From Vagococcus fluvialis bH819 (lineage in GTDB: Bacteria > Bacillota > Bacilli > Lactobacillales > Vagococcaceae): a DNA stretch of 60,952 nt. Location: contig NZ_FWFD01000014.1 of the NCBI RefSeq assembly GCF_900163795.1, positions 1 to 60,952 of the forward strand, in the 5' to 3' direction. Shown one piece after another: positions 1-60,952 of the stretch (position 1 is the stretch's first letter; each line of letters opens with the position of its first letter). A program made the translations under genes and the position numbers. The notes under the pieces are model-generated. The model was not told the DNA's origin and made no database searches. It saw nothing but the letters and a program-made list of their open reading frames with translations.

Positions 1-1582
1 TTGTTTGTAGAACTTTGCCTGCTTCATCTTTTAACTCAAAGTTAAATGCGCCAGCTGTTAATTCTTTACCTGTTAGAACTTTATTAACGTTTAAGACAAT
101 ATTAGTCGGTTTAATTTCTTTCTTTTTATTAATAATTTCTTTAAATACTTCTTTATTATTATTAAAATCATCTGGAGAGACTTTTATATCTTCTTTAGAT
201 AATTCATATCCATCAGGTGCCTTTATTTCTCTAATTGTATAGTTATCTCTTAACAGACCTGACACACTAGCATTTCCAAGGTTATCAGTCGTAATTTTAC
301 CAACTACCTCCCCTGTTTTGTCACGAATAATTTCAAATTCGGCTCCTAATAAATTATTTCCACTAGGGTCTTTTTTATGAATTTTAATGGTTAAATTATA
401 TCCTTCAGCTTCACCACCGCCTTCTTGGAAAGGCGTTTCAATAGTAGTTTCTGTAACAATTTCATCGTTTGAAATTAACATAGCAGTGTTATTTATCTTT
501 TCGCCATCTACAGGTTTATAATTCATCTTAGCATTATAATAGACTGAAAAATGATCCTGCTCCGTAATGTTACCAAAATCAATTGAGAATGATCTGTTAT
601 CTTCAGAAAGATTAATATTCAAAGTAGAAGTTATATCAACTTGATTAACTAATTCCCAATCAGTATTATCACTATTTCTTTTCCACTCCCCTTTATAAAC
701 TTTAAACGATCCCGGTACATAAGCAACTGCCGGGCTTTTCAGCGAATCTTTTAAAACAGCATTTGGATAACTCTTTTTACTTCTATTTACTGCAAGATAA
801 TATTGAAGTTGTTGATCCTCCCCTTCGATAAACCAACCGGCTTTAGATAAAGGATGCGTATCATTGCCAACACCTTCAAATTCAATTTCAATAGGAAATG
901 TTTCACCATCAATATCAATTTCAGTTGTAATAGTTTGCTCTTCCTTAACTACCGAAGTATCTATCCCAGCATAAAAATAAAAAGAACCCTTAACATCAGA
1001 ATGTGACTCTGCGTAACTCGTATAGGTTAAAACAATTTGTTTTGTAAGAGGCGATATAGTAGCATTGGCAACTATATTTCCACTGACATCTTTTACCTCA
1101 AAATCTGTTATATTACCAAATTTCAATTGAGTAGGTAAAGTAATTGTTGTTATATCTCCAGCAGATATCTGCCCATTTGGTAATGAAAAATTCCCATTAA
1201 TTCTAAAATTTTCCCATTGACTTACAGCTTGAGATAAAGGGTTTCCATTTTTATCTGTAATTGTTATATTAGTAATTACATTATTAGGAGCCCTTGTTTG
1301 TTGATCTGTTCTTTCAATCATTTCTGACTTTTGTTTCTTGTCTGTTTCAGTATCGACCATAGTTTCTGAGTCTGTAGTACTTATTGTTTCAGAATTAGTA
1401 GTCTCTATGTCTAAAGATTCCTGATTCTGATTATCTTTAATAACCTCTTTTTCTACATTCTCTATTACTTGTTGATTAGCAATATAATTTTCTGTGTTTT
1501 CTGCTATTGCAGCCAAGGGACTTACTAATAAAGAGCTAAGTATAACAAATAGACTAAACCACGTAGATATTTTTTTTTTCAT
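1..1582 (-). CDS. Cell-surface adhesin (collagen-binding-like, CnaB/SpaA and pilin-linker domains), 3' end outside window
   Basis: Open reading frame of 527 codons starting at ATG 1582 with a Shine-Dalgarno AAAGGAAA just upstream; it leaves the window before any stop, so the C-terminus and the expected LPXTG anchor are not visible. Residues 1-27 form a signal peptide (MKKK, hydrophobic core, Ala-Ile-Ala). A Glu/Thr/Asn-rich linker follows to about 95. Residues about 97-385 resemble the Ig-like collagen-binding/SdrG adhesin fold (AGDITTITLP motif). About 388-470 is a SpaA/CnaB repeat (KIHKKD at its start, EIKAPDGY near its end). From about 490 a FctA-like pilin isopeptide-linkage domain begins (VLTGKELTAGAFNFEL). 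Such proteins are sortase-anchored and self-crosslinked by isopeptide bonds. The ligand is unknown. Confidence 0.85.
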   Translation of the reverse strand, partial: MKKKISTWFSLFVILSSLLVSPLAAIAENTENYIANQQVIENVEKEVIKDNQNQESLDIETTNSETISTTDSETMVDTETDKKQKSEMIERTDQQTRAPNNVITNITITDKNGNPLSQAVSQWENFRINGNFSLPNGQISAGDITTITLPTQLKFGNITDFEVKDVSGNIVANATISPLTKQIVLTYTSYAESHSDVKGSFYFYAGIDTSVVKEEQTITTEIDIDGETFPIEIEFEGVGNDTHPLSKAGWFIEGEDQQLQYYLAVNRSKKSYPNAVLKDSLKSPAVAYVPGSFKVYKGEWKRNSDNTDWELVNQVDITSTLNINLSEDNRSFSIDFGNITEQDHFSVYYNAKMNYKPVDGEKINNTAMLISNDEIVTETTIETPFQEGGGEAEGYNLTIKIHKKDPSGNNLLGAEFEIIRDKTGEVVGKITTDNLGNASVSGLLRDNYTIREIKAPDGYELSKEDIKVSPDDFNNNKEVFKEIINKKKEIKPTNIVLNVNKVLTGKELTAGAFNFELKDEAGKVLQT

Positions 1583-1878
1583 ATTAACATTTCCTTTCTA
1601 TTAAAATTTGATTGATATGTATACTTTTATTATACCTTATAAATTGTTTTTTTTGTTAAATGACTATAAAGTTTTTTTGTTTCTTTTTTTTTATACAAAA
1701 TAAATGGTGAGAGTAGCAATATATTCCAAGTTATTGAACTAATTGATTAACTTAATCATATATTAGATTGAACTATCTATTTCGAAAGGTTAACAATCCA
1801 TAATATTTTGCAAATCAAATGAAATATTAATTAAAAAAGTTTTTATTAAGCTTCAAGTTAACTATTTTTCAAAGAAAA
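1583..1878. other. AT-rich intergenic stretch upstream of the adhesin
   Basis: About 300 bases between the adhesin start and the first small-RNA-like element. Apart from the adhesin ribosome-binding site and T/A-rich runs (around 1570-1580 and 1640-1700) I see no gene. The adhesin promoter must lie here, but no -35/-10 pair stands out. Confidence 0.4.
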
Positions 1879-1981
1879 TAAAAAAGCCTCTAGCTAAAAA
1901 ACTAGAGGTAAAAAGGAGTTGTTTATTTACTTTGGAGGAGTAAATAAAATGAAAAAATTTATTGTTAGGGTTGTTTTGTAA
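1879..1981 (-). ncRNA. Candidate small RNA, copy 1 of a three-copy family (CCUCC loop)
   Basis: Read on the minus strand: a promoter-like TTCACA...TATATA stretch near 2010-1988, a conserved unpaired 5' segment (ACAAAACAACCCTAAC), a hairpin with 10-bp arms TTTATTTACT/AGTAAATAAA (1922-1948) around the 7-nt loop CCTCCAA, a short ACTCCTTTTT linker, and an intrinsic terminator (CCTCTAG/CTAGAGG stem, six Ts at 1885-1880). The same parts recur at about 5350-5455 (-) and 37268-37368 (+). The ends are estimated from promoter and terminator positions. Confidence 0.55.
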
Positions 1982-2019
1982 GTATGCTATATATAATAGT
2001 CTTAAAGTGTGAATAAATT

Positions 2020-2319
2020 GCAATGAATCGTGTTTCTTTTCTGTGAAAGCCACATCAACAATATCTCAGTTGTTAAATCCAGATTGTCTTAAAATGCCTT
2101 CAAGCCTCATGCTTGCTTTTTTCATGATGTGATTAGAGCCTCACTGACATAACCATGATTCCAGAATTTTTCTCCAACCTTCTTGCTAACTTTCTTCTTC
2201 GGCTGCTTGATATTCTTTTGTCACGTCAATTGCGGCATGAGATGCCCAAGTTAAATATTTAGCGGTCGTTTCAGAGTTCGTCCAAGTATAAAGACTTCCT
2301 CGGCGTCGGCTACAGTCAT
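2020..2319 (-). pseudogene. Degenerate RimJ/RimL-type GNAT acetyltransferase
   Basis: On the minus strand, fragments of a GNAT acetyltransferase can be read in shifting frames. ATG 2319 gives MTVADAEEVF; after a frameshift comes SLYTWTNSETTAKYLTWASH; after a stop and a deletion, EKFWNHGYVSEAL, the acetyl-CoA region motif; then MKKASMRLEGILRQSGFNN followed by a stop, the usual C-terminal signature. In-frame stops and an internal deletion make it non-functional. The intact family is about 180 residues. It adds to the signs of decay in 2-5.3 kb. Confidence 0.75.
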
Positions 2320-2335
2320 TTTTCTTAATGTTAAT

Positions 2336-2518
2336 ATGATAACTGTTTTAAAATATATTTTTTTTAGTTTAGGTGGATTTATAGTAGTAGGCGCTTTAAT
2401 TGCAGAATATTCATCCGATTTTTTTTCAAATATGATAAAAAATAAAAAAAATTACAGTTTATCGTATACAACACAAATAAAAATTTTTTTGAGAGATTTA
2501 ACAAAAAAGAATAAGTAA
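2336..2518 (+). CDS. Possible small single-pass membrane protein (60 aa)
   Basis: A 60-codon frame with one hydrophobic segment (about residues 3-24) followed by a Lys/Asn-rich tail ending KKNK. No convincing ribosome-binding site precedes the ATG and I do not recognise the family. It may be a genuine short membrane protein or a chance frame in a decaying region. Confidence 0.3.
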   Translation: MITVLKYIFFSLGGFIVVGALIAEYSSDFFSNMIKNKKNYSLSYTTQIKIFLRDLTKKNK

Positions 2519-2650
2519 CAATTATTAATCAATGAACTTAAAATTATTCTATAACTCTTAATATCAGAAACTCTAATTAATTTAATAACTCATAAAGCTA
2601 CTTACTATAATGGCTTTTATTTTAATCAATCAAATAATTGAAAAATGCAC

Positions 2651-2685
2651 ACATTTGTTGTACGATTAATGTGTAGAACAAATGT
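2651..2685. promoter_or_regulatory. Inverted repeat, probable autoregulatory operator of the toxin-antitoxin pair
   Basis: Perfect 9-bp arms ACATTTGTT (2651-2659) and AACAAATGT (2677-2685) lie 20 bp before the antitoxin start, over the likely core promoter (TTGAAA about 17 bp before TACGAT). This is the usual place for ribbon-helix-helix antitoxin binding. Inferred, not tested. Confidence 0.55.
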
Positions 2686-2704
2686 ATACAGGAGATGCAT
2701 ACGT

Positions 2705-2926
2705 ATGAGTACAGTAACATTTAGAGTAACAGACGATGAAAAATCATTTATTCAATCAATGGCTGATTTAAATGGTTTAAGTTTATCAGAACTAGCTAGA
2801 ACAAAATTACTAGAAAGTTTAGAAAATCAAATTGATATGGTTCTTTACGATAAAGCGATGAAAGCACACCAATTAAATGATGAAAGTGTTTCTCATCACG
2901 ATATGCTTAAAGAATTAGGTTTATGA
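2705..2926 (+). CDS. RelB-like / DUF6290 ribbon-helix-helix antitoxin
   Basis: 73 residues starting MSTVTFRVTDDEK. I chose ATG 2705 because GGAG stands 9 bases before it; an upstream in-frame ATG lies within the operator and has no ribosome-binding site. The N-terminal beta strand plus two helices (residues about 3-45) match the ribbon-helix-helix DNA-binding fold of type II antitoxins. The C-terminal part would wrap the toxin. The stop codon overlaps the toxin start (ATGA), the usual translational coupling. It would neutralise the RelE-like toxin encoded next and repress the operon through the inverted repeat upstream. Confidence 0.85.
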   Translation: MSTVTFRVTDDEKSFIQSMADLNGLSLSELARTKLLESLENQIDMVLYDKAMKAHQLNDESVSHHDMLKELGL

Positions 2927-3197
2927 GTAATAGAGGATATTCAGTTAGATATGAGAAAAATGCTCAAAAAGCATTAAAAAAATGGATAAACATCAAGCTA
3001 GACTAATTTTATCTTGGATTTCTAAGAATTTAGAAGGAAATGAATTTCCACGCAGTCACGGAAAAGGATTAGTAGGTAACCAAAGTGGACAATGGCGTTA
3101 CAGAATTGGTGATTATAGATTAATTGCTAACATTGATGATGAAACTATAACTATTTTGATTTTAGAGATAGGACATCGTCGAGACATCTACCAATAA
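2923..3197 (+). CDS. RelE/ParE-family toxin, split by a -1 shift at an A7 run
   Basis: Translation from ATG 2923, which overlaps the antitoxin stop, gives MSNRGYSVRYEKNAQKALKK, the normal RelE N-terminus. The frame then closes in the zero frame after a run of seven As (2976-2982). The rest of the toxin is in the -1 frame (from MDKHQARLILSW to the family ending GHRRDIYQ). In the zero frame the run reads TTA AAA AAA, a classic slippery heptamer A-AAA-AAA. The toxin is therefore either inactivated by a 1-nt deletion, made by programmed frameshifting, or translated only from ATG 2982 without its first strand and helix. RelE-type toxins cleave mRNA at the ribosome; ParE types poison gyrase. A terminator follows directly. 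Confidence 0.75.
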
Positions 3198-3203
3198 GTC
3201 ATA

Positions 3204-3235
3204 AAGGCTCTCATATTCGTTATGAGAGCCTTTTT
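3204..3235 (+). terminator. Intrinsic terminator after the toxin gene
   Basis: Stem AAGGCTCTCATA/TATGAGAGCCTT with a TTCG tetraloop, followed by a T run. A strong rho-independent terminator that closes the toxin-antitoxin operon. Confidence 0.9.
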
Positions 3236-3312
3236 AACTTAGTCTCATCACCAGTTATCTAAACTAAATAAAATATGATAAAATTAATTAACTTTAAAAA
3301 GGTGGGGTTTGT

Positions 3313-3753
3313 ATGAAAAAGTCTATTATTTTCTTAGCATTATTAAATTTCAATTTATCTTTATTCGGATGTAATTCTAATAATAAGCAAGCTATCGATA
3401 ATAGCATATCAACGAGCGCTTCTTCTTCTGAAGTTAAGAAAGAAAAACTATCTAAAGAGTATATAACTGGCAAATGGACTTCCACAGAAGAGGATTGGCC
3501 TATAGAAATAGAAATTTATAAGAACAATGATACTGAGCAATTACAACTTGATATTACAGCTCCTCAAGATTCGGTGGGAACATATACAACTGCAAGTGGC
3601 TACAGTTCTTATTCAAATCCTGATAATTCTATACGATATAAATTTTCTCTTGATTTAGATAATCAATTAATAATGACAAAAACATTTCCAAATATGAAAT
3701 CTAATGAGGTGGGTGCAGTTCGAGGGTGGCTTTTACAAAAAGTTGAAGACTAA
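3313..3753 (+). CDS. Hypothetical lipoprotein (146 aa)
   Basis: The start has a good ribosome-binding site (AAGGTGGGG). The N-terminus is a lipoprotein signal: MKKS, a hydrophobic core and a lipobox ending LFGC with Cys at residue 20. Next comes a Ser/Asn-rich flexible linker (residues about 21-50), then a compact region of about 95 residues with a GKW.S.EDWP motif and alternating hydrophobic residues, consistent with a small beta-sheet (lipocalin-like) domain. No family is recognised. It would be anchored to the outer face of the membrane. It stands alone after the toxin-antitoxin terminator. Confidence 0.7.
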   Translation: MKKSIIFLALLNFNLSLFGCNSNNKQAIDNSISTSASSSEVKKEKLSKEYITGKWTSTEEDWPIEIEIYKNNDTEQLQLDITAPQDSVGTYTTASGYSSYSNPDNSIRYKFSLDLDNQLIMTKTFPNMKSNEVGAVRGWLLQKVED

Positions 3754-3805
3754 TTAAACTCACATACTCACAGTAGTTAACCAACTCCGTATAACTGCGA
3801 ATATG

Positions 3806-3976
3806 TTATTTGTCAGATATTCCTAAAACAAATTTAAAGTTATTTCGTCCTTTTTTTCGAACTTCATAGTTGGAAGATTCTATCTCAGTACTAACACCAA
3901 GTCCAAATTTATTATTATCAAAGTCTAAACCTATTTCTGTAAAAGTGTTATTTGCATTTATGATAGACCACCCTTT
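3806..3976 (-). pseudogene. C-terminal remnant of an unidentified protein
   Basis: A 57-codon open stretch without a usable start codon, bounded upstream by a stop. It ends in a protein-like sequence (NTFTEIGLDFDNNKFGLGV ... NNFKFVLGISDK). Its amphipathic composition suggests the tail of a once longer gene on the minus strand. The family is not recognised. Confidence 0.4.
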
Positions 3977-4062
3977 CTATTAATTAATATTAACATCTTT
4001 GTAACTCGTTATAATGTTAAATTATGTTAACTAAGGGGGAAATAACGTTAAAATATGAAATT

Positions 4063-4372
4063 TTAGAAACCTGACATACCTGCAATGATTATAAAAGTAG
4101 TCCATAAAAATCCTAATACTAATAAAATACATAAAACAACACTTAAAACAGCTACTAGCAAATTATAGTCTCCACTTTTTTTGTAAATATTAAAATTAAA
4201 AAAATTATCTTAATTAACCAAATAGCATACGTTAAAACAACTCCAATCCAATACCAAATCATACTTTTTCCCCAATATGGCGTTATCTGAAATAGCATAC
4301 TCATTGGAAAATAGCTATTGCACATACAAGTGATAAAACAATATAAAATTGATTTGTTTTTATTAGATTCAT
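4063..4372 (-). pseudogene. Frameshifted small membrane protein
   Basis: ATG 4372 has an excellent ribosome-binding site (GGAGGT) and opens MNLIKTNQFYIVLSLVCAIA, then stops after 23 codons. A 1-nt shift in the TTTT run just before restores a frame that continues to 4063 with three more features of a small membrane protein: PMSMLFQITPYWGKS, a hydrophobic segment (WYWIGVVLTYAIWLIKIIFF), and a second one near the C-terminus. The intact product would have about 103 residues and about three membrane segments. Family unknown. Confidence 0.55.
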
Positions 4373-4439
4373 CTTTACCTCCATACTGTTTTGTCTTATT
4401 TAGTTTAACAAAAAAAGAGGGTTAATAAATCATTAACTA

Positions 4440-4667
4440 CTATTTATTATCTTTTTTATGAACATTGTTCAAATTAGGATTGTTTGGATTTTTATCCATG
4501 TAATTAGAATTATCTGTATCCTTAATTCCAATATTCGCTTTATTAATACCAACCATTCCTGTATTTACAATGGAATTTGAGCCTTTTAAAGGGTCTTTTC
4601 CTTTTGCACGCAACTTATCATTTTTGATACGGATTTTTTCTGATTTCAAAAGCTTTTTTTCTGACAT
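4440..4667 (-). CDS. Small hydrophilic protein of unknown function (75 aa)
   Basis: The start is preceded by a strong GGGGGAA ribosome-binding site, which supports translation. The product is highly charged in its first 25 residues (Lys/Glu/Arg-rich, helix-forming) and Asn/Asp/Lys-rich and probably disordered after that, with no signal peptide and no membrane segment. I do not recognise a family. It lies among gene remnants. Confidence 0.5.
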   Translation of the reverse strand: MSEKKLLKSEKIRIKNDKLRAKGKDPLKGSNSIVNTGMVGINKANIGIKDTDNSNYMDKNPNNPNLNNVHKKDNK

Positions 4668-4719
4668 AAAAATTCCCCCATTGCTTTTTATTTATTGTAC
4701 CATATGACAAAAATAAACT

Positions 4720-5193
4720 TGGTATAATCGCGGTTTATGTTAACCAATAGAATTTAACATTACCTAGTAACATTAAACCCATCCAATACTTTTGATTGAT
4801 AAATAAAGTCATGCTACATTTGAGTAACAAAGAAGAAGTTCAAGTAAAGATCAAAGACCCCAAAGCGTGCCGGCCCTGGGGGGCTTATTTTACGTTCAAT
4901 TAAGACTAATGAGTGGGCTTAATTTGATGAAGTAATGTGACGTCACTTCACTCACAACAATAAGAATGAAATTCAAAAGAAAGACCTCCCTTCATGCTAG
5001 AGAGAATGGGGAGACAGCGTTAGTATTACATCAAATACAAACAAATTCTCTTTAAAAAATTATTAATCCATTTACTCGCCATACCATTCTTTTTTGAGTA
5101 TCCATATTCGTTTCAAAATCATTAAAAGTATTAACAAATTAACTAAATATATCAAAAAAGTGGTGTATAATCAGTTAAAAAGGAAGAAATTCG
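4720..5193. other. Gene-poor stretch with a GC-rich island
   Basis: No credible gene. Bases 4858-4890 form a GC-rich patch (CCCC ... GCCGGCC ... GGGG) that stands out from the AT-rich surroundings. The palindrome TGACGTCA lies at about 4938-4945 inside a longer imperfect inverted repeat. A 29-codon frame at 4966-5055 has no ribosome-binding site. This looks like junction debris from past insertion or deletion events. Confidence 0.4.
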
Positions 5194-5313
5194 GATGAAC
5201 GAAAAGAATATTTTAACAATGAAGAAATCCCCACATTAACTGAATGGAAAAATGTCTCGAAGAAGAGAAGTAAGGGGATATTTTCGAGGATGTTTAAAAA
5301 ATTCTGGGAGTAG
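5194..5313 (+). pseudogene. C-terminal remnant of an unidentified protein
   Basis: Forty codons read DERKEYFNNEEIPTLTEWKN and continue to SRMFKKFWE and a stop. The sequence looks like a real protein tail but has no start in frame. An ATG in another frame with a good ribosome-binding site (AAGGAAG) precedes it and stops after 14 codons, suggesting a frameshifted or truncated gene. Family not recognised. Confidence 0.35.
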
Positions 5314-5349
5314 GAGTAACTTTTATTTAACATTCAAGGTGGACAATAT

Positions 5350-5455
5350 AAAAAAAAGCCTCTAGCACGATACTAGAGGCAAAAAAGGAGTTGTTTATTT
5401 ACTTTGGAGGAGTAAATAAAATGAAAAAGTTTATTTGTTAGGGTTGTTTTGTTGG
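5350..5455 (-). ncRNA. Candidate small RNA, copy 2 of the three-copy family
   Basis: Same order of parts as copy 1: TTCACA...TATAAA promoter-like stretch (near 5485-5460), 5' segment ACCAACAAAACAACCCTAAC, hairpin TTTATTTACT/AGTAAATAAA (5394-5420) with loop CCTCCAA, ACTCCTTTTTT linker, and a terminator with the stem GCCTCTAG/CTAGAGGC followed by about eight Ts (5357-5350 on the minus strand). It carries a small insertion relative to copy 3 between the 5' segment and the hairpin, so the unpaired region varies while the hairpin is identical. Confidence 0.55.
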
Positions 5456-5666
5456 TATATTTATATATTAGTCTTAAAATGTGAAGTTTGTTTGAATGAG
5501 GTAATGATTATTTATGAAAAAATAGTTAATAATAAATGAAAGCTGTTTTAACTATTAGTTATCAGGTCATCAGAAAATAATATTGTGTCTACATTTAAAG
5601 AATAGTAAAGTGAACTTTAAATACGTACATCTATAAATAATGAAATAATTTATTGGAGGAAATGAA

Positions 5667-6035
5667 ATGGTAAAAATAAGAGAAGACATCATTAAATACA
5701 TCGAAAATCAATATAATGTTTCACCAGAGTACACATTTACTAAATTTCCTAATTATTGTATTTTTAGACATAAAGAAAATCGTAAATGGTTTGGGATTAT
5801 CATGAACACACCGAGAGAAAAAATATATGGTGAAGGTAAAGAAGAAATCGACATTATCGATTTAAAAATTGAGCCCGAATTAATAACGATATTAAAAGGA
5901 AAAAAAGAATATTTTTCTGCCTATCATATGAATAAAGAACATTGGATATCAGTAGATCTTTCAAAAATTAATAATGATAATATGAATGAAGTGAAACATT
6001 TAATCGATGATAGCTTTAATTTAACTAAAAAATAG
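5667..6035 (+). CDS. MmcQ/YjbR family protein
   Basis: 122 residues with a clear ribosome-binding site (TGGAGGAAATGAA). The layout is typical of MmcQ/YjbR proteins (CyaY-like alpha/beta fold): an N-terminal helix, then the core with ENRKWFGII at about 36-44, and the hallmark AYHMNKEHWISV at about 88-99. These proteins are often annotated as DNA-binding, but the biochemical role is not established. Monocistronic, closed by the bidirectional terminator that follows. Confidence 0.85.
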   Translation: MVKIREDIIKYIENQYNVSPEYTFTKFPNYCIFRHKENRKWFGIIMNTPREKIYGEGKEEIDIIDLKIEPELITILKGKKEYFSAYHMNKEHWISVDLSKINNDNMNEVKHLIDDSFNLTKK

Positions 6036-6060
6036 AATCATGGGATTAGTATGCTTAGCT

Positions 6061-6100
6061 TAAAAAGCTCTCAGAAAAATTTGTTCTGAGAGCTTTTTAT
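6061..6100. terminator. Bidirectional intrinsic terminator
   Basis: Stem AAAAAGCTCTCAGAA/TTCTGAGAGCTTTTT (with a small mismatch at the loop side) between two convergent genes. T runs on both strands allow it to stop both. Confidence 0.9.
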
Positions 6101-6120
6101 ATCTCCATTGTTTTAACAAT

Positions 6121-6612
6121 TTAATTAATTGGAATGTATATATTTGTTAAGCTTTTATCTTTAAAATTTTTAGGTGGTTCTGTTACATATAATTCAAATG
6201 GAACGGCGTCTCTAGCTTGGCTATCATCTTTAAATAACCATTCTTGATACATGTACTGCCAAGCACTTCCATACTCTTTTGCCGAAATTTCAAAATGACC
6301 TACTCCAAATTTACCTGAAATACTAGAAATACAGATATTTCCACTTTCGGTGACATTAATATTATTTGGAATTGTCATAGCAACACTTGTCCTTAAATTT
6401 TTATCTTCTGTGATATAAGGATTATCATCATAAATTGTTAAAACTTTGGTTAGCTCAGAATTGACTAAGTAATTATTTGTTGCAAATTCAAATAACTCAT
6501 TAAATAATTTACGGCTATTTTTTCTGAACTCTGCTTGACTTCCTCTAAAACGAATATAAATAATTTTTTGATCTTCCAACTGCTCAGTAGTAATATTAAT
6601 AGGTTTAATCAT
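6121..6612 (-). CDS. GyrI-like effector-binding protein
   Basis: 163 residues with its own GGAGGGA ribosome-binding site. The sequence fits the GyrI/SbmC-like small-molecule-binding domain (two repeats of a beta-alpha-beta-beta unit), with the usual pieces: IYIRFRGSQAEF at the start, GKFGVGHFEISAKEYGSAWQYMYQEWL in the middle and FELYVTEPP near the end. In most relatives this domain is the C-terminal half of an AraC-family regulator of about 290 residues. Here the DNA-binding half is the separate gene just upstream, 32 bp away. It may sense a drug or metabolite for that partner. Confidence 0.8.
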   Translation of the reverse strand: MIKPINITTEQLEDQKIIYIRFRGSQAEFRKNSRKLFNELFEFATNNYLVNSELTKVLTIYDDNPYITEDKNLRTSVAMTIPNNINVTESGNICISSISGKFGVGHFEISAKEYGSAWQYMYQEWLFKDDSQARDAVPFELYVTEPPKNFKDKSLTNIYIPIN

Positions 6613-6643
6613 ATAAATCCCTCCATGTCTTAAGATGATTTTA

Positions 6644-7030
6644 TTATGTCATATATTTTTTTGAGACTCTTGTCGTTTCTTGCTCTTTTCGATATGCGGA
6701 AGGACTCACTCCAAAATGATTTTTAAAAGCTTTACTAAAAGTACTGGAGTCATTGTAGCCATAACTTAAAGCTATATCTGTCAATGATAAAGATTGGTTC
6801 ACAGACAGAAAGATAGCAGCTCTTTCTAATTTAAACCGAGTTATAAATTGTTTTAAAGTTTCATTAGAGTATTGTTTAAAAATTCTATGAAAATGATATT
6901 CAGAAAAATTAGCATTATCTGCTAATTCTTTTAAAGAAATGGGAGTGGATAAATGTTGTTCTATGTAATCTTCAGATTGATTAATAAGGCGAATGTAACG
7001 TTGCTGTTGCTCCCTCTTTTTATTATCCAT
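6644..7030 (-). CDS. AraC-family DNA-binding protein (HTH only)
   Basis: 128 residues, ribosome-binding site AAAGGAG. It consists almost only of the AraC double helix-turn-helix: LKELADNANFSEYHFHRIF for the first and LTDIALSYGYNDSSTFSKAFKNHFGVSPSAYR for the second. There is no effector domain; that domain is encoded by the next gene, so the pair probably represents a split AraC-GyrI regulator. The target is unknown; autoregulation is the simplest expectation. Confidence 0.85.
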   Translation of the reverse strand: MDNKKREQQQRYIRLINQSEDYIEQHLSTPISLKELADNANFSEYHFHRIFKQYSNETLKQFITRFKLERAAIFLSVNQSLSLTDIALSYGYNDSSTFSKAFKNHFGVSPSAYRKEQETTRVSKKYMT

Positions 7031-7267
7031 AAGAAACTCCTTTTTATTAGTTATTAATATTATATCAATTAAGTATTGAGTTAGTTAACATAATTCATAA
7101 TTATAATAAAATGAATTATAGGTAGGATGGCAATCTATTTTAAATGGTTTTTGGCTTATTTTATCAAATTCAGTTTTTTATTAAGATTATAAATTAAACA
7201 TGAAATATTTACGTATATTAAGAATATCCAGTTAAAAAAATAAATCAAATGAGATAAATAAAAATCA
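7031..7267. other. Intergenic region between the AraC-type gene and rpsF
   Basis: AT-rich with no credible gene. It must contain the promoter of the leftward regulator, but no strong match is visible. Confidence 0.4.
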
Positions 7268-7296
7268 TTGATATTAGTTGTCAAGTGTAGTAAAAT
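7268..7296 (+). promoter_or_regulatory. Sigma-A promoter of the rpsF-ssb-rpsR operon
   Basis: TTGATA at 7268-7273 and TAAAAT at 7291-7296 with a 17-bp spacer. This places the start of transcription about 75 bp before rpsF, upstream of the structured leader. Confidence 0.75.
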
Positions 7297-7326
7297 ATTG
7301 AAATGTGAGTAAATAGAAATGTTTAC

Positions 7327-7371
7327 TCTCCTTGTTCCTATTAAATTAGGAACCTTTAGTCCATAAGGAGG
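7327..7371 (+). promoter_or_regulatory. rpsF leader structure (probable S6:S18 autoregulatory element)
   Basis: The leader folds into an inner hairpin GTTCCTA/TAGGAAC (7334-7352) closed by an outer pairing of CTCCTT (7328-7333) with AAGGAG (7365-7370), which overlaps the rpsF ribosome-binding site. A leader in this position that binds the S6:S18 complex and represses the operon is known in many bacteria. Assignment to it is from position and architecture. Confidence 0.65.
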
Positions 7372-7381
7372 TGAAAAATCA

Positions 7382-7681
7382 ATGAATCAAGCTACAAACT
7401 ACGAAATTATGTACATAATTCGTCCAAACATTGATGAAGAAGAAAAAACTGCTCTTGTAAATCGTTTCGATTCAATCTTAAAAGATAACGGTGCAGAGGT
7501 ATTGGAATCTAAGTTATGGGGCAAACGCCGCTTAGCATACGACATCCAAGATTTCCATGAAGGAATCTATCATATCGTTAAAGTTTCAGCAACTGATGTT
7601 GTAGGAATTAACGAATTTGACCGTTTAGCTAAAATCAATGCTGACATTATCCGTCACATGGTTGTTAAAGAAGAAAATTAA
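7382..7681 (+). CDS. rpsF: 30S ribosomal protein S6
   Basis: 99 residues, full length for the family ([16 protein letters not shown] at the start; [12 protein letters not shown] in the middle). It binds 16S rRNA together with S18 in the platform of the small subunit. The ribosome-binding site AAGGAGGTG precedes it and is paired in the leader structure, implying autogenous control. It is the first gene of rpsF-ssb-rpsR. A parS palindrome lies directly after the stop. Confidence 0.98.
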
Positions 7682-7686
7682 TTAAA

Positions 7687-7702
7687 TGTTTCACGTGAAA
7701 CA
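7687..7702. promoter_or_regulatory. parS centromere site 1
   Basis: The 16-bp perfect palindrome TGTTTCACGTGAAACA is identical to the ParB/Spo0J recognition consensus. It sits between rpsF and ssb. parS sites cluster around oriC, so this supports an origin-proximal location for the window. Confidence 0.9.
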
Positions 7703-7727
7703 TTAAAAAACGAGAGGAGATCGACAA

Positions 7728-8258
7728 ATGATTAACAACGTTGTACTAGTAGGAAGACTTACTCGTGACCCAGAATTGAGATTTACTTCAAATGGATCAG
7801 CTGTAGCAACTTTTAACTTAGCTGTCAATCGTAACTTTACAAATCAAAGTGGCGATAGAGAAGCTGATTTTGTTAATTGTGTTATTTGGAGAAAACCAGC
7901 AGAAACACTAGCAAATTACGCTAAAAAGGGTACTTTACTAGGTGTGGTTGGACGTATTCAAACACGTAATTATGAAAATCAACAAGGTCAAAAAGTATAT
8001 GTTACAGAAGTAGTATGTGATAATTTCCAATTATTAGAATCACGTAATGTATCTGAACAAAGACAACAGCAACAACCTGGTGGCTTTGGTAATCAAGATG
8101 CAGGAAATAATTTTAGTAATTTTTCTCAAAATCAAAATAGTCAGTCATTTAGTCAATCTTCAAGTAAAAACGAAATGCCGAATTTTGATCGTGATAATAG
8201 TGATCCTTTTGGAAGCTCATCACAAATTGATATTTCGGATGACGATTTACCATTCTAA
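7728..8258 (+). CDS. ssb: Single-stranded DNA-binding protein
   Basis: 176 residues. The N-terminal 110 form the OB fold ([43 protein letters not shown]). Next comes a low-complexity Gln/Asn/Ser/Gly linker (about 108-160), and the acidic tip ends DDDLPF, which recruits replication and repair partners. Ribosome-binding site GAGGAG. It lies between rpsF and rpsR as in most Firmicutes. Confidence 0.98.
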
Positions 8259-8281
8259 AATAGAATAGGAGGGGCATAAAA

Positions 8282-8524
8282 ATGGCAGCTCAACAAAGAA
8301 GAGGCGGAAAAAAACGTCGTAAAGTATGTTACTTTACAGCTAACCATATCGATAATATCGATTATAAAGATGTTGATTTATTAGCAAGATTTATCTCTGA
8401 AAGAGGTAAAATTTTACCACGTCGTGTGACTGGTACTTGTGCTAAACACCAAAGAAAATTAACTATCGCAATTAAACGCGCAAGAATTATGGGTCTATTA
8501 CCATTCGTTGGTGAAGAACAATAA
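8282..8524 (+). CDS. rpsR: 30S ribosomal protein S18
   Basis: 80 residues, basic, with the family core ([22 protein letters not shown] then [19 protein letters not shown]). It pairs with S6 on the small subunit. Ribosome-binding site GGAGGGG; 23 bp after ssb. Last gene of the operon, followed by a terminator and the second parS site. Confidence 0.98.
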
Positions 8525-8527
8525 TTT

Positions 8528-8561
8528 TTAGAGGACATTCATTCTAAATGAATGTCTTTTT
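8528..8561 (+). terminator. Intrinsic terminator after rpsR
   Basis: Stem GACATTCATT/AATGAATGTC followed by seven Ts. It closes the rpsF-ssb-rpsR operon just before the second parS site. Confidence 0.9.
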
Positions 8562-8562
8562 T

Positions 8563-8578
8563 TGTTTCACGTGAAACA
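8563..8578. promoter_or_regulatory. parS centromere site 2
   Basis: A second perfect TGTTTCACGTGAAACA palindrome 876 bp after the first, between rpsR and rplI. Two sites this close are consistent with an origin-proximal ParB loading zone. Confidence 0.9.
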
Positions 8579-8668
8579 ATTATATATTTGTTTTATGAAA
8601 CATTAATATTATGTTAAAATGGTAAGGTACAGACTTAAATTTTAAAGTAGATAAGGAGTGTTTCTTAT

Positions 8669-9121
8669 ATGAAAGTTATATTTTTACAAGATGTTAATGG
8701 AAAAGGTAAAAAAGGTGAAGTAAAAGATGTGGCTGTAGGGTATGCACAAAATTTTTTATTAAAAAAAGGATTAGCGGTAGAAGCAACAGCACAATCATTA
8801 AGTGAGTTAAAAGGTAAAACCAATGCAAAAGAAAAAGAAGATGCAGAAGTATTGGAAGATGCTAAAAAATTAAGAGATGTGATAGAAGCAGAAGAATTTG
8901 AAGTGATTATTAAATCAAAAGCAGGTGAAGATAGTCGCTTATTTGGTTCTATTCCTTCAAAACAAATTGCTGAAGCGTTAGAAAAGCAACACGGAATTAA
9001 AATCGATAAACGTAAAATGGATTTAAAACAACCTATTAAAGCGTTAGGTTATACGAATGTACCAACTAAGTTACATAAAAAAGTAACTGCAAAATTACGT
9101 GTCCATGTTATTACTGAATAA
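8669..9121 (+). CDS. rplI: 50S ribosomal protein L9
   Basis: 150 residues. The N-terminal rRNA-binding domain carries [20 protein letters not shown] and [14 protein letters not shown] long connecting helix (about 40-75) and a C-terminal domain ([24 protein letters not shown]) follow, matching the usual two-lobed L9. Ribosome-binding site AAGGAGTG. It is 25 bp before dnaB and probably cotranscribed with it. The c-di-AMP phosphodiesterase gene that often precedes rplI in Firmicutes is absent here. Confidence 0.98.
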
Positions 9122-9146
9122 AAAATAAGGGTAGGGGAAAAACAAC

Positions 9147-10508
9147 ATGGAACTTATCCAACAAGATAGAATACCACCACAAAGTGTTGAAGCTGAACAG
9201 GCTGTACTAGGATCGGTCTTTTTGGATTCTGATTCAATTGTGGAAGCAATGGAATACATCGAAGCTAAAGATTTTTATCGTCGTGGTCATCAAACTATTT
9301 TTCAAATTATGATTGATTTAAACAACCGTAATGAAGCAATCGATGCGATTACGGTTAAAGAACAACTTGAACAGAAGAAAATGATTGAAGATATTGGTGG
9401 CGTTAGTTACTTATCTGAACTAACACTAAGTGTTCCAACTGCAGCTAATGTTGGTTATTATGCTAAAATTGTAGAACAAAAATCACTATTAAGAAACTTG
9501 ATACAAACAGCTACTGATATTGTTACTAGTGGTTTTGAACAAGATGAAGATGTAGAAAGTATTTTAGATGATGCGGAGCGAAAGATATTAGAAGTATCAG
9601 AAAAAAGAAATCGTAGTGGATTTTTAGCGATTGCCGATGTCCTAGGCGATTCGATTAATCAAATTGAAAAACTATCACAACAAGGTGAAGCAATTACTGG
9701 ACTTCCAACAGGTTATCATGCATTGGATAAAATGACAGCAGGACTTCAAGCAGAAGAATTAATTATCTTGGCTGCTAGACCGGCTGTAGGTAAGACAGCG
9801 TTTGCACTTAATATTGCTCAAAATGTAGGGACTAAGACAGATGAATCCGTTGCTATCTTTAGTTTAGAGATGAGTGCGGAATCTTTAGTTAACCGGATGT
9901 TATGTTCGGAAGGTTTAGTAGAAGCGAGTCACTTAAAAACTGGTCAATTATCAGACGAAGAGTGGGACAACATCATTGTCGCAATGGGAAGCCTCTCTAA
10001 AGCTAATATATTTATCGATGATACACCAGGTATTAAAATCTCTGAAATCCGTGCTAAGTGTCGTAAATTAGCACAGGAGCAAGGCGATTTAGGTTTAATC
10101 CTCATTGATTACTTACAGCTTATTGAGGGAACTGGACGAGAAAATAGACAACAAGAAGTTTCTGAGATTTCAAGACAACTAAAAAAGCTAGCCAAAGAAT
10201 TACATGTGCCAGTTATTGCTTTGTCTCAACTCTCACGTGGGGTAGAACAACGTCAAGATAAACGACCAGTACTAAGTGATATTCGTGAATCTGGATCAAT
10301 TGAACAAGATGCGGATATTGTAGCATTTCTTTACCGTGATGATTATTATCGAAGTGAAGATGGTGAAGATGAAGAACCACCAGAAACAAACAACGTGATC
10401 GAAGTAATCATTGAAAAAAACCGGAGTGGTGCTCGGGGAACAGTAGAACTTTTATTTATCAAAGAGTACAATAAGTTTTCTTCACTATCTCCAAGAGAAG
10501 AGTTCTAA
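9147..10508 (+). CDS. dnaB: Replicative DNA helicase
   Basis: 453 residues, typical length. The N-terminal helical domain begins IPPQSVEAEQAVLGSVF. The RecA-like ATPase domain has Walker A ARPAVGKTAF at about 208-217, Walker B LILIDYLQLI at about 316-325, and the DnaB motif SQLSRGVEQR.DKRP followed by SDIRESGSIEQDAD. It is the hexameric helicase that unwinds DNA at the fork. (The Bacillus name for the same gene is dnaC.) Downstream of rplI as in most Firmicutes. Confidence 0.97.
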   Translation: MELIQQDRIPPQSVEAEQAVLGSVFLDSDSIVEAMEYIEAKDFYRRGHQTIFQIMIDLNNRNEAIDAITVKEQLEQKKMIEDIGGVSYLSELTLSVPTAANVGYYAKIVEQKSLLRNLIQTATDIVTSGFEQDEDVESILDDAERKILEVSEKRNRSGFLAIADVLGDSINQIEKLSQQGEAITGLPTGYHALDKMTAGLQAEELIILAARPAVGKTAFALNIAQNVGTKTDESVAIFSLEMSAESLVNRMLCSEGLVEASHLKTGQLSDEEWDNIIVAMGSLSKANIFIDDTPGIKISEIRAKCRKLAQEQGDLGLILIDYLQLIEGTGRENRQQEVSEISRQLKKLAKELHVPVIALSQLSRGVEQRQDKRPVLSDIRESGSIEQDADIVAFLYRDDYYRSEDGEDEEPPETNNVIEVIIEKNRSGARGTVELLFIKEYNKFSSLSPREEF

Positions 10509-10561
10509 TGTTCGGTTTATTTGTCTTTTTGTAAAATTATAAAAAATAACGTTCGATTTTA

Positions 10562-10590
10562 TTGTAATATAAGTTCTGTTTTGCTAGAAT
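10562..10590 (+). promoter_or_regulatory. Promoter of purA
   Basis: TTGTAA at 10562-10567 and TAGAAT at 10585-10590, spacer 17 bp, about 38 bp before the purA start. A short leader follows, with no obvious riboswitch. Confidence 0.65.
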
Positions 10591-10627
10591 AGTTAAGTAT
10601 TATTGAAAATAAGAATGGAGTGTTTAA

Positions 10628-11920
10628 ATGTCATCAGTTGTAGTAGTAGGAACTCAGTGGGGCGACGAAGGAAAAGGAAAGATTACCGACTTTTTAAGTG
10701 AAAATGCTGAAGTCATTGCACGTTATCAAGGTGGAGACAACGCAGGTCACACTATTCAATTTGATGGAACGACATATAAACTGCATTTAATTCCATCAGG
10801 TATTTTTTATAAAGAAAAGATCAGTGTGATTGGAAACGGTGTTGTGATTAACCCTAAATCAATTACTAAAGAATTACAATATTTAGCAGATCATAATATC
10901 AATACTGAAAACTTAAGAATTTCAGATCGTGCGCATGTCATTTTACCTTACCATATCAAATTGGATCAATTACAAGAAGATGCTAAAGGTGAAAATAAAA
11001 TTGGGACAACGATTAAAGGAATTGGACCAGCTTACATGGATAAAGCAGCTCGTGTAGGAATTCGTATTGCTGATTTATTAGATAAAGAAATTTTTGCTGA
11101 ACGTTTAAAAATTAATTTAGAAGAAAAGAACCGTCAATTTGTTAAAATGTTTGACTCAGAAGCTATAGAGTTTGATGATATCTTTGAAGAGTACTACCAA
11201 TATGGTCAAGAAATCAAAAAATATGTGACAGATACTTCAGTTATCTTGAATGATGCATTAGACGAAGGTCGCCGTGTGTTATTTGAAGGAGCACAAGGGG
11301 TTATGCTTGATATTGATCAAGGAACGTATCCATTTGTAACTTCTTCAAATCCAGTTGCCGGTGGTGTGACGATTGGTAGTGGTGTGGGACCATCAAAAAT
11401 TAACCGTGTCGTGGGTGTCTGTAAAGCTTACACATCACGTGTGGGAGACGGTCCATTCCCAACTGAATTATTTGATGAAACAGGTCAACAAATTCGTGAA
11501 GTGGGTCGTGAATATGGCACAACAACAGGCCGTCCACGTCGTGTGGGTTGGTTTGATACTGTTGTGATGCGCCATTCGAAACGTGTGTCAGGTATTACCA
11601 ATTTATCATTGAATTCAATTGATGTATTATCAGGTTTACCAACTGTAAAAATCTGTACAGCTTATGAATTAGATGGTAAAGAGATTTATCATTACCCAGC
11701 AAGTTTAAAAGAATTATCTCGTTGTAAACCAGTCTATGAAGAGTTACCAGGTTGGACAGAAGATATTACAGGTTGTAAAACTTTATCTGACTTACCAGAA
11801 AATGCTAGAAATTATGTTCATCGTGTTTCTGAACTAGTAGGTGTTAGAATTTCAACCTTCTCAGTTGGTCCAGATAGAACACAAACGAACGTCTTAGAAA
11901 GCGTTTGGGCACAAATTTAA
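10628..11920 (+). CDS. purA: Adenylosuccinate synthetase
   Basis: 430 residues, full length. It has the GTP-binding start [15 protein letters not shown], the IMP/GTP loop DNAGHTI and the arginine-rich [13 protein letters not shown]-type motif ([13 protein letters not shown] here). It joins IMP and aspartate with GTP to form adenylosuccinate in AMP synthesis. Transcribed alone from its own promoter, with a terminator-like hairpin after the stop. Its position after dnaB is common in Firmicutes. Confidence 0.98.
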
Positions 11921-11924
11921 TAAA

Positions 11925-11963
11925 CAAAAAAAAGGGGGAGTTAAAAAACTGCTTCTTTTTTTT
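11925..11963 (+). terminator. Probable terminator after purA
   Basis: An A-rich arm and GGGGGAGTT pair imperfectly with AACTGCTTC, followed by a run of seven Ts. Moderate stem, convincing T tract. Confidence 0.6.
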
Positions 11964-12000
11964 ACTAAAAGGTAGTAAGATGTGTAGAGGAGGTTGTAAA

Positions 12001-12873
12001 ATGACAGAAAAATTTGATTTATTAGTCGATTCGTGTTCTGACTTACCTTTTGATTATCTGGAACAAAATAATGTTCAGTTAGTTAGTATGATTATTAATT
12101 TAAATCATAAAGAATATATCGATGATTTAGGGAAAAAATTTGATTATAATTGGTTTATGGAGCAATTAAAAGCAGAAGAAATGCCTAGTACCTCACAAAT
12201 TAATATTGGAACGTATTCTGAGGCTTTTAGTCACTATGTTAATGCAGACAAACCTTTGTTGTATGTGGCTTTTTCTTCTGAACTAAGTGGCTCACAAAGA
12301 AATGCATATTCTGCTTTGCGACTTCTGGAAGAAGATAATGATTCGGTTTCAGTAACGATTGTTGATTCGAAAGCAGCGTCATTAGGAGAAGGTTTGTTAA
12401 TCAAAGAAGTGATTAAGCAAAGAGATGCAGGCAAGAGCTTGAAAGAAGTACAAGAGTGGCTAGAAAATAATGTGAACCGAGTACACTCATGGGTAACAGT
12501 CAATGATTTAAATCACTTAGAACGTGGCGGACGAATTTCTAAAACATCAGCAGCTATTGGAAGCTTAGTAAAAATAAAACCAATTATTAATGTCGACCCT
12601 ACAGGAAAATTAGTTAATGTAGGTAAAGTAAGAGGTCGAAAAAAATCATTGGAAAAAATTGTCTCAGAGACTAAACGAACGATAATTTCTAGTGAAGATC
12701 AGACAATATTAGTTGCTTATGCAGGAGATCTAGAAGCTGGAGAATATACTAAAAAATTAATCGAAGAAACAATACCGGTTAAAGCAGTAGAGATATTACC
12801 TATGGGACCAACGATCGCAAGTCATACAGGATATGGAGCAATCGCTATCTTTTCATTTGGAATCGAAAAATAG
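12001..12873 (+). CDS. DegV family fatty-acid-binding protein
   Basis: 290 residues. I chose ATG 12001 because GAGGAGG stands 9 bases before it; a longer frame reaches back into purA but has no ribosome-binding site. The sequence has the DegV hallmarks: [12 protein letters not shown] at the start, [27 protein letters not shown] in the fatty-acid head-group pocket, and the C-terminal [11 protein letters not shown]. These proteins bind a fatty acid; some act as FakB subunits presenting it to the FakA kinase. The partner kinase is not in this window. Confidence 0.92.
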
Positions 12874-12875
12874 AT

Positions 12876-12930
12876 TAGTTGTTAATACTAAAAATTGTTT
12901 TTCCAATTTTTGGCATTAACAACTTTTTTT
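12876..12930 (+). terminator. Intrinsic terminator after the degV gene
   Basis: Long stem AGTTGTTAAT...TAAAAATTG / CAATTTTTG...ATTAACAACT followed by seven Ts. Confidence 0.9.
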
Positions 12931-13041
12931 ATCGTACCATTTATTAATGTTTAAGGAGAGAAAAGAGAGAATCTATTTTATTTGAGAAATATATGGCATA
13001 ATGTAATGTAGGATATAAATCAAAATAGGAGGTGTGTTTTT

Positions 13042-13785
13042 CTGAAAGAGAAACATTCTATTTTATTGCTAATAGTTAGTATTTTAGTAGTTATTACATT
13101 ATTTTTTTCTATTTATATTAATCGTGTATTTGCTAATGAAAGGGCCAGAGAAGCAGAGATTGTTAAAAAGCAAGAGGCTATAAAGCAAGCTGCAAGGGAT
13201 AAAGAGGCAAAAAAAACGTATGTTGAAAAAATGAATGATCGTATTATGAGTAACGAATTTAAAAATCGAATGCCTATTCCTTTAATTTTACAAACTGATA
13301 AGAAATGGAAGAATGAATTTTACGGAGAAGAAGGTAGTGACCCATTAAAGAACACTGTGGAAATTAATGGATGTGCCATTACAACTTTAGCTATGGTAAG
13401 TACTTATTTGGACAAAAAAGAAGTAACACCATTAGATGTATTAAAGTGGTCAGGCAATCGGTATTATGATGAAAACGAAGGGACTGTGTGGCAGATATTT
13501 AATGATTTTGCTGTGTCTAAAGAGTATGAATTTGAAGACTTGGGTGATCAGCAGGAGTTAGCTAAAAAACATTTAGAGAAAGGTCATCCTATCGTTGTTT
13601 CTGTAAAACCAGGGTATTTCACGAAGGTTGGACATATCATGGTAATCTCAGGATATGATAGAAAAACCAATACTTTTTGGTTAAATAATCCAAGCGATAC
13701 AGATGAAAAAAAACATACAGGTAAAGCCTTTAAAGAAGCAGAAATACAAAATGAAGCTCTTAGGTATTGGGCTATCTATAAATAA
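13042..13785 (+). CDS. Membrane-anchored C39-family cysteine peptidase-like protein
   Basis: The reading frame has no ATG near its start. The best start is CTG 13042, 9 bases after a perfect AGGAGG. It gives a Lys-rich N-terminus followed by a membrane segment (about residues 6-25), as expected for an anchored protein. A TTG at 13066 would cut into that segment. An Ala/Lys/Glu-rich linker (about 33-65) leads to a papain-like C39_2 domain. The catalytic Cys is in EINGCAITTLAMVSTYL, His in VGHIMVISGYD and Asn/Asp in FWLNNPSD. It would act outside the cell. The substrate is unknown; this is not a bacteriocin exporter, since it has no ABC part. Confidence 0.8.
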   Translation: MKEKHSILLLIVSILVVITLFFSIYINRVFANERAREAEIVKKQEAIKQAARDKEAKKTYVEKMNDRIMSNEFKNRMPIPLILQTDKKWKNEFYGEEGSDPLKNTVEINGCAITTLAMVSTYLDKKEVTPLDVLKWSGNRYYDENEGTVWQIFNDFAVSKEYEFEDLGDQQELAKKHLEKGHPIVVSVKPGYFTKVGHIMVISGYDRKTNTFWLNNPSDTDEKKHTGKAFKEAEIQNEALRYWAIYK

Positions 13786-13804
13786 TTAAAAAGTATGCAT
13801 GCAA

Positions 13805-13845
13805 ATAAAGACGAGAGTGACTTTTTTAGTCATCCTCGTCTTTGT
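13805..13845 (+). terminator. Intrinsic terminator after the C39-like gene
   Basis: Stem AAAGACGAG/CTCGTCTTT with inner pairing (GTGAC/GTCA) and T-rich flanks. Confidence 0.8.
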
Positions 13846-13863
13846 TTGTATTTTGAATTTAAA

Positions 13864-13909
13864 AGTTACTTCAGCTGCTTGGAGCTAAGCGTCTTTTTCA
13901 CCACTCTTA
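13864..13909 (-). repeat. Dispersed element, copy A
   Basis: Minus strand reads GAGTGGTGAAAAAGACG, then CTTAGCTCCAAGCAGCTGA. It is closely related to copies B (13991-14034), C (48315-48345) and D (50735-50774). It lies in the same 3' region as copy B, on the same strand, beyond the terminator hairpin. Confidence 0.7.
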
Positions 13910-13919
13910 TTTAGTCTGG

Positions 13920-13949
13920 GTTCAAAAGGCAGCTCCTTGAGGTAACTTC
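13920..13949 (+). repeat. Dispersed element, degenerate copy E in opposite orientation
   Basis: Plus strand reads TTCAAAAGGC then AGCTCCTTGAGGTAACTTC. It matches the consensus of the other copies with gaps. It is oriented with the upstream plus-strand C39-like gene, opposite to copies A and B. Confidence 0.45.
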
Positions 13950-13991
13950 AAAAACTAAAATCAATCCGAAAAGCGAGGATTGTTTCTAGTT
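13950..13991 (-). terminator. Intrinsic terminator of the ABC-F gene
   Basis: On the minus strand the imperfect stem AAACTAGAAACAATCC / GGATTGATTTTAGTTT around a TCGCTTTTC loop is followed by Ts. It lies between element copies B and A. Confidence 0.7.
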
Positions 13992-14034
13992 TCCTCCAGT
14001 TACTCAGAGCTAAACGCCTTTTTAACCACTCTTA
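13991..14034 (-). repeat. Dispersed element, copy B, directly after the ABC-F stop codon
   Basis: On the minus strand the element starts within a few bases of the ABC-F TAA: GAGTGGTTAAAAAGGCG, then TTTAGCTCTGAGTAACTGGA. Same orientation as the gene it follows, as for copies C and D. Confidence 0.75.
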
Positions 14035-15654
14035 TTAAAAGATTTGTTTCATTTGTTCTTTGACAGTTTCGTTGTCCAAGAATTCATCATAAGTTGTTTC
14101 TGCACGATCCACAACCCCTTTATCTGAAACAGCAACGATACGATTAGCTGTTGTTTGGATAAATTGGTGGTCATGAGAAGAGAATAATAATGAACCGTTA
14201 AAACCAATTAAGCCATCATTCAAGGCAGTAATTGATTCTAAATCTAAATGGTTGGTAGGGTCATCTAAAACTAAAACGTTGGCTTTAGAAAGCATTAATT
14301 TAGATAACATACAACGAACTTTTTCGCCCCCAGAAAGGACATTAACTGATTTAAGAACATCTTCACCAGAGAATAGCATACGACCTAAGAAACTTCTTAA
14401 GAAAGTATTATCTGATTCTTCTTTAGAAGCATATTGACGCAACCAGTCAACAATTGGTTGATCTGTATCAAATTCATGAGAGGTATCTTTTGGTAAGTAG
14501 GCTTGGCTAGTTGTTACTCCCCAGCGAACTGTTCCAGAATCAGGCTCCATTTCACCCATGATAATTTTGAAAAGGACGGTTGTTGTGATATCGTCTTTGG
14601 CGATAAAGGCAGCTTTGTCATCTTTTCTAAGTGTGAAGCTAATATTATCTAGGATTTTTTTGCCGTCAATTGTTTTAGAAATATTCTCAACTTGTAATAA
14701 ATCATTACCGATTTCACGTTCGGCTTTAAAGCCAACAAATGGGTAACGGCGTGATGATGGTTGAATATCATCTAATTCAATCTTATCCAGCATTTTTTTA
14801 CGAGATGTTGCTTGTTTAGATTTAGAAGCATTGGCACTAAATCTTGCGATAAAGGCTTGCAATTCTTTTACTTTTTCTTCTTTTTTAGTATTTTGATCTG
14901 ATTGAAGTCTTGCTGCGAGTTCACTTGATTCTAACCAGAAATCATAGTTACCGACGAATAATTTGATTTTACCAAAATCTAAATCGGCCATGTGCGTACA
15001 AACTTTATTTAAGAAATGACGGTCATGGGATACAGTAATAATTGTGTTTTCTGAGTTGATTAAGAATTCTTCTAACCAAGCAATCGACTCACGATCTAAG
15101 CCGTTGGTAGGCTCATCTAAAAGTAAAACATCTGGTTGGCCAAATAATGCTTGGGCTAGTAAAACCTTCACTTTTTGACCAGCAGTTAACTCAGCCATTT
15201 TTAAGTCATGTAATTCTTCTGGAATGTTTAGTCCTTGAAGCAAACTTGCTGCTTCTGGTTCAGCTTCCCAACCGTTTAAATCGGCAAATTCACCTTCAAG
15301 TTCAGCGGCTTTAATGCCATCTTCATCAGTAAAATCAGCTTTCATATAGATAGCATCTTTTTCTTGCATTACTTCATAAAGACGCTTATGTCCCATCATA
15401 ACAGTGTGTAAGACAGTTTGGTCTTCATAATCGAAGTGGTTTTGTTTTAAGGTTGCTAAACGCTCATCAGGACCTAACGTTACATTTCCTGTTGATGGGT
15501 CAATTTCTCCAGATAATATTTTTAAGAAAGTTGATTTTCCAGCACCATTGGCACCAATCAACCCATAACAATTTCCTGGTGTAAATTTAATATCTACATC
15601 TTCAAATAATTTTCTATCTGGAAATTGCAGACTAACATTTGATACGGTAATCAT
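14035..15654 (-). CDS. ABC-F family ATPase (YkpA/YbiT-like)
   Basis: 540 residues in one chain with two ATPase domains and no membrane segments. Walker A GANGAGKST lies at about 35-43. The first half carries LLLDEPTNGLD and the second LSGGEKVRC and LVLDDPTNHLDLES. Start: ATG 15654 has GAGGGA just upstream; the in-frame GTG four codons earlier has none. ABC-F proteins act on the ribosome as translation factors or antibiotic protectors. The short inter-domain linker region (about 240-275, Lys-rich) fits the housekeeping YkpA/YbiT type better than the dedicated resistance types. Monocistronic. Confidence 0.92.
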   Translation of the reverse strand: MITVSNVSLQFPDRKLFEDVDIKFTPGNCYGLIGANGAGKSTFLKILSGEIDPSTGNVTLGPDERLATLKQNHFDYEDQTVLHTVMMGHKRLYEVMQEKDAIYMKADFTDEDGIKAAELEGEFADLNGWEAEPEAASLLQGLNIPEELHDLKMAELTAGQKVKVLLAQALFGQPDVLLLDEPTNGLDRESIAWLEEFLINSENTIITVSHDRHFLNKVCTHMADLDFGKIKLFVGNYDFWLESSELAARLQSDQNTKKEEKVKELQAFIARFSANASKSKQATSRKKMLDKIELDDIQPSSRRYPFVGFKAEREIGNDLLQVENISKTIDGKKILDNISFTLRKDDKAAFIAKDDITTTVLFKIIMGEMEPDSGTVRWGVTTSQAYLPKDTSHEFDTDQPIVDWLRQYASKEESDNTFLRSFLGRMLFSGEDVLKSVNVLSGGEKVRCMLSKLMLSKANVLVLDDPTNHLDLESITALNDGLIGFNGSLLFSSHDHQFIQTTANRIVAVSDKGVVDRAETTYDEFLDNETVKEQMKQIF

Positions 15655-15776
15655 GTAATCCCTCACTTTTTCTTTAAACTAATTTATGTGTCCTTTCGAT
15701 TATATCGGGCTTCTCGTGGGAATGCAAGAAAGTAAAAAAGGATTGTGCTATAATACTCAAAAAAGGAGTCTGATAG

Positions 15777-16460
15777 ATGATTTATCTCATTATTTTTTGT
15801 TTAATTGCAACCCCTTGTTATTTTCTTTTTCAAATAAAGCAACAAAAAGAAAAACGAATAAAATATGTCATTTTATTTTCAATTACCCTTCTCCCAAGCT
15901 TGATTTTTGTCTCCAATAAAATCGGCCATTATTTTTTCAAAGAGCAATTAACTCGTGATAGTTATGTGTTGTTTGAAGAAAAATTCCATATACCAAAAGA
16001 TGAAATAATCGTTGTATATGATATGGGGCAGCATTTTGAAGGTGGTCATAATATGTTGATCACGACTAAATTAGATTATAAAAGCTGGCAGGATGAAGTG
16101 AGAGAAAGAAACACTATGTTAAATGGTGAAGAGATTGCTGAGGGCAAAATGGAAGACGTGGTTAATAATGTTCAAAATTGTGAGATTACTTATGTGGCTT
16201 GGTTTAAATCAGGAACAGATAAAGCTTACTCTTTTCCAATGACAGACATTGATTACTATCAAAAAAAGAGAAAAAGTGAGGGGGTTGACGCTGAAATTAC
16301 AACGGGTAAAAGTAAGTTTTCAAAAATCATCACGCTATCAAAGGATTTGGAAGAGTCAAAAAAACGAATTGGTGACTACTTCCATTATTTACCACCAGAC
16401 AGTGACATTGAAAGCATGATTGAGCATAATATTGAATCTGGATATAAGATAGATAACTAA
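15777..16460 (+). CDS. Hypothetical membrane protein (227 aa)
   Basis: Ribosome-binding site AAAAGGAG. Two hydrophobic segments at about 1-18 and 28-47 are joined by a Lys-rich loop (QKEKRIK). A hydrophilic domain of about 175 residues follows, with FHIPKDEIIVVYDMGQHFEGGHNMLITTK, and later WFKSGTDKAYSFPMTDIDYYQ. I do not recognise a family. It lies between the ABC-F gene and the EET locus and ends at a shared bidirectional terminator. Confidence 0.65.
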   Translation: MIYLIIFCLIATPCYFLFQIKQQKEKRIKYVILFSITLLPSLIFVSNKIGHYFFKEQLTRDSYVLFEEKFHIPKDEIIVVYDMGQHFEGGHNMLITTKLDYKSWQDEVRERNTMLNGEEIAEGKMEDVVNNVQNCEITYVAWFKSGTDKAYSFPMTDIDYYQKKRKSEGVDAEITTGKSKFSKIITLSKDLEESKKRIGDYFHYLPPDSDIESMIEHNIESGYKIDN

Positions 16461-16461
16461 A

Positions 16462-16498
16462 AAAAGATTGCTCAAGTGAATGGGCAATCTTTTTTAGT
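16462..16498. terminator. Bidirectional intrinsic terminator
   Basis: Stem AAAAAAGATTGCTC/GGGCAATCTTTTTT between convergent genes, with T runs in both directions. It overlaps the end of the polyprenyl synthase gene. Confidence 0.9.
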
Positions 16499-17480
16499 TT
16501 TTTCTAGTTAAAATATTTTTAGTAATTTCATAGATTGTATCTTTTGTATTCGCTTTGTTGTTAGGGAGAGTTTGGATGAGACGTAAAGCTTCTTCTGTAT
16601 AGAAATCAGCTAGTTCATACGCTTTTTCAACCCCTTTGAATTGAACAACCCCTTCATGAACTTTAAGGGAATCTTCATCTGTCATCAGTTCTTTTTTAGA
16701 GAGTAAAGGCTCAAAAAATTTTTTATTTTCCTTTAACGCACAAATTAAAGGTAAGCTGTAAACCCCTTGTTTAACATCTTCTAACACAGGTTTTCCGATA
16801 CTAACTTCATCTTGTGAGTAGTCTAAAATATCATCTACAATTTGGAATGCTAAGCCAATCGATTTTCCAATCTCACGACAATCAGCAGCCACTCTTTTAG
16901 AACCGCCATTTTCAAAATACCCAAGAAAGCAACTTAAAGCGAACAATTCAGCTGTCTTTCCAGAAATGTTTTGAATATATTCATCAACAGTAATATCCAT
17001 ATGGTATCGGGTATCCATTTGACCGAGTTCGCCTAGAAGAACTTTTTCCATACTAGCAGTGTTTAATTTAATACTTCTAAAAGAATCTGTGTATTGAACA
17101 AGTAATTTGAAACAGACAATAAATAAATAATCTCCAGAATAAACAGCAACATCTTTATCAAATTTTGTTTGAAGAGTTGTAACACCCCGTCTTACATCTG
17201 CTTCATCGATAATATCATCATGAATGAGTGTTGCGGTATGTAATGTTTCCATGGCAGCTGCTAGAGCGATACTTTTTTTAGAATCAGGCTGTTTTCCCAA
17301 TTTTGAAAAAAGTAAAAGATAAGCAGGGCGAAGCAATTTACCACCTGAGTGAAACATTTCGATGATGGTGTTTTCTATCTCTTTATTTGGTAAAGAGATA
17401 GAGGAAGACATCAAATCTAGAGTTTTTTGTAACTCCTTTTTTAGTTTTGGGTAATCATTCCACATGACATGAATTTCCAT
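16494..17480 (-). CDS. dmkB: Polyprenyl diphosphate synthase of the EET locus
   Basis: 328 residues, ribosome-binding site AAAGGAG. The family motifs are clear: GGKLLRP, first aspartate-rich motif DDIIDEADVRRG (about 92-103) and second DDILDYS (about 220-226). It lengthens isoprenoid chains; in this locus it would make the side chain of the demethylmenaquinone used for extracellular electron transfer. It lies 28 bp after the EetB-like gene and is the last gene of that unit. The name follows the Listeria EET locus and rests on context. Confidence 0.85.
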   Translation of the reverse strand: MEIHVMWNDYPKLKKELQKTLDLMSSSISLPNKEIENTIIEMFHSGGKLLRPAYLLLFSKLGKQPDSKKSIALAAAMETLHTATLIHDDIIDEADVRRGVTTLQTKFDKDVAVYSGDYLFIVCFKLLVQYTDSFRSIKLNTASMEKVLLGELGQMDTRYHMDITVDEYIQNISGKTAELFALSCFLGYFENGGSKRVAADCREIGKSIGLAFQIVDDILDYSQDEVSIGKPVLEDVKQGVYSLPLICALKENKKFFEPLLSKKELMTDEDSLKVHEGVVQFKGVEKAYELADFYTEEALRLIQTLPNNKANTKDTIYEITKNILTRKN

Positions 17481-17508
17481 AGATAGTCTCCTTTTTATAG
17501 AGTGTGTC

Positions 17509-18033
17509 TTATTCGTATTCTAATTTAAATTCTTGAATTGTTTTAACATGTTCCATCACATAATTTGCCGCAATACCAATTGCAATGCCAGCTAAGATAC
17601 CAATCCATGAGAGGACAGGTAGATAAAGCATCACGTTCCAAGATCTAGCAATCCAACTAGCCATGACAAGTTGCCCCACGTTGTGTAGAAAACCACCAGC
17701 GGCACTAATGCCAATGGTACTGATTCTTTTTGAGCCAAATTGTTTCAAAGAAAGCATCCCAAGATAACTTAAAATAGCGCCGGCTGCACTATAAAGTAGT
17801 GTTGAAACAGTTCCGCCAAGTAAAGTAGTTAAGAAAAGTCTTAGAATAACGAGTAAAAAACTATCTTTTACAGGCATGGTAAAAATCGCAATAATTGTAA
17901 TTAAATTGGCAAGTCCAAGTTTTGCACCTGGAGCAAAAGCAAACGGAAAGGGAATCATATTTTCTAGTAAACCGATGATGATACCTTGTGCTACGAGTAA
18001 GGCAATATAAATTAATTTTTTATTTTTATTCAT
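17509..18033 (-). CDS. Gx transporter-family membrane protein, EetB-like
   Basis: 174 residues, about five hydrophobic segments, with the family pattern IGLLENMIPFPFAFAPGAKLGLAN near the N-terminus and GGFLHNVGQL in the second half. This family (often labelled heptaprenyl diphosphate synthase component I) is membrane-embedded, resembles ECF-type S components and occurs in flavin-based EET loci. In Listeria it is accompanied by a small NusG-domain-II protein (EetA). No such gene is present here: the next gene upstream is ndh2, after a 170-bp gap filled by terminators and a promoter. Confidence 0.8.
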   Translation of the reverse strand: MNKNKKLIYIALLVAQGIIIGLLENMIPFPFAFAPGAKLGLANLITIIAIFTMPVKDSFLLVILRLFLTTLLGGTVSTLLYSAAGAILSYLGMLSLKQFGSKRISTIGISAAGGFLHNVGQLVMASWIARSWNVMLYLPVLSWIGILAGIAIGIAANYVMEHVKTIQEFKLEYE

Positions 18034-18054
18034 TAAGTTTCTCCTATCATAGTG

Positions 18055-18083
18055 AGAATACTATCATTTAAATCGGAAAGCAA
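18055..18083 (-). promoter_or_regulatory. Promoter of the eetB-like/dmkB unit
   Basis: On the minus strand TTGCTT (18083-18078), 17-bp spacer, TATTCT (18060-18055). It lies after the ndh2 terminators, so ndh2 is probably a separate transcription unit. The -35 hexamer is the same as that of the pplA promoter. Confidence 0.55.
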
Positions 18084-18113
18084 CTGAAAATGCTGTCTAA
18101 TTATAAAAGAAAA

Positions 18114-18185
18114 GGACTGTGACTGAGTAATCACAATCCCTCCTATACTAACAAATGTTGTCACAAAATTAAGCACTGTGACAAC
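18114..18185 (-). terminator. Two tandem hairpins after ndh2
   Basis: On the minus strand the first hairpin has the perfect arms GTTGTCACA/TGTGACAAC (18185-18157). The second has GGATTGTGA/TCACAGTCC (18139-18114) followed by TTTTCTTTT, and looks like the actual terminator. An AGGAGG stretch lies at the base of the second hairpin with no gene behind it. Confidence 0.65.
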
Positions 18186-18202
18186 TTCATTTAATTTATC
18201 AA

Positions 18203-20116
18203 TTAAGCGTTATCGCCATATTGAGACTTCACGTCACCGTACCACCATTTACCAAACGTTCTTTGGATCCATGGCATTACCCACTTGTCTAGACCAAATG
18301 CACGACCTGAACCGTTCATTAAAGCGAATGCGACAAATAGGAACCAGATGTTAACCCAGTAGAACATACCTGAGAGACAGAACATCACAACTAAGACAAT
18401 TGTTGTTGCATTAGCTAACCATGTAAATAAACCAGCGATGATAGCTAGAGCTAATAATACTTCAAAAATTGTCATGAATTTTTGCATAAATAAAGCAACG
18501 TCTTGGTTAGGCATCATGAATTCCATAATGTTTGAGAACCATTTAGGCATTGTCTTAAAGACTGTCATTGGTTCTTCGCCATAAGCATAGCTTAAACCAA
18601 ATGCAGGATCCGCCACGGCAGTAGCGACATCAGTTGTAGCAGCTGCTTCACTGGCACCACTTGTTGCATCAGCGGCTTGTTGTAACCATGGGAATGGAAA
18701 AGCAACATTATCAGTAAACCATGATCCTTCACCAAACCAAGTGCCAGGTTGCATTAGTTTACCATTACCAACAATTTTTTTCATTGCTTCAACTAACCAT
18801 ACAGAACCGTAGAAGACACGTAGTGGTACTGACCATAAAACATTACTGTTACGAGAAGAGTGACCACGCATAATGTTACGTTGATCACCAATTCTAAAGA
18901 ATTCGTGCATGATATATTGGAAAGCATAGTATCCAGAACGAATGTCAAAGAAATAACGTAAGTTAATAATATGTTTCATCGCCATTGCGAAGAAACCACT
19001 CATGTGAATTTTATCAAAGACACAAGCAACAGCATATTTAGATCCAATAGAAACCATGAATCCATCATACTTACCTTTATAAGCTACTTTTTCAGTTCCA
19101 TTAATGTCAGCTAAAATATTTTTAGCGGCACAATGACCTGTTTGTTCAGCGGCTTGAACGATTTGAGGTGTTGCCATATTTTCTTTTTCTTCAAAATAAA
19201 CTAAATCACCAATTACATAGATATTTTTATCTTCGTAACCTTTAGCTTGCATGAACTCATTAGCTACTAAACGAGCTGCACGAGCTGATTCCATTTTGAA
19301 TTCTTCAGTGTCACTGTTAGCTTTAACACCAGCAGTCCAGATTAAAGTATGTGTTGGAATTTTTTCGCCAGATTTAAGAACGATATGATCCTCTGCTACT
19401 TCAACAATAGGAGTATCTTTAAGAATAGTTACGCCTTTTTTAAGTAAGTATTTTTCAGCTTTTCCAGCATCGTTACGATCTAGCATGTTTAAGATTGTAG
19501 GAGCTGCTTCAACGACCATTAAGTTAATTTCGCTTGGGTCTAATTTATTTTTCTTAGCAAGAACTTCTTTCCAGTCGATTAATTCTCCGACCATTTCGAT
19601 CCCTGTAAAGCCAGAACCACAAACAACAAAGTTTAACATTGCTTTACGTTTTTCAGCGTCCGGCTCCATAGCAGCTAGTGTCACTGTTTTTTCGATATGA
19701 TCATGAATTTTAATTGCATTGTCCATAGACCATAAAGTGAAACCATGTTCTTTAACGCCAGGTGTTCCAAAGTCGTTAGGTTCGCCACCCATAGCAAGTA
19801 CTAGGTAATCGAATGAATAAGAACCACGTTCTGTTTTTACCACTTTATTTTCTTTGTCAACGTTGACTACTGAATCAGTAACAACACTCACATTTTTTCT
19901 CTTGCAGAATAGTCTTTGTAAATCGTATTGGATTGCTTCTGGTTCGACACGTCCACCAGCAACTTCATGCAATTCGGTCATCATTGTTTGATAAGAATGA
20001 CGGTCAATTAAAGTAATATGCATGTCGCTATTTTTTTTAAGCTTCTTAGAAAGCATCTTTGCAGCTGCTATACCAGAATATCCAGCACCGACTACAACAA
20101 TCTCTGTTTTAGCCAT
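18203..20116 (-). CDS. ndh2: Type II NADH dehydrogenase with C-terminal DoxX-like membrane domain
   Basis: 637 residues, much longer than the usual 400-residue NDH-2. Residues 1-400 hold two Rossmann motifs (VVVGAGYSGIAAAKML for FAD, VVCGSGFTGIEMVGEL for NADH) and the NDH-2 pieces TLIWTAGVKAN and YVIGDLVYFEE. From about 440 a membrane part follows with four hydrophobic segments, DoxX-like. This extended form is the EET-specific Ndh2 of Listeria and Enterococcus. It passes electrons from NADH to demethylmenaquinone. Ribosome-binding site AAAAGGGGAG. Divergent from pplA, with a 290-bp shared intergenic region. Confidence 0.92.
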   Translation of the reverse strand: MAKTEIVVVGAGYSGIAAAKMLSKKLKKNSDMHITLIDRHSYQTMMTELHEVAGGRVEPEAIQYDLQRLFCKRKNVSVVTDSVVNVDKENKVVKTERGSYSFDYLVLAMGGEPNDFGTPGVKEHGFTLWSMDNAIKIHDHIEKTVTLAAMEPDAEKRKAMLNFVVCGSGFTGIEMVGELIDWKEVLAKKNKLDPSEINLMVVEAAPTILNMLDRNDAGKAEKYLLKKGVTILKDTPIVEVAEDHIVLKSGEKIPTHTLIWTAGVKANSDTEEFKMESARAARLVANEFMQAKGYEDKNIYVIGDLVYFEEKENMATPQIVQAAEQTGHCAAKNILADINGTEKVAYKGKYDGFMVSIGSKYAVACVFDKIHMSGFFAMAMKHIINLRYFFDIRSGYYAFQYIMHEFFRIGDQRNIMRGHSSRNSNVLWSVPLRVFYGSVWLVEAMKKIVGNGKLMQPGTWFGEGSWFTDNVAFPFPWLQQAADATSGASEAAATTDVATAVADPAFGLSYAYGEEPMTVFKTMPKWFSNIMEFMMPNQDVALFMQKFMTIFEVLLALAIIAGLFTWLANATTIVLVVMFCLSGMFYWVNIWFLFVAFALMNGSGRAFGLDKWVMPWIQRTFGKWWYGDVKSQYGDNA

Positions 20117-20324
20117 GATATAATTCTCCCCTTTTCATAAATAAAAAATATAATAATAAGTACAAAAATAAATTGATTACGTGAAAAAAAATACACAATC
20201 GTATTTAATTATAAAGCCAAGTGCATAAAAAGTCTAACAAAATTTATAAAATTTTTAGAATTTTTAAGAGTTACTGACTTTTATTAAAAATTTGTGAAAA
20301 AGTGAATTTGATATTTAAAAAGAA
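20117..20324. other. Shared regulatory region between ndh2 and pplA
   Basis: About 290 bp, extremely AT-rich, separates the two divergent EET transcription units. The pplA promoter is clear (20325-20353). A TTTGTGAAAAAGTGAA stretch at about 20290 matches only one half of a Rex-type site. No gene. Confidence 0.4.
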
Positions 20325-20353
20325 TTGCTTTTTTTATAGGAATGAGATAAAAT
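20325..20353 (+). promoter_or_regulatory. Promoter of pplA
   Basis: TTGCTT at 20325-20330, 17-bp spacer, TAAAAT at 20348-20353, about 55 bp before the pplA start. Confidence 0.65.
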
Positions 20354-20407
20354 AAATTCTGTAAATAAGTTCACATGAACTAAAAAATAAAAGGTGGTTT
20401 TATCATT

Positions 20408-21331
20408 ATGAAAATGAAAAAATTAATTACTGGTATGACAGTTTTGGCTATGACAACATTACTATTGGCTGCTTGTGGCGGAAGTAAAGATAAAGATACA
20501 AAAGACTCTACAGCAAAATCATCAGAAGTTACTAAAAAAGACGATAAAAAAGAAGACGCAGCTCCAAAAGAAAAAGAAGCTGGTGGCGATCTTAAAGATG
20601 GCGAATATACATTAGAAGAAAAAAATGAAGAAAATGGTTACCGTGCAACATTTACAATGGTCGTTAAAGACGGTAAAATTTCTGAATCTAAATATGATAA
20701 CATCAATAAAGATGGTAAATCAAAAGTAGATGACGAAGAATATAACAAAAAAATGACAGAAGTAACTAAAACTGGACCAAAAGAATTTATTCCAGAATTA
20801 AATGAAGCTTTCGTAGCAGCACAATCAGCTGATGGTGTTGATGTAGTAACAGGTGCTACTCACTCTACCGAATCATTCAAAAACTATGCACAACAATTAA
20901 TTCAAGCAGCTCAAGCTGGCAAAACAGACAAAATCGAAATCGATAATGGCGCTAAATTAAAAGACGGTGAATACACATTAGAAGAAAAAAATGAATCTAA
21001 TGGTTACCGTACTGCGTTCACTATGGTAGTTAAAGATGGTAAGATTGCTGAATCTAAATATGATAACATCAACAAAGATGGTAAATCAAAAACAGAAGAT
21101 GCTGAATACAACAAAAAAATGGAAGAAGTTTCAAAAAATAGCCCAGAAAAATATATTCCTGAGTTAAACAAAGCATTAGTTGAAAAACAAAAACCATCTG
21201 AAATGGACGTAGTAACAGGAGCAACTCATTCTACTCATTCATTCCAAATGTATGCAGAACAATTAATTAACGCTGCAGAAAAAGGCGACACTGCTAAAAT
21301 CGAAGTAGATAACCTTGTTTTTAAACAATAA
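20408..21331 (+). CDS. pplA: Extracellular flavinylated electron-transfer lipoprotein with two FMN_bind domains
   Basis: 307 residues. A lipoprotein signal with lipobox LLAACGGS is followed by a Lys/Asp-rich spacer to about 58, then two very similar FMN_bind domains (about 60-165 and 182-290). Each starts LKDGEYTLEEKNE and carries the flavinylation motif DVVTGATHST; the Thr expected to receive FMN through a phosphoester is T151 in the first and T273 in the second. PplA is the extracellular electron carrier of flavin-based EET, handing electrons to iron or other acceptors. Its own strong terminator follows, so it is probably more abundant than the downstream genes. Confidence 0.92.
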   Translation: MKMKKLITGMTVLAMTTLLLAACGGSKDKDTKDSTAKSSEVTKKDDKKEDAAPKEKEAGGDLKDGEYTLEEKNEENGYRATFTMVVKDGKISESKYDNINKDGKSKVDDEEYNKKMTEVTKTGPKEFIPELNEAFVAAQSADGVDVVTGATHSTESFKNYAQQLIQAAQAGKTDKIEIDNGAKLKDGEYTLEEKNESNGYRTAFTMVVKDGKIAESKYDNINKDGKSKTEDAEYNKKMEEVSKNSPEKYIPELNKALVEKQKPSEMDVVTGATHSTHSFQMYAEQLINAAEKGDTAKIEVDNLVFKQ

Positions 21332-21345
21332 TTATTCGTATTAAT

Positions 21346-21381
21346 AAAAAAGAGGCTGACATTTAGGTCAGCCTCTTTTTT
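21346..21381 (+). terminator. Intrinsic terminator after pplA
   Basis: Stem AAAAAGAGGCTGAC/GTCAGCCTCTTTTT with six Ts. It separates pplA from fmnB and probably allows partial read-through. Confidence 0.9.
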
Positions 21382-21449
21382 GTTTTAATTTGAAAAAAAA
21401 CCAAATTTATAGTTAAATGTAACAGATAACTAAAAACGGGGGAAAATCA

Positions 21450-22553
21450 ATGAAAATTAATAAAAAAGGTTGGCTAGCATTGTTAGTTATACCGATAGCG
21501 ATGTTAACCTTAGCTTCATGTAGCTCAACATCTAAGAAAGAAAACAAAGTAGAGAGTAAAAATACCTCTGTTTTAAAAGATCCTTATAAAAAAGAAGAAT
21601 TTTTAATGGGAACATATGTCAGAGTCCAAATTTTTGATGAAGGTAAGGAAGATGTCTTAGATAAAGTGTTTGATCGAATCAAAGAATTGGATAAAAAAAT
21701 TACGGTTAATCAAAAAGGATCTGAAGTCGATCAAATTAATGAACAAGCTGGAATTAAACCAGTCAAAGTATCGGATGATGTTTACCGTTTAACGAAAGAT
21801 TCGTTGTATTTTAGTGAAGATTCAAAAGGTGGTTTTGATTTAACCATTGGACCCATCACAAGCTTGTGGCACATCGGATTTGATGATGCAAGAAAACCAG
21901 AACAAAAAGAAATTGATGATAAATTAAAATTAGTTGATTACAAAAAAGTTAAGTTAGATGAAAAAGAAAAAACAGTTTACCTTGAAGAAAAAGGAATGGA
22001 ACTAGACTTAGGTGCGATTGCTAAGGGATTCATTACCGATGAAGCTGTGAAAGTTCTTGAAGATAATGGTGTAACAACTGGGATTGTCGATTTAGGAGGA
22101 AATATCTATGTTCTAGGTGATAGCCCTAAAAATAAAACAGGAAATTGGAAAGTTGGTATCCAAGATCCTAACGAGGCCAGAAATACCATTGCTGGTTCAG
22201 TTGAGAAAAAAGATATGTCACTGGTGACTTCAGGAATTTATGAACGTAATTTAGAAGTAGATGGTAAAGTTTATCATCATCTATTCAGCTCGGAAACAGG
22301 CTATCCTTTTGAAAATGAAATTGCTGGTGTGACGATTATCTCTGAAACGTCAATTGCTGGAGATGGACTATCAACAGGCGTATTCTCAATGGGTGTGAAA
22401 GATGGAATGAAATATGTGGAAGACCGTAAAGATATTGATGCGATTTTTATAACGAAGAGTGATGATATTTATCTAAGTAGTGGTGTGAAAGATATATTTA
22501 AATTAAATGAAGATTCTCCTTATAAAGTAAAAGATATTAAGGATTTAAAATAG
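21450..22553 (+). CDS. fmnB: FAD:protein FMN transferase, exported lipoprotein (ApbE family)
   Basis: 367 residues. Lipoprotein signal with lipobox TLASCSS; ribosome-binding site CGGGGGAAA. ApbE motifs: FLMGTYVRVQIF, GPITSLWHIGFDDARKPEQ, MELDLGAIAKGFITDEA, VDLGGNIYVLG, SETGYPF and the metal-binding AGDGLSTGVFSMG with the usual Asp and Thr. It cleaves FAD and attaches FMN to Thr of FMN_bind domains on the outer face of the membrane, here PplA. It lies between pplA and dmkA as in other EET loci. Confidence 0.92.
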   Translation: MKINKKGWLALLVIPIAMLTLASCSSTSKKENKVESKNTSVLKDPYKKEEFLMGTYVRVQIFDEGKEDVLDKVFDRIKELDKKITVNQKGSEVDQINEQAGIKPVKVSDDVYRLTKDSLYFSEDSKGGFDLTIGPITSLWHIGFDDARKPEQKEIDDKLKLVDYKKVKLDEKEKTVYLEEKGMELDLGAIAKGFITDEAVKVLEDNGVTTGIVDLGGNIYVLGDSPKNKTGNWKVGIQDPNEARNTIAGSVEKKDMSLVTSGIYERNLEVDGKVYHHLFSSETGYPFENEIAGVTIISETSIAGDGLSTGVFSMGVKDGMKYVEDRKDIDAIFITKSDDIYLSSGVKDIFKLNEDSPYKVKDIKDLK

Positions 22554-22565
22554 CGAGGGAAGAAA

Positions 22566-23507
22566 ATGACAGTCAAAGTTTTTTTAGAGTTGGTTGAGAT
22601 TAGGACGAAGTTAGCAAGTCTTTTTCCTTATTTAGTAGGCTTGCTATTTTCTGCTTATTATTTTGAGCAAGTAAATGGTATAAATATGTTCTTGTTTTTT
22701 GTGGCAATGTTTACTTTTGATATGGCAACAACAGCCATTAATAATTTAATGGATTTCAAAAAAGCTAAAAATGATCATTATCAAGAAAATACAAATATTG
22801 TTGGTATGGCGAAATTAGATGAAAAAAAAGTAAGTTTCCTTATTTACGGGATGATTGCTTTTTCAAGTATCATTGGCATTTATCTAACTTACCGAACAAG
22901 TCTTTTGCTTCTAGCAATGGGTGGATTGTGCTTCTTAATTGGTATTTTTTATACGTTTGGACCAGTTCCGCTATCACGTATGCCTCTAGGTGAAATTTTT
23001 AGTGGTGTGACAATGGGTTTTGGTATTTTCTTTATCACAATCTACTTGAATATTGCTCAATTAGACATTTTAAGTCTGTCTTTGATGGATGGACATTTTG
23101 CCTTAGTTGGTAATATTAAAGAATTATTTTTTATTGTCTGGGCATCGGTTCCAATGATCTTCACTATTGCCAATATTATGTTGGCTAATAATCTTTGTGA
23201 TATGGAACAAGATATTAGTAATCATCGTTATACTTTGCCTTACTATATTGGCAAAGAAAATGGCGTAAGGTTGTTTCAAATTTTGATGTATAGTTGTTAT
23301 ATATTTATAGTAGGCGGTATTGTTTTAGGTATCTATCATTGGATAATGTTACTTGTTTTAGGGACGTTTCCATTGATCCATAAAAATGTTCAAGCATTTA
23401 GTCAAAAACAAGAAAAAGCTACAACTTTTAGTATTTCGATTAAAAATTTAATAATTTTTAATGGGGCCCAGGTTATTGGGTTATTACTTAGTTTAATAAT
23501 AGGATAA
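22566..23507 (+). CDS. dmkA: UbiA-family prenyltransferase (demethylmenaquinone synthesis, EET type)
   Basis: 313 residues and about eight to nine hydrophobic segments. Both aspartate-rich motifs of the UbiA/MenA family are present: NNLMDFKKAKND at about 60-71 and NNLCDMEQD at about 213-221. It would join the polyprenyl diphosphate made by DmkB to 1,4-dihydroxy-2-naphthoate. It starts 12 bp after fmnB (ribosome-binding site AGGGAAG). In Listeria this paralogue makes the quinone pool reserved for EET, and the same role is inferred here. Confidence 0.88.
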   Translation: MTVKVFLELVEIRTKLASLFPYLVGLLFSAYYFEQVNGINMFLFFVAMFTFDMATTAINNLMDFKKAKNDHYQENTNIVGMAKLDEKKVSFLIYGMIAFSSIIGIYLTYRTSLLLLAMGGLCFLIGIFYTFGPVPLSRMPLGEIFSGVTMGFGIFFITIYLNIAQLDILSLSLMDGHFALVGNIKELFFIVWASVPMIFTIANIMLANNLCDMEQDISNHRYTLPYYIGKENGVRLFQILMYSCYIFIVGGIVLGIYHWIMLLVLGTFPLIHKNVQAFSQKQEKATTFSISIKNLIIFNGAQVIGLLLSLIIG

Positions 23508-23529
23508 GGATATTTTAAATAGAAGTAGA

Positions 23530-23564
23530 AAAATCAAAATTTTAATTAATTTTGATTTTTTTTA
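23530..23564 (+). terminator. Intrinsic terminator of the EET rightward unit
   Basis: Stem AAATCAAAATT/AATTTTGATTT followed by a T-rich tail. Confidence 0.85.
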
Positions 23565-23634
23565 TTAACCACAATACCTTTAAGAGTGTTATGGTAGTAT
23601 CAAATAAAAATGTTTGTATTAAGGGAGAGTAAGA

Positions 23635-24564
23635 GTGAAGGAAGAGGAAAAGATAATTAATCGTATGGGAACAACTATTAAATTGAAAGTCCAAGCAGAA
23701 AATGCTCACCACATATTACAAGTTGCGGAGAATATGTTAATTGATTTTGAACAACGCTTTAATGCAAATGATGAAAATTCTCAATTAATGAAGTTAGCTA
23801 AAAATGCAGGTGAAAAGGTGACGGTTTTGGATCAAGATTTATATGAACTTATCAAAATAGGTAAGCGTCATAGTGATGATCCAGACAGTTTTTTAAATAT
23901 TACTTTAGGACCTTTAATTAAAGCTTGGAACATTGGCTTTTTAGATGCTCAGATGCCCAAACAAGAAATAATTACTGAAAAATTACAATTAAGTAATCCA
24001 AAAAAAATTCTACTAGACGATGCGAAACAGTCTGTTTTATTAAAAGAAAAAGGGATGTCAATTGATCTTGGAGCTTTGGCAAAAGGTTATTTTGCTGATA
24101 AAATTATTCATTTTTTTAAGCAGGAGGGGGCTGTTTCAGGTTTCATTGACTTAGGAGGAAATGTATTAACTTTTGGGGAAGCCTCTCATACTGGGGACGA
24201 TTTTTGGAAAGTGGGTATACAAAATCCATTTTTACCAAGAGGAAATCAGGCTATGATCCTAAAGATAAAGAATCAATCGGTTGTAACGTCTGGCATTTAT
24301 GAACGAGTATTAGTTGATAATGATCAAAAATATCATCATATATTTGATCGAAAAACAGGTTATCCAGTTGCTACGGACCTAGTAAGCTTAACAATTGTTT
24401 CTAAGTTATCATTAGATGGAGAGATTTGGACAACTCGATTATTTGGTCACAACATCTCTAAAATATTAGAGACAGTTTCACAAGATGATTCATTAGAAGC
24501 TATTTTAATGACTAAGAATGGAGAATTGGCTTATACAAAGGGAATAAAAAATAGGCTTGTATAA
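23635..24564 (+). CDS. Cytosolic ApbE-family FMN transferase
   Basis: 309 residues, GTG start with GGGAGAG upstream. No signal peptide: it begins MKEEEKIINRMGTTIKL, at the point where the exported paralogue has already lost its leader. ApbE motifs: GPLIKAWNIGFLDAQMPKQE, SIDLGALAKGYFADK, IDLGGNVLTFG and HHIFDRKTGYPV. At the metal site the usual Asp-x-x-(S/T)Thr appears as GEIWTTRLF, with Glu in place of Asp. Because it stays inside, its natural client is the cytosolic FMN_bind protein encoded 1.8 kb downstream, whose motif is [10 protein letters not shown]. Confidence 0.85.
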   Translation: MKEEEKIINRMGTTIKLKVQAENAHHILQVAENMLIDFEQRFNANDENSQLMKLAKNAGEKVTVLDQDLYELIKIGKRHSDDPDSFLNITLGPLIKAWNIGFLDAQMPKQEIITEKLQLSNPKKILLDDAKQSVLLKEKGMSIDLGALAKGYFADKIIHFFKQEGAVSGFIDLGGNVLTFGEASHTGDDFWKVGIQNPFLPRGNQAMILKIKNQSVVTSGIYERVLVDNDQKYHHIFDRKTGYPVATDLVSLTIVSKLSLDGEIWTTRLFGHNISKILETVSQDDSLEAILMTKNGELAYTKGIKNRLV

Positions 24565-24566
24565 AT

Positions 24567-24608
24567 AAGGACAGATCCTTTTTAATTAAAGTATCTGTTC
24601 TTATTTTT
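24567..24608. terminator. Bidirectional terminator between apbE-like and lysR-like genes
   Basis: Stem AAGGACAGAT/ATCTGTTCTT with T-rich tails on both strands. It overlaps the last codons of the lysR-like gene. Confidence 0.8.
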
Positions 24609-25532
24609 GATATTTTTGGAAATTTCAGTAGTAAAAATTTGAATCAATTGTTCCTCTTCTGGTGTTAAATTTTTTTTATTAGAAAAAGCAATAAAGTATT
24701 TTAAGGATATAAGCTCTTGATTGAGTAAGTATAAGTTACAATTGTCTAAATTTTGAAAAGGTAATGTACTTTCTGGAAGAAGCGTGATACCAACTCCATG
24801 ACTAGCTAGTTCACCAACTGTAAAAATATTGTCACACTCAAGGGAAATATTAGGAGTTATATTATTTTTTTGTAAAAGATAATCAATTTGTCTACGAATA
24901 GCAGAACCGCGTGTTGTTAAAACTAAAGGTTCGCTAAGTAGTTGCCTGATTGACAAGGTTCCTTCAGGGAGAAACTGCGTATTTTTTTGATACAAAGAAG
25001 AAGTATTAGGAATCAAAGCAAAGTAAGAGTGAGAACCACAATCTTTAACAGTTAAATTAGGAGAGATAGTTTCAGGATTTTGGCCGATCAAAAAGTCTAA
25101 ATCTCCATTAAGTACTTTATCTTCATTAGCACTAGGAATATCTTCATTAATATTAATCATCAAATTAGGATTCTTCTTGATAAATTTAGGAAGAATGATA
25201 GGTAATAAGTAGGTCCCTAAACTCGATAGGATTCCAATACGAATCGTTTGATGATCAGGATAGGAAAGTGTATGAATTTTTTTCATAAAGTTATCTTGTT
25301 CAATTTCCAATGAAGTTAAGTGTTGATAATATATTTTACCAGCCTCAGTTAATTGAAGTGGTTTAGAGGTTCTATTAATAATAGAGACTCCCAAAATTTT
25401 TTCTGTTTTTTTTATTGTCTGGGTTAGATAAGGTTGGGATATATACAATTCTTTTGATGCTTTAGTAAATGTACCGTGTTTTAAAAGCATTTCTAAATAT
25501 TGTAACATTAAGTTTGATTCAATAGTTGTCAT
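24582..25532 (-). CDS. LysR-family transcriptional regulator (HcrR-like)
   Basis: 316 residues. ATG 25532 was chosen because AGGAGGTG stands just before it. The N-terminal HTH (about 1-60) has the pattern LKHGTFTKASKELYISQPYLTQTIKKTEKILG. The effector domain follows (about 90-300), containing IRIGILSSLGTYLLP. It diverges from the FMN reductase operon, the classic LysR arrangement, and in lactobacilli a LysR regulator (HcrR) controls the similar hydroxycinnamate reductase genes. The inducer is likely the substrate of the reductase. Confidence 0.88.
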   Translation of the reverse strand: MTTIESNLMLQYLEMLLKHGTFTKASKELYISQPYLTQTIKKTEKILGVSIINRTSKPLQLTEAGKIYYQHLTSLEIEQDNFMKKIHTLSYPDHQTIRIGILSSLGTYLLPIILPKFIKKNPNLMININEDIPSANEDKVLNGDLDFLIGQNPETISPNLTVKDCGSHSYFALIPNTSSLYQKNTQFLPEGTLSIRQLLSEPLVLTTRGSAIRRQIDYLLQKNNITPNISLECDNIFTVGELASHGVGITLLPESTLPFQNLDNCNLYLLNQELISLKYFIAFSNKKNLTPEEEQLIQIFTTEISKNIKNKNRYFN

Positions 25533-25707
25533 GCCAACACCTCCTATTATCATTATAACAAATTACTTATAACTCCATACAAAAATAAATATTTCACAAA
25601 ACGGTTTATATCTATTATAGTCTGTTTATAAGCTTATTTAATTTATTAAATATTTTTTTACTTTATATTGCTCGTTAAATCACAATAGAAGAGGGAAGGG
25701 TTAACAA

Positions 25708-26334
25708 ATGAAAATAGTAGGCATAGTAGGAACCAATTCAAATGAGTCAACCAATAGGAAATTACTTCAATTTATGAAAAAACACTTTTCAAAAGAAGCA
25801 GAAATTGAATTGTTAGAAATTGCAGAGTTTTCAAGCTTTAATGAACCAGAAGAAAAAATAGCCCCAAGTAATATTCAAGAATTCTCCAAAAAAATAGCTA
25901 ATGCAGATGGTGTCATAATAAGCACACCAGAGTACGATCACTCTATTCCGGCAGCTTTAAAAAGTGTATTAGAGTGGCTTTCGTATACGACACGACCATT
26001 AATTGATAAACCCGTTATGATCGTTGGTGCATCTCACGGTTCATTAGGCTCTTCTAGAGCGCAGGGTCATTTAAGACAAATTTTAGATTCACCTGAACTA
26101 AAAGCACGTATCATGCCTAGTGCGGAGTTTTTACTAGGAAGATCACTTCAAGCTTTTGATGAAGAGGGTAATTTAGTTTATGCAGAAAAAGTAACAGAGT
26201 TAGAAGATTGTTTCCACGAATTTATCATGTTTGTTGAAATAGTTAATCGCCTTATCAGTGAGAATAAATCTACTAGAGAAATAAATAAAGTTTTTTCTTG
26301 GGAAAAATTTCAAGATGGAGGGGAAAAAGAATGA
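25708..26334 (+). CDS. NADPH-dependent FMN reductase-family protein (HcrA-like)
   Basis: 208 residues, ribosome-binding site GAGGGAAGGG. Flavodoxin-like fold with the FMN-phosphate loop [13 protein letters not shown] at about 8-20 and the family core [20 protein letters not shown] at about 71-90, then [22 protein letters not shown]. The N-terminal domain of the next protein is a homologue (same pattern [20 protein letters not shown]). The stop overlaps the next start (ATGA), implying coupled synthesis and a complex. It probably feeds electrons from NAD(P)H into the large reductase. Confidence 0.85.
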
Positions 26335-28745
26335 AATTAATTGCAATTGTTGGTACTAATGCTAAAAAATCATATAACAGAGTTCTTCTAACATTTATGC
26401 AACAACACTTTAAAGAACAGGCAGATATTGAGATACTTGAACTGACTAACGTTCCTATGTTTAATGAATCTATTGATCAATCGGATACAGCAGTTATTCA
26501 AGAATTTAATCAAAAAATATTGGAAGCTGATGGGGTAATTATTGCTACACCAGAGCATAATCATTCTATTCCCTCATCACTTAAGAGTATTCTAGAATGG
26601 CTCTCTTTTCAGTTGCATCCTTTTGATGGTAAACCAGTCATGATTGTAGGAGCTTCTTATGACGTACAAGGGTCTTCGAGAGCCCAGTTACACTTAAGAC
26701 AAATCCTTGATGCTCCTGGGGTTAATGCTAATGTGATGCCTGGATATGAGTTTTTATTAGGACAAGTACATAAAGCTTTTGATGAAAATGGAAATATTAA
26801 AAATGAAGGAACGGTAGACTTTTTAGAAAGTTGTTTCTTGCGTTTTTTACGCTTTACACAAATTTCAAATCTATTAAATATTCCAGAAGAAGTATGCTAC
26901 GAGCCGGGTATCTACAATGTTGTAGCTCCAGGTCATAACGGTAATTTACCTATGGCTGTAACGTTAACAAAAGAAAGAATTGAAGATATTAGCATTGATA
27001 CGTCTGGAGAATCAGAAGGTATTGCCGATGTTGTCTTTACTAGAATCCCTTCGCAAATAGTTGAGGGACAAACCTTAAATATTGATATTCTGTCTGGAGC
27101 ATCAGTGACAAGTCAGGGCGTTATTGATGGTGTTGCCAAAGCTGTTAAGCAAGCTGGAGCCAATCCGGATATTTTAAGAAAAAGAGCAAAGGCGCCAAGT
27201 GCATTAGATAAAGAGGATACTGAGCTAACGGCCGATGTAGTTGTTATTGGTGGCGGAGGAGCTGGGTTGTCAGCAGCCGCAAGTGTCTTACAAGAAGGGA
27301 AAAGTGTTGTAATTGTTGAGAAATTCCCTTCAATTGGAGGAAATACAGTTAGAACAGGAGGACCTATGAATGCGGCAAACCCAACATGGCAAAAAGGATT
27401 TTCTGCCATGCCTGGAGAACATCATACATTGGAAGATATGTTAACGTTAGATGAAGGGGAAGTAGATGAAGAATATGTTAATGATGTTAAGTTACTTAAA
27501 GAACAAATAAGAGCTTATTTAGCTGATGAAGATTATTTATTTGATTCATCTATCTTACATCGAATTCAAACTTACTTGGGTGGCAAAAGAGTTGATCAAA
27601 ATGGAGAAAAAATATACGGCCAATATGATTTAGTTAAGATTTTAACGGATGAAGCGTTGAATTCAATTCATTGGTTAGAAAATATTGGGGTTGAGTTTGA
27701 CCAAGATGATGTAACCATGCCTGTTGGGGCTTTATGGAGACGTGGTCATAAACCGTTAAAAAATGAAGGATATGCTTATGTAGCAGCTTTAGAAACATTT
27801 GTTAAGGAACAAGGTGGAGAGATAATAACGGATACGGCAGTCGAAGAGATTATCATGACTAATGGTAAGGCTTCAGGTGTAATCGGTAAAGGAATGAACG
27901 GGCAAAAAGTAACCGTAAATGCCGATGCAGTAGTGATTGCTTCTGGTGGTTTTGGAGCAAATACCAAAATGTTGAAGCAATATAATACGTATTGGACTGA
28001 GATTGCAGATGATATCAAAACATCTAACTCACCAGCGATTACGGGAGATGGCATACATTTAGGGAAAGAAGTTGGAGCTGAATTAGTAGGAATGGGATTC
28101 TCTCAAATGATGCCAGTGTCGGACCCTAATACAGGAGCTCTATTCAGTGGGTTACAAGTTCCACCACAAAACTTTGTAATGATTAATACAGACGGCAAGA
28201 GGTTTGTAAACGAGTATGGTAGCCGTGATGAATTGACTCAAGCAGCTATTGATAACGGGGGATTATTCTATCTAATTGCAGATGAGATGATTAAAGAAAC
28301 TGCTTATAACACAAGCCAAGAAAAAATTGATCAGCAGGTAGCAGCAGGTACTTTGTATCGAGGAGAGACGTTGGAAGATTTAGCTAAACAATTAAATATA
28401 TCTTCTGAAGTTTTCATAAAAACGATTACTAACTACAATCATTATGTCGAAAAAGGATTAGATCCAGAATTTGGAAAAGATGTATTTGATCTAAAAGTAG
28501 AAAAAGGACCGTTTTACGCAACACCAAGAAAACCAGCAGTCCATCATACAATGGGTGGATTAAAAATAAATACTAAAACAGAGGTTATCGACACAAATGG
28601 ACAAGTAATTAGTGGCTTATTTGCAGCTGGGGAAGTAGCTGGTGGGATTCATGCTGGTAATCGTTTAGGCGGAAACTCACTAACAGACATTTTCACCTTT
28701 GGTAGGATTGCAGGTCAGTCAGCTGTAAATCAATTAACGAAATAA
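26331..28745 (+). CDS. Three-domain FMN_red/FMN_bind/FAD_binding_2 reductase (HcrB-like)
   Basis: 804 residues. ATG 26331 has GGAGGGG upstream. Domains: FMN_red at 1-190; FMN_bind at about 200-285, with flavinylation motif [10 protein letters not shown] (D252, acceptor S258); and an FAD-binding fumarate-reductase-type domain from about 300, with [10 protein letters not shown] near 305-315, catalytic region [10 protein letters not shown], and [22 protein letters not shown] near the C-terminus. No signal peptide or membrane segment, so cytosolic. It would move electrons NAD(P)H -> FMN -> covalent FMN -> FAD -> an unsaturated acid. The order matches hydroxycinnamate reductase HcrB and NADH-dependent acrylate or fumarate reductases. 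The acceptor cannot be told from sequence. Confidence 0.88.
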
Positions 28746-28759
28746 GTGGGGGATAACTG

Positions 28760-29971
28760 ATGAATAAAGGGATAAATAGATGGGCTGTTTTGTATGCTTC
28801 AACAGCCGTATTACTTTGTACAGGTGCAGTATATGCATTTAGTGTTTTAGCAGGTCCTTTAAGTGCTGCTAAAGGGTGGTCAATGGAAGAAGTCATGTTA
28901 GCATTTACTATAAATGCAGCTATTGCGCCGATTCCAATGATTTTAGGTGGCTTCATGACGGATAAAGGCCTAGCTAAATGGGTTATTGTAAGTGGGGGAC
29001 TATTATTTGGAATAGGTTTTTTCTTAACTGGGATTGTGAATAGCACAACCATGCTATACCTAACTTATGGACTTATAGGTGGACTAGGTCAGGGATTAGC
29101 TTACTCAGGTTGTTTAAGTAATACGATTAAACTATTTCCGGATAAAAAAGGTTTAGCTTCAGGCATTATTACTGCTGGAATGGGTGGAGCAGCTATTATT
29201 GCTGCTCCTATAGCTAATCAATTAATTGCGACATTTGATGTTATGGTGGCTTTTAAAGTTTTAGGGATAAGCTATATCGTGGTTGTCTTGATAGCAAGCT
29301 TATTTATTAAAACAGCACCAGCTAATCTAGTAGCAAGTGGAAATTCACAACCTATAGTAAACGTTAATTGGAAAGGTATGTTGAACACACCCTTCTTTTA
29401 CTTGATTTTCTTTATGTTGTTTAGTGGTGCTTTTTCTGGTCTGATGATTGCTTCGAATGCTTCAGTTATTGGTCAGAAAATGTTTAGCTTAACACCTGGT
29501 GTAGCAGCCTTTTATGTTAGCTTATATTCATTATCTAACTGTTTTGGTAGAGTCTTATGGGGAACAGTATCTGATAAAATAGGAAGAAATAGATCATTCA
29601 GTATTATTTTGATAGTTGTTATATTAGCTTTTATCACTTTGGTAACATTATCTACTCAAGTTGGTTTCATGGTGGGAATTATAGCGTTGGGACTTTGCTT
29701 TGGAGGCGTTATGGGAGTCTTTCCACCTATGGTAATGGAAAACTATGGGCCGGCTAATCAGGGTGTTAATTATGGTATTGTGTTCATTGGTTATTCAGCT
29801 TCAGCTTTCTTTGCGCCTAAGATGGCTATTAGTATGGCAGAAGCAAATGGAGGTAGTTTTACAAGTGCCTTTTATGTTGCTATAGCAGTAGCAGTTGCGG
29901 GATTACTATTTAATTATATTTATATGAAATTAAAAAAAAATAGTAGTAATACAATTTTGGAAACAAAATAG
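28760..29971 (+). CDS. OFA-family MFS transporter (oxalate/formate antiporter-like)
   Basis: 403 residues with about 12 membrane segments; the N-terminus AVLYASTAVLLCTGAVYAFSVLAGPL and the loop GRVLWGTVSDKIGRNRSF are typical of the oxalate:formate antiporter family. It starts 14 bp after the reductase and ends at a strong terminator, so it is the last gene of the operon. It probably brings in the organic acid that the reductase uses, or exchanges substrate for reduced product. Confidence 0.85.
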   Translation: MNKGINRWAVLYASTAVLLCTGAVYAFSVLAGPLSAAKGWSMEEVMLAFTINAAIAPIPMILGGFMTDKGLAKWVIVSGGLLFGIGFFLTGIVNSTTMLYLTYGLIGGLGQGLAYSGCLSNTIKLFPDKKGLASGIITAGMGGAAIIAAPIANQLIATFDVMVAFKVLGISYIVVVLIASLFIKTAPANLVASGNSQPIVNVNWKGMLNTPFFYLIFFMLFSGAFSGLMIASNASVIGQKMFSLTPGVAAFYVSLYSLSNCFGRVLWGTVSDKIGRNRSFSIILIVVILAFITLVTLSTQVGFMVGIIALGLCFGGVMGVFPPMVMENYGPANQGVNYGIVFIGYSASAFFAPKMAISMAEANGGSFTSAFYVAIAVAVAGLLFNYIYMKLKKNSSNTILETK

Positions 29972-29974
29972 ATA

Positions 29975-30018
29975 AGAGACCGACGAAAAAGTATTTATCC
30001 TTTTCGTCGGTCTCTATT
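29975..30018. terminator. Bidirectional terminator
   Basis: Stem AGAGACCGACGAAAA/TTTTCGTCGGTCTCT, 15 perfect base pairs, between convergent genes. Confidence 0.92.
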
Positions 30019-30029
30019 TTAATTATATA

Positions 30030-31199
30030 CTATAAAGCTAGTTTTAAAATGTTAATAATATCTTCTGAATTAAGAGGTTTTAAATGGCCCACAGTTTGCG
30101 AATCATTTTTAGTCGCTCGATTTGCCATTTCTTCAAAATGAGTGTTATCAATATCAAACTCAGCTAATGTAGACCTCATGCCCATTTTATTGAAAAATTC
30201 TTTCGTTTTTTCAATTCCCAAAGTAATAATCTCATTTTCAGTATAAGCGAAAGGATCAATCCCAAAAACACGTACCCCATATTGAACAAAAATATCAGGA
30301 TGTGACTTGCTAACATAAGTCATCCAAGCAGGGAAAATAACAGCCATCCCTTCACCGTGAACAATTCCGTATTGCCCACTCACTTCATGTTCAATTCTAT
30401 GAGATGCCCAATCAGGCTCACGGCCAAGTTCTAAACTATTATTATGCGCCATAGAGGCTGTCCACATGATTTCTGCGCGTAATTCATAATTTTCTAGATC
30501 ATTAATTAAATGATTTCCATTAATAATGAGTGACTTAGCAGCTCCTTCTAAAAGAAAATCAGTTAAATTAACATTTTTTTCGTTTGTAAAATAGCGTTCC
30601 AAAAGATGAGTTAAAATATCAGAAACACCTACACCGGTATGATATTTAGGAAGTTTTAATGTATATTCGGGATTTAATATTGAAAATTTAGGAATAATTA
30701 AGTTGGTTTCTACCCCTAATTTATGCTTCTCTTTAGAAACGATTGTCGCATTTGACATTTCTGAGCCTGAAGAAGCAACTGTTGCAATGACTCCAATAGG
30801 TAAAGCATCTGATACCTCTTCTTTACCTAAAAAGAAATCCCAAGTATCACCCTCATATAAAGAACCAAATGATAGGGCTTTGGCCGTGTCAATGACACTT
30901 CCACCACCTACAGCAAGGATAAAATCAATATTATTGTCTGTCACTTCTTTTTCTAATCGTTGAATCAAACTTAATTCAGGATTGGGGACAACATCACCAT
31001 TTTTAAAAAGATTAATATCATATTGCTGACATTCTTCTTCAATCGTTTGATAAATTCCTAAATCAAAAATATAATCGCCACTATATAGGACTAAAACATT
31101 TTTTGTTACTGTATATTGATTAATTAATTTTCCGACTTTTTTTTCTTCCCCTTGACCAAAATAAATGTTGGCTGGATTGTGATAATTAAAATTTAACAT
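30030..31199 (-). CDS. Iron-containing alcohol dehydrogenase (YqhD/BDH-like)
   Basis: 389 residues. The N-terminal NAD(P)-binding part has FGQGEEKKVGKLI and AVGGGSVIDTAKALSFG at about 95-111. The metal-binding helical part has the His residues in ILTHLLERYF, HRIEHEVSGQYGIVHGEGMAVIFPAW. These enzymes reduce small aldehydes. The gene lies downstream of the DeoR regulator on the same strand, back to back with the kinase-isomerase-aldolase genes. The pathway there would release acetaldehyde or methylthioacetaldehyde, which this enzyme could reduce to the alcohol. Confidence 0.9.
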   Translation of the reverse strand: MLNFNYHNPANIYFGQGEEKKVGKLINQYTVTKNVLVLYSGDYIFDLGIYQTIEEECQQYDINLFKNGDVVPNPELSLIQRLEKEVTDNNIDFILAVGGGSVIDTAKALSFGSLYEGDTWDFFLGKEEVSDALPIGVIATVASSGSEMSNATIVSKEKHKLGVETNLIIPKFSILNPEYTLKLPKYHTGVGVSDILTHLLERYFTNEKNVNLTDFLLEGAAKSLIINGNHLINDLENYELRAEIMWTASMAHNNSLELGREPDWASHRIEHEVSGQYGIVHGEGMAVIFPAWMTYVSKSHPDIFVQYGVRVFGIDPFAYTENEIITLGIEKTKEFFNKMGMRSTLAEFDIDNTHFEEMANRATKNDSQTVGHLKPLNSEDIINILKLAL

Positions 31200-31264
31200 A
31201 TTAGTTAGCTCCCTTATAAATGATTAATTAGTTGGAAGAAATACATTTAGTGAAGGAATAGGTA

Positions 31265-32029
31265 TTAATATATTAATCGAATGTTTTCTTCTTTAAAGAA
31301 AGAAAGCCACTCGTTATTAATCGGTTTTTGATCGGTAATGACCGTTTGAATTTTTGAAAAATTTGAAATTAAGTGAATCGTTCTAAAATCAAATTTAGTA
31401 TGGTCGACTACCAGGATATTTTGTTTAGATTGAATCATAAATTGTTTTCTAACAAGAGATTCAACCTCACTGTTATCTGTTGGTCCAATTCCAAGTGAAA
31501 GTCCTGAACTACTAATAAAGGACTTATCAATTAGGTATCTCGCGACATCAGCTTGAGCATTAGCTCCAACAAAAGAGTGAGAAACACGTCTGAAATTTCC
31601 ACCAATTCCTATGAGATCAATTCTAGGATTTCCCTTTAGACAATTGAATATATCAAGAGAATTAGTAATGACAGTAATCTTTAATTGCGAGTCTAGTAGC
31701 TGGTTTGCAATAGCTAGGCACGTTGTTGAGCTATCCAGTGCTATAGAGTCACTATCTTCAATTAAACTAATAGCAAGTTTGGCCATGACCTCTTTTTCTT
31801 CCATGAACATCGATTCTCGTAGTGGAATTGGCACTTCTTTGTCTTTGATGTTCGGCATAAAGGCACCACCCCGAACTCGCTTTAATTTTTTTTCATCTTC
31901 AAGAGTATCTAAATCTTTTCTAATTGTTTCTTCTGTAACACCAAGCATTAAACTAAGGTCAGTCACTTTTACGCTACCTGTTTTTTCTAACAAGTTAAGT
32001 ATAGCGTTTAATCTATCATATTTTATCAT
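31265..32029 (-). CDS. DeoR-family transcriptional regulator
   Basis: 254 residues: N-terminal DeoR helix-turn-helix (RLNAILNLLEKTGSVKVTDLSLMLGVTEETIRKDLDTLE) and C-terminal sugar-phosphate-sensing domain (IALDSSTTCLAIANQL, VITNSLDIF, ILVVDHTKFD). It is transcribed divergently from the transporter-kinase-isomerase-aldolase operon and ahead of the alcohol dehydrogenase. The intervening DNA carries TCTTGTTTTTCTT-type repeats that are good operator candidates. The likely inducer is a phosphorylated pathway sugar. Confidence 0.92.
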   Translation of the reverse strand: MIKYDRLNAILNLLEKTGSVKVTDLSLMLGVTEETIRKDLDTLEDEKKLKRVRGGAFMPNIKDKEVPIPLRESMFMEEKEVMAKLAISLIEDSDSIALDSSTTCLAIANQLLDSQLKITVITNSLDIFNCLKGNPRIDLIGIGGNFRRVSHSFVGANAQADVARYLIDKSFISSSGLSLGIGPTDNSEVESLVRKQFMIQSKQNILVVDHTKFDFRTIHLISNFSKIQTVITDQKPINNEWLSFFKEENIRLIY

Positions 32030-32101
32030 TATTTTCTTTCCTTATCTTAAAGGTTTTCGATACTCTTATCTTAACAAATATAAATAAAAAGTAAAGATTA
32101 A

Positions 32102-32187
32102 AAAGAAAAAAACAAACCTTTTCAAAGAAAAACAAAGAAAAAACGTTTATTATTTCTTGTTTTTCTTCGAAATGTCTTGTTTTTCTT
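32102..32187. promoter_or_regulatory. Direct-repeat operator array of the DeoR regulator
   Basis: Two direct repeats TCTTGTTTTTCTT at 32155-32167 and 32175-32187, start-to-start 20 bp (two helical turns), the second covering the -35 box. Related AAAGAAAAACAAA-type repeats (same motif on the other strand) stand at about 32102-32140 toward the deoR-like gene. Repeats of T-rich TTGTTTTTCTT sequence are typical for DeoR-family repressors. Confidence 0.6.
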
Positions 32188-32205
32188 TTTTTATTTAGGT
32201 ATAAT
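32177..32205 (+). promoter_or_regulatory. Promoter of the transporter-kinase-isomerase-aldolase operon
   Basis: TTGTTT at 32177-32182, 17-bp spacer, TATAAT at 32200-32205. It overlaps the second operator repeat. A leader of about 110 nt precedes the first gene. Confidence 0.8.
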
Positions 32206-32322
32206 CCAATCAGTTGGAAGCGAATACATTTTTTGTTTTGGAGGGGATGTAACAAAATAATCGTGTTCTATCAAGCTTTAAGGTGAAACTAATTAAAACT
32301 TATTGAATGGGGAGAAAATAAA

Positions 32323-33675
32323 ATGGAAAAGAAGAAAAAAGGGCACTTTATGGGGATGGTCCCACTTATTATCTTTTTAATTTTGTACATGGCAACAGGT
32401 TTAATAACAGGAAGTTTTGAAAACATGCCATTGATGGTGGGGATTTTAATTGCATCGTCTATTGCATTGTTAATGAATAACAAAGATAATCCTTCAACTT
32501 TCGAAGAGCGCGTTATGATGTTTTGTAAAGGTGGTGGAGATTCAGGTTTAATGTTAATGGTTGTCATCTTCATTTTAGCAGGCGCTTTTTACGGAGTTGC
32601 TAATGGAATGAATGCAGTAGATTCGATTACTAACTTAGGCCTTAGTGTTTTACCATCTAACTTGATTTTACCAGGACTTTTTATTATTGGCTGTATCTTA
32701 AGTTTTGCGATGGGAACATCAATGGGAACTGTTGCAGCGCTTGCGCCAATTGCGATTGATATTGCTGAAAAAACAGGAAGCAATGTAGCTTTAGTTTGTG
32801 GTATTGTTGTTGGGGGAGCAATGTTTGGAGATAACTTATCATTTATCTCAGATACAACGATTGCGGCAACAAGGAGTCAAGGCGTTTCGATGAAAGATAA
32901 ATTTAAAGCAAATATTTTAATGGTTTTACCAGCTGTGGTAATTAATCTAGTTGTCTTAGCTTTACAACCAATTGATACAACCGCCTTATCAACAGCTACT
33001 CATGAATACAATTTAGTGAACATCATACCTTATATCTTAGTAATTATTCTCTCTTTAGTGGGTGTTCAAGTGTTGCTAGTTATGGTAGCCGGGATTCTTT
33101 CGGGAATGGCTATTGGCTTAATCCATGGAGACTTCAATATCATTGAGTTTATGAAAATTGCTCATGATGGTATGAAGGGCATGGAAGATATGGCTATTAT
33201 CGCTGTTTTAGTTGGTGGTTTGGTAGCTTTGATGAATTATTTAGGTGGTATCGATTGGTTACTCGAATTATTAACTAAAAATACGAAAAGTGCTCGTGGT
33301 GGCGAATTATCAATTGCAGCTCTAGTTAGTTTAATGGATATTGCAACGACTAATAATACAATATCTATTATTGCAGCAGGACCTCTAGCTAAAGACATTT
33401 CAGATGAGTTTGGGATTTCAAGAGCAAGAACTGCTAGTTTATTAGATCTTTTCTCTGCAGCGTTTAACGGATTACTACCTTATGCAGGTCAATTGTTAGT
33501 TATTGGTGGAATGGCAGGTATTTCACCAGTTAGCATTATGCCATATAATTGGTATTCGATTTTAATGTTAGTTTTTGGATTACTTTCAATTGCGATTGGT
33601 TTTCCAAAAGGAACTTTATCAGACCACAAAAAAAGCGTAACAAGTCAATCAGTTACAGTAGAAGGGGAAGTTTAA
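32323..33675 (+). CDS. NhaC-family Na+/H+ antiporter-like transporter
   Basis: 450 residues with about 11-12 membrane segments. Family signatures: FAMGTSMGTVAALAPIAIDIA and GDNLSFISDTTIAATRSQG. Ribosome-binding site GGGGAG. It is the first gene of an operon with the kinase, isomerase and aldolase; the kinase starts 1 bp after its stop. NhaC relatives include sodium- or proton-coupled organic solute carriers (for example MleN and TyrT), so here a role in uptake of 5-deoxyribose, methylthioribose or their nucleosides is more likely than salt homeostasis. That is an inference from context. Confidence 0.85.
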   Translation: MEKKKKGHFMGMVPLIIFLILYMATGLITGSFENMPLMVGILIASSIALLMNNKDNPSTFEERVMMFCKGGGDSGLMLMVVIFILAGAFYGVANGMNAVDSITNLGLSVLPSNLILPGLFIIGCILSFAMGTSMGTVAALAPIAIDIAEKTGSNVALVCGIVVGGAMFGDNLSFISDTTIAATRSQGVSMKDKFKANILMVLPAVVINLVVLALQPIDTTALSTATHEYNLVNIIPYILVIILSLVGVQVLLVMVAGILSGMAIGLIHGDFNIIEFMKIAHDGMKGMEDMAIIAVLVGGLVALMNYLGGIDWLLELLTKNTKSARGGELSIAALVSLMDIATTNNTISIIAAGPLAKDISDEFGISRARTASLLDLFSAAFNGLLPYAGQLLVIGGMAGISPVSIMPYNWYSILMLVFGLLSIAIGFPKGTLSDHKKSVTSQSVTVEGEV

Positions 33676-33676
33676 T

Positions 33677-34879
33677 ATGGAAAAATTTAAAGCACATTTT
33701 TTAATGTCACATGATGATGTGAAAGAATATGTCACTCAAAAGTTAAATCTCTTTTCAAAAGAGGCAGAATTGGTAGTAAAAGAAGTTGGCGATGGTAACA
33801 TCAATTATGTGTTTATCGTAGAAGATGCTAAAACTAAAAAAAGTGTTGTCGTTAAACAAGCAGATGTTTTACTGCGTTCATCAGGTAGACCTTTAGATAT
33901 TAATCGTAACAAGATTGAAGCAGATATTTTAAAAATTCAATATGATTTAGTACCAGAATTTATTCCAGAAATCTACCATTATGATGAGGCTATGGCAGCA
34001 TTAACAATGGAAGACATATCTGCTTATAAAAATCTACGTTATGAGTTAGAAAAAAAGATAATATTTCCTAAATTAGCAGATGAAATAAGTACATTTTTGG
34101 TAGAAACGTTATTATCAACTACTGATTTAGTATGGGATCGACAAGATAAGAAAAAACAAGTTAAAAACTTTGTTAATATAGATATGTGTGATATCAGTGA
34201 GGACTTAGTCTTTACAGAGCCGTATAACGATTATAAAAAACAAAATGTTATAATAGAAGGGAATCAAGAGTTTGTTGAACGTTTCATCTATATGAATCAA
34301 GCCTTGTTAACAGAAATTGCTAAATTAAGAAATAATTACATGAATAATGCTCAAGCCCTTGTTCATGGAGACTTACATTCGGGTTCGATTTTTGTTAATC
34401 AAGACGGAATGAAAGTGATTGATCCTGAGTTCGCATTTTATGGACCAATGGGATACGATATTGGAAATGTGATTGGAAATTTATTCTTTCCGTTAGCAAA
34501 AAATGAGTTTTATGATCACGATGAAGAGTTCAGTGAATGGTTAATAACAACCATTCAAGATATTTTTGATCAAGTTAAAGAAAAATTAACGCAAGCTTAT
34601 GCAGAGAAAGTTAGTTTGTCCATTTATCAAAATGAAGCCTTTAAAACACAATTTATTAATGGCATTATGGCGGATACATTAGGTTATGTGGGGACAGAAA
34701 TTATTAGACGTGTGATTGGTGATTCTAAAGTGAAAGAAGTAGCTACTGCACCTTTAGGAAAAGAACGCATTGCTATGGAACGAAGTTTATTAAAATTAGG
34801 AATTGATTTAATTTTACACCGAGATGATTTTAATTCAGGAGAAGAATTAGTTAAGGCTTTTCAATTAGTCAAAGCATAA
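33677..34879 (+). CDS. 5-methylthioribose kinase-like protein (MtnK/DrdK type)
   Basis: 400 residues. Choline-kinase/APH fold with the MtnK hallmarks HGDLHSGSI at about 229-237 and DPEFAFYGPMGYDIGN from about 249; nucleotide-binding start GDGNINYVFIVED and VVVKQADVLLR. It would phosphorylate methylthioribose or 5-deoxyribose at C1. The next genes encode the following two steps. Which sugar is used is not decidable from sequence; in Bacillus, related genes serve 5-deoxyribose disposal. Confidence 0.88.
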   Translation: MEKFKAHFLMSHDDVKEYVTQKLNLFSKEAELVVKEVGDGNINYVFIVEDAKTKKSVVVKQADVLLRSSGRPLDINRNKIEADILKIQYDLVPEFIPEIYHYDEAMAALTMEDISAYKNLRYELEKKIIFPKLADEISTFLVETLLSTTDLVWDRQDKKKQVKNFVNIDMCDISEDLVFTEPYNDYKKQNVIIEGNQEFVERFIYMNQALLTEIAKLRNNYMNNAQALVHGDLHSGSIFVNQDGMKVIDPEFAFYGPMGYDIGNVIGNLFFPLAKNEFYDHDEEFSEWLITTIQDIFDQVKEKLTQAYAEKVSLSIYQNEAFKTQFINGIMADTLGYVGTEIIRRVIGDSKVKEVATAPLGKERIAMERSLLKLGIDLILHRDDFNSGEELVKAFQLVKA

Positions 34880-34895
34880 AGATAGGGGAGTAAAC

Positions 34896-35948
34896 ATGAA
34901 AAGAGCCGATTATAACATGCCGTTTCTCTTACAATACGAAAATGTAGCATGGTACGAAGATGGAAAAGTTAGAATTTTAGATAGACGAATTTATCCAACA
35001 TCAATCGAGTTTGTTGAATGTGAAACGCACAAAGAGGTAGCTCAAGCTATTACAGATATGGTGACTCAGAGTGCAGGTCCGTATACAGCTGCTGGCATGG
35101 GAATGGTATTAGCTGCTTATGAAGCTAGAAACTTGTCAACAAGTGAACAAATTGATTTTTTAAAGAAAGCAGCTCATACGATAGGATATGCTCGTCCAAC
35201 AACGGCTAATCGAATGACTCAAATTACGGATAATTGTTATGAAGTAGGAAAATCAGCATTAGAAAATGGCGGTTCAGCAATTGAAGCCATTTTCCAAACA
35301 ACCATTGATTCCTTGAATCGACGCTACACAGTCATGGATAAAGTCGGAAGAACTTTACTGAAAAAAATACCCCAAAATGGTAAAATTTTAACTCAGTGTT
35401 TTGGGGAAACGATCGTAGGAACTTTGTTAAGAGCGGCTAAAGAAGAAGGAAATGACTTAGAAGTGTATTGTGCAGAAACAAGACCTTATTTACAAGGAGC
35501 AAGACTTACTTCAAGTTGTGCAGCAGATTTAGGGTTTAAAACAACTGTAATTACTGATAATATGGTAGCTTATGTAATGGAAACAAAAGGAATCGATGTT
35601 TTCACATCTGCGGCGGATTCTATTGCTCGAGATGGTCATATTGCTAACAAAATTGGAACAAATCAAATAGCGATTGTCGCTCAACATTATGAGGTACCTT
35701 ATTTTGTAACCGGTATTCCAGATACGGACAAATTTGGTAGAGAAGATATCATTATTGAAGAACGTGACCCTAAACAAGTTTTAGAGTATCGTGGAATTCC
35801 TAATACATTACCAAGTGTAGAGGGCATTTATCCGTCCTTTGATATCACAGCACCTTCAAGAATTAGTGGCATTGTAACAAATAAAGGAATATACTCACCT
35901 TATGATTTAGAGGAGTATTTTAAATTAGAACAAACACGTTTTTATTAA
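34896..35948 (+). CDS. Methylthioribose-1-phosphate isomerase-like protein (MtnA/DrdI type)
   Basis: 350 residues. MtnA/eIF2B-like fold, with ETRPYLQGARLTS and the region SAADSIARDGHIANKIGT. The expected catalytic Cys and Asp are present (C168 in TQCFGETIVG and D241). The Cys loop differs from canonical MtnA, which has HCNAG-type sequence, and may fit a substrate other than methylthioribose-1-P. It would convert the aldose-1-P into the ketose-1-P for the aldolase. Ribosome-binding site AGGGGAG; 16 bp after the kinase. Confidence 0.88.
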   Translation: MKRADYNMPFLLQYENVAWYEDGKVRILDRRIYPTSIEFVECETHKEVAQAITDMVTQSAGPYTAAGMGMVLAAYEARNLSTSEQIDFLKKAAHTIGYARPTTANRMTQITDNCYEVGKSALENGGSAIEAIFQTTIDSLNRRYTVMDKVGRTLLKKIPQNGKILTQCFGETIVGTLLRAAKEEGNDLEVYCAETRPYLQGARLTSSCAADLGFKTTVITDNMVAYVMETKGIDVFTSAADSIARDGHIANKIGTNQIAIVAQHYEVPYFVTGIPDTDKFGREDIIIEERDPKQVLEYRGIPNTLPSVEGIYPSFDITAPSRISGIVTNKGIYSPYDLEEYFKLEQTRFY

Positions 35949-36023
35949 AATACAGTATAAAAGAGACAGATAGCAAGTACTGTTTGTTTATAGGGGAAAT
36001 GATAATAAAAAGGATGGTCTTTC

Positions 36024-36683
36024 ATGAAGTATTTAGAAGAAAGAAAACAATTAGTTGAATATGGAAAAAAAATGTTAGAAGACAAACTAACAACAGGAAC
36101 AGGTGGAAACTTAAGTGTTTACGTCAGAGAAGATAATGTGATGTTGATTACACCAAGTGGCATTCCTTACAATGAAACAACAGAAGAAGATATTGTATTG
36201 ATGACTCTTGAAGGCGACGTACTAGAAGGCGTGAGAAAGCCATCTAGCGAATACGATATGCACCGAGTATTTTATCAAAAAACTGAGCATGTTAATGCCA
36301 TTGTTCATACACACTCTGAGTTTGCAACAGTTTTTGCATGTCTTCAAGAAGATATATTGCCGCTCCACTATATCATTGGTTCGATAGGCAACAAGGTGAG
36401 ATGTTGTCGTTATGAAACATTTGGTACAGCTAAATTAGCGGAGGTAGCCTTTGAAGAAATGAAGGATGATAAGGGAATATTGTTAGGAAATCATGGGACT
36501 CTATCTATTGGTGAAAATTTAGCTTCGGCCTTTTCAGTGGCGAAAGATATTGAATTTGTTGCCAAACTTTATTACCGTGCAAAATCAATCGGAACACCAG
36601 TATTACTAAATGATGAACAATTAGAAGAAGTTATTGAGAAATTTGGTACTTACGGGCAACTCCGTATTCATGGTCAAAAGTAA
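36024..36683 (+). CDS. Class II aldolase (fuculose-1-P / 5-deoxyribulose-1-P aldolase-like)
   Basis: 219 residues. Metal ligands H95 and H97 (HTHSEF) and H157 (GNHG), and catalytic Glu76 in PSSEYDMH; substrate-phosphate loop TGTGGNLS and TPSGIPY. The family cleaves ketose-1-phosphates to DHAP and an aldehyde. After the kinase and isomerase it would split 5-deoxyribulose-1-P to DHAP and acetaldehyde, or the methylthio analogue to methylthioacetaldehyde (the DHAP shunt). Last gene of the operon. Confidence 0.9.
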   Translation: MKYLEERKQLVEYGKKMLEDKLTTGTGGNLSVYVREDNVMLITPSGIPYNETTEEDIVLMTLEGDVLEGVRKPSSEYDMHRVFYQKTEHVNAIVHTHSEFATVFACLQEDILPLHYIIGSIGNKVRCCRYETFGTAKLAEVAFEEMKDDKGILLGNHGTLSIGENLASAFSVAKDIEFVAKLYYRAKSIGTPVLLNDEQLEEVIEKFGTYGQLRIHGQK

Positions 36684-36766
36684 TACGTCAAAATTAGACT
36701 TTAGACGGATAGTGTTTTAAATATCTCCATGCTATCATTTTCTCATAAGAAACGGGGGAGACTAAA

Positions 36767-36979
36767 ATGGAGAAGAAACAATATCATTGTGAAAAGTGTG
36801 GAAACGATCGTTATGAATCAGATCAATTTCAAGCAACGGGTGGTAATTTTGCCAAGATTTTTGACGTGCAAAACAAGAAATTTATCACAGTAAGTTGTAC
36901 ACGTTGTGGGTATACAGAGTTGTACAAAGGAAATACATCTGACGGTTGGAATGTCTTAGATTTCTTAATTGGCGGGTAG
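36767..36979 (+). CDS. Zinc-ribbon protein (70 aa)
   Basis: 70 residues with two CxxC knuckles (CEKCGN at the start, CTRCGY near the middle), the sign of a zinc ribbon. Ribosome-binding site GGGGGAG. It is a widespread small Firmicute protein often labelled zinc-ribbon nucleic-acid-binding; function unknown. Terminator directly after. Confidence 0.8.
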   Translation: MEKKQYHCEKCGNDRYESDQFQATGGNFAKIFDVQNKKFITVSCTRCGYTELYKGNTSDGWNVLDFLIGG

Positions 36980-37001
36980 TTGGATTAAAATAGAATAAGT
37001 G

Positions 37002-37047
37002 AAAAGCTTTATAAAAACTGTAAAAATAGTTTTTATAAAGCTTTTTT
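37002..37047 (+). terminator. Intrinsic terminator after the zinc-ribbon gene
   Basis: Stem AAAAGCTTTATAAAAACT/AGTTTTTATAAAGCTTTT followed by Ts. Confidence 0.9.
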
Positions 37048-37267
37048 GCTGCATTTATTTTATATAGTAGAATCAAATTAAAATATAGTAACTAGAGAAT
37101 AGTTGGTATAAAAATAGTTATTAAAAAAATAAAAAAATCTAGAAGACTCAATGAAATATCATCGGATACCGAATTTTGGGATATTTACTATTTCTTAAAT
37201 AACTCTTCATAAAAAAGCAACAAATCAGGTATTAATTCTTCACAGTCACGCAGTATTATATAAGCAT

Positions 37268-37368
37268 ACCAACAAAACAACCCTAACAAACTTTTTCATT
37301 TTATTTACTCCTCCAAAGTAAATAAACAACTCCTTTTTAGTCCTTAGCGAAAGCTAGGGATTTTTTTT
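37268..37368 (+). ncRNA. Candidate small RNA, copy 3 of the three-copy family
   Basis: Plus strand: promoter-like TTCACA (37239-37244) and TATAAG (37259-37264), 5' segment ACCAACAAAACAACCCTAAC, hairpin TTTATTTACT/AGTAAATAAA (37300-37326) with loop CCTCCAA, ACTCCTTTTT linker, and a terminator with stem TCCTTAGC/GCTAGGGA (one G-T and one mismatch) and eight Ts (37361-37368). The terminator stem differs from copies 1 and 2 while the hairpin arms and loop are identical, which is what selection on RNA structure predicts. It lies between the zinc-ribbon gene and the LacI regulator. Confidence 0.6.
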
Positions 37369-37463
37369 GAAAAAAATTTTAACTAATTGTAATAAAAAAA
37401 ACGCTACCCATTCTTATCAAATTTTGATATGATGATTTTGGAAATAGGAGAGGAGAAACAGGC

Positions 37464-38462
37464 GTGAAAATTACCATCAAAGATATTGCCAAAATATCTG
37501 GCGTATCGACAACAACAGTTTCTCAAATATTAAATAATAAAGGTCAACGCTTCAGTGATGAAACGCGTCGTAGAGTTTTGAAAGCGGTTGAGGAATACGA
37601 TTACAATCCAGATTATTTTGCTAAGAATATGATTAATCGTGAATCAAAAACAATTGGAATGATTGTTCCAGATGTAACAGATCTATTTTTCTCCAAAGTT
37701 ATTGAAGGTGTAGAAGCCTATCTAACTAAAAAAGATTATATGATTTTACTCTGTAATTCAAATCACTCACATGAAATGGAAAAAGACTATATTAAACAGT
37801 TGTTAAATCGTTCTGTTGCAGGAATTCTTTTAGCTAGTCCTAACTCTTTAGAATTGGAAACAAGCTTAAAAAGTCCCTATATTTTAATTGACCGTGGACT
37901 TAACACACGAACGGAAGGGAACTTACTTGTTAAAGAATACGATGGAAGTTACGAATCAGTCCAATATTTAATCAACCTAGGTCATCGTAAAATTGGCATG
38001 TTAACGAATGAATCTGGTTATTATGAAATGTCTGAAAGATATGAAGCGTACTGTCAATGTCTAAAAGATAATAATATTTCTTATAATGAAACTTATTTAG
38101 AAGATGGACCAGTCACAATTGAAGGCGGTTATCAAGCTGCTAAAAGAGTGCTAGCAAGAACGGATATTACTGCACTTTGTTGTGGAAATGATCAAATGGC
38201 AATAGGGGCTTATCGGGCAGCGTATGAATCAGGTCTACATATACCTAATGATTTATCAATTATCGGTTTTGATAATTTAGAAATTTCTGAATATCTGAAC
38301 CCGCCTTTAACGACAGTTGCTCAACCCGCCTTTGAAATAGGCTATACAGCAGCCAGTTATCTCTTTCAATCAATCAACCAACCAGAAGCAAAAGTGCCTA
38401 ATAAAACCTTTGGGACTAAATTTATTGTTAGAGGAAGTACATCTCTTGTTGACAAAATATAA
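37464..38462 (+). CDS. LacI-family transcriptional regulator of nucleoside salvage
   Basis: 332 residues, GTG start after GAGAGGAG. LacI HTH at 1-50 (KITIKDIAKISGVSTTTVSQILNNK); periplasmic-binding-like effector domain follows, beginning IGMIVPDVTDLFFSKVIEGVE and ending with the LTTVAQPAFEIGYTAA region. Directly upstream of pdp and of two matching palindromic operators. By position it controls pdp and perhaps the whole salvage region. A pentose or nucleoside effector is likely. Confidence 0.9.
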   Translation: MKITIKDIAKISGVSTTTVSQILNNKGQRFSDETRRRVLKAVEEYDYNPDYFAKNMINRESKTIGMIVPDVTDLFFSKVIEGVEAYLTKKDYMILLCNSNHSHEMEKDYIKQLLNRSVAGILLASPNSLELETSLKSPYILIDRGLNTRTEGNLLVKEYDGSYESVQYLINLGHRKIGMLTNESGYYEMSERYEAYCQCLKDNNISYNETYLEDGPVTIEGGYQAAKRVLARTDITALCCGNDQMAIGAYRAAYESGLHIPNDLSIIGFDNLEISEYLNPPLTTVAQPAFEIGYTAASYLFQSINQPEAKVPNKTFGTKFIVRGSTSLVDKI

Positions 38463-38482
38463 AAAACATGATATTTTTAATT

Positions 38483-38496
38483 TGTAAGCGCTGTTA
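38483..38496. promoter_or_regulatory. Candidate cre site (CcpA) upstream of pdp
   Basis: TGTAAGCGCTGTTA matches the cre consensus TGWAANCGNTNWCA at 13 of 14 positions. It would bring the salvage genes under carbon catabolite control. Confidence 0.5.
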
Positions 38497-38513
38497 ATAC
38501 ATAACTACGAAAG

Positions 38514-38559
38514 GTAAAACGGTTTACTTTTTTGTTTTACTTCTTGTAAATCGTTTTAC
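38514..38559. promoter_or_regulatory. Twin LacI-type operators
   Basis: GTAAAACGGTTTAC (38514-38527) and GTAAATCGTTTTAC (38546-38559) share the pattern GTAAANCGNTTTAC, palindromic around CG as LacI-family sites are. Their centres are 32 bp apart (three helical turns), suited to cooperative binding. Confidence 0.8.
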
Positions 38560-38584
38560 TAAAAAAGAAGTGAGGTTTTTATTC

Positions 38585-39886
38585 ATGAGAATGGTAGATT
38601 TAATCCAGAAAAAAAGAGACGGTGGCGTTCTTTCTGAGGAAGAAATCAAGTTCATCGTTACAGGTTACACATCAGGGGACGTTACAGATTATCAAATGAG
38701 TGCTTTCTTGATGTCGGTTTATTTTAAAGATATGACAGATGAGGAAATCACTTGTTTAACAATGGCGATGAGCCAATCAGGTGATGTGATTGATTTGTCA
38801 GAAATTAATGGCATCAAAGTTGATAAACATTCAACAGGTGGTGTGGGGGACACAACAACTATCGTTTTAGCTCCATTAGTAGCATCAGTTGGTGCCGCAG
38901 TTGCTAAAATGAGTGGACGCGGTCTAGGTCATACAGGTGGTACTATCGATAAATTAGAAGCTATCCCAGGATTTGAAGTGGAAATAGCTAATGATGACTT
39001 TATCCGTTTAGTGAATGAAAGTTATGTAGCAGTGACAGGTCAGTCAGGAGATTTAGCTCCAGCAGATAAAAAAATATACGCATTAAGAGATGTTACAGCA
39101 ACCGTAGATTCAATTCCTTTGATTGCAAGTTCTATTATGAGTAAAAAAATTGCTTCAGGAGCAGATGCAATTGTTCTAGATGTAACAACAGGTGACGGAG
39201 CTTTCATGAAGAGCATTGAAGATGCAGAACGTTTAGCACATACAATGGTACGCATTGGTAGTTTAGCCAATCGTCAAACAATGGCTATTATTTCTGATAT
39301 GTCTCAACCTTTAGGCAATGCAATTGGAAACGCTATCGAAGTGAAAGAAGCGATTGATGCTTTAAATGGCGATGGTCCAGAAGATTTAATGGAAATGGTT
39401 TACGTATTAGGTAGTCAAATGGTTGTCTTAGCTAAAAAAGCTGACACATTAGATGAAGCTCGAAAAATGCTTGAAGCAAGTATTGCAGATGGAAGAGCAA
39501 TCGCTAAATTCAAAGAGATGATTAGAAATCAAGGTGGAGACGACAGCGTGGTTGATCATCCCGAAAAATTACCTCAAGCTAAATATACAATAGAAGTACC
39601 TTCTAAAAAAACAGGTGTCGTTTCTAAGATGGTCGCTGATCAGATTGGTATTGCTGCTATGTTACTTGGAGCAGGTCGACGTACTAAAGAAGAAGAAATT
39701 GATTATGCTGTTGGTTTATTCTTGAACAAAAAAGTGGGAGATTCAGTTAAAGAAGGCGAATCATTAGTAACTATTTATGCTAATCGTGAAGAAGTAGAAG
39801 ATGTTAAAAAAGTTCTTTATGATAATATCGAAATTGGAGATGAAGGTGTAGAGCCAACTTTAATCCATAAAGTAATTACCGAATAA
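38585..39886 (+). CDS. pdp: Pyrimidine-nucleoside phosphorylase
   Basis: 433 residues. Start ATG 38585 ([14 protein letters not shown]) fits the family and has GTGAGG 8 bases before; an in-frame GTG at 38570 lacks a ribosome-binding site. Family motifs: [24 protein letters not shown] for phosphate and sugar binding, and [17 protein letters not shown]. It splits (deoxy)uridine and thymidine into base and (deoxy)ribose-1-P. Regulated by the LacI operators just upstream. Confidence 0.96.
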
Positions 39887-40372
39887 TAAATGTTATACAA
39901 TTTTTATTGTTCACAAATGATGAATGTGAAATGTGAGTTTTTTAATAAGAAACCTAAAAGGAATATTAGCTGAAGTAAATATTTGAAAGTCTTTTTCACT
40001 TAATTAGAATGTGATAAATTGTTTTTTTGTAGGATAATATAAGTTTTTTAATGTTAATAATTAAGAGATAAACCTTAAAAAGTGACAATCTAATTTTTCT
40101 ACATAATTTTGATGTTTATTGTTAGAAAAAATGTTAAAATTGAGTGAGCTTTTAATAAGCGAAAGGAGGCTAATATTCGTTAGGATTTTTATTAATCATC
40201 CTGAATGATAATAAAGTATAGAATAGTTATTTTCTAACTTTATCATTTGTCAGCATTTAAGTTTTGTCTGTAAGTGAGAATAAAATAGAGCCAAAAGGTA
40301 TAGTTAAACTGTTTTACCAACTTTAAGTAAGCAATAACAGTAAAAATTGATGAAAAGAGAGGGAACTCATTT
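39887..40372 (+). other. Structured 485-bp gap upstream of cdd
   Basis: No protein gene. The region holds a GAAAGGAGG stretch (40161-40168 vicinity) with no start codon behind it, a hairpin TTAGGAT/ATCCTGA (near 40180-40205), and a longer stem ATAAAGT.TAGAA/TTCTA.ACTTTAT (near 40211-40246). A promoter-like TTAAGT with TAAAAT 18 bp later lies at about 40258-40287. It looks like a long leader or a small RNA; no known riboswitch class fits. Confidence 0.4.
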
Positions 40373-40774
40373 ATGTTAGCAAAACAAGAGTGGCTTGATA
40401 CAGCGATTGATGCAATGAATAAAGCTTACGTGCCTTATTCTAAATTTCCAGTAGGAGCAGCATTAGTTACTGAAACAGGTGAGGTTTTTCAAGGATGTAA
40501 TATTGAAAACGCATCGTTTGGTTTAACCAACTGTGCTGAAAGAACTGCCTTTTTTAAAGCAGTTTCTGAAGGTAACGTCTCATTTAGTCATTTAGTAGTT
40601 GCAGGAGATACAGAAGAACCAATATCTCCATGTGGTGCCTGTCGCCAGGTGATGGTTGAATTTTGTGGACCAAAGATGCCGGTGACACTAATCAATAAAA
40701 AAGGTGATGTGAAAGAAACAACTGTTTCTGAATTATTGCCCTATTCATTTGAAAGTGATCAAATGAATTCTTAA
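40373..40774 (+). CDS. cdd: Cytidine deaminase
   Basis: 133 residues. Zinc-site motifs NCAERTAFFKA and PCGACRQVMVEF, and the substrate motif PYSKFPVGAALVT. It converts cytidine and deoxycytidine to uridine and deoxyuridine, which Pdp then cleaves. Ribosome-binding site AGAGGGAA. It opens a unit with the nucleoside-binding lipoprotein 47 bp downstream. Confidence 0.96.
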   Translation: MLAKQEWLDTAIDAMNKAYVPYSKFPVGAALVTETGEVFQGCNIENASFGLTNCAERTAFFKAVSEGNVSFSHLVVAGDTEEPISPCGACRQVMVEFCGPKMPVTLINKKGDVKETTVSELLPYSFESDQMNS

Positions 40775-40821
40775 TTAAGGTGTTTAAAAATTTTATATAA
40801 AATTCTGGAGGGAATAACACA

Positions 40822-41883
40822 ATGAAAAAAAGTACATTAGTAAAAACAGGTTTGGCATTAGCGTTAACATTAACACTGACTGCATGTGGTGGAAATGCTA
40901 AGAAAGACGATGCAAAAAAAGATGGCGGTAAAGACTCAGCTAACCATTCAGCAGCATTAGTTACTGATATCGGTGGGGTAGATGATAAATCATTTAACCA
41001 ATCAGCTTGGGAAGGTTTACAAGAATGGGGTAAAGATAACAAAAAAGAAAAAGGTAAAGATGGCTTTAACTACTATCAATCAACATCAGATGCAGATTTC
41101 TTACCTAACTTAAACCAAGCAATCAATGATGGTTTCAAAACAATCTTTGGTATCGGATTCAAATTACAACCAGCTATTGAAGAAATTGCTGGAAGCAAAA
41201 AAGATAACAACTTTGTTATTATTGATTCAGTAGTAGAAGGAAAAGATAATGTAGCATCAGTTGTCTTTAAAGATAACGAAGCAGCATACTTAGCTGGTAT
41301 CGCAGCAGCTAAAACAACAAAATCTAAAAAAGTTGGTTTTGTTGGAGGACAAGAAGGTGAAGTTATCGGACGTTTCGACGCTGGTTTCGTAGCTGGTGTT
41401 AAATCAGTAGATCCAGAAATCAAAGTTGACGTTCAATATGCAGGATCATTTGGTGACGCTGCTAAAGGTAAATCAATTGCAGCAGCAATGTACAAAAGTG
41501 GTGTAGATGTAATCTTCCATGCTTCAGGAGATACTGGTAACGGTGTATTCTCAGAAGCTCGCGATATCATGAAGAGTAAACCAGCAGAACCAGTTTGGGT
41601 AATCGGAGTTGACCGTGACCAAGAAGAAGAAGGAAAATATGATGGCGGAAACGTAACATTAACTTCAACTCTTAAAGGTGTAGGAACAGTTGTTAAAGAT
41701 ATTGCTACTAAAGCAAACGAAGACAAATTCCCTGGTGGCGAAACATTAGTATACGGACTTAAAGATGGCGGTGTTGATTTAACTAAAGGTCAATTAACTG
41801 ACGACGTACAAAAAGCTGTAGATGCTGCTAAAACAGAAATTAAAGATGGTAAAGTAGAAGTTCCAGAAAAACCAACTAAATAA
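40822..41883 (+). CDS. bmpA: BMP-family nucleoside-binding lipoprotein
   Basis: 353 residues. Lipoprotein signal with lipobox LTACGG, a Lys/Asp spacer, then the BMP fold (ALVTDIGGVDDKSFNQSAWEGLQEW, GFVGGQEGEVIGRFDAGFVAGV, VWVIGVDRDQEEEGKY). It captures nucleosides outside the cell for the ABC importer encoded next. Ribosome-binding site CTGGAGGG. Confidence 0.95.
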   Translation: MKKSTLVKTGLALALTLTLTACGGNAKKDDAKKDGGKDSANHSAALVTDIGGVDDKSFNQSAWEGLQEWGKDNKKEKGKDGFNYYQSTSDADFLPNLNQAINDGFKTIFGIGFKLQPAIEEIAGSKKDNNFVIIDSVVEGKDNVASVVFKDNEAAYLAGIAAAKTTKSKKVGFVGGQEGEVIGRFDAGFVAGVKSVDPEIKVDVQYAGSFGDAAKGKSIAAAMYKSGVDVIFHASGDTGNGVFSEARDIMKSKPAEPVWVIGVDRDQEEEGKYDGGNVTLTSTLKGVGTVVKDIATKANEDKFPGGETLVYGLKDGGVDLTKGQLTDDVQKAVDAAKTEIKDGKVEVPEKPTK

Positions 41884-41940
41884 TTACAGTTAGTTACTTA
41901 GTTCAAAGTGTTTATCCGAAATAGTTAGGAAGTGAAGAAA

Positions 41941-43494
41941 GTGAATGAATCACAATACGTGATCGAGATGAAAAATATTACAAAAGCTTTTGGAACGTTT
42001 AAAGCCAACGATAATATTAATCTAAAAGTAGAAAAAGGTGAGATTCACGCGTTATTGGGTGAAAATGGTGCCGGTAAGTCAACATTAATGAATATCTTAT
42101 CTGGATTATTAGAACCTACTTCAGGGTCTATTGATATTAATGGAAAAGAAGAAAAAATAGCTAATCCCACAGTTGCCAATAAACTTGGTATCGGGATGGT
42201 TCATCAACATTTTATGTTGATTGATAATTTCACAGTTGAAGAAAATATTATTTTAGGTAGTGAGCCGACAAAATCTGGTGTAGTAATTGATAAGAAAAAA
42301 GCTTTTGAAGATATCATGGCTGTTTCGGATAAATATGGTTTTAAGATTGATCCTAATGAATTAGTAGGTAACATTTCAGTTGGGATGCAACAACGTGTAG
42401 AAATCTTAAAAACTCTTTATCGTGGAGCAGAAATATTAATCTTTGATGAGCCAACAGCTGTTTTAACACCTCAAGAAATTGATGAGTTAATCGAAATTAT
42501 GCATGGTTTAGTTAAAGAAGGTAAGTCAATTGTTTTAATCACTCATAAGTTAGATGAAATTAAAGCTGTTGCTGACCGTTGTACTGTTATCCGTCGCGGT
42601 AAGAGTATTGATACAGTTACCGTTGCAGATGTTTCTCAACAAGAATTAGCTGATTTGATGGTAGGTCGCTCGGTGTCATTTAAGACACCGAAAGGCCCAT
42701 CAAATCCAACAGAACCTGTTTTAAAAATTAACGACTTAGTTGTTAAAGAAAATAGGGGATTAGATGCAGTTAAAAGTCTAAACCTAGAAGTTCGTGCGGG
42801 GGAAGTTGTCGGAATTGCAGGGATTGATGGCAATGGACAAAGTGAGTTATTACAAGCTATTGCAGGAATGCGAAAAGTTGAATCAGGTACGATCGTTATT
42901 AATGGTCAAGACATGACTAACAAACGTCCTCGTGAAATCACTGAAAATAGTATGGGGCATGTGCCAGAAGATAGACATCGCTTTGGTTTAGTTTTACCAA
43001 TGACGCTATCAGAAAATATCGCTCTACAAACATATTACAAAGCACCACTAAGTAAAAATGGGTTATTAAATTATAAAGAAATTAATTCCCATGCAAGAAA
43101 ATTGATCGAAGAGTTTGATGTAAGAACACCAAATGAATTAGTTCCAGCTTCAGCGTTATCTGGTGGTAATCAGCAAAAAGCAATTATCGCAAGAGAGATT
43201 AACCGTGACCCAGATTTATTAATGGTAGCTCAACCAACTCGTGGTTTAGATGTTGGAGCAATCGAGTATATCCATAAACGTCTAATCGAGCAACGTGATA
43301 ATGGAAAAGGTGTTTTAGTAGTCAGCTTTGAGTTAGATGAAATCTTAAACGTATCTGATCGTATTGCCGTTATGTTTGAAGGTAATATTACAGGGATCGT
43401 TAAAGCTTCTGAAACAAATGAACAAGAATTAGGGCTATTAATGGCCGGTGTACCACTTGAAGAAGTAAGGAAAGGGGCTGTAGCTAGTGAATAA
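41941..43494 (+). CDS. nupO: Nucleoside ABC importer, ATP-binding protein
   Basis: 517 residues. I take GTG 41941 (spaced 11 bases from AGGAAG); a GTG nine bases earlier is too close to the ribosome-binding site. Two ABC domains in one chain: Walker A GENGAGKST in the first and the variant GIDGNGQSE in the second, both typical of sugar/nucleoside importers (RbsA/NupO type); signature region SALSGGNQQKA. It powers import with NupP and NupQ. The stop overlaps the nupP start. Confidence 0.95.
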   Translation: MNESQYVIEMKNITKAFGTFKANDNINLKVEKGEIHALLGENGAGKSTLMNILSGLLEPTSGSIDINGKEEKIANPTVANKLGIGMVHQHFMLIDNFTVEENIILGSEPTKSGVVIDKKKAFEDIMAVSDKYGFKIDPNELVGNISVGMQQRVEILKTLYRGAEILIFDEPTAVLTPQEIDELIEIMHGLVKEGKSIVLITHKLDEIKAVADRCTVIRRGKSIDTVTVADVSQQELADLMVGRSVSFKTPKGPSNPTEPVLKINDLVVKENRGLDAVKSLNLEVRAGEVVGIAGIDGNGQSELLQAIAGMRKVESGTIVINGQDMTNKRPREITENSMGHVPEDRHRFGLVLPMTLSENIALQTYYKAPLSKNGLLNYKEINSHARKLIEEFDVRTPNELVPASALSGGNQQKAIIAREINRDPDLLMVAQPTRGLDVGAIEYIHKRLIEQRDNGKGVLVVSFELDEILNVSDRIAVMFEGNITGIVKASETNEQELGLLMAGVPLEEVRKGAVASE

Positions 43495-44563
43495 GCAACA
43501 ATCAACAATCAAAAATTTAGCGGTGCCAGTTCTTTCCGTCGTATTCGGATTATTATTAGGTGCAATTATCATGTTAGTGTTTGGATACAACCCAGTAGAA
43601 GGTTACAGTGCAATGTTGAATGGTGCGCTTGGTAGCACGTATAACATTGGTGAAGTTGTCCGTCTAGCAACACCATTAATTTTAACCGGTTTAGGATTTG
43701 CTGTAGCTAATACAGCTGGATTCTTCAATATTGGTTTGTCAGGTCAAGCTTTGTCAGGTTGGATTGTTTCCATTTGGTTAGCAATGTTATTCCCAGATTT
43801 ACCAAAAGCTATTCTAGTTCCTTTATGTATTATTGCAGGAACACTAGCAGGTGCTTTTTGGGCAGGGATTGCCGGATACTTGAAAGCACAATTTGGAACA
43901 AGTGAAGTTATCGTAACCATTATGTTAAATTATACAATCTTACATATCAGCAATCATTTAGTACGTAATGTCTTTACAAATGACGCAGATACAACGGCAC
44001 AAATTAGTCAAAATGCAAGTTTAAGAGCAGATTTCTTAACACAAATGACAGGCGGTTCTCGTCTGAATATGGGGATTTTCTTAGCCCTATTGATGATTTT
44101 TGTTGTATGGGTATTAATGAATCGTACAACAGTCGGTTTTGAATTACGTTCCGTAGGTTTAAATCCAGACGCTTCTGAATATGCTGGTATGAATGCCAAG
44201 AAAAATATTGTTTTAGCAATGTTAATCTCTGGTGGTTTAGCTGGTATGGGTGGTGTTGTTGAAGGATTAGGAACATTCCAAAACCTTTATGTATTAGGTT
44301 CAGTACCAACAATTGGATTTGACGGTATGGCTGTATCACTTCTTGGTAGTGGTAGCCCAATCGGAATTTTAGTTTCAGCATTATTATTTGGAGTATTAAA
44401 AATCGGTGGACTTAGTATGCCAGGTAGTGCTGGTGTACCAAATGAAATCGTAGAAATCGTTATTGCTTCAATTATCTTCTTTGTAGGTATCAGCTATGCT
44501 ATTCGTTACTTACTTGATAAAGCAACACCTAAAAAACAAGAGATTAAGAAAGGAGATGCGTAA
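43487..44563 (+). CDS. nupP: Nucleoside ABC importer, permease 1
   Basis: 358 residues, GTG start overlapping the end of nupO by 8 bases. About ten membrane segments; BPD_transp_2 family, with the conserved GLGFAVANTAGFFNIGLSGQ and the EAA-like coupling region ELRSVGLNPDASEYAGMNAKK. Forms the channel with NupQ. Confidence 0.94.
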   Translation: MNKQQSTIKNLAVPVLSVVFGLLLGAIIMLVFGYNPVEGYSAMLNGALGSTYNIGEVVRLATPLILTGLGFAVANTAGFFNIGLSGQALSGWIVSIWLAMLFPDLPKAILVPLCIIAGTLAGAFWAGIAGYLKAQFGTSEVIVTIMLNYTILHISNHLVRNVFTNDADTTAQISQNASLRADFLTQMTGGSRLNMGIFLALLMIFVVWVLMNRTTVGFELRSVGLNPDASEYAGMNAKKNIVLAMLISGGLAGMGGVVEGLGTFQNLYVLGSVPTIGFDGMAVSLLGSGSPIGILVSALLFGVLKIGGLSMPGSAGVPNEIVEIVIASIIFFVGISYAIRYLLDKATPKKQEIKKGDA

Positions 44564-44566
44564 GAC

Positions 44567-45520
44567 ATGGTATCAATGTTAGCAATTATTGTCTCATCAG
44601 CATTGGTGTATTCAGCTCCTTTAATCTTTACAGCTTTGGGAGGAACTTTCTCAGAACGAAGTGGTATAGTAAACGTTGGGTTAGAAGGAATTATGACTGT
44701 TGGTGCTTTTAGTGCCACAATCTTTAACCTTTACTCAGCAAGTACTTTTGGCTCAATGACACCTTGGATATCGATGTTATTCGGTGGATTTGTGGGAATT
44801 TTATTCGCACTTATTCACGCTGTGGCAACGATCAACTTACGTGCTGATCATATCGTCAGTGGTACAGTTATCAACTTAATGGCACCAGGGTTAACAGTAT
44901 TCTTAACTAAAATGTTATTTGATGGTCATGGACAAACAGATATGATCAAACAAACATTTGGTAAATTTAGTTTTCCAATTTTGAAAGATATTCCAGTTCT
45001 TGGTCAAATCTTCTTTAAAGATACATCAGCACCTGCTTATGTAGCTATTCTAGTAGCTGTTTTAGCATACTATGTTATCTATAAAACAAAATTTGGTTTA
45101 AGACTTCGTGCAGTTGGTGAAAATCCTCAAGCTGCGGATACTTTAGGAATTAATGTTTATGGTATGAAATATGCTGGCGTGTTAATTTCAGGTTTCTTAG
45201 GTGGTATGGGGGGAGCTGTAGCTGTTCAATCAATTTCAGGTCAATTCTCACTTTCAACGATTGCAGGACAAGGATTTATCTCAATGGCAGCAATGATCTT
45301 TGGTAAATGGAATCCAATTAGTGTCATGTTTGCGGCAATCTTCTTTGGATTATCTCAAAGTTTAGCTGTTATTGGAAACTTAATTCCAGGTATCAAAGAA
45401 TTACCTGCAGTATACTTACAAGCAGCACCATACGTATTAACAGTACTCGTACTAGTAATATTTATTGGTAAATCACAAGGACCAAAAGCTATTGGTAAAA
45501 CTTATGTGAAATCAAAATAA
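44567..45520 (+). CDS. nupQ: Nucleoside ABC importer, permease 2
   Basis: 317 residues, ribosome-binding site GAAAGGAG. About nine membrane segments; the second permease of the family (TALGGTFSERSGIVNVGLEGIM near the start, LRAVGENPQAADTLGINVYGMKYAG as the coupling loop). Last gene before a terminator that separates it from deoB. Confidence 0.94.
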   Translation: MVSMLAIIVSSALVYSAPLIFTALGGTFSERSGIVNVGLEGIMTVGAFSATIFNLYSASTFGSMTPWISMLFGGFVGILFALIHAVATINLRADHIVSGTVINLMAPGLTVFLTKMLFDGHGQTDMIKQTFGKFSFPILKDIPVLGQIFFKDTSAPAYVAILVAVLAYYVIYKTKFGLRLRAVGENPQAADTLGINVYGMKYAGVLISGFLGGMGGAVAVQSISGQFSLSTIAGQGFISMAAMIFGKWNPISVMFAAIFFGLSQSLAVIGNLIPGIKELPAVYLQAAPYVLTVLVLVIFIGKSQGPKAIGKTYVKSK

Positions 45521-45526
45521 TTACGA

Positions 45527-45560
45527 ACGTGCCAGGGAACCTCTTTGGCACGTTTTCTAT
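45527..45560 (+). terminator. Intrinsic terminator after nupQ
   Basis: Stem ACGTGCCA/TGGCACGT followed by TTTTCTAT. It divides the importer genes from deoB-punA-deoD, perhaps with read-through. Confidence 0.8.
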
Positions 45561-45592
45561 AAATAAAATTTTTTGGAAGAAGGCAGATCTAT

Positions 45593-46765
45593 ATGTTTAA
45601 AAGAGTTCATTTAGTAGTACTTGATTCAGTAGGTATTGGAGAAGCACCAGATGCTGAAAAATTTGGTGATTTAGGAAGTCACACACTAGGTCACATTGCA
45701 GAAGTTGCTGGTTTAAATATTCCTAACATGGAAAATTTAGGATTAGGAACAATTGAGCCACTTAAAGGTGTTAAGGCAGTTGAAGATCACAAAGGTTATG
45801 CAACAAAATTAGAAGAAATTTCTGTTGGTAAAGATACAATGACAGGTCACTGGGAAATCATGGGCTTAAACATTCAAACACCATTCAGAGTATTCCCAGA
45901 AGGATTCCCTCAAGAATTATTAGATAAAATCACTGAATTTTCAGGTCGCGGTGTTATTATGGGCGCAAACAAACCATACAGTGGTACTAAAGTTATTGAT
46001 GATTTCGGTGAAGAACAAATGAAAACTGGCGATTTGATTATTTATACATCAGCTGACCCAGTTCTTCAAATTGCAGCTCATGAAGATATTATTCCTTTAG
46101 AAGAATTATATAAAATTTGTGAGTTTACACGTGAATATACTAAAAATGACCCATATATGATTGGACGCATTATTGCTCGTCCTTATGTTGGTGAACCAGG
46201 AAACTTTACCCGTACACCAAATCGTCATGATTATGCTTTAGATCCATTTGGAAAAACAGTACTAGATTCATTAAAAGAAGCAGGCAAAGATGTGATTGCT
46301 GTTGGTAAAATCAACGATATCTTTAATGGTCAAGGAACAACGGCTACTGTTCGTACGAAATCTAATATGGATGGTGTAGATAAGTTATTAGACGTGATGA
46401 AAGAAGATTTCACTGGTTTAAGTTTTACTAACTTAGTGGACTTTGATGCATTATTTGGTCACCGTCGTGATGTTACGGGATACGGTAACGCCTTAGAAGA
46501 ATTTGATGCTCGCTTACCTGAAATCTATGATGCAATGGGCGAAGATGACTTACTATTAATCACAGCAGATCATGGAAATGATCCAACTTTCCCAGGAACA
46601 GATCATACAAGAGAATATGTGCCATTACTTGCTTACAGTAAAAACATGACAGGTCAAGGAAGCCTTAAACAAGGATTCTATGCAGATATTTCAGCGACAG
46701 TTGCTGAAAACTTTGGCGTGAAACAAACAGAAAACGGAACAAGTTTTTTAGATCAATTAAAATAA
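45593..46765 (+). CDS. deoB: Phosphopentomutase
   Basis: 390 residues. Metal-binding [21 protein letters not shown] at the start, the active-site Thr in KDTMTGHWE, and [24 protein letters not shown] at the end. It interconverts (deoxy)ribose-1-P and -5-P, linking nucleoside cleavage with central metabolism. The deoxyribose-phosphate aldolase gene (deoC), often nearby, is not in this window. Confidence 0.97.
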
Positions 46766-46778
46766 GGAGTTACATACA

Positions 46779-47594
46779 ATGACATTAAGTGAAAAATTAA
46801 AAGAAACAGCAAAATATATCCAAGGCAAAGGGGTTACTTCAATCGATTTTGGTTTGATTTTAGGATCTGGATTAGGTGAATTAGCGGACGAAATTACTGA
46901 TAGAATCGTCATTCCTTATGAAGAAATTCCAAACTTCCCAGTTTCAACAGTTGTTGGACATGCTGGACAATTGGTTTACGGAACACTCTCAGGTAAAAAA
47001 GTGTTAGCAATGCAAGGACGCTTCCACTATTATGAAGGTCATTCAATGCAAACAGTAACATTCCCAGTGCGTGTAATGAAAGCTTTAGGAGCTGATTCAT
47101 TAGTCGTAACAAATGCTGCAGGTGGCGTAAATACTTCATTTGCACCAGGGGATTTAATGTTAATTACTGACCAAATCAACTACACAGGCGATAATCCATT
47201 AATGGGCTTAAATGAAGATGACTTAGGACCTCGTTTCCCAGATATGTCAGAAGCCTATGACAAAGCATATGGCGAAGTGGCTAAAAAAGTAGCAACAGAG
47301 CTTAAAATTAGATTACAACAAGGGGTTTACATGGGATACTCAGGTCCTACTTATGAAACACCTGCTGAAATCAGAATGTCACGTGTTTTAGGAGCAGATG
47401 CTGTAGGTATGTCTACAGTTCCGGAAGTAATCGTCGCTAACCACATGTCAATGCGTGTGTTAGGTATTACATGTGTAACTAACTTAGCAGCAGGTATGCA
47501 AGCCAACTTAAACCATGAAGAAGTTGTTGAAACAACTGAACGCGTGAAAGCTGACTTTAAAGAGTTAGTAAAAATTACATTAGAAAGAATTTAA
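46779..47594 (+). CDS. punA: Purine nucleoside phosphorylase (PNP-I, trimeric type)
   Basis: 271 residues. Family motifs [39 protein letters not shown] and VTNAAGGVN; these belong to the trimeric PNP class for inosine and guanosine. Ribosome-binding site AAGGAG; 13 bp after deoB. It cleaves purine nucleosides to base and (deoxy)ribose-1-P. Confidence 0.95.
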
Positions 47595-47605
47595 GGGGAC
47601 ATAAA

Positions 47606-48313
47606 ATGAGTGTACATATTGGCGCTAAAAAAGGTGAAATTGCAGATAAAATTTTATTACCGGGTGATCCTTTAAGAGCAAAATACATTGCAGAAAAATT
47701 CTTAGATAACCCAGTTTGCTATAATGAAGTTCGTGGTATGCTCGGGTTTACTGGAACTTATAAAGGGGTGAAAGTATCGGTTCAAGGAACTGGTATGGGA
47801 ATTCCTTCAGCATCTATTTATACTAATGAGTTAATTCGTGAATATGATGTAAAAAAATTATTACGTGTGGGAACATGTGGTGCTCTTAAAAAAGACGTTC
47901 ATGTTCGTGATTTAGTTCTTGCTCAAGGAGCTGTGACTAATTCGGCCTTCATGAAAGCTGATTTCCCTAATCATACATTTGCTCCAATTGCTGATTATGA
48001 TTTATTATCAACTGCTTATAGTATTGGTAAAGAAAAAGGCTTTAATATTCATGTGGGTAATGTTTTATCTGATGATAGTTTTTATAAAGATGATTTATCA
48101 GATACATTCAAACTTGGTGAGCATGGCGTATTAGCTGTAGAAATGGAAGCTGCTGTTATGTATTACTTGGCTTCTAAATACGATGTTCAAGCCTTAGCAT
48201 TGATGACAGTTAGCGATCACATGGTAACAGGTGAAGAAACAACATCAGAAGAACGTCAATCAACATTTGATGAAATGATGATCGTCGGCTTAGAAACATT
48301 AATTAAAGAATAG
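47606..48313 (+). CDS. deoD: Purine nucleoside phosphorylase DeoD
   Basis: 235 residues, hexameric DeoD type: [18 protein letters not shown] at the start, [14 protein letters not shown] and [12 protein letters not shown]. It also accepts adenosine, complementing PunA. Follows punA by 11 bp and is the last gene of the salvage operon; a dispersed 3' element and a terminator follow. Confidence 0.96.
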
Positions 48314-48314
48314 G

Positions 48315-48345
48315 GTAGTGAAAAAGGCGTTCAGCTCTGAGTAAC
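48315..48345 (+). repeat. Dispersed element, copy C, after the deoD stop codon
   Basis: GTAGTGAAAAAGGCG then TTCAGCTCTGAGTAAC begins 1-2 bases after the deoD TAG, in the same orientation as the gene. Closest to copy B. Confidence 0.75.
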
Positions 48346-48357
48346 TATCTAATTAAA

Positions 48358-48392
48358 AAGAAGCTTACCGAATTTCGGTAAGCTTCTTTTTT
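48358..48392. terminator. Bidirectional terminator
   Basis: Stem AAGAAGCTTACCGAAA-like, AAGCTTACCGAA/TTCGGTAAGCTT, with A and T runs on both sides. Shared by deoD and the convergent MerR gene. Confidence 0.92.
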
Positions 48393-49146
48393 AGGCATAT
48401 GTTTTGATCGCTTCTGTTAACCAGTGAGTTGCGTCATTTCCAATTTGGTCATTGTAGTAAGCGGAAAAACGTTCATCGGCTAAGTACATTTCGGCTAGTC
48501 CAATATGAGCTTCTTTGGAATAAGTTGCCCAAGTGTAAGTTAACCATTCTTTGTGTTTTTCAAAAACAGTTTTAGCACTTTCTGAATGAAGATCTTGTTT
48601 TTTGACCAGTTCTTTTAAAGCTATAAATAAATTTTTTTCGGCTTGGGTCATGTTTTTAAAATCAGCTTCGCTTAAATTTTGCCACTGCTTATTAGAAGAT
48701 TCGATGGCGTCTTTACCATATTTTTCTCTGATTTCTTTTCCATAAGTTGCTTCGTTTTGAGCTAGTTTTTCCTGTTTGAATGCTTCAAATTTTTCTTTAT
48801 CTGACATGTTAATTTCTCCTTTATGATAACGTATTGTTTTTTCAATTGTCAGAAGGAGATGGTTGATTTGATCCTTTTTCTTAGTTAATTCTTGGTATTG
48901 ATCTTCCAGTGCACGTGAAAAATCAAAATCGGTTTCGTCTAAACTTTGTTTAATGGTTTCAAGCTTCATATCCAGTGAGCGGTAAAATAAAATTTGCTGC
49001 AAGCGGTCGACCTCTGTTTGTCCATAAATTCGGTAACCAGATGAATTAATTCGAGCAGGTTTTAGTAAATTAATTTCATCGTAGTAGCGTAAAGTTCTTG
49101 TGCTGACACCAGACAACTCAGCTAGTTTTTTAATGGTATATTCCAT
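48391..49146 (-). CDS. MerR-family regulator with TipAS-type effector domain
   Basis: 251 residues. ATG 49146 was chosen (AGGAGG upstream); a longer frame has no ribosome-binding site. N-terminal MerR HTH (YTIKKLAELSGVSTRTLRYYDEINLLKPARI), a coiled-coil dimerisation helix (about 75-110), and a TipAS-like C-terminal domain, typical of regulators that bind thiopeptides or other cyclic drugs. It lies alone between terminators. In other bacteria the class is autoregulated. Confidence 0.88.
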   Translation of the reverse strand: MEYTIKKLAELSGVSTRTLRYYDEINLLKPARINSSGYRIYGQTEVDRLQQILFYRSLDMKLETIKQSLDETDFDFSRALEDQYQELTKKKDQINHLLLTIEKTIRYHKGEINMSDKEKFEAFKQEKLAQNEATYGKEIREKYGKDAIESSNKQWQNLSEADFKNMTQAEKNLFIALKELVKKQDLHSESAKTVFEKHKEWLTYTWATYSKEAHIGLAEMYLADERFSAYYNDQIGNDATHWLTEAIKTYA

Positions 49147-49240
49147 GGTTATTCCTCCTGACACACTTATCATATAGGTTGACGTAACGTGAAGGTCAAT
49201 AGGTTAAGTATAACTTTTTTATTATATTTATGACATGAAA

Positions 49241-49270
49241 AAAACCACTAGTCAGCCCACTAGTGGTTTT
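49241..49270. terminator. Bidirectional intrinsic terminator
   Basis: Stem AAAACCACTAGT/ACTAGTGGTTTT upstream of the TipA-like gene. It ends the ClbS-like transcription unit. Confidence 0.85.
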
Positions 49271-49318
49271 GGTCTTAATTGAATTCCTTTTAATAAATCT
49301 AGTATAGCATAATAGTCA

Positions 49319-49825
49319 TCATTTCAAACTCCTCTTATACTTCCTAACCGCTTTAAGTGCCCAATCATAGTGAGAAGCTGTGGCTGAAACGGCGTAGCTG
49401 CCTAAACTGGTTGTTCCTGTCCAGTTGTAGTATTTCTTCGTGAACAACTCCTCATCAGAATATTGTTTAATCACACCTAAGCAGTCGTTGTGACTAGTTT
49501 CAAGTATTTTCTTGGCATCTTCAAGAGACGTATTTTGATGTTTCTCCCAAAATTTAATGTTCATCTCGCCATAGTTTTTCCAATTGTAAGGTTCAGGTAA
49601 GAAAGGTATGACAAATTCTTGTTGATTATTTTTGACAAAATCTAAAAAGAGCTGGTGCCATTCATATAAATGAACCAAACAATCTCTGATTTGACGATCA
49701 CGTCCTTCAAAAGGAAAAGTACCAACTTGCTCTTCTTCGCTTAGGGAGTCAATTAAAGTAATTAACTTTTGATAGTTTTCCGCTCCTTGCAATAATAATT
49801 CTTCTTTATTTTTCGCTCTAGCCAC
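49319..49825 (-). CDS. ClbS/DfsB family four-helix protein
   Basis: 168 residues, GTG start. The sequence fits the ClbS/DfsB (DinB-related) four-helix family: KEELLLQGAENYQKLITLIDSL, LVHLYEWHQLFLDFV, PYNWKNYGEMNIKFWE and ASHYDWALKAVRKYKRS. The founding member ClbS hydrolyses colibactin. Here the ligand is unknown. Its start overlaps the stop of the MerR gene by 1 base, so the two are cotranscribed and probably act in the same stress response. Confidence 0.85.
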   Translation of the reverse strand: MARAKNKEELLLQGAENYQKLITLIDSLSEEEQVGTFPFEGRDRQIRDCLVHLYEWHQLFLDFVKNNQQEFVIPFLPEPYNWKNYGEMNIKFWEKHQNTSLEDAKKILETSHNDCLGVIKQYSDEELFTKKYYNWTGTTSLGSYAVSATASHYDWALKAVRKYKRSLK

Positions 49826-50646
49826 TATAATTCCTCCTTAGTTTTAACCACCAAACAAGCTTCTGTCAGCCAGTTATCTGGATTTGGATCTTGGGCAGCT
49901 GTCACGTGATAAATATTAATCATGGGACCTGCAATTTCTAAGTGATTGACTTCAATCCAACGACCAAGAGCTTCCATAATAAGTGGCATTTGTTCAAATG
50001 AGCCTTGGAAAGTTGTTGAAGCAACAGTGATTTTAGGAGCAGTTTTAAAAGTAATGGATTCAGTATCTTGGTACTCACCAACGATACTACTTTGAATTTC
50101 CAAATCAATATTTTCTTCCTCAAAAGCTTCATTATGATACAAGGTTAGACCTAGTGGTGGTTCAGAAAATGAGACATTTTGAGCTAAATATTCTTCGTAT
50201 AATTCTTGCCATAAGATTTGTTCCTCTTGATAGTCAGAAACAGTCCGTCTCAAACTCATGATTTGTCTTTCAGGTAATTCTTTTAATACCACGTTGTAAT
50301 TCAAATACTCATTGTTGGTACTTATCATTTCAGCAACAGATTCAAGTAGATTTTGCTGATAGCTGACTTTTTCTAGCTGCTCTTTTAAATACTCTTTCTG
50401 AAGTTCAAAGTATGTTTCTAGGGTTTTTGTTTCAGGATTGTCTAAAATCTCTTTAATCATTCTTAAAGAGAATCCCATTTCCTGTAAACTTTTAATTTGG
50501 TTGATGCGAGGGAGTTGCTCGGCTGAGTAGTCTCGGTAATTGTTATTTTCAGAAGAACGAGAGACAGTGAGTAAACCGACTTCCTCATAGTGACGTAGCA
50601 TTCTGACACTGGTATTGGCTAATTTTGAAAAATGACTGATTTTCAT
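49825..50646 (-). CDS. MerR-family regulator with GyrI-like effector domain
   Basis: 273 residues, ATG 50646 with GGAGG upstream. MerR HTH (KISHFSKLANTSVRMLRHYEEVGLLTVSRS), coiled coil (about 80-118), GyrI-like ligand-binding domain (about 125-270, including VNHLEIAGPMINIYH). It resembles BmrR/BltR-type multidrug sensors. In one operon with the ClbS-like gene and likely regulating it. Confidence 0.88.
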   Translation of the reverse strand: MKISHFSKLANTSVRMLRHYEEVGLLTVSRSSENNNYRDYSAEQLPRINQIKSLQEMGFSLRMIKEILDNPETKTLETYFELQKEYLKEQLEKVSYQQNLLESVAEMISTNNEYLNYNVVLKELPERQIMSLRRTVSDYQEEQILWQELYEEYLAQNVSFSEPPLGLTLYHNEAFEEENIDLEIQSSIVGEYQDTESITFKTAPKITVASTTFQGSFEQMPLIMEALGRWIEVNHLEIAGPMINIYHVTAAQDPNPDNWLTEACLVVKTKEEL

Positions 50647-50734
50647 CAAGATAACCTCCTCTTTTTCTAAAGTATAAAGGCTGACAGTGTGTGAAGCTCA
50701 AGTAATAAATTGAAACTCAGGAGATAAAAATTTT

Positions 50735-50774
50735 CTTCCAGCTGCTTGGAGTTAACCGCCATTTTCACCACTCT
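50735..50774 (-). repeat. Dispersed element, copy D, after the small membrane-protein gene
   Basis: On the minus strand GAGTGGTGAAAATGGCG then GTTAACTCCAAGCAGCTGG begins about 5 bases after the TAA at 50778, again in sense orientation. Closest to copy A. Confidence 0.7.
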
Positions 50775-50777
50775 GGA

Positions 50778-50876
50778 TTATAAATATTTCATTAAAAATA
50801 GAGCAATTAAAATACCAATTCCTAACGAGACAGTGCGGTAGATATATTCTTTTTTAGGGTTACGATTTGGATCCAT
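50778..50876 (-). CDS. Small membrane protein (32 aa)
   Basis: Start ATG 50876 after AAAGGAGTG. The sequence is MDPNRNPKKEY, then a hydrophobic segment of about 20 residues, ending KYL: basic N-terminus in the cytosol, single membrane anchor. I do not recognise the family. A longer in-frame version (to 50960) lacks a ribosome-binding site. It carries a downstream element copy D in its 3' region, like established genes in this window. Confidence 0.6.
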   Translation of the reverse strand: MDPNRNPKKEYIYRTVSLGIGILIALFLMKYL

Positions 50877-50943
50877 ACTTGGGTTCACTCCTTTGTATAA
50901 TAATATGATACTTTTAGTATACTGCTTTTTTGATAAATGAAAA

Positions 50944-50998
50944 AGAAGAGACTGTAACATAAGTCTGTAAACTCATGTTGTAGTCCCTTCTTTTTTGG
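50944..50998. terminator. Bidirectional intrinsic terminator
   Basis: Imperfect stem AAGAAGAGACTGTAACAT / ATGTTGTAGTCCCTTCTT with T runs on both strands. It ends the arsR-like transcript. Confidence 0.8.
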
Positions 50999-51023
50999 TT
51001 AGAAGAGCTAAAAGAAGTTCTTC

Positions 51024-51350
51024 TTAATTTAACTGACTTCTCTCTTTAGTGTGAGATAGGGCAAGGTAGATGATCCATTTTATATGATCATCGTAAATTC
51101 GATAATACTGCTTTCTTCCTACACGCTTTGATTTTACTAATTTAGCATTTTTTAATAAAGATAATTGATGGGAAATAGCTGATTGTGATTCTTGAATAGC
51201 TATTTCCAACTCACTAACATTATACTCTTTATTAAGTAATAGGCATAAAATTTTAAATCGTATTTCATTTCTCAATAAGTGGAATAGTTGTAAGCTATCC
51301 CTTACTTCCAGTTCAGAATATGTGGTATTTTCTAGAGAAATATTTTCCAT
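51024..51350 (-). CDS. ArsR/SmtB-family metal sensor with an alpha-5 zinc site
   Basis: 108 residues. Winged-helix region ILCLLLNKEYNVSELEIAIQESQSAISHQLSLLKNAKLV. The C-terminal helix carries D87, H89, H100 and E103, the exact spacing of the SmtB/CzrA alpha-5 zinc/cobalt site. There is no alpha-3N cysteine pair. The gene lies 34 bp after the metal ATPase on the same strand and would be cotranscribed with it, repressing their promoter when metal is scarce. Confidence 0.9.
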   Translation of the reverse strand: MENISLENTTYSELEVRDSLQLFHLLRNEIRFKILCLLLNKEYNVSELEIAIQESQSAISHQLSLLKNAKLVKSKRVGRKQYYRIYDDHIKWIIYLALSHTKERSQLN

Positions 51351-51384
51351 GGAAAAGACCTCCTACATGTATCTAACTCTAATC

Positions 51385-53289
51385 TTACAAATATTTTTTT
51401 GGAGTTCGTAATAATCTTAATGCGTTAAGAATAACTAGAATAGTACTACCCTCATGAACAATAACACCAATCGCAATATTCATTTTTCCTAAGAAATTTA
51501 AGGTCACGAGTAAAGCAACAACGAGCATTGAGAAACAAATATTTTGCCATGTCACTTTATCCATTTTTTTAGTTAGTTTATGAGCGTAAACTAATTTTGA
51601 TAAATCATTTTTCATTAAGACGAGGTCAGCAACATCCATTGCTACATCTGTCCCATCTCCCATAGCGATACCAACATCCGCAGTTACTAAGGCAGGTGCA
51701 TCGTTGATACCATCACCTAACATACCAGTTGCACCGTATTTTTTCTGTTGTTCTGCAACAATACTTGCTTTATTTTCAGGCATAACATTCGCAACAACTT
51801 CAGCGACTCCTACTTGACGACCAACTGCTTCACCAGTTAGTTTAGCATCTCCAGTGATCATAGTTGTATGGATACCTTGGTCGTTAAAGTAAGTGATGGC
51901 GTCTTTAGCATAATCATTAGGCACATCCATAAGAGCGATCAATCCGATTACTTTTTCGTTTTTACCGATTAAAACAACTGTTTTACCTTCAGAAGCTAAT
52001 TTTTGTTCATCATCTTTGTAGAAAGAAGAGACATCTTCAAACGAGCTTGGTTTACCAATTCGGTATTTTTTTTCTTGATAAGTAGTAGATAATCCACGTC
52101 CTACTTCATTTTCAACAGTAATATCTAATTTTTGACGATCTGGAAAATTATTAATAATAGCCGTAGCCAATGGATGATTTGATTGAGACTCCATAGCAAC
52201 AATTAAATCAATTAATTGATCTTCATTTTCTTCAGAAGCAAATGAAAAATCTGTTACGACTGGTTTACCACTAGTTAAAGTTCCAGTTTTATCAAAGGAA
52301 ATAGCTTTAAGTTCATTTAATTTAGAGAGGTACGCGCCACCTTTGACTAAAACACCTTTTTTAGATAAGTTGGAAATTGTAGATAAGGTTGTTGGGACCG
52401 CACTTGCTGCTAAAGCACAAGGTGATACTGAAATTAAATACACCATACTTCTGTATAAACTAACATCCCACGACCAGCCTAAAAGATAAGGGCCTGCTAA
52501 TAATACAAAGGGGTACAGGGCTAAAGCAATAGTGACATACCTAGGTTCTAAACGCTGAATTAATGTTGCTGTTTTTGTTAAACTTTGTTGAGACTGATCA
52601 ACAAGTTCTAGTATCTTAGCAAAAACTGTTTCTGTGCTATCTTTAGTTACTTCCATAGTGAAAGTTCCGGAACCATTGATAGTACTACCAAACACTTCGT
52701 CACCGACATTTTTTTCTTTTGGAATACTTTCCCCATTAATAGAAGATTCGTCGATTGAAGTAGATCCACTAATAATAACACCATCTGTTGGTACTTGAGC
52801 ACCGTTTAATACTTGTAATGTATCGCCTACTTTAACTTGATCAACAGAAACAACTTTAGATGTTCCATCGGCTAATAAAATTCTAGCTTCTGTAGGATTC
52901 AAATTAAGTAAGTTGGTAATTTCTCTTTTACTTTTTCCATCAACATAATCTTCAAGAAAGTGAGCGCCTGCAAAAATGAGAATAAGCAAAGCAGCTTCTT
53001 CATAATTACCTATAACAATAGCCCCTGCGGTTGCAATAGTCATTAAGAAGTGAACATTAGGCTGAAATTTTTTTGCTTGTTTTGTTTTGCTAATCGTATT
53101 TCCAATACCTTCAAAAATAATATGATAGCCAGCAGTGATAACAGAAATAATAAAGAGAACTGAACTAAAGGTTTCATTCGTGTTTGATACAAAAAGCCCG
53201 ATAATGAATGCCGCTAATCCAATAAAGAACATTGTAACTGCTAATCTTGCTCCGTGATCGTGGTCGTGGTTGCTTTTATTTTTCTCCAT
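51385..53289 (-). CDS. P1B-4-type heavy-metal translocating ATPase (CoaT/PfeT/ZosA-like)
   Basis: 634 residues. ATG 53289 was chosen (AAAGGGTG upstream). The short N-terminus has HDHDHG instead of CxxC metal domains. Key motifs: SPC in SVSPCALAAS (transmembrane helix 4), phosphorylation site SFDKTGTLTSG, TGDAK, GDGINDAPAL, and HEGSTILVILNALRLL in the last helix. SPC together with HEGST identifies subgroup P1B-4, which exports Fe(II), Co(II) or Zn(II), rather than the CPC-type Zn/Cd or Cu pumps. With the SmtB-type sensor, a Zn/Co/Fe stress response is predicted. Confidence 0.92.
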   Translation of the reverse strand: MEKNKSNHDHDHGARLAVTMFFIGLAAFIIGLFVSNTNETFSSVLFIISVITAGYHIIFEGIGNTISKTKQAKKFQPNVHFLMTIATAGAIVIGNYEEAALLILIFAGAHFLEDYVDGKSKREITNLLNLNPTEARILLADGTSKVVSVDQVKVGDTLQVLNGAQVPTDGVIISGSTSIDESSINGESIPKEKNVGDEVFGSTINGSGTFTMEVTKDSTETVFAKILELVDQSQQSLTKTATLIQRLEPRYVTIALALYPFVLLAGPYLLGWSWDVSLYRSMVYLISVSPCALAASAVPTTLSTISNLSKKGVLVKGGAYLSKLNELKAISFDKTGTLTSGKPVVTDFSFASEENEDQLIDLIVAMESQSNHPLATAIINNFPDRQKLDITVENEVGRGLSTTYQEKKYRIGKPSSFEDVSSFYKDDEQKLASEGKTVVLIGKNEKVIGLIALMDVPNDYAKDAITYFNDQGIHTTMITGDAKLTGEAVGRQVGVAEVVANVMPENKASIVAEQQKKYGATGMLGDGINDAPALVTADVGIAMGDGTDVAMDVADLVLMKNDLSKLVYAHKLTKKMDKVTWQNICFSMLVVALLVTLNFLGKMNIAIGVIVHEGSTILVILNALRLLRTPKKYL

Positions 53290-53349
53290 TTGAAACACCC
53301 TTTCTTTTAATGTTTTGTTAGGTTAAATAATAATCATTTAATTAACACT

Positions 53350-53379
53350 ATTATATATGACGAAACATTCATATGTCAA
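53350..53379 (-). promoter_or_regulatory. Metal-regulated promoter with operator in the spacer
   Basis: On the minus strand TTGACA (53379-53374), 18-bp spacer, TATAAT (53355-53350). The palindrome ATATGA-N8-TCATAT (53355-53374) fills the spacer. This is the layout of SmtB/CzrA-family operators: the bound repressor would cover both boxes. Confidence 0.8.
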
Positions 53380-53406
53380 GTGGATTAGAGAATTATTTGC
53401 AAAAAT

Positions 53407-53444
53407 AAGAAAAAGACTAACATATTGTTAGCCTTTTTCTTATT
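53407..53444 (-). terminator. Intrinsic terminator after the unknown membrane protein gene
   Basis: Stem AAAAAGACTAACA/TGTTAGCCTTTTT with flanking T/A runs. Confidence 0.85.
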
Positions 53445-54202
53445 TAAAAATAGTATATAAACAAACTGATAAGAGCGAATAAATTAAGAATTAACTCTTT
53501 TTTCTTAGCATTTTTAGATTTCAAGAAGAAATAAACAGCACCAATATTACATAGTCCAAAGATGATAAGCTTCCAAAGAACAGTTTCTTGGTTTAGGTAC
53601 TGTGTAATGAGTAAGTAATACATAAATCCTAGAGAAAGTAATGCCAGAATAAAAAACCATGATTGCCTAGAGAGAAAGGAGTACATTCCTTGAGTTAAAA
53701 TAGTAATGAATAAAATCAAACTAAAAGCAAAGATAAATGGTTTGATTAAGTCAAAATTATAATTAAAAGGATAATTAATCGTTAATAACTGATTGAAGAC
53801 AATTCCTTTAAAGAAGGCATTGAGTATCGAGTAAAAAATCGAATCAATATAAAAGAATTGTTTAGAGAAAATTAAGAGTTGAAATAACTCATAAGCAAGT
53901 AAAATTAAGGCAAATTGATAAGCTGTTTGTTTAGAAATCATAAAAATAAGAACACAAGAAGCTACTAATTTCATTCCGTAAACAGGAATAGAGATGAAGG
54001 TTCCTTTTTTATAAGATGCTTTACCGATTAGCTGGAAAAAATCGCTAAGTAGTAAGTAAAGAACCATATAGGTTAAAATAGCAGGACCACGGCTGCTATC
54101 ACGTAAGAAAAGAACACCAGGAAGCAGAGAAATTGTGGTTTGGAGTAGTGTGACACTAATTATAAAGGGTAAGGCAAATAAGCCTTTTTTTGTATTATTC
54201 AA
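53444..54202 (-). CDS. Hypothetical polytopic membrane protein (252 aa)
   Basis: 252 residues, about seven to eight hydrophobic segments, hardly any hydrophilic loop; ends FIYYF. No motif is recognised. It has its own terminator and stands between the metal ATPase operon and metK. It starts with ribosome-binding site AGAGG. Not identified; transporter or membrane-assembly roles are possible. Confidence 0.65.
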   Translation of the reverse strand: MNNTKKGLFALPFIISVTLLQTTISLLPGVLFLRDSSRGPAILTYMVLYLLLSDFFQLIGKASYKKGTFISIPVYGMKLVASCVLIFMISKQTAYQFALILLAYELFQLLIFSKQFFYIDSIFYSILNAFFKGIVFNQLLTINYPFNYNFDLIKPFIFAFSLILFITILTQGMYSFLSRQSWFFILALLSLGFMYYLLITQYLNQETVLWKLIIFGLCNIGAVYFFLKSKNAKKKELILNLFALISLFIYYF

Positions 54203-54297
54203 TCGTCTAACCTCTTTTTATTATCTTATCCTATTACTTTAGGGTATGTGAGGGAAAAGGTCAATAATTTTAAGTAGGTAAAAAAAGTTTTATCTGT

Positions 54298-54303
54298 TAT
54301 ACT
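54298..54303 (+). promoter_or_regulatory. -10 box of the metK promoter
   Basis: Extended -10 TGTTATACT about 10 bp before the riboswitch. A weak -35 (TTAAGT region) suits an extended -10 promoter. Confidence 0.55.
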
Positions 54304-54310
54304 AGCAATG

Positions 54311-54383
54311 TTGCAGGATTCCCGATAGGATTTACGTGTGATATGTAAATATTCCTTGTAACCGACAAAACAAAGGGGGAATA
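54311..54383 (+). promoter_or_regulatory. SMK box (SAM-III riboswitch) of metK
   Basis: The characteristic blocks are present in order: GGATTCCCGATAGGAT, a variable arm ATTTACGTG/TATGTAAAT, CCTTGTAACCGA, and GGGGGAAT. In this class, found in Lactobacillales metK leaders, binding of S-adenosylmethionine pairs the Shine-Dalgarno (GGGGGAA here) with the upstream TTCCC segment and shuts off translation. Confidence 0.92.
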
Positions 54384-54386
54384 AAA

Positions 54387-55574
54387 ATGTTAGAAAGAAA
54401 ATTATTTACATCAGAATCAGTCTCAGCAGGTCATCCCGATAAGATCGCCGATCAAATCAGTGATGCCATACTAGATGCGATTCTAGCAAAAGATCCTTAT
54501 GCTCGTGTGGCATGTGAAACATCTGTTACGACAGGTTTAGTTCTTGTCTTTGGTGAAATCACAACAACAGCCTATGTGGATATTCAAAAAGTGGTTCGTG
54601 AAACGATTAAAGGTATCGGTTATACTCGTGCCAAATATGGTTTTGATGGAGACACATGTGCCGTGATGGTAGCAATTGATGAACAATCACCCGATATTGC
54701 TCAAGGAGTGGATGCTTCTTTAGAAAAAAGAGAAGGCAGTCACGACCAAGAAGATTTAGGAGCAGGAGATCAAGGCTTGATGTTTGGTTATGCCAATAAC
54801 GAAACACCAGAGTTAATGCCATTACCGATTGCGCTAAGTCATCGTATTATGAAAAAATTAGGTGAACTTAGAATCAATGAAACACTGAACTACTTAAGAC
54901 CAGATGCTAAATCACAGGTAACAGTCGAGTACGATGAAGCAGGAAAACCTGCTCGAGTAGATACTATAGTAGTTAGTACACAACATGATGAACACGTTAC
55001 ATTAGAAACAATTGTTGAAGATGTAAAACGTTTGGTTATAGCAGAAGTTATACCAAGCACACTTATAGACGAAGAAACAAAATATTTCATTAATCCAACA
55101 GGTCGATTTGTCATTGGTGGTCCTCAAGGGGACTCTGGTTTAACAGGTCGTAAGATTATTGTTGATACATATGGTGGTTATGCAAGGCATGGAGGCGGAG
55201 CTTTCTCAGGAAAAGATGCAACCAAAGTCGATCGTTCAGCAAGTTATGCTGCGCGCTACATTGCCAAAAATATTGTAGCAGCAAAATTAGCAGATAAGTG
55301 TGAAGTACAGTTAGCATATGCTATCGGTGTCGCACAACCTGTTTCAATTTCTGTTGAAACGTTTGGAACAAGTGCAGTGGCAGAATCAGCTTTAATCGAA
55401 GCGATTCGTGAAAACTTTGACTTGTCTCCAGTAGGAATTATTGAGATGCTTGATTTGAGACGTCCGATTTATCAAAAAACAGCTGCTTATGGTCACTTTG
55501 GTCGGGAAGATGCTGATTTTACATGGGAAAAATTAGATAAAGTCTCAGCATTAAAAACAAGTTTAGGTATGTAA
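54387..55574 (+). CDS. metK: S-adenosylmethionine synthetase
   Basis: 395 residues. Motifs: [24 protein letters not shown] at the start, [12 protein letters not shown] and [19 protein letters not shown]-type loop ([27 protein letters not shown]). It makes SAM from methionine and ATP, and its translation is controlled by the SMK box just upstream. Terminator directly after. Confidence 0.98.
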
Positions 55575-55579
55575 AATTC

Positions 55580-55620
55580 AAACCTTTGTTAGAGCGCACT
55601 ATCTAACAAAGGTTTTTTTA
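55580..55620 (+). terminator. Intrinsic terminator after metK
   Basis: Stem AACCTTTGTTAGA/TCTAACAAAGGTT followed by Ts. Confidence 0.92.
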
Positions 55621-55642
55621 TTTTGGATAGGGGGAGAATTAA

Positions 55643-57112
55643 GTGACAAAGAAAAGAGAAACAAATGTAAAAGTCATTACAGCCTGTGTGTTTATCGCAA
55701 CGTTTATGACAGCTGTAGAAGGAACAATTGTTTCAACGGCAATGCCAACAATTGTCGGGTCGTTAAAAGGAATATCTATTATGAATTGGGTATTTTCAAT
55801 TTATTTATTAACGAACGCGATGATGACACCGATATATGGAAAATTAGCAGATAAAATAGGTAGAAAACCAATTTATTTAATTGGTATTTCAATTTTTATC
55901 GTGGGTTCTGCATTATCAGGTTTAAGTCAAAATATGATTCAGTTAATTATTTTTAGAGCGATTCAAGGGATTGGTGCAGGAGCGATTGTTCCAGTATCTT
56001 TAACGATTATTGCTGATATTTATCCTGTGGAAAAGAGAGCAAGTATTTTAGGGCTTAATAGTGCGGCTTGGGGAATTGCGAGTATTGTGGGTCCATTAGC
56101 TGGTGGATTTATTGTAGATGCATTAAGCTGGCATTGGATTTTCTTGATTAATGTGCCAATTGGAATTGTTTTGATGGCCTTAGTTTGGGTCTATTTAATT
56201 GAAGAAAAACGAGAAGTGGAAAAAGCTCCTGTCGATTACTTAGGCAGCATATTCTTAGTTGTCATGTTACTATCCTTATTATATGGCTTCCAGACGGTCA
56301 GTGAAGGGTTTAGTCTGATCACAGTTGCTTCTTTCGCAGTTTTTATTATTGGTTTAGTTTCATTTATTAAAGTCGAGAAATCAGCCGTTGATCCAATTAT
56401 TACGTTAGAGTTATTCAAAAATAAAACGTATGTGATTGTCAACTTAGTAGCAGCTCTTATTAGTGGTTTCTTAATGGGAGTGGAAGTTTATATTCCTATG
56501 TGGATGCAAGGGGTTTTAGGTAAGTCGGCTGCTTTAGGCGGAATTGTTTTAGCGCCGATGTCAGTTATTTGGATGTTTGGTTCATTAGCTGGTGGGAAAG
56601 TGATGCAGAAATGGTCAGCTAAAAAGGCTATTTTTATTAGCATGATTCCCATTTTAATTGGTGCGCTGTTTTTAAGTCTTGCGCAACTAGATACAAGTTA
56701 CAGTATTTTCTTTATTTTTTCAGCCATTTTAGGTGTTGGGTTCGGGATGACGATGACGATTTTAACTGTCTTAGCACAAACATCTGTTGATGATCATCAC
56801 ATTGGTGTGGCAACATCATTCTTTACTTTATCTCGGACGATTGGTCAAACGATCATGATATCGATTTTTGGATTAGTTCTAAACGCCTCAATGAATCAAG
56901 GTCTAGCAGAAAAACAAGAATTAGGTGTAACTAAAGATATGATGAATAAACTGATTAATCCTCATACGGTTAGTTCATTGCCTAGTAAGTTAGTTGGAGA
57001 TTTAAGAGAGATTCTTTATAATAATTTACATCAAGTTTATATAGTAGGGATTGTACTCGTTGCCTTAGCATTTGTTCTCAATTATTTTCAAGATAGTCAA
57101 GATAGTTTATAA
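55643..57112 (+). CDS. DHA2-family MFS drug exporter (EmrB/QacA-like)
   Basis: 489 residues, GTG start with GGGGGAG upstream. Fourteen predicted membrane segments. Motifs: IATFMTAVEGTIVSTAMPTIVGSL (motif D1), LADKIGRKPIYLIG (motif A) and GAGAIVPVSLTIIADIY. These are 14-segment proton-coupled multidrug exporters. It ends at a long hairpin shared with the convergent regulator gene. Substrate unknown. Confidence 0.92.
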   Translation: MTKKRETNVKVITACVFIATFMTAVEGTIVSTAMPTIVGSLKGISIMNWVFSIYLLTNAMMTPIYGKLADKIGRKPIYLIGISIFIVGSALSGLSQNMIQLIIFRAIQGIGAGAIVPVSLTIIADIYPVEKRASILGLNSAAWGIASIVGPLAGGFIVDALSWHWIFLINVPIGIVLMALVWVYLIEEKREVEKAPVDYLGSIFLVVMLLSLLYGFQTVSEGFSLITVASFAVFIIGLVSFIKVEKSAVDPIITLELFKNKTYVIVNLVAALISGFLMGVEVYIPMWMQGVLGKSAALGGIVLAPMSVIWMFGSLAGGKVMQKWSAKKAIFISMIPILIGALFLSLAQLDTSYSIFFIFSAILGVGFGMTMTILTVLAQTSVDDHHIGVATSFFTLSRTIGQTIMISIFGLVLNASMNQGLAEKQELGVTKDMMNKLINPHTVSSLPSKLVGDLREILYNNLHQVYIVGIVLVALAFVLNYFQDSQDSL

Positions 57113-57114
57113 AT

Positions 57115-57183
57115 AAAAAGGTGGTTTAAAAGTCATTTTCCTCGTGTAATTAGGGAGGGAAATAACTTTTGACCACCTTTTTT
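57115..57183. terminator. Long bidirectional hairpin terminator
   Basis: About 28 paired bases with a few mismatches (AAAAAGGTGGTTTAAAAGT... pairing with ...AACTTTTGACCACCTTTTT) between the exporter and the Mga-like gene. Confidence 0.85.
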
Positions 57184-58457
57184 TATTGTATAATTTTTAA
57201 TTCTTTTCGTAATTGGTAGTATTGTTTTTCTGTCAAATAATCATTAACAAACAATATAGGAGCGTCACAAGGTAAATCTGTTGTGGAAATAATTAAATCT
57301 GCTGAATCATAGTGATAGTTTTCAAAAAATTCTTTATCAACGACCATAGTAGATAAAGGTGCATCTAGAAAAGCTCTAATAATTGAGTATGCTAAAAAAT
57401 CACCATGATTTCTACCTAAATCACTATAAATGATAATATTTTTATTTTCTTTTTCATCAATGATAAGATGACAATTGGTTAAAATTAAATAAAAAATATA
57501 GTCAAAAAGATAATCGGTATTCATTTCTAAACGTTGCATGGTATGAATGATAGCTTTTTTTAATTTATCGAATATATAAGGATTTTGGACTGAAAAATTC
57601 TCTACAAATGAAGTGTGTCGATTGTAAATGATATCCTGAGGCAATGTAAATAAGGATTCTCTTTTTTTACAATACATAAAAATATTATTAAGAGCTTCAT
57701 GATCTTCTGTAGAAACAGTCGCCCATTTTGAAATAGTTTGAACGAGATGATTAATCACTTGATGGAAATTCTCACCAATTAAAATTTCGTTATAAAATTC
57801 TACAAAATGATCAAAGGTAGGCCCAGTTTCTATGTTTTTAGTTCTGAGTAAATGTCGTACTAAATAGATAAAGTGTTGTTCTTCTGGTAGAGGATAGGAA
57901 TAATTTCTATCAAACCATTCAAAATCAGTAGATAATTCAAGTTTTGATATTTGAAGAGCGTAAATTTCTTCTAGATATTTAATGATAAAAAAGATAATAT
58001 CAAAATCTACTTCGTTATTAGAGATAAGTTCATAGGTTTTATTTTTATTGCTAATAGAAATACCCCATTTTTGAAGAAAAGGTTTCAATCTTTTCATGCT
58101 TCGGTAAAGAGTTGATGGGCTAACATACAACATTTCAGCATAAAAAAAGATATTTTGGTTAGGATGTAAAAAAATCTTTTTAAGTAGTTGGGCTTCTAGA
58201 CTATCTGAAACGATGTCCCTAATAATTTGATTGATATTTCCACTAGAAGTAGGATTTAAAATAATAGCCTGTTCTTTGTTAATCGAAACTGTAATTAGAT
58301 TAGGCCAATTATTTTTAAAAAAGGTTAGATCATTTAAAACAGTCGATTTTGAACATCCTAATAAAGTTGCTAAATTTTCTACAGTTATGTCATTATTATT
58401 TTCTAAAAAATTTAATAATGAAATAAGTCGTTGCTCTTTTGTATTTAAAATAACCAT
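57183..58457 (-). CDS. Mga-like transcriptional regulator
   Basis: 424 residues. N-terminal HTH_Mga-type region (LENNNDITVENLATLLGCSKSTVLNDLTFFK, second HTH IFFYAEMLYVSPSTLYRSMKRLKPFLQ) and a PRD-like central part; C-terminal EIIB-like segment ending KELKII. Ribosome-binding site AGAGGGG. Mga-type proteins activate adhesin genes in streptococci and enterococci. This one diverges from a large adhesin gene 626 bp away, so it is a good candidate for its activator. Confidence 0.85.
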   Translation of the reverse strand: MVILNTKEQRLISLLNFLENNNDITVENLATLLGCSKSTVLNDLTFFKNNWPNLITVSINKEQAIILNPTSSGNINQIIRDIVSDSLEAQLLKKIFLHPNQNIFFYAEMLYVSPSTLYRSMKRLKPFLQKWGISISNKNKTYELISNNEVDFDIIFFIIKYLEEIYALQISKLELSTDFEWFDRNYSYPLPEEQHFIYLVRHLLRTKNIETGPTFDHFVEFYNEILIGENFHQVINHLVQTISKWATVSTEDHEALNNIFMYCKKRESLFTLPQDIIYNRHTSFVENFSVQNPYIFDKLKKAIIHTMQRLEMNTDYLFDYIFYLILTNCHLIIDEKENKNIIIYSDLGRNHGDFLAYSIIRAFLDAPLSTMVVDKEFFENYHYDSADLIISTTDLPCDAPILFVNDYLTEKQYYQLRKELKIIQ

Positions 58458-59083
58458 AATTTCCCCTCTTTCATAATCCCCACAAACATCTAATTAATGG
58501 TCATTCTCTTATTATATATTATGTTACCTATTTATAACAATTGAATGTGAATTTTTTGTATAGTGAATGTAAAAAAATATCTATAAAAAGCCTTGTATAC
58601 ACAAGTTTTTCGAAGTGTTTTAAAGAACATAATAATAATAAATTAATAACAAGGTTATTATTTTTTACAAAAAGCGATTTATATCATTGATTTGATTAAT
58701 ATCTTGTATTACTATTAACTTATTGATTCTTATCCTGATAAACAATCAAATAAATAAAATTATACATGTTATTTTATCGAATATAATTGGTTTGGAAGCA
58801 TTATCGTTTGTGAGGCGTTTTTCAAATAAAACCTTAATTTATATAAGTCTATATCTTTATGTTTATAATAGTGATCAATAAAATTATAAAAAAAATATGT
58901 TATTTATTTTAGTTTAGATTTTTTCAATTATTATGTTTCTTCCAAAAAGTGACAAGATGTTCTTATTAGGATGATGAAAGCGGTGTTAAGGAGTTTTTTA
59001 CATATCTATATGTAAAAAAGCCAGTTTCATCAAAAAAAGGGATGTTTTATAATTTTCCAAGTAAGGAAAGGGGAAATTATACA
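58458..59083. other. Long upstream region of the right-hand adhesin gene
   Basis: 626 bp without a protein gene, very AT-rich. A 12-bp perfect inverted repeat TTTTTTACATAT/TATATGTAAAAAA lies at 58994-59019, about 65 bp before the adhesin start, and another palindrome-like CTTGTATACACAAG at about 58602-58615. The long spacing fits activation by the divergent Mga-like protein. Confidence 0.5.
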
Positions 59084-60952
59084 ATGAAACGTATGATTAA
59101 ATTATTGACAGTGTTAGTAGTAGCAATGTCAAATATTCTTGTTTCAGCTGTAACTGTTGTTCAAGCTGAAGGGATACAAGATGTTAGTAGTCAATTACTG
59201 TCAAAAATTACGACAGACACAAATGAAGTAAATGATGGTGGTCGTTTAAAAATTACAGCCGAATTTAACGACCAAAATAAAAAAATTCAAAATGGCGATA
59301 CAATTAATTTAAGTTGGCCCAAAATGAACAATGTCGAAATTAAAGGATTTGCTATAGAAAAAGAGATTAAGGTAGATGGGATTGCTGTTGGAACAGCGGT
59401 CATAACACTTACCGGAGCAACTATTACATTTAATGAAGTAGTCGAACAGTTTGATCAAGGGACGGTTCACGGTGGAGTAACCTTCCAAGTAACTGCTAAT
59501 AATTATAATAATGGTGCATCAAGTGAAAGTATTAATATTGTAGGTGGTAACCAGATAAAAGAAGTGGTTGTTTCTAAAGGAGAGCCAGGTCCCGACCCAG
59601 GTCCTGGCACAGCTGATTTTACCACTAAAAATGGTGGAATATATGCTGAAAAACCAACGGAAGTCTTGTGGGACGTTTCTGTTAACAATAATGCCGAAAA
59701 ATTAAATTCCGACTTGAAAATAGTGGACACGTTGAAAGAAAGCCCGAATGCTCATGAATTAAAACCTGAAACAATTGAAATTTATGTAGAAGGTGTAACG
59801 AATCAAATGTATCGTGGTGAAGGAGCGTTAGATAATTTTAAACGAGATTTCAATGCCACTGTTGACTATTCATTAGAAAATGGCACGGTGAATATTGTTA
59901 TACCACAAGCCACAGCAACACAAAATAAATTTAGAATTATGTATAAATCAGAAATAAAAGATATGGATGTAGCCTTCTTTAAAAATACAGTAGAGACTGA
60001 TTATCAAGTTGAAGGTAAAGAAGCACAACATGATAGCAAAACTCATACTATCCAAAATATTAATGCAGATGCATGGGGAGATGGTAGCAAGACAGCGAAA
60101 TTAACGGTTGTCAAAAAAGACTCAACTACTAAATTACCTTTAGAAAATGCAAAATTTGTCTTAAAAGATAGTACAGGAAATATTGTGAGAGATAATTTAG
60201 TCTCAGATAAAGATGGCAAGATTATCGTTGATAAATTAGCGCCTGAAGAGTATTACTTAGAGGAAATTGAGGCACCAGATGGTTACAAAATTTTAACAGA
60301 AGCTGTGTTTGTTTCAGTTAATAAACCAACTATTGATGTTGATATTGAAAATACACCAAAAGAAGTCTTTGGTAGTATAGAAGTCACTAAAACAGATTCA
60401 AAAGATTCGAATAAAGTGTTATCAGGAGCGAAATTCGCATTAACTGAAATCGCTACTGGTAAGACGTTTGACTTGGTGACGGGTGAAGACGGAAAAGCAG
60501 TGGTAGATCAATTACCATTAGGAAAATATAGCTTAGTCGAAACTGAAGCACCAGAAGGATATAACTTAAATTCAACACCTCAAGAGATCGAAGTGAAGAA
60601 AGATGAAACTACAGCAAATAAAACAAGTGTTTCAGTAACGAATGAAGAAACAATTGTTTTAGGTGGCGTTGAAGTATTAAAAATTGACGCAAAAGATAAA
60701 ACTAAGGCTCTATCAGGAGCAAAATTCGAATTAACGGAAGTGGCAACTGGTAAGGTACACGAATTAGTAACAGGTGAAGATGGTAAAGCAAACATTAACA
60801 AATTACCATTAGGCAAGTACACATTAGTGGAAACAGAAGCGCCAAAAGGCTACTTATTAGATAAAACAGCCAAAGAATTAGAAATCATTAAAGATGTAAC
60901 AACGAAAAATACAACAAGCATCCAAGTAACCAATACAGCAATCACACCGTGG
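59084..60952 (+). CDS. Cell-surface adhesin/pilin-like protein with CnaB/SpaA repeats, 3' end outside window
   Basis: ATG 59084 after AAAGGGGAAAT; 623 codons open to the window edge. Signal peptide at 1-28 (ends VVQAEG). About 30-160 is an adhesin-like beta domain beginning VSSQLLSKITTDTNEVNDGG; a Pro/Gly-rich hinge (PGPDPGPG) at about 167-174 follows; a second domain at about 176-335. Then three CnaB/SpaA-type repeats start at about 337, 429 and 526, each with a V..KKD/TKTD-type lysine strand and an E-containing ETEAPEGY or EIEAPDGY end, the basis for isopeptide crosslinks. The C-terminus with the expected sortase motif is not seen. Confidence 0.88.
   Translation, partial: MKRMIKLLTVLVVAMSNILVSAVTVVQAEGIQDVSSQLLSKITTDTNEVNDGGRLKITAEFNDQNKKIQNGDTINLSWPKMNNVEIKGFAIEKEIKVDGIAVGTAVITLTGATITFNEVVEQFDQGTVHGGVTFQVTANNYNNGASSESINIVGGNQIKEVVVSKGEPGPDPGPGTADFTTKNGGIYAEKPTEVLWDVSVNNNAEKLNSDLKIVDTLKESPNAHELKPETIEIYVEGVTNQMYRGEGALDNFKRDFNATVDYSLENGTVNIVIPQATATQNKFRIMYKSEIKDMDVAFFKNTVETDYQVEGKEAQHDSKTHTIQNINADAWGDGSKTAKLTVVKKDSTTKLPLENAKFVLKDSTGNIVRDNLVSDKDGKIIVDKLAPEEYYLEEIEAPDGYKILTEAVFVSVNKPTIDVDIENTPKEVFGSIEVTKTDSKDSNKVLSGAKFALTEIATGKTFDLVTGEDGKAVVDQLPLGKYSLVETEAPEGYNLNSTPQEIEVKKDETTANKTSVSVTNEETIVLGGVEVLKIDAKDKTKALSGAKFELTEVATGKVHELVTGEDGKANINKLPLGKYTLVETEAPKGYLLDKTAKELEIIKDVTTKNTTSIQVTNTAITPW

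Follow-up and report, generated by a model that had tools for sequence, protein, structure and literature searches.

A multicopy small RNA family of Vagococcus and other Lactobacillales with an OmpR-type promoter repeat and a predicted anti-initiation-region segment

Introduction

To our knowledge, few trans-acting small RNAs (sRNAs) of enterococci and lactobacilli have been assigned a regulator or a mechanism. Published accounts describe enterococci as lacking Hfq, CsrA and ProQ (PMC7724050) and lactobacilli as lacking Hfq (PMC3091779). In the window (the whole 60,952-nt stretch of Vagococcus fluvialis bH819 DNA that was analysed), three short loci carry the same hairpin with a C-rich loop. 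Are they RNA genes, pieces of a mobile repeat or leaders of neighboring genes, and, if RNA genes, what would switch them on and what would they act on? An earlier sequence-only reading took them for a three-copy family of sRNAs.

Results

Three loci with a common fold

The loci lie where the sequence-only reading had put them, with covariance model R1 bounding a full-length copy at 37268-37367 on the plus strand (the 37-kb copy) and two copies on the minus strand, at 1880-1983 (the 1.9-kb copy) and 5352-5456 (the 5.4-kb copy). The hairpin core TTTACTCCTCCAAAGTAAA matches three times in the window without a mismatch; 100 shuffles averaged 0.06 matches even with up to three mismatches allowed. 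Folding of all three copies predicted the 10-bp hairpin with its 7-nt loop and the intrinsic terminator that had been described, with stability z-scores of -4.3, -5.6 and -6.6 that were equalled by none of 200 shuffles. The ACTCCTTTTT linker and the differing terminator stems were likewise present. In the 37-kb copy the first hairpin (10-bp arms and loop CCTCCAA) occupies 37300-37326 (+), the linker CAACTCCTTTTT, a second anti-Shine-Dalgarno (anti-SD) stretch, 37327-37338 (+), and the intrinsic terminator, a stem that varies among copies and a T-run, 37339-37368 (+).

The same loci might instead be terminated leaders (attenuators) of downstream genes, or small coding genes, rather than free sRNAs. 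A LacI-family regulator gene begins about 95 nt downstream of the 37-kb copy and a 63-aa GTG frame (1862-2053) spans the 1.9-kb copy, as this would have it. However, the 600 nt that follow the 1.9-kb and 5.4-kb copies on the same strand contain no ORF of at least 60 aa, no frame of that length lies over the 37-kb or 5.4-kb copy, and a terminator closes each copy. We consider such leaders or coding genes very improbable. Near the 1.9-kb copy, a DUF6290/NikA-like protein followed by a ParE-family toxin ORF is encoded at 2645-3197 (+), likely a toxin-antitoxin pair.

A gene family rather than a mobile repeat

The count of three copies proved too low. The core pattern has 13 places in the V. fluvialis genome (2.95 Mb in 22 contigs), of which 11 are exact, one has a single mismatch and one has two; the reversed pattern has none. 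Mean pairwise identity among these copies was 0.96 in the 5' segment, 0.93 in the pre-hairpin segment, 0.98 in the hairpin and 0.75 in the linker. It was 0.34 in the terminator and 0.28-0.32 outside the promoter and RNA, where random sequence of the same composition gives 0.30 (upstream windows were taken from 11 copies and all others from 13).

The terminator 5' arms took 95 distinct forms among 116 copies, a set that excludes copies without a recognised leader or terminator, and in 32 aligned copies of the genus compensatory changes were found in all nine terminator pairs. The covariation score was 0.367 versus 0.146 in shuffles, was reached by none of 500, and was lost on sliding the partners. 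Covariation of these stems was one of the tests that the sequence-only reading had set for itself. Hairpin 1 was 99.4% paired in the same 32 copies with five of its ten pairs invariant, so that covariation cannot prove its structure, for which conservation and a few G-U changes are the evidence.

Because the terminator stems differ among copies yet still pair, we read the loci as an RNA gene family and not as a transposon; they are almost certainly RNA genes. Non-functional dispersed repeats or mobile-element parts would account for the many copies, for their presence on two small contigs and on V. fluvialis plasmids, and for tandem arrays in some genomes. This explanation, which had been named in advance as one that could overturn the family, is exceedingly unlikely: the flanks beyond promoter and RNA share no sequence, identity there falling to about 0.30, terminators are replaced but remain paired, and the copies are conserved across families. 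The present data refute an IS or MITE, and carriage of copies as plasmid cargo remains.

Two small contigs, 7.7 and 6.6 kb long, open with a copy (L001, G000:C2:1-1557, and L012, G000:C19:1-1557) and begin at the leader of the sRNA, and the repeat seems to break assemblies. Copies are found on three V. fluvialis plasmids, for example at 4590-4692 of NZ_CP122525.1 (L505); among streptococcal csRNAs, csRNA9 is also plasmid borne. Tandem arrays of three to four sRNA genes occur at G007:C1:1472423-1473079, G008:C1:815191-815599, G012:C1:1694757-1695360 and G013:C18:154-1090, with a spacing of about 195-213 bp where it is regular.

Distribution in Lactobacillales

A covariance-model search, one of the checks that the sequence-only reading had asked for, found the family far beyond the window. 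With at most two mismatches the core was present in 31 of the 60 genomes searched: all 14 of the genus (own genome included), 12 of 15 others of the family, and five genomes of other families, among whose matches L016 and L018 look like chance. Model R1 at E<=0.01 matched 81 of 198 Lactobacillales genomes in 27 of 54 genera and gave 2-13 copies per genome within the genus. At the lax cut-off of E<=0.1 it matched 39 of 39 genomes of presumed Enterococcaceae, which is an upper bound since two matches (L489 and L490) are not this sRNA. Of the 30 loci listed from these genomes, the 28 that remain without those two divide, as judged by eye, into 19 with the window-type leader and nine resembling the Rfam family Ref84.

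Named genomes contain at least 113 stretches with the core. The 80 matches listed include Vagococcus, Trichococcus, Isobaculum, Desemzia, Secundilactobacillus, Lacticaseibacillus, Loigolactobacillus, Levilactobacillus, Agrilactobacillus and Enterococcus nangangensis, and most of the named-genome loci, read by eye, carry an upstream repeat and a second CUCC stretch. Loci L186, L192 and L198 do not and are chance-like core matches. A match titled as an Enterococcus 'phage' lies on an unverified contig that may be host DNA and allows no inference on phages.

Several Lactobacillaceae-type loci (L107, L117, L152, L155 and L200 among them) have extra hairpin-like 5' sequence before the core and a second CUUACUCC-type motif further on, both read by eye; these look like an enlarged variant with several anti-SD segments. 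A Trichococcus-type copy stands under a clostridial genus name (L118, record titled Sedimentibacter sp. SX930), for which contamination or misnaming seems likelier than transfer.

A direct repeat upstream of the -10 box

The 'TTCACA...TATA' promoter of the sequence-only reading is present, but a better description is a direct repeat, TTCAYA-N5-TTCAYA-N9-TATTAT, of which a copy may show one half or the two. The 5.4-kb copy shows the two clearly (TTCAAA-N5-TTCACA-N9-TAATAT, 5465-5496, minus strand) and scores 26.9 with the position weight matrix (PWM) of the element. The 1.9-kb copy has a weak distal half (ATTGCA-N5-TTCACA-N9-TATTAT, 1993-2024, minus strand; PWM 19.4), and this half is nearly lost in the 37-kb copy (degenerate half-site 37228-37233, TTCACA 37239-37244, N9, TATTAT 37254-37259, plus strand; PWM 12.1). 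Nine of the ten own copies listed score 14 or more, and the 37-kb copy is the weakest of the ten.

The TTCAYA repeat scored at least 10 in 159 of 207 distinct upstream regions when the spacer was 5 nt, versus 15-117 regions at ten other spacers (regions shorter than 110 nt, duplicates and cores outside the pattern were left out of the 207). The 182 better regions gave a 32-nt logo, [TG]TCAYA-N5-TTCAYA-N9-TATTAT, the 25 low scorers having been omitted from the PWM; scored back, 176 of the 207 reach 14, which is circular in that most served to build the matrix. Activators of the OmpR family characteristically use repeats with an 11-bp period just 5' of the -10 box, and the direct repeat here, nine bases before that box, is typical of an OmpR-type response regulator. 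Note that in the own genome, at one mismatch or less, the repeat alone has 125 places versus 125 for the reversed pattern; there is no excess, and a single site therefore carries no weight as evidence. Linkage to a -10 box gives a pattern with no more than modest enrichment.

PieR as the predicted activator

Among 17 OmpR-family regulator genes of the genome, one has an upstream PWM match of at least 14 (14.1; the next best is 3.7); an eighteenth and weakest PF00486 match (L333) was excluded as not an OmpR-type regulator. The best NCBIfam match of this gene is PieR and that of the neighboring kinase is PieS, both below the strict cut-offs. The upstream site of pieR itself scores 8.2 with an independent PWM. 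Autoregulation was rejected as a conserved trait: of 26 pieR loci, just 5 have the repeat upstream, and every one of these comes from closely related Vagococcus.

The strongest conserved site outside the sRNA loci precedes an FtsX-like ABC permease/ATPase operon behind ltaS. The exact -10-linked site is found there in 8 of 14 Vagococcus genomes, a context checked by tblastn in four genomes and from the first codons in three more, G006 not being among them. In three genomes of other genera (G015, G030 and G038) the element, scoring 26.6, 13.3 and 18.4, precedes the same kind of ABC operon between ltaS and pieSR. Genome G035, likewise from another genus, has the element (PWM 19.3; 18.7 with an independent PWM) in a divergent ABC promoter, in the gene order pieS-pieR / ABC permease-ABC ATPase-alaS. 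Its PrsA is closest to PDB 5htf 'PrsA 1', and from gene order and the PrsA match G035 would be Listeria-like. With a PWM made from 73 non-Vagococcus sRNA promoters, five of these ABC promoters score 15.5-26.8.

In Listeria monocytogenes the ABC genes lmo1505/1506 presumably adjoin pieRS. These genes are PieRS-regulated there, and PieRS of Listeria controls secretion chaperones and an ABC transporter (PMC12234432). An operator shared with this documented target, the Lmo1505/1506 operon, is seen as a motif in one genome, G035. The G035 and ltaS-type operons may be analogous rather than the same, because tblastn between the G035 ABC proteins and the ltaS-type ABC proteins gave no match in either direction. 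Examples of the ltaS-linked operon are L521 2403-3766 (+) and L527 3948-5161 (-); its FtsX-like permease is paired with an ABC ATPase of only 166-181 aa that looks degenerate and that recurs in several genera.

Thresholds of 12, 14 and 19 were all tried on pieR neighborhoods of 8.5 kb, and significance was obtained at 12 only. At that value, 6 of 20 neighborhoods versus 0 of 20 control stretches from the same genomes had a match (Fisher p 0.010), two of the six (12.6 and 12.0) at no identified promoter; at 14 the counts were 3 of 20 versus 0 of 20 (p 0.12). Best scores also differed between neighborhoods and controls (Mann-Whitney p 0.017). Upstream of the G015 pieR, a site scoring 16.1 (L410, minus strand, position 131) is followed directly by a hairpin and a T-run, perhaps another short RNA near pieRS.

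These data suggest that the PieR orthologue is the activator of the sRNA promoters, a prediction that we consider somewhat more likely right than wrong. The same sRNA family and pairing could be served by another OmpR-type activator, such as an orthologue of LisR/EtaR, CroR or PhoP. The element shows the protein class only, and pieR autoregulation is not conserved. The promoters of prsA, a known PieRS target in Listeria (PMC12234432), lack the element: the best PWM score was 11.2 and none of 24 rotamase loci reached 14 (23 of 29 genomes; the frame of L421 was misplaced, which leaves 23 informative loci). Moreover, Listeria LhrC depends on LisR (PMC4132741). Against this, only pieR among the 17 OmpR-family genes has an upstream match of 14 or more, and the LisR-responsive element at lhrC5 lies around -55 to -75 (PMC4132741), unlike the sRNA repeat, whose end is at most some 40 nt from where transcription presumably starts. 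We regard another OmpR-type activator as unlikely, at perhaps the level of a minority option. Two named candidates were set aside. PhoP had been suggested by the direct repeat, but pst promoters carry TTTACA-type half-sites (the Vagococcus ones read by eye); the published CroR motif TTTATTAA does not fit the repeat (PMC9426447). Three genomes (G032, G035 and G036) have a PieR match and no sRNA match, so PieR does not imply the sRNA.

A segment complementary to translation initiation regions

The sequence-only reading was right about Shine-Dalgarno complementarity but understated it, as the match extends from the SD across the spacer into the AUG. Read as its reverse complement, the conserved segment CAUUUUAUUUACUCCUCC spells out an entire initiation region exactly, GGAGGAG-UAAAUAAA-AUG, in which the spacing is normal. 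In the 37-kb copy it is CATTTTATTTACTCCTCC at 37297-37314 (+), the reverse complement of GGAGGAG-TAAATAAA-ATG, and the corresponding segments lie at 1934-1951 (-) and 5406-5423 (-) in the 1.9-kb and 5.4-kb copies. Folding places the CAU just outside hairpin 1 in the window copies, and the linker CAACUCCUUUUU is a second anti-SD stretch.

Among 207 distinct copies, which come from several families, 171 have a CAT at 4-9 nt ahead of CTCC; these are not independent, given common ancestry, although the CAT-CTCC distance varies while both motifs are kept. In controls in which the 20 nt before CTCC were shuffled, CAT fell 4-10 nt before CTCC in 0.152. Some of 12 other copies shown without CAT carry CAA, which is anti-UUG and would fit a UUG start. 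Pairing of the sRNA with initiation regions is, on this complementarity, quite probable.

The pattern GGAGGAGTAAAN{0,7}ATG has 108 places in the 14 Vagococcus genomes versus two for the reversed pattern. Ninety-four are the antisense strands of the sRNAs themselves, and the 14 that lie outside sRNA loci are candidate targets only. In two of them the match covers the full 18 nt; one precedes a lipoprotein-like gene (L519) and the other a gene resembling those of zinc-ribbon membrane proteins (L518). Among the other 12, four genes look like membrane, secreted or lipoproteins (L507, L508, L513 and L517), and the L514 place opens only 11 codons; these labels were given by eye from translations and are not counted as evidence.

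Action on a protein or the ribosome has also to be weighed: the RNAs could mimic an anti-SD and so mark or titrate initiation regions in general, or they could be a sponge for an RNA-binding protein that recognises the leader, ACCAAC...AACCCUAAC, which is nearly invariant. Many mRNAs could pair with a segment that is a near-generic anti-SD and anti-AUG, and the 5' leader is conserved like the hairpin (0.96). However, the genus keeps a fixed sequence that exceeds an anti-SD in length (CAUUUUAUUUACUCCUCC), and mRNAs are the presumed or demonstrated targets of csRNAs and LhrC, whose layout is the same (PMC3091779, PMC4132741). Both variants, taken together, seem improbable beside pairing with mRNAs.

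Relation to known sRNA families

For the 37-kb copy the best Rfam match was Ref84 (RF02846; 32.2 bits, E 0.0094 in a 171-base search). The gathering score of 52 was not reached by the ten of 13 own copies listed (30.8-40.1 bits) or by any of the nine repeat-promoter Enterococcaceae loci given (of 19), whereas all seven Ref84-like loci given (of nine) reached it. The upstream PWM score was 21 or more in 16 of the 19 window-leader loci and above 0 in none of the nine Ref84-like loci. Ref84 has the ACCAAC leader, a CAU-UUUACUC hairpin, the CUCCUUUU linker and a terminator in the same order as the window sRNA. In contrast, the Ref84-like loci have other loops and lack the TTCAYA repeat (0 of 9), an absence that is a feature seen here and outside the Rfam definition. 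Two Vagococcus loci, L104 and L148, combine Ref84 scores above the cut-off (78.1 and 68.4) with the CTCCTCCAG loop, which suggests that the window sRNA and Ref84 share descent.

E. faecalis sRNA_109 and E. faecium sRNA_093, predicted from dRNA-seq, were called similar to Ref84; the accessible text of that report describes no target, regulator or order-wide family for Ref84 (PMC7724050). E. faecalis sRNA_112 and E. faecium sRNA_005 are conserved over their first 50 nt, and lipoproteins and ABC transporters are among their predicted targets (PMC7724050); this pair may correspond to the enterococcal form with the repeat promoter, as in L504.

The csRNAs of the streptococcal CiaRH system are likewise multicopy RNAs of a stem-loop and a terminator with an anti-SD and anti-start segment, and their promoters likewise have an OmpR-type direct repeat with a 5-nt spacer 9-10 nt before the -10 box. 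The csRNA segment has CAU in 53 of 61 cases and anti-GUG or anti-UUG in the rest, the CiaR promoters read NTTAAG-N5-TTTAAG with 10 nt to the -10 box, and CiaRH is reported from streptococci only (PMC3091779). An anti-SD with an anti-start codon is present in the 171 of 207 copies here, but the half-site is TTCAYA rather than TTTAAG, unlike a CiaR promoter, and the RNA sequence also differs. R1 had no match in the five listed genomes of presumed Streptococcaceae.

The comparison with LhrC made in the sequence-only reading is apt as one of function (multicopy, C-rich loop, ribosome site blocked). LhrC (RF00616, clan CL00114) shares with the family multiple copies, the C-rich loop, an AAC-rich leader, a terminator and, in an alignment of an Enterococcus-type copy, an AAACUCC(C)UUUUU linker, and it blocks the ribosome site and depends on a response regulator (PMC4132741). 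It differs in having UCCC where the window sRNA has CUCCUCC, and the LisR element lies further upstream. The LhrC gathering score of 110 was not reached, the best sub-threshold match being 20.1 bits (an Enterococcus repeat-type copy), and the Rfam list for the 37-kb copy has no LhrC and a single clan member, rli33, at 13 bits. RsaE, the other comparison offered, did not hold: RsaE/RoxS is absent from the E<=10 Rfam list for the window copy.

Judged by layout, the family probably works like csRNAs and LhrC and is a probable relative of Ref84. It falls outside csRNAs, LhrC and Ref84 as these are defined, and the best reading is a new family that belongs to neither the csRNAs nor LhrC. A literature search that covered mostly journals open without subscription found no published description of it. 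At gathering scores Rfam gave no sRNA-family match in the window or for the 15 named-genome loci given; its sole match in the window is a SAM-III (SMK box) riboswitch at 54306-54389 (+) of 64.6 bits, directly 5' of a 395-aa ORF (54387-55574).

Discussion

The conserved gene family described here, with its covarying structure and common promoter element, is read by us, at a probability of about two in three, as trans-acting multicopy sRNAs driven by PieR that pair with initiation regions to repress their targets. An OmpR-family regulator, most likely the Vagococcus PieR orthologue, would bind TTCAYA-N5-TTCAYA, the repeat standing in for a -35 box, and would turn on transcription of many copies together in Vagococcus. 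Each RNA of ~100 nt would present the anti-initiation-region segment CAU(N4-9)CUCC, some of it in the loop of hairpin 1, and the linker CAACUCCUUUUU would add a second anti-SD stretch. Pairing with the SD and start codon of a target mRNA would keep ribosomes off and shut off gene sets together.

A wider proposal, which we advance tentatively and at somewhat less than even odds, is that the family forms an order-wide RNA arm of PieRS in which up to a dozen sRNAs with identical cores mute envelope and secretory genes. If so, this arm would span Vagococcaceae, Enterococcaceae, Carnobacteriaceae and Lactobacillaceae, would be a non-streptococcal counterpart of the CiaR-csRNA circuit, and would share descent with Ref84 and perhaps LhrC, with copies travelling on plasmids. 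Beyond the PrsA chaperones the PieRS regulon has members of undetermined function (PMC12234432), and if the assignment to PieR is right, PieRS would be tied to post-transcriptional control. The family offers a readable promoter code, a pairing segment and a candidate two-component regulator, and would place Ref84, an orphan in Rfam, inside a larger group.

With 2-13 copies per genome, the genus is well suited to the question of why sibling sRNAs are retained in bacteria. Sibling sRNA-like genes with the same promoter element and other cores, missed by the core pattern, were seen at L122:5510 (-), L095:3732, L154:2382, L124:2135 and L185:788; the core is CTCCCCC in L122 and TTCTTCTTCATTTTTCTCCTCC in L095.
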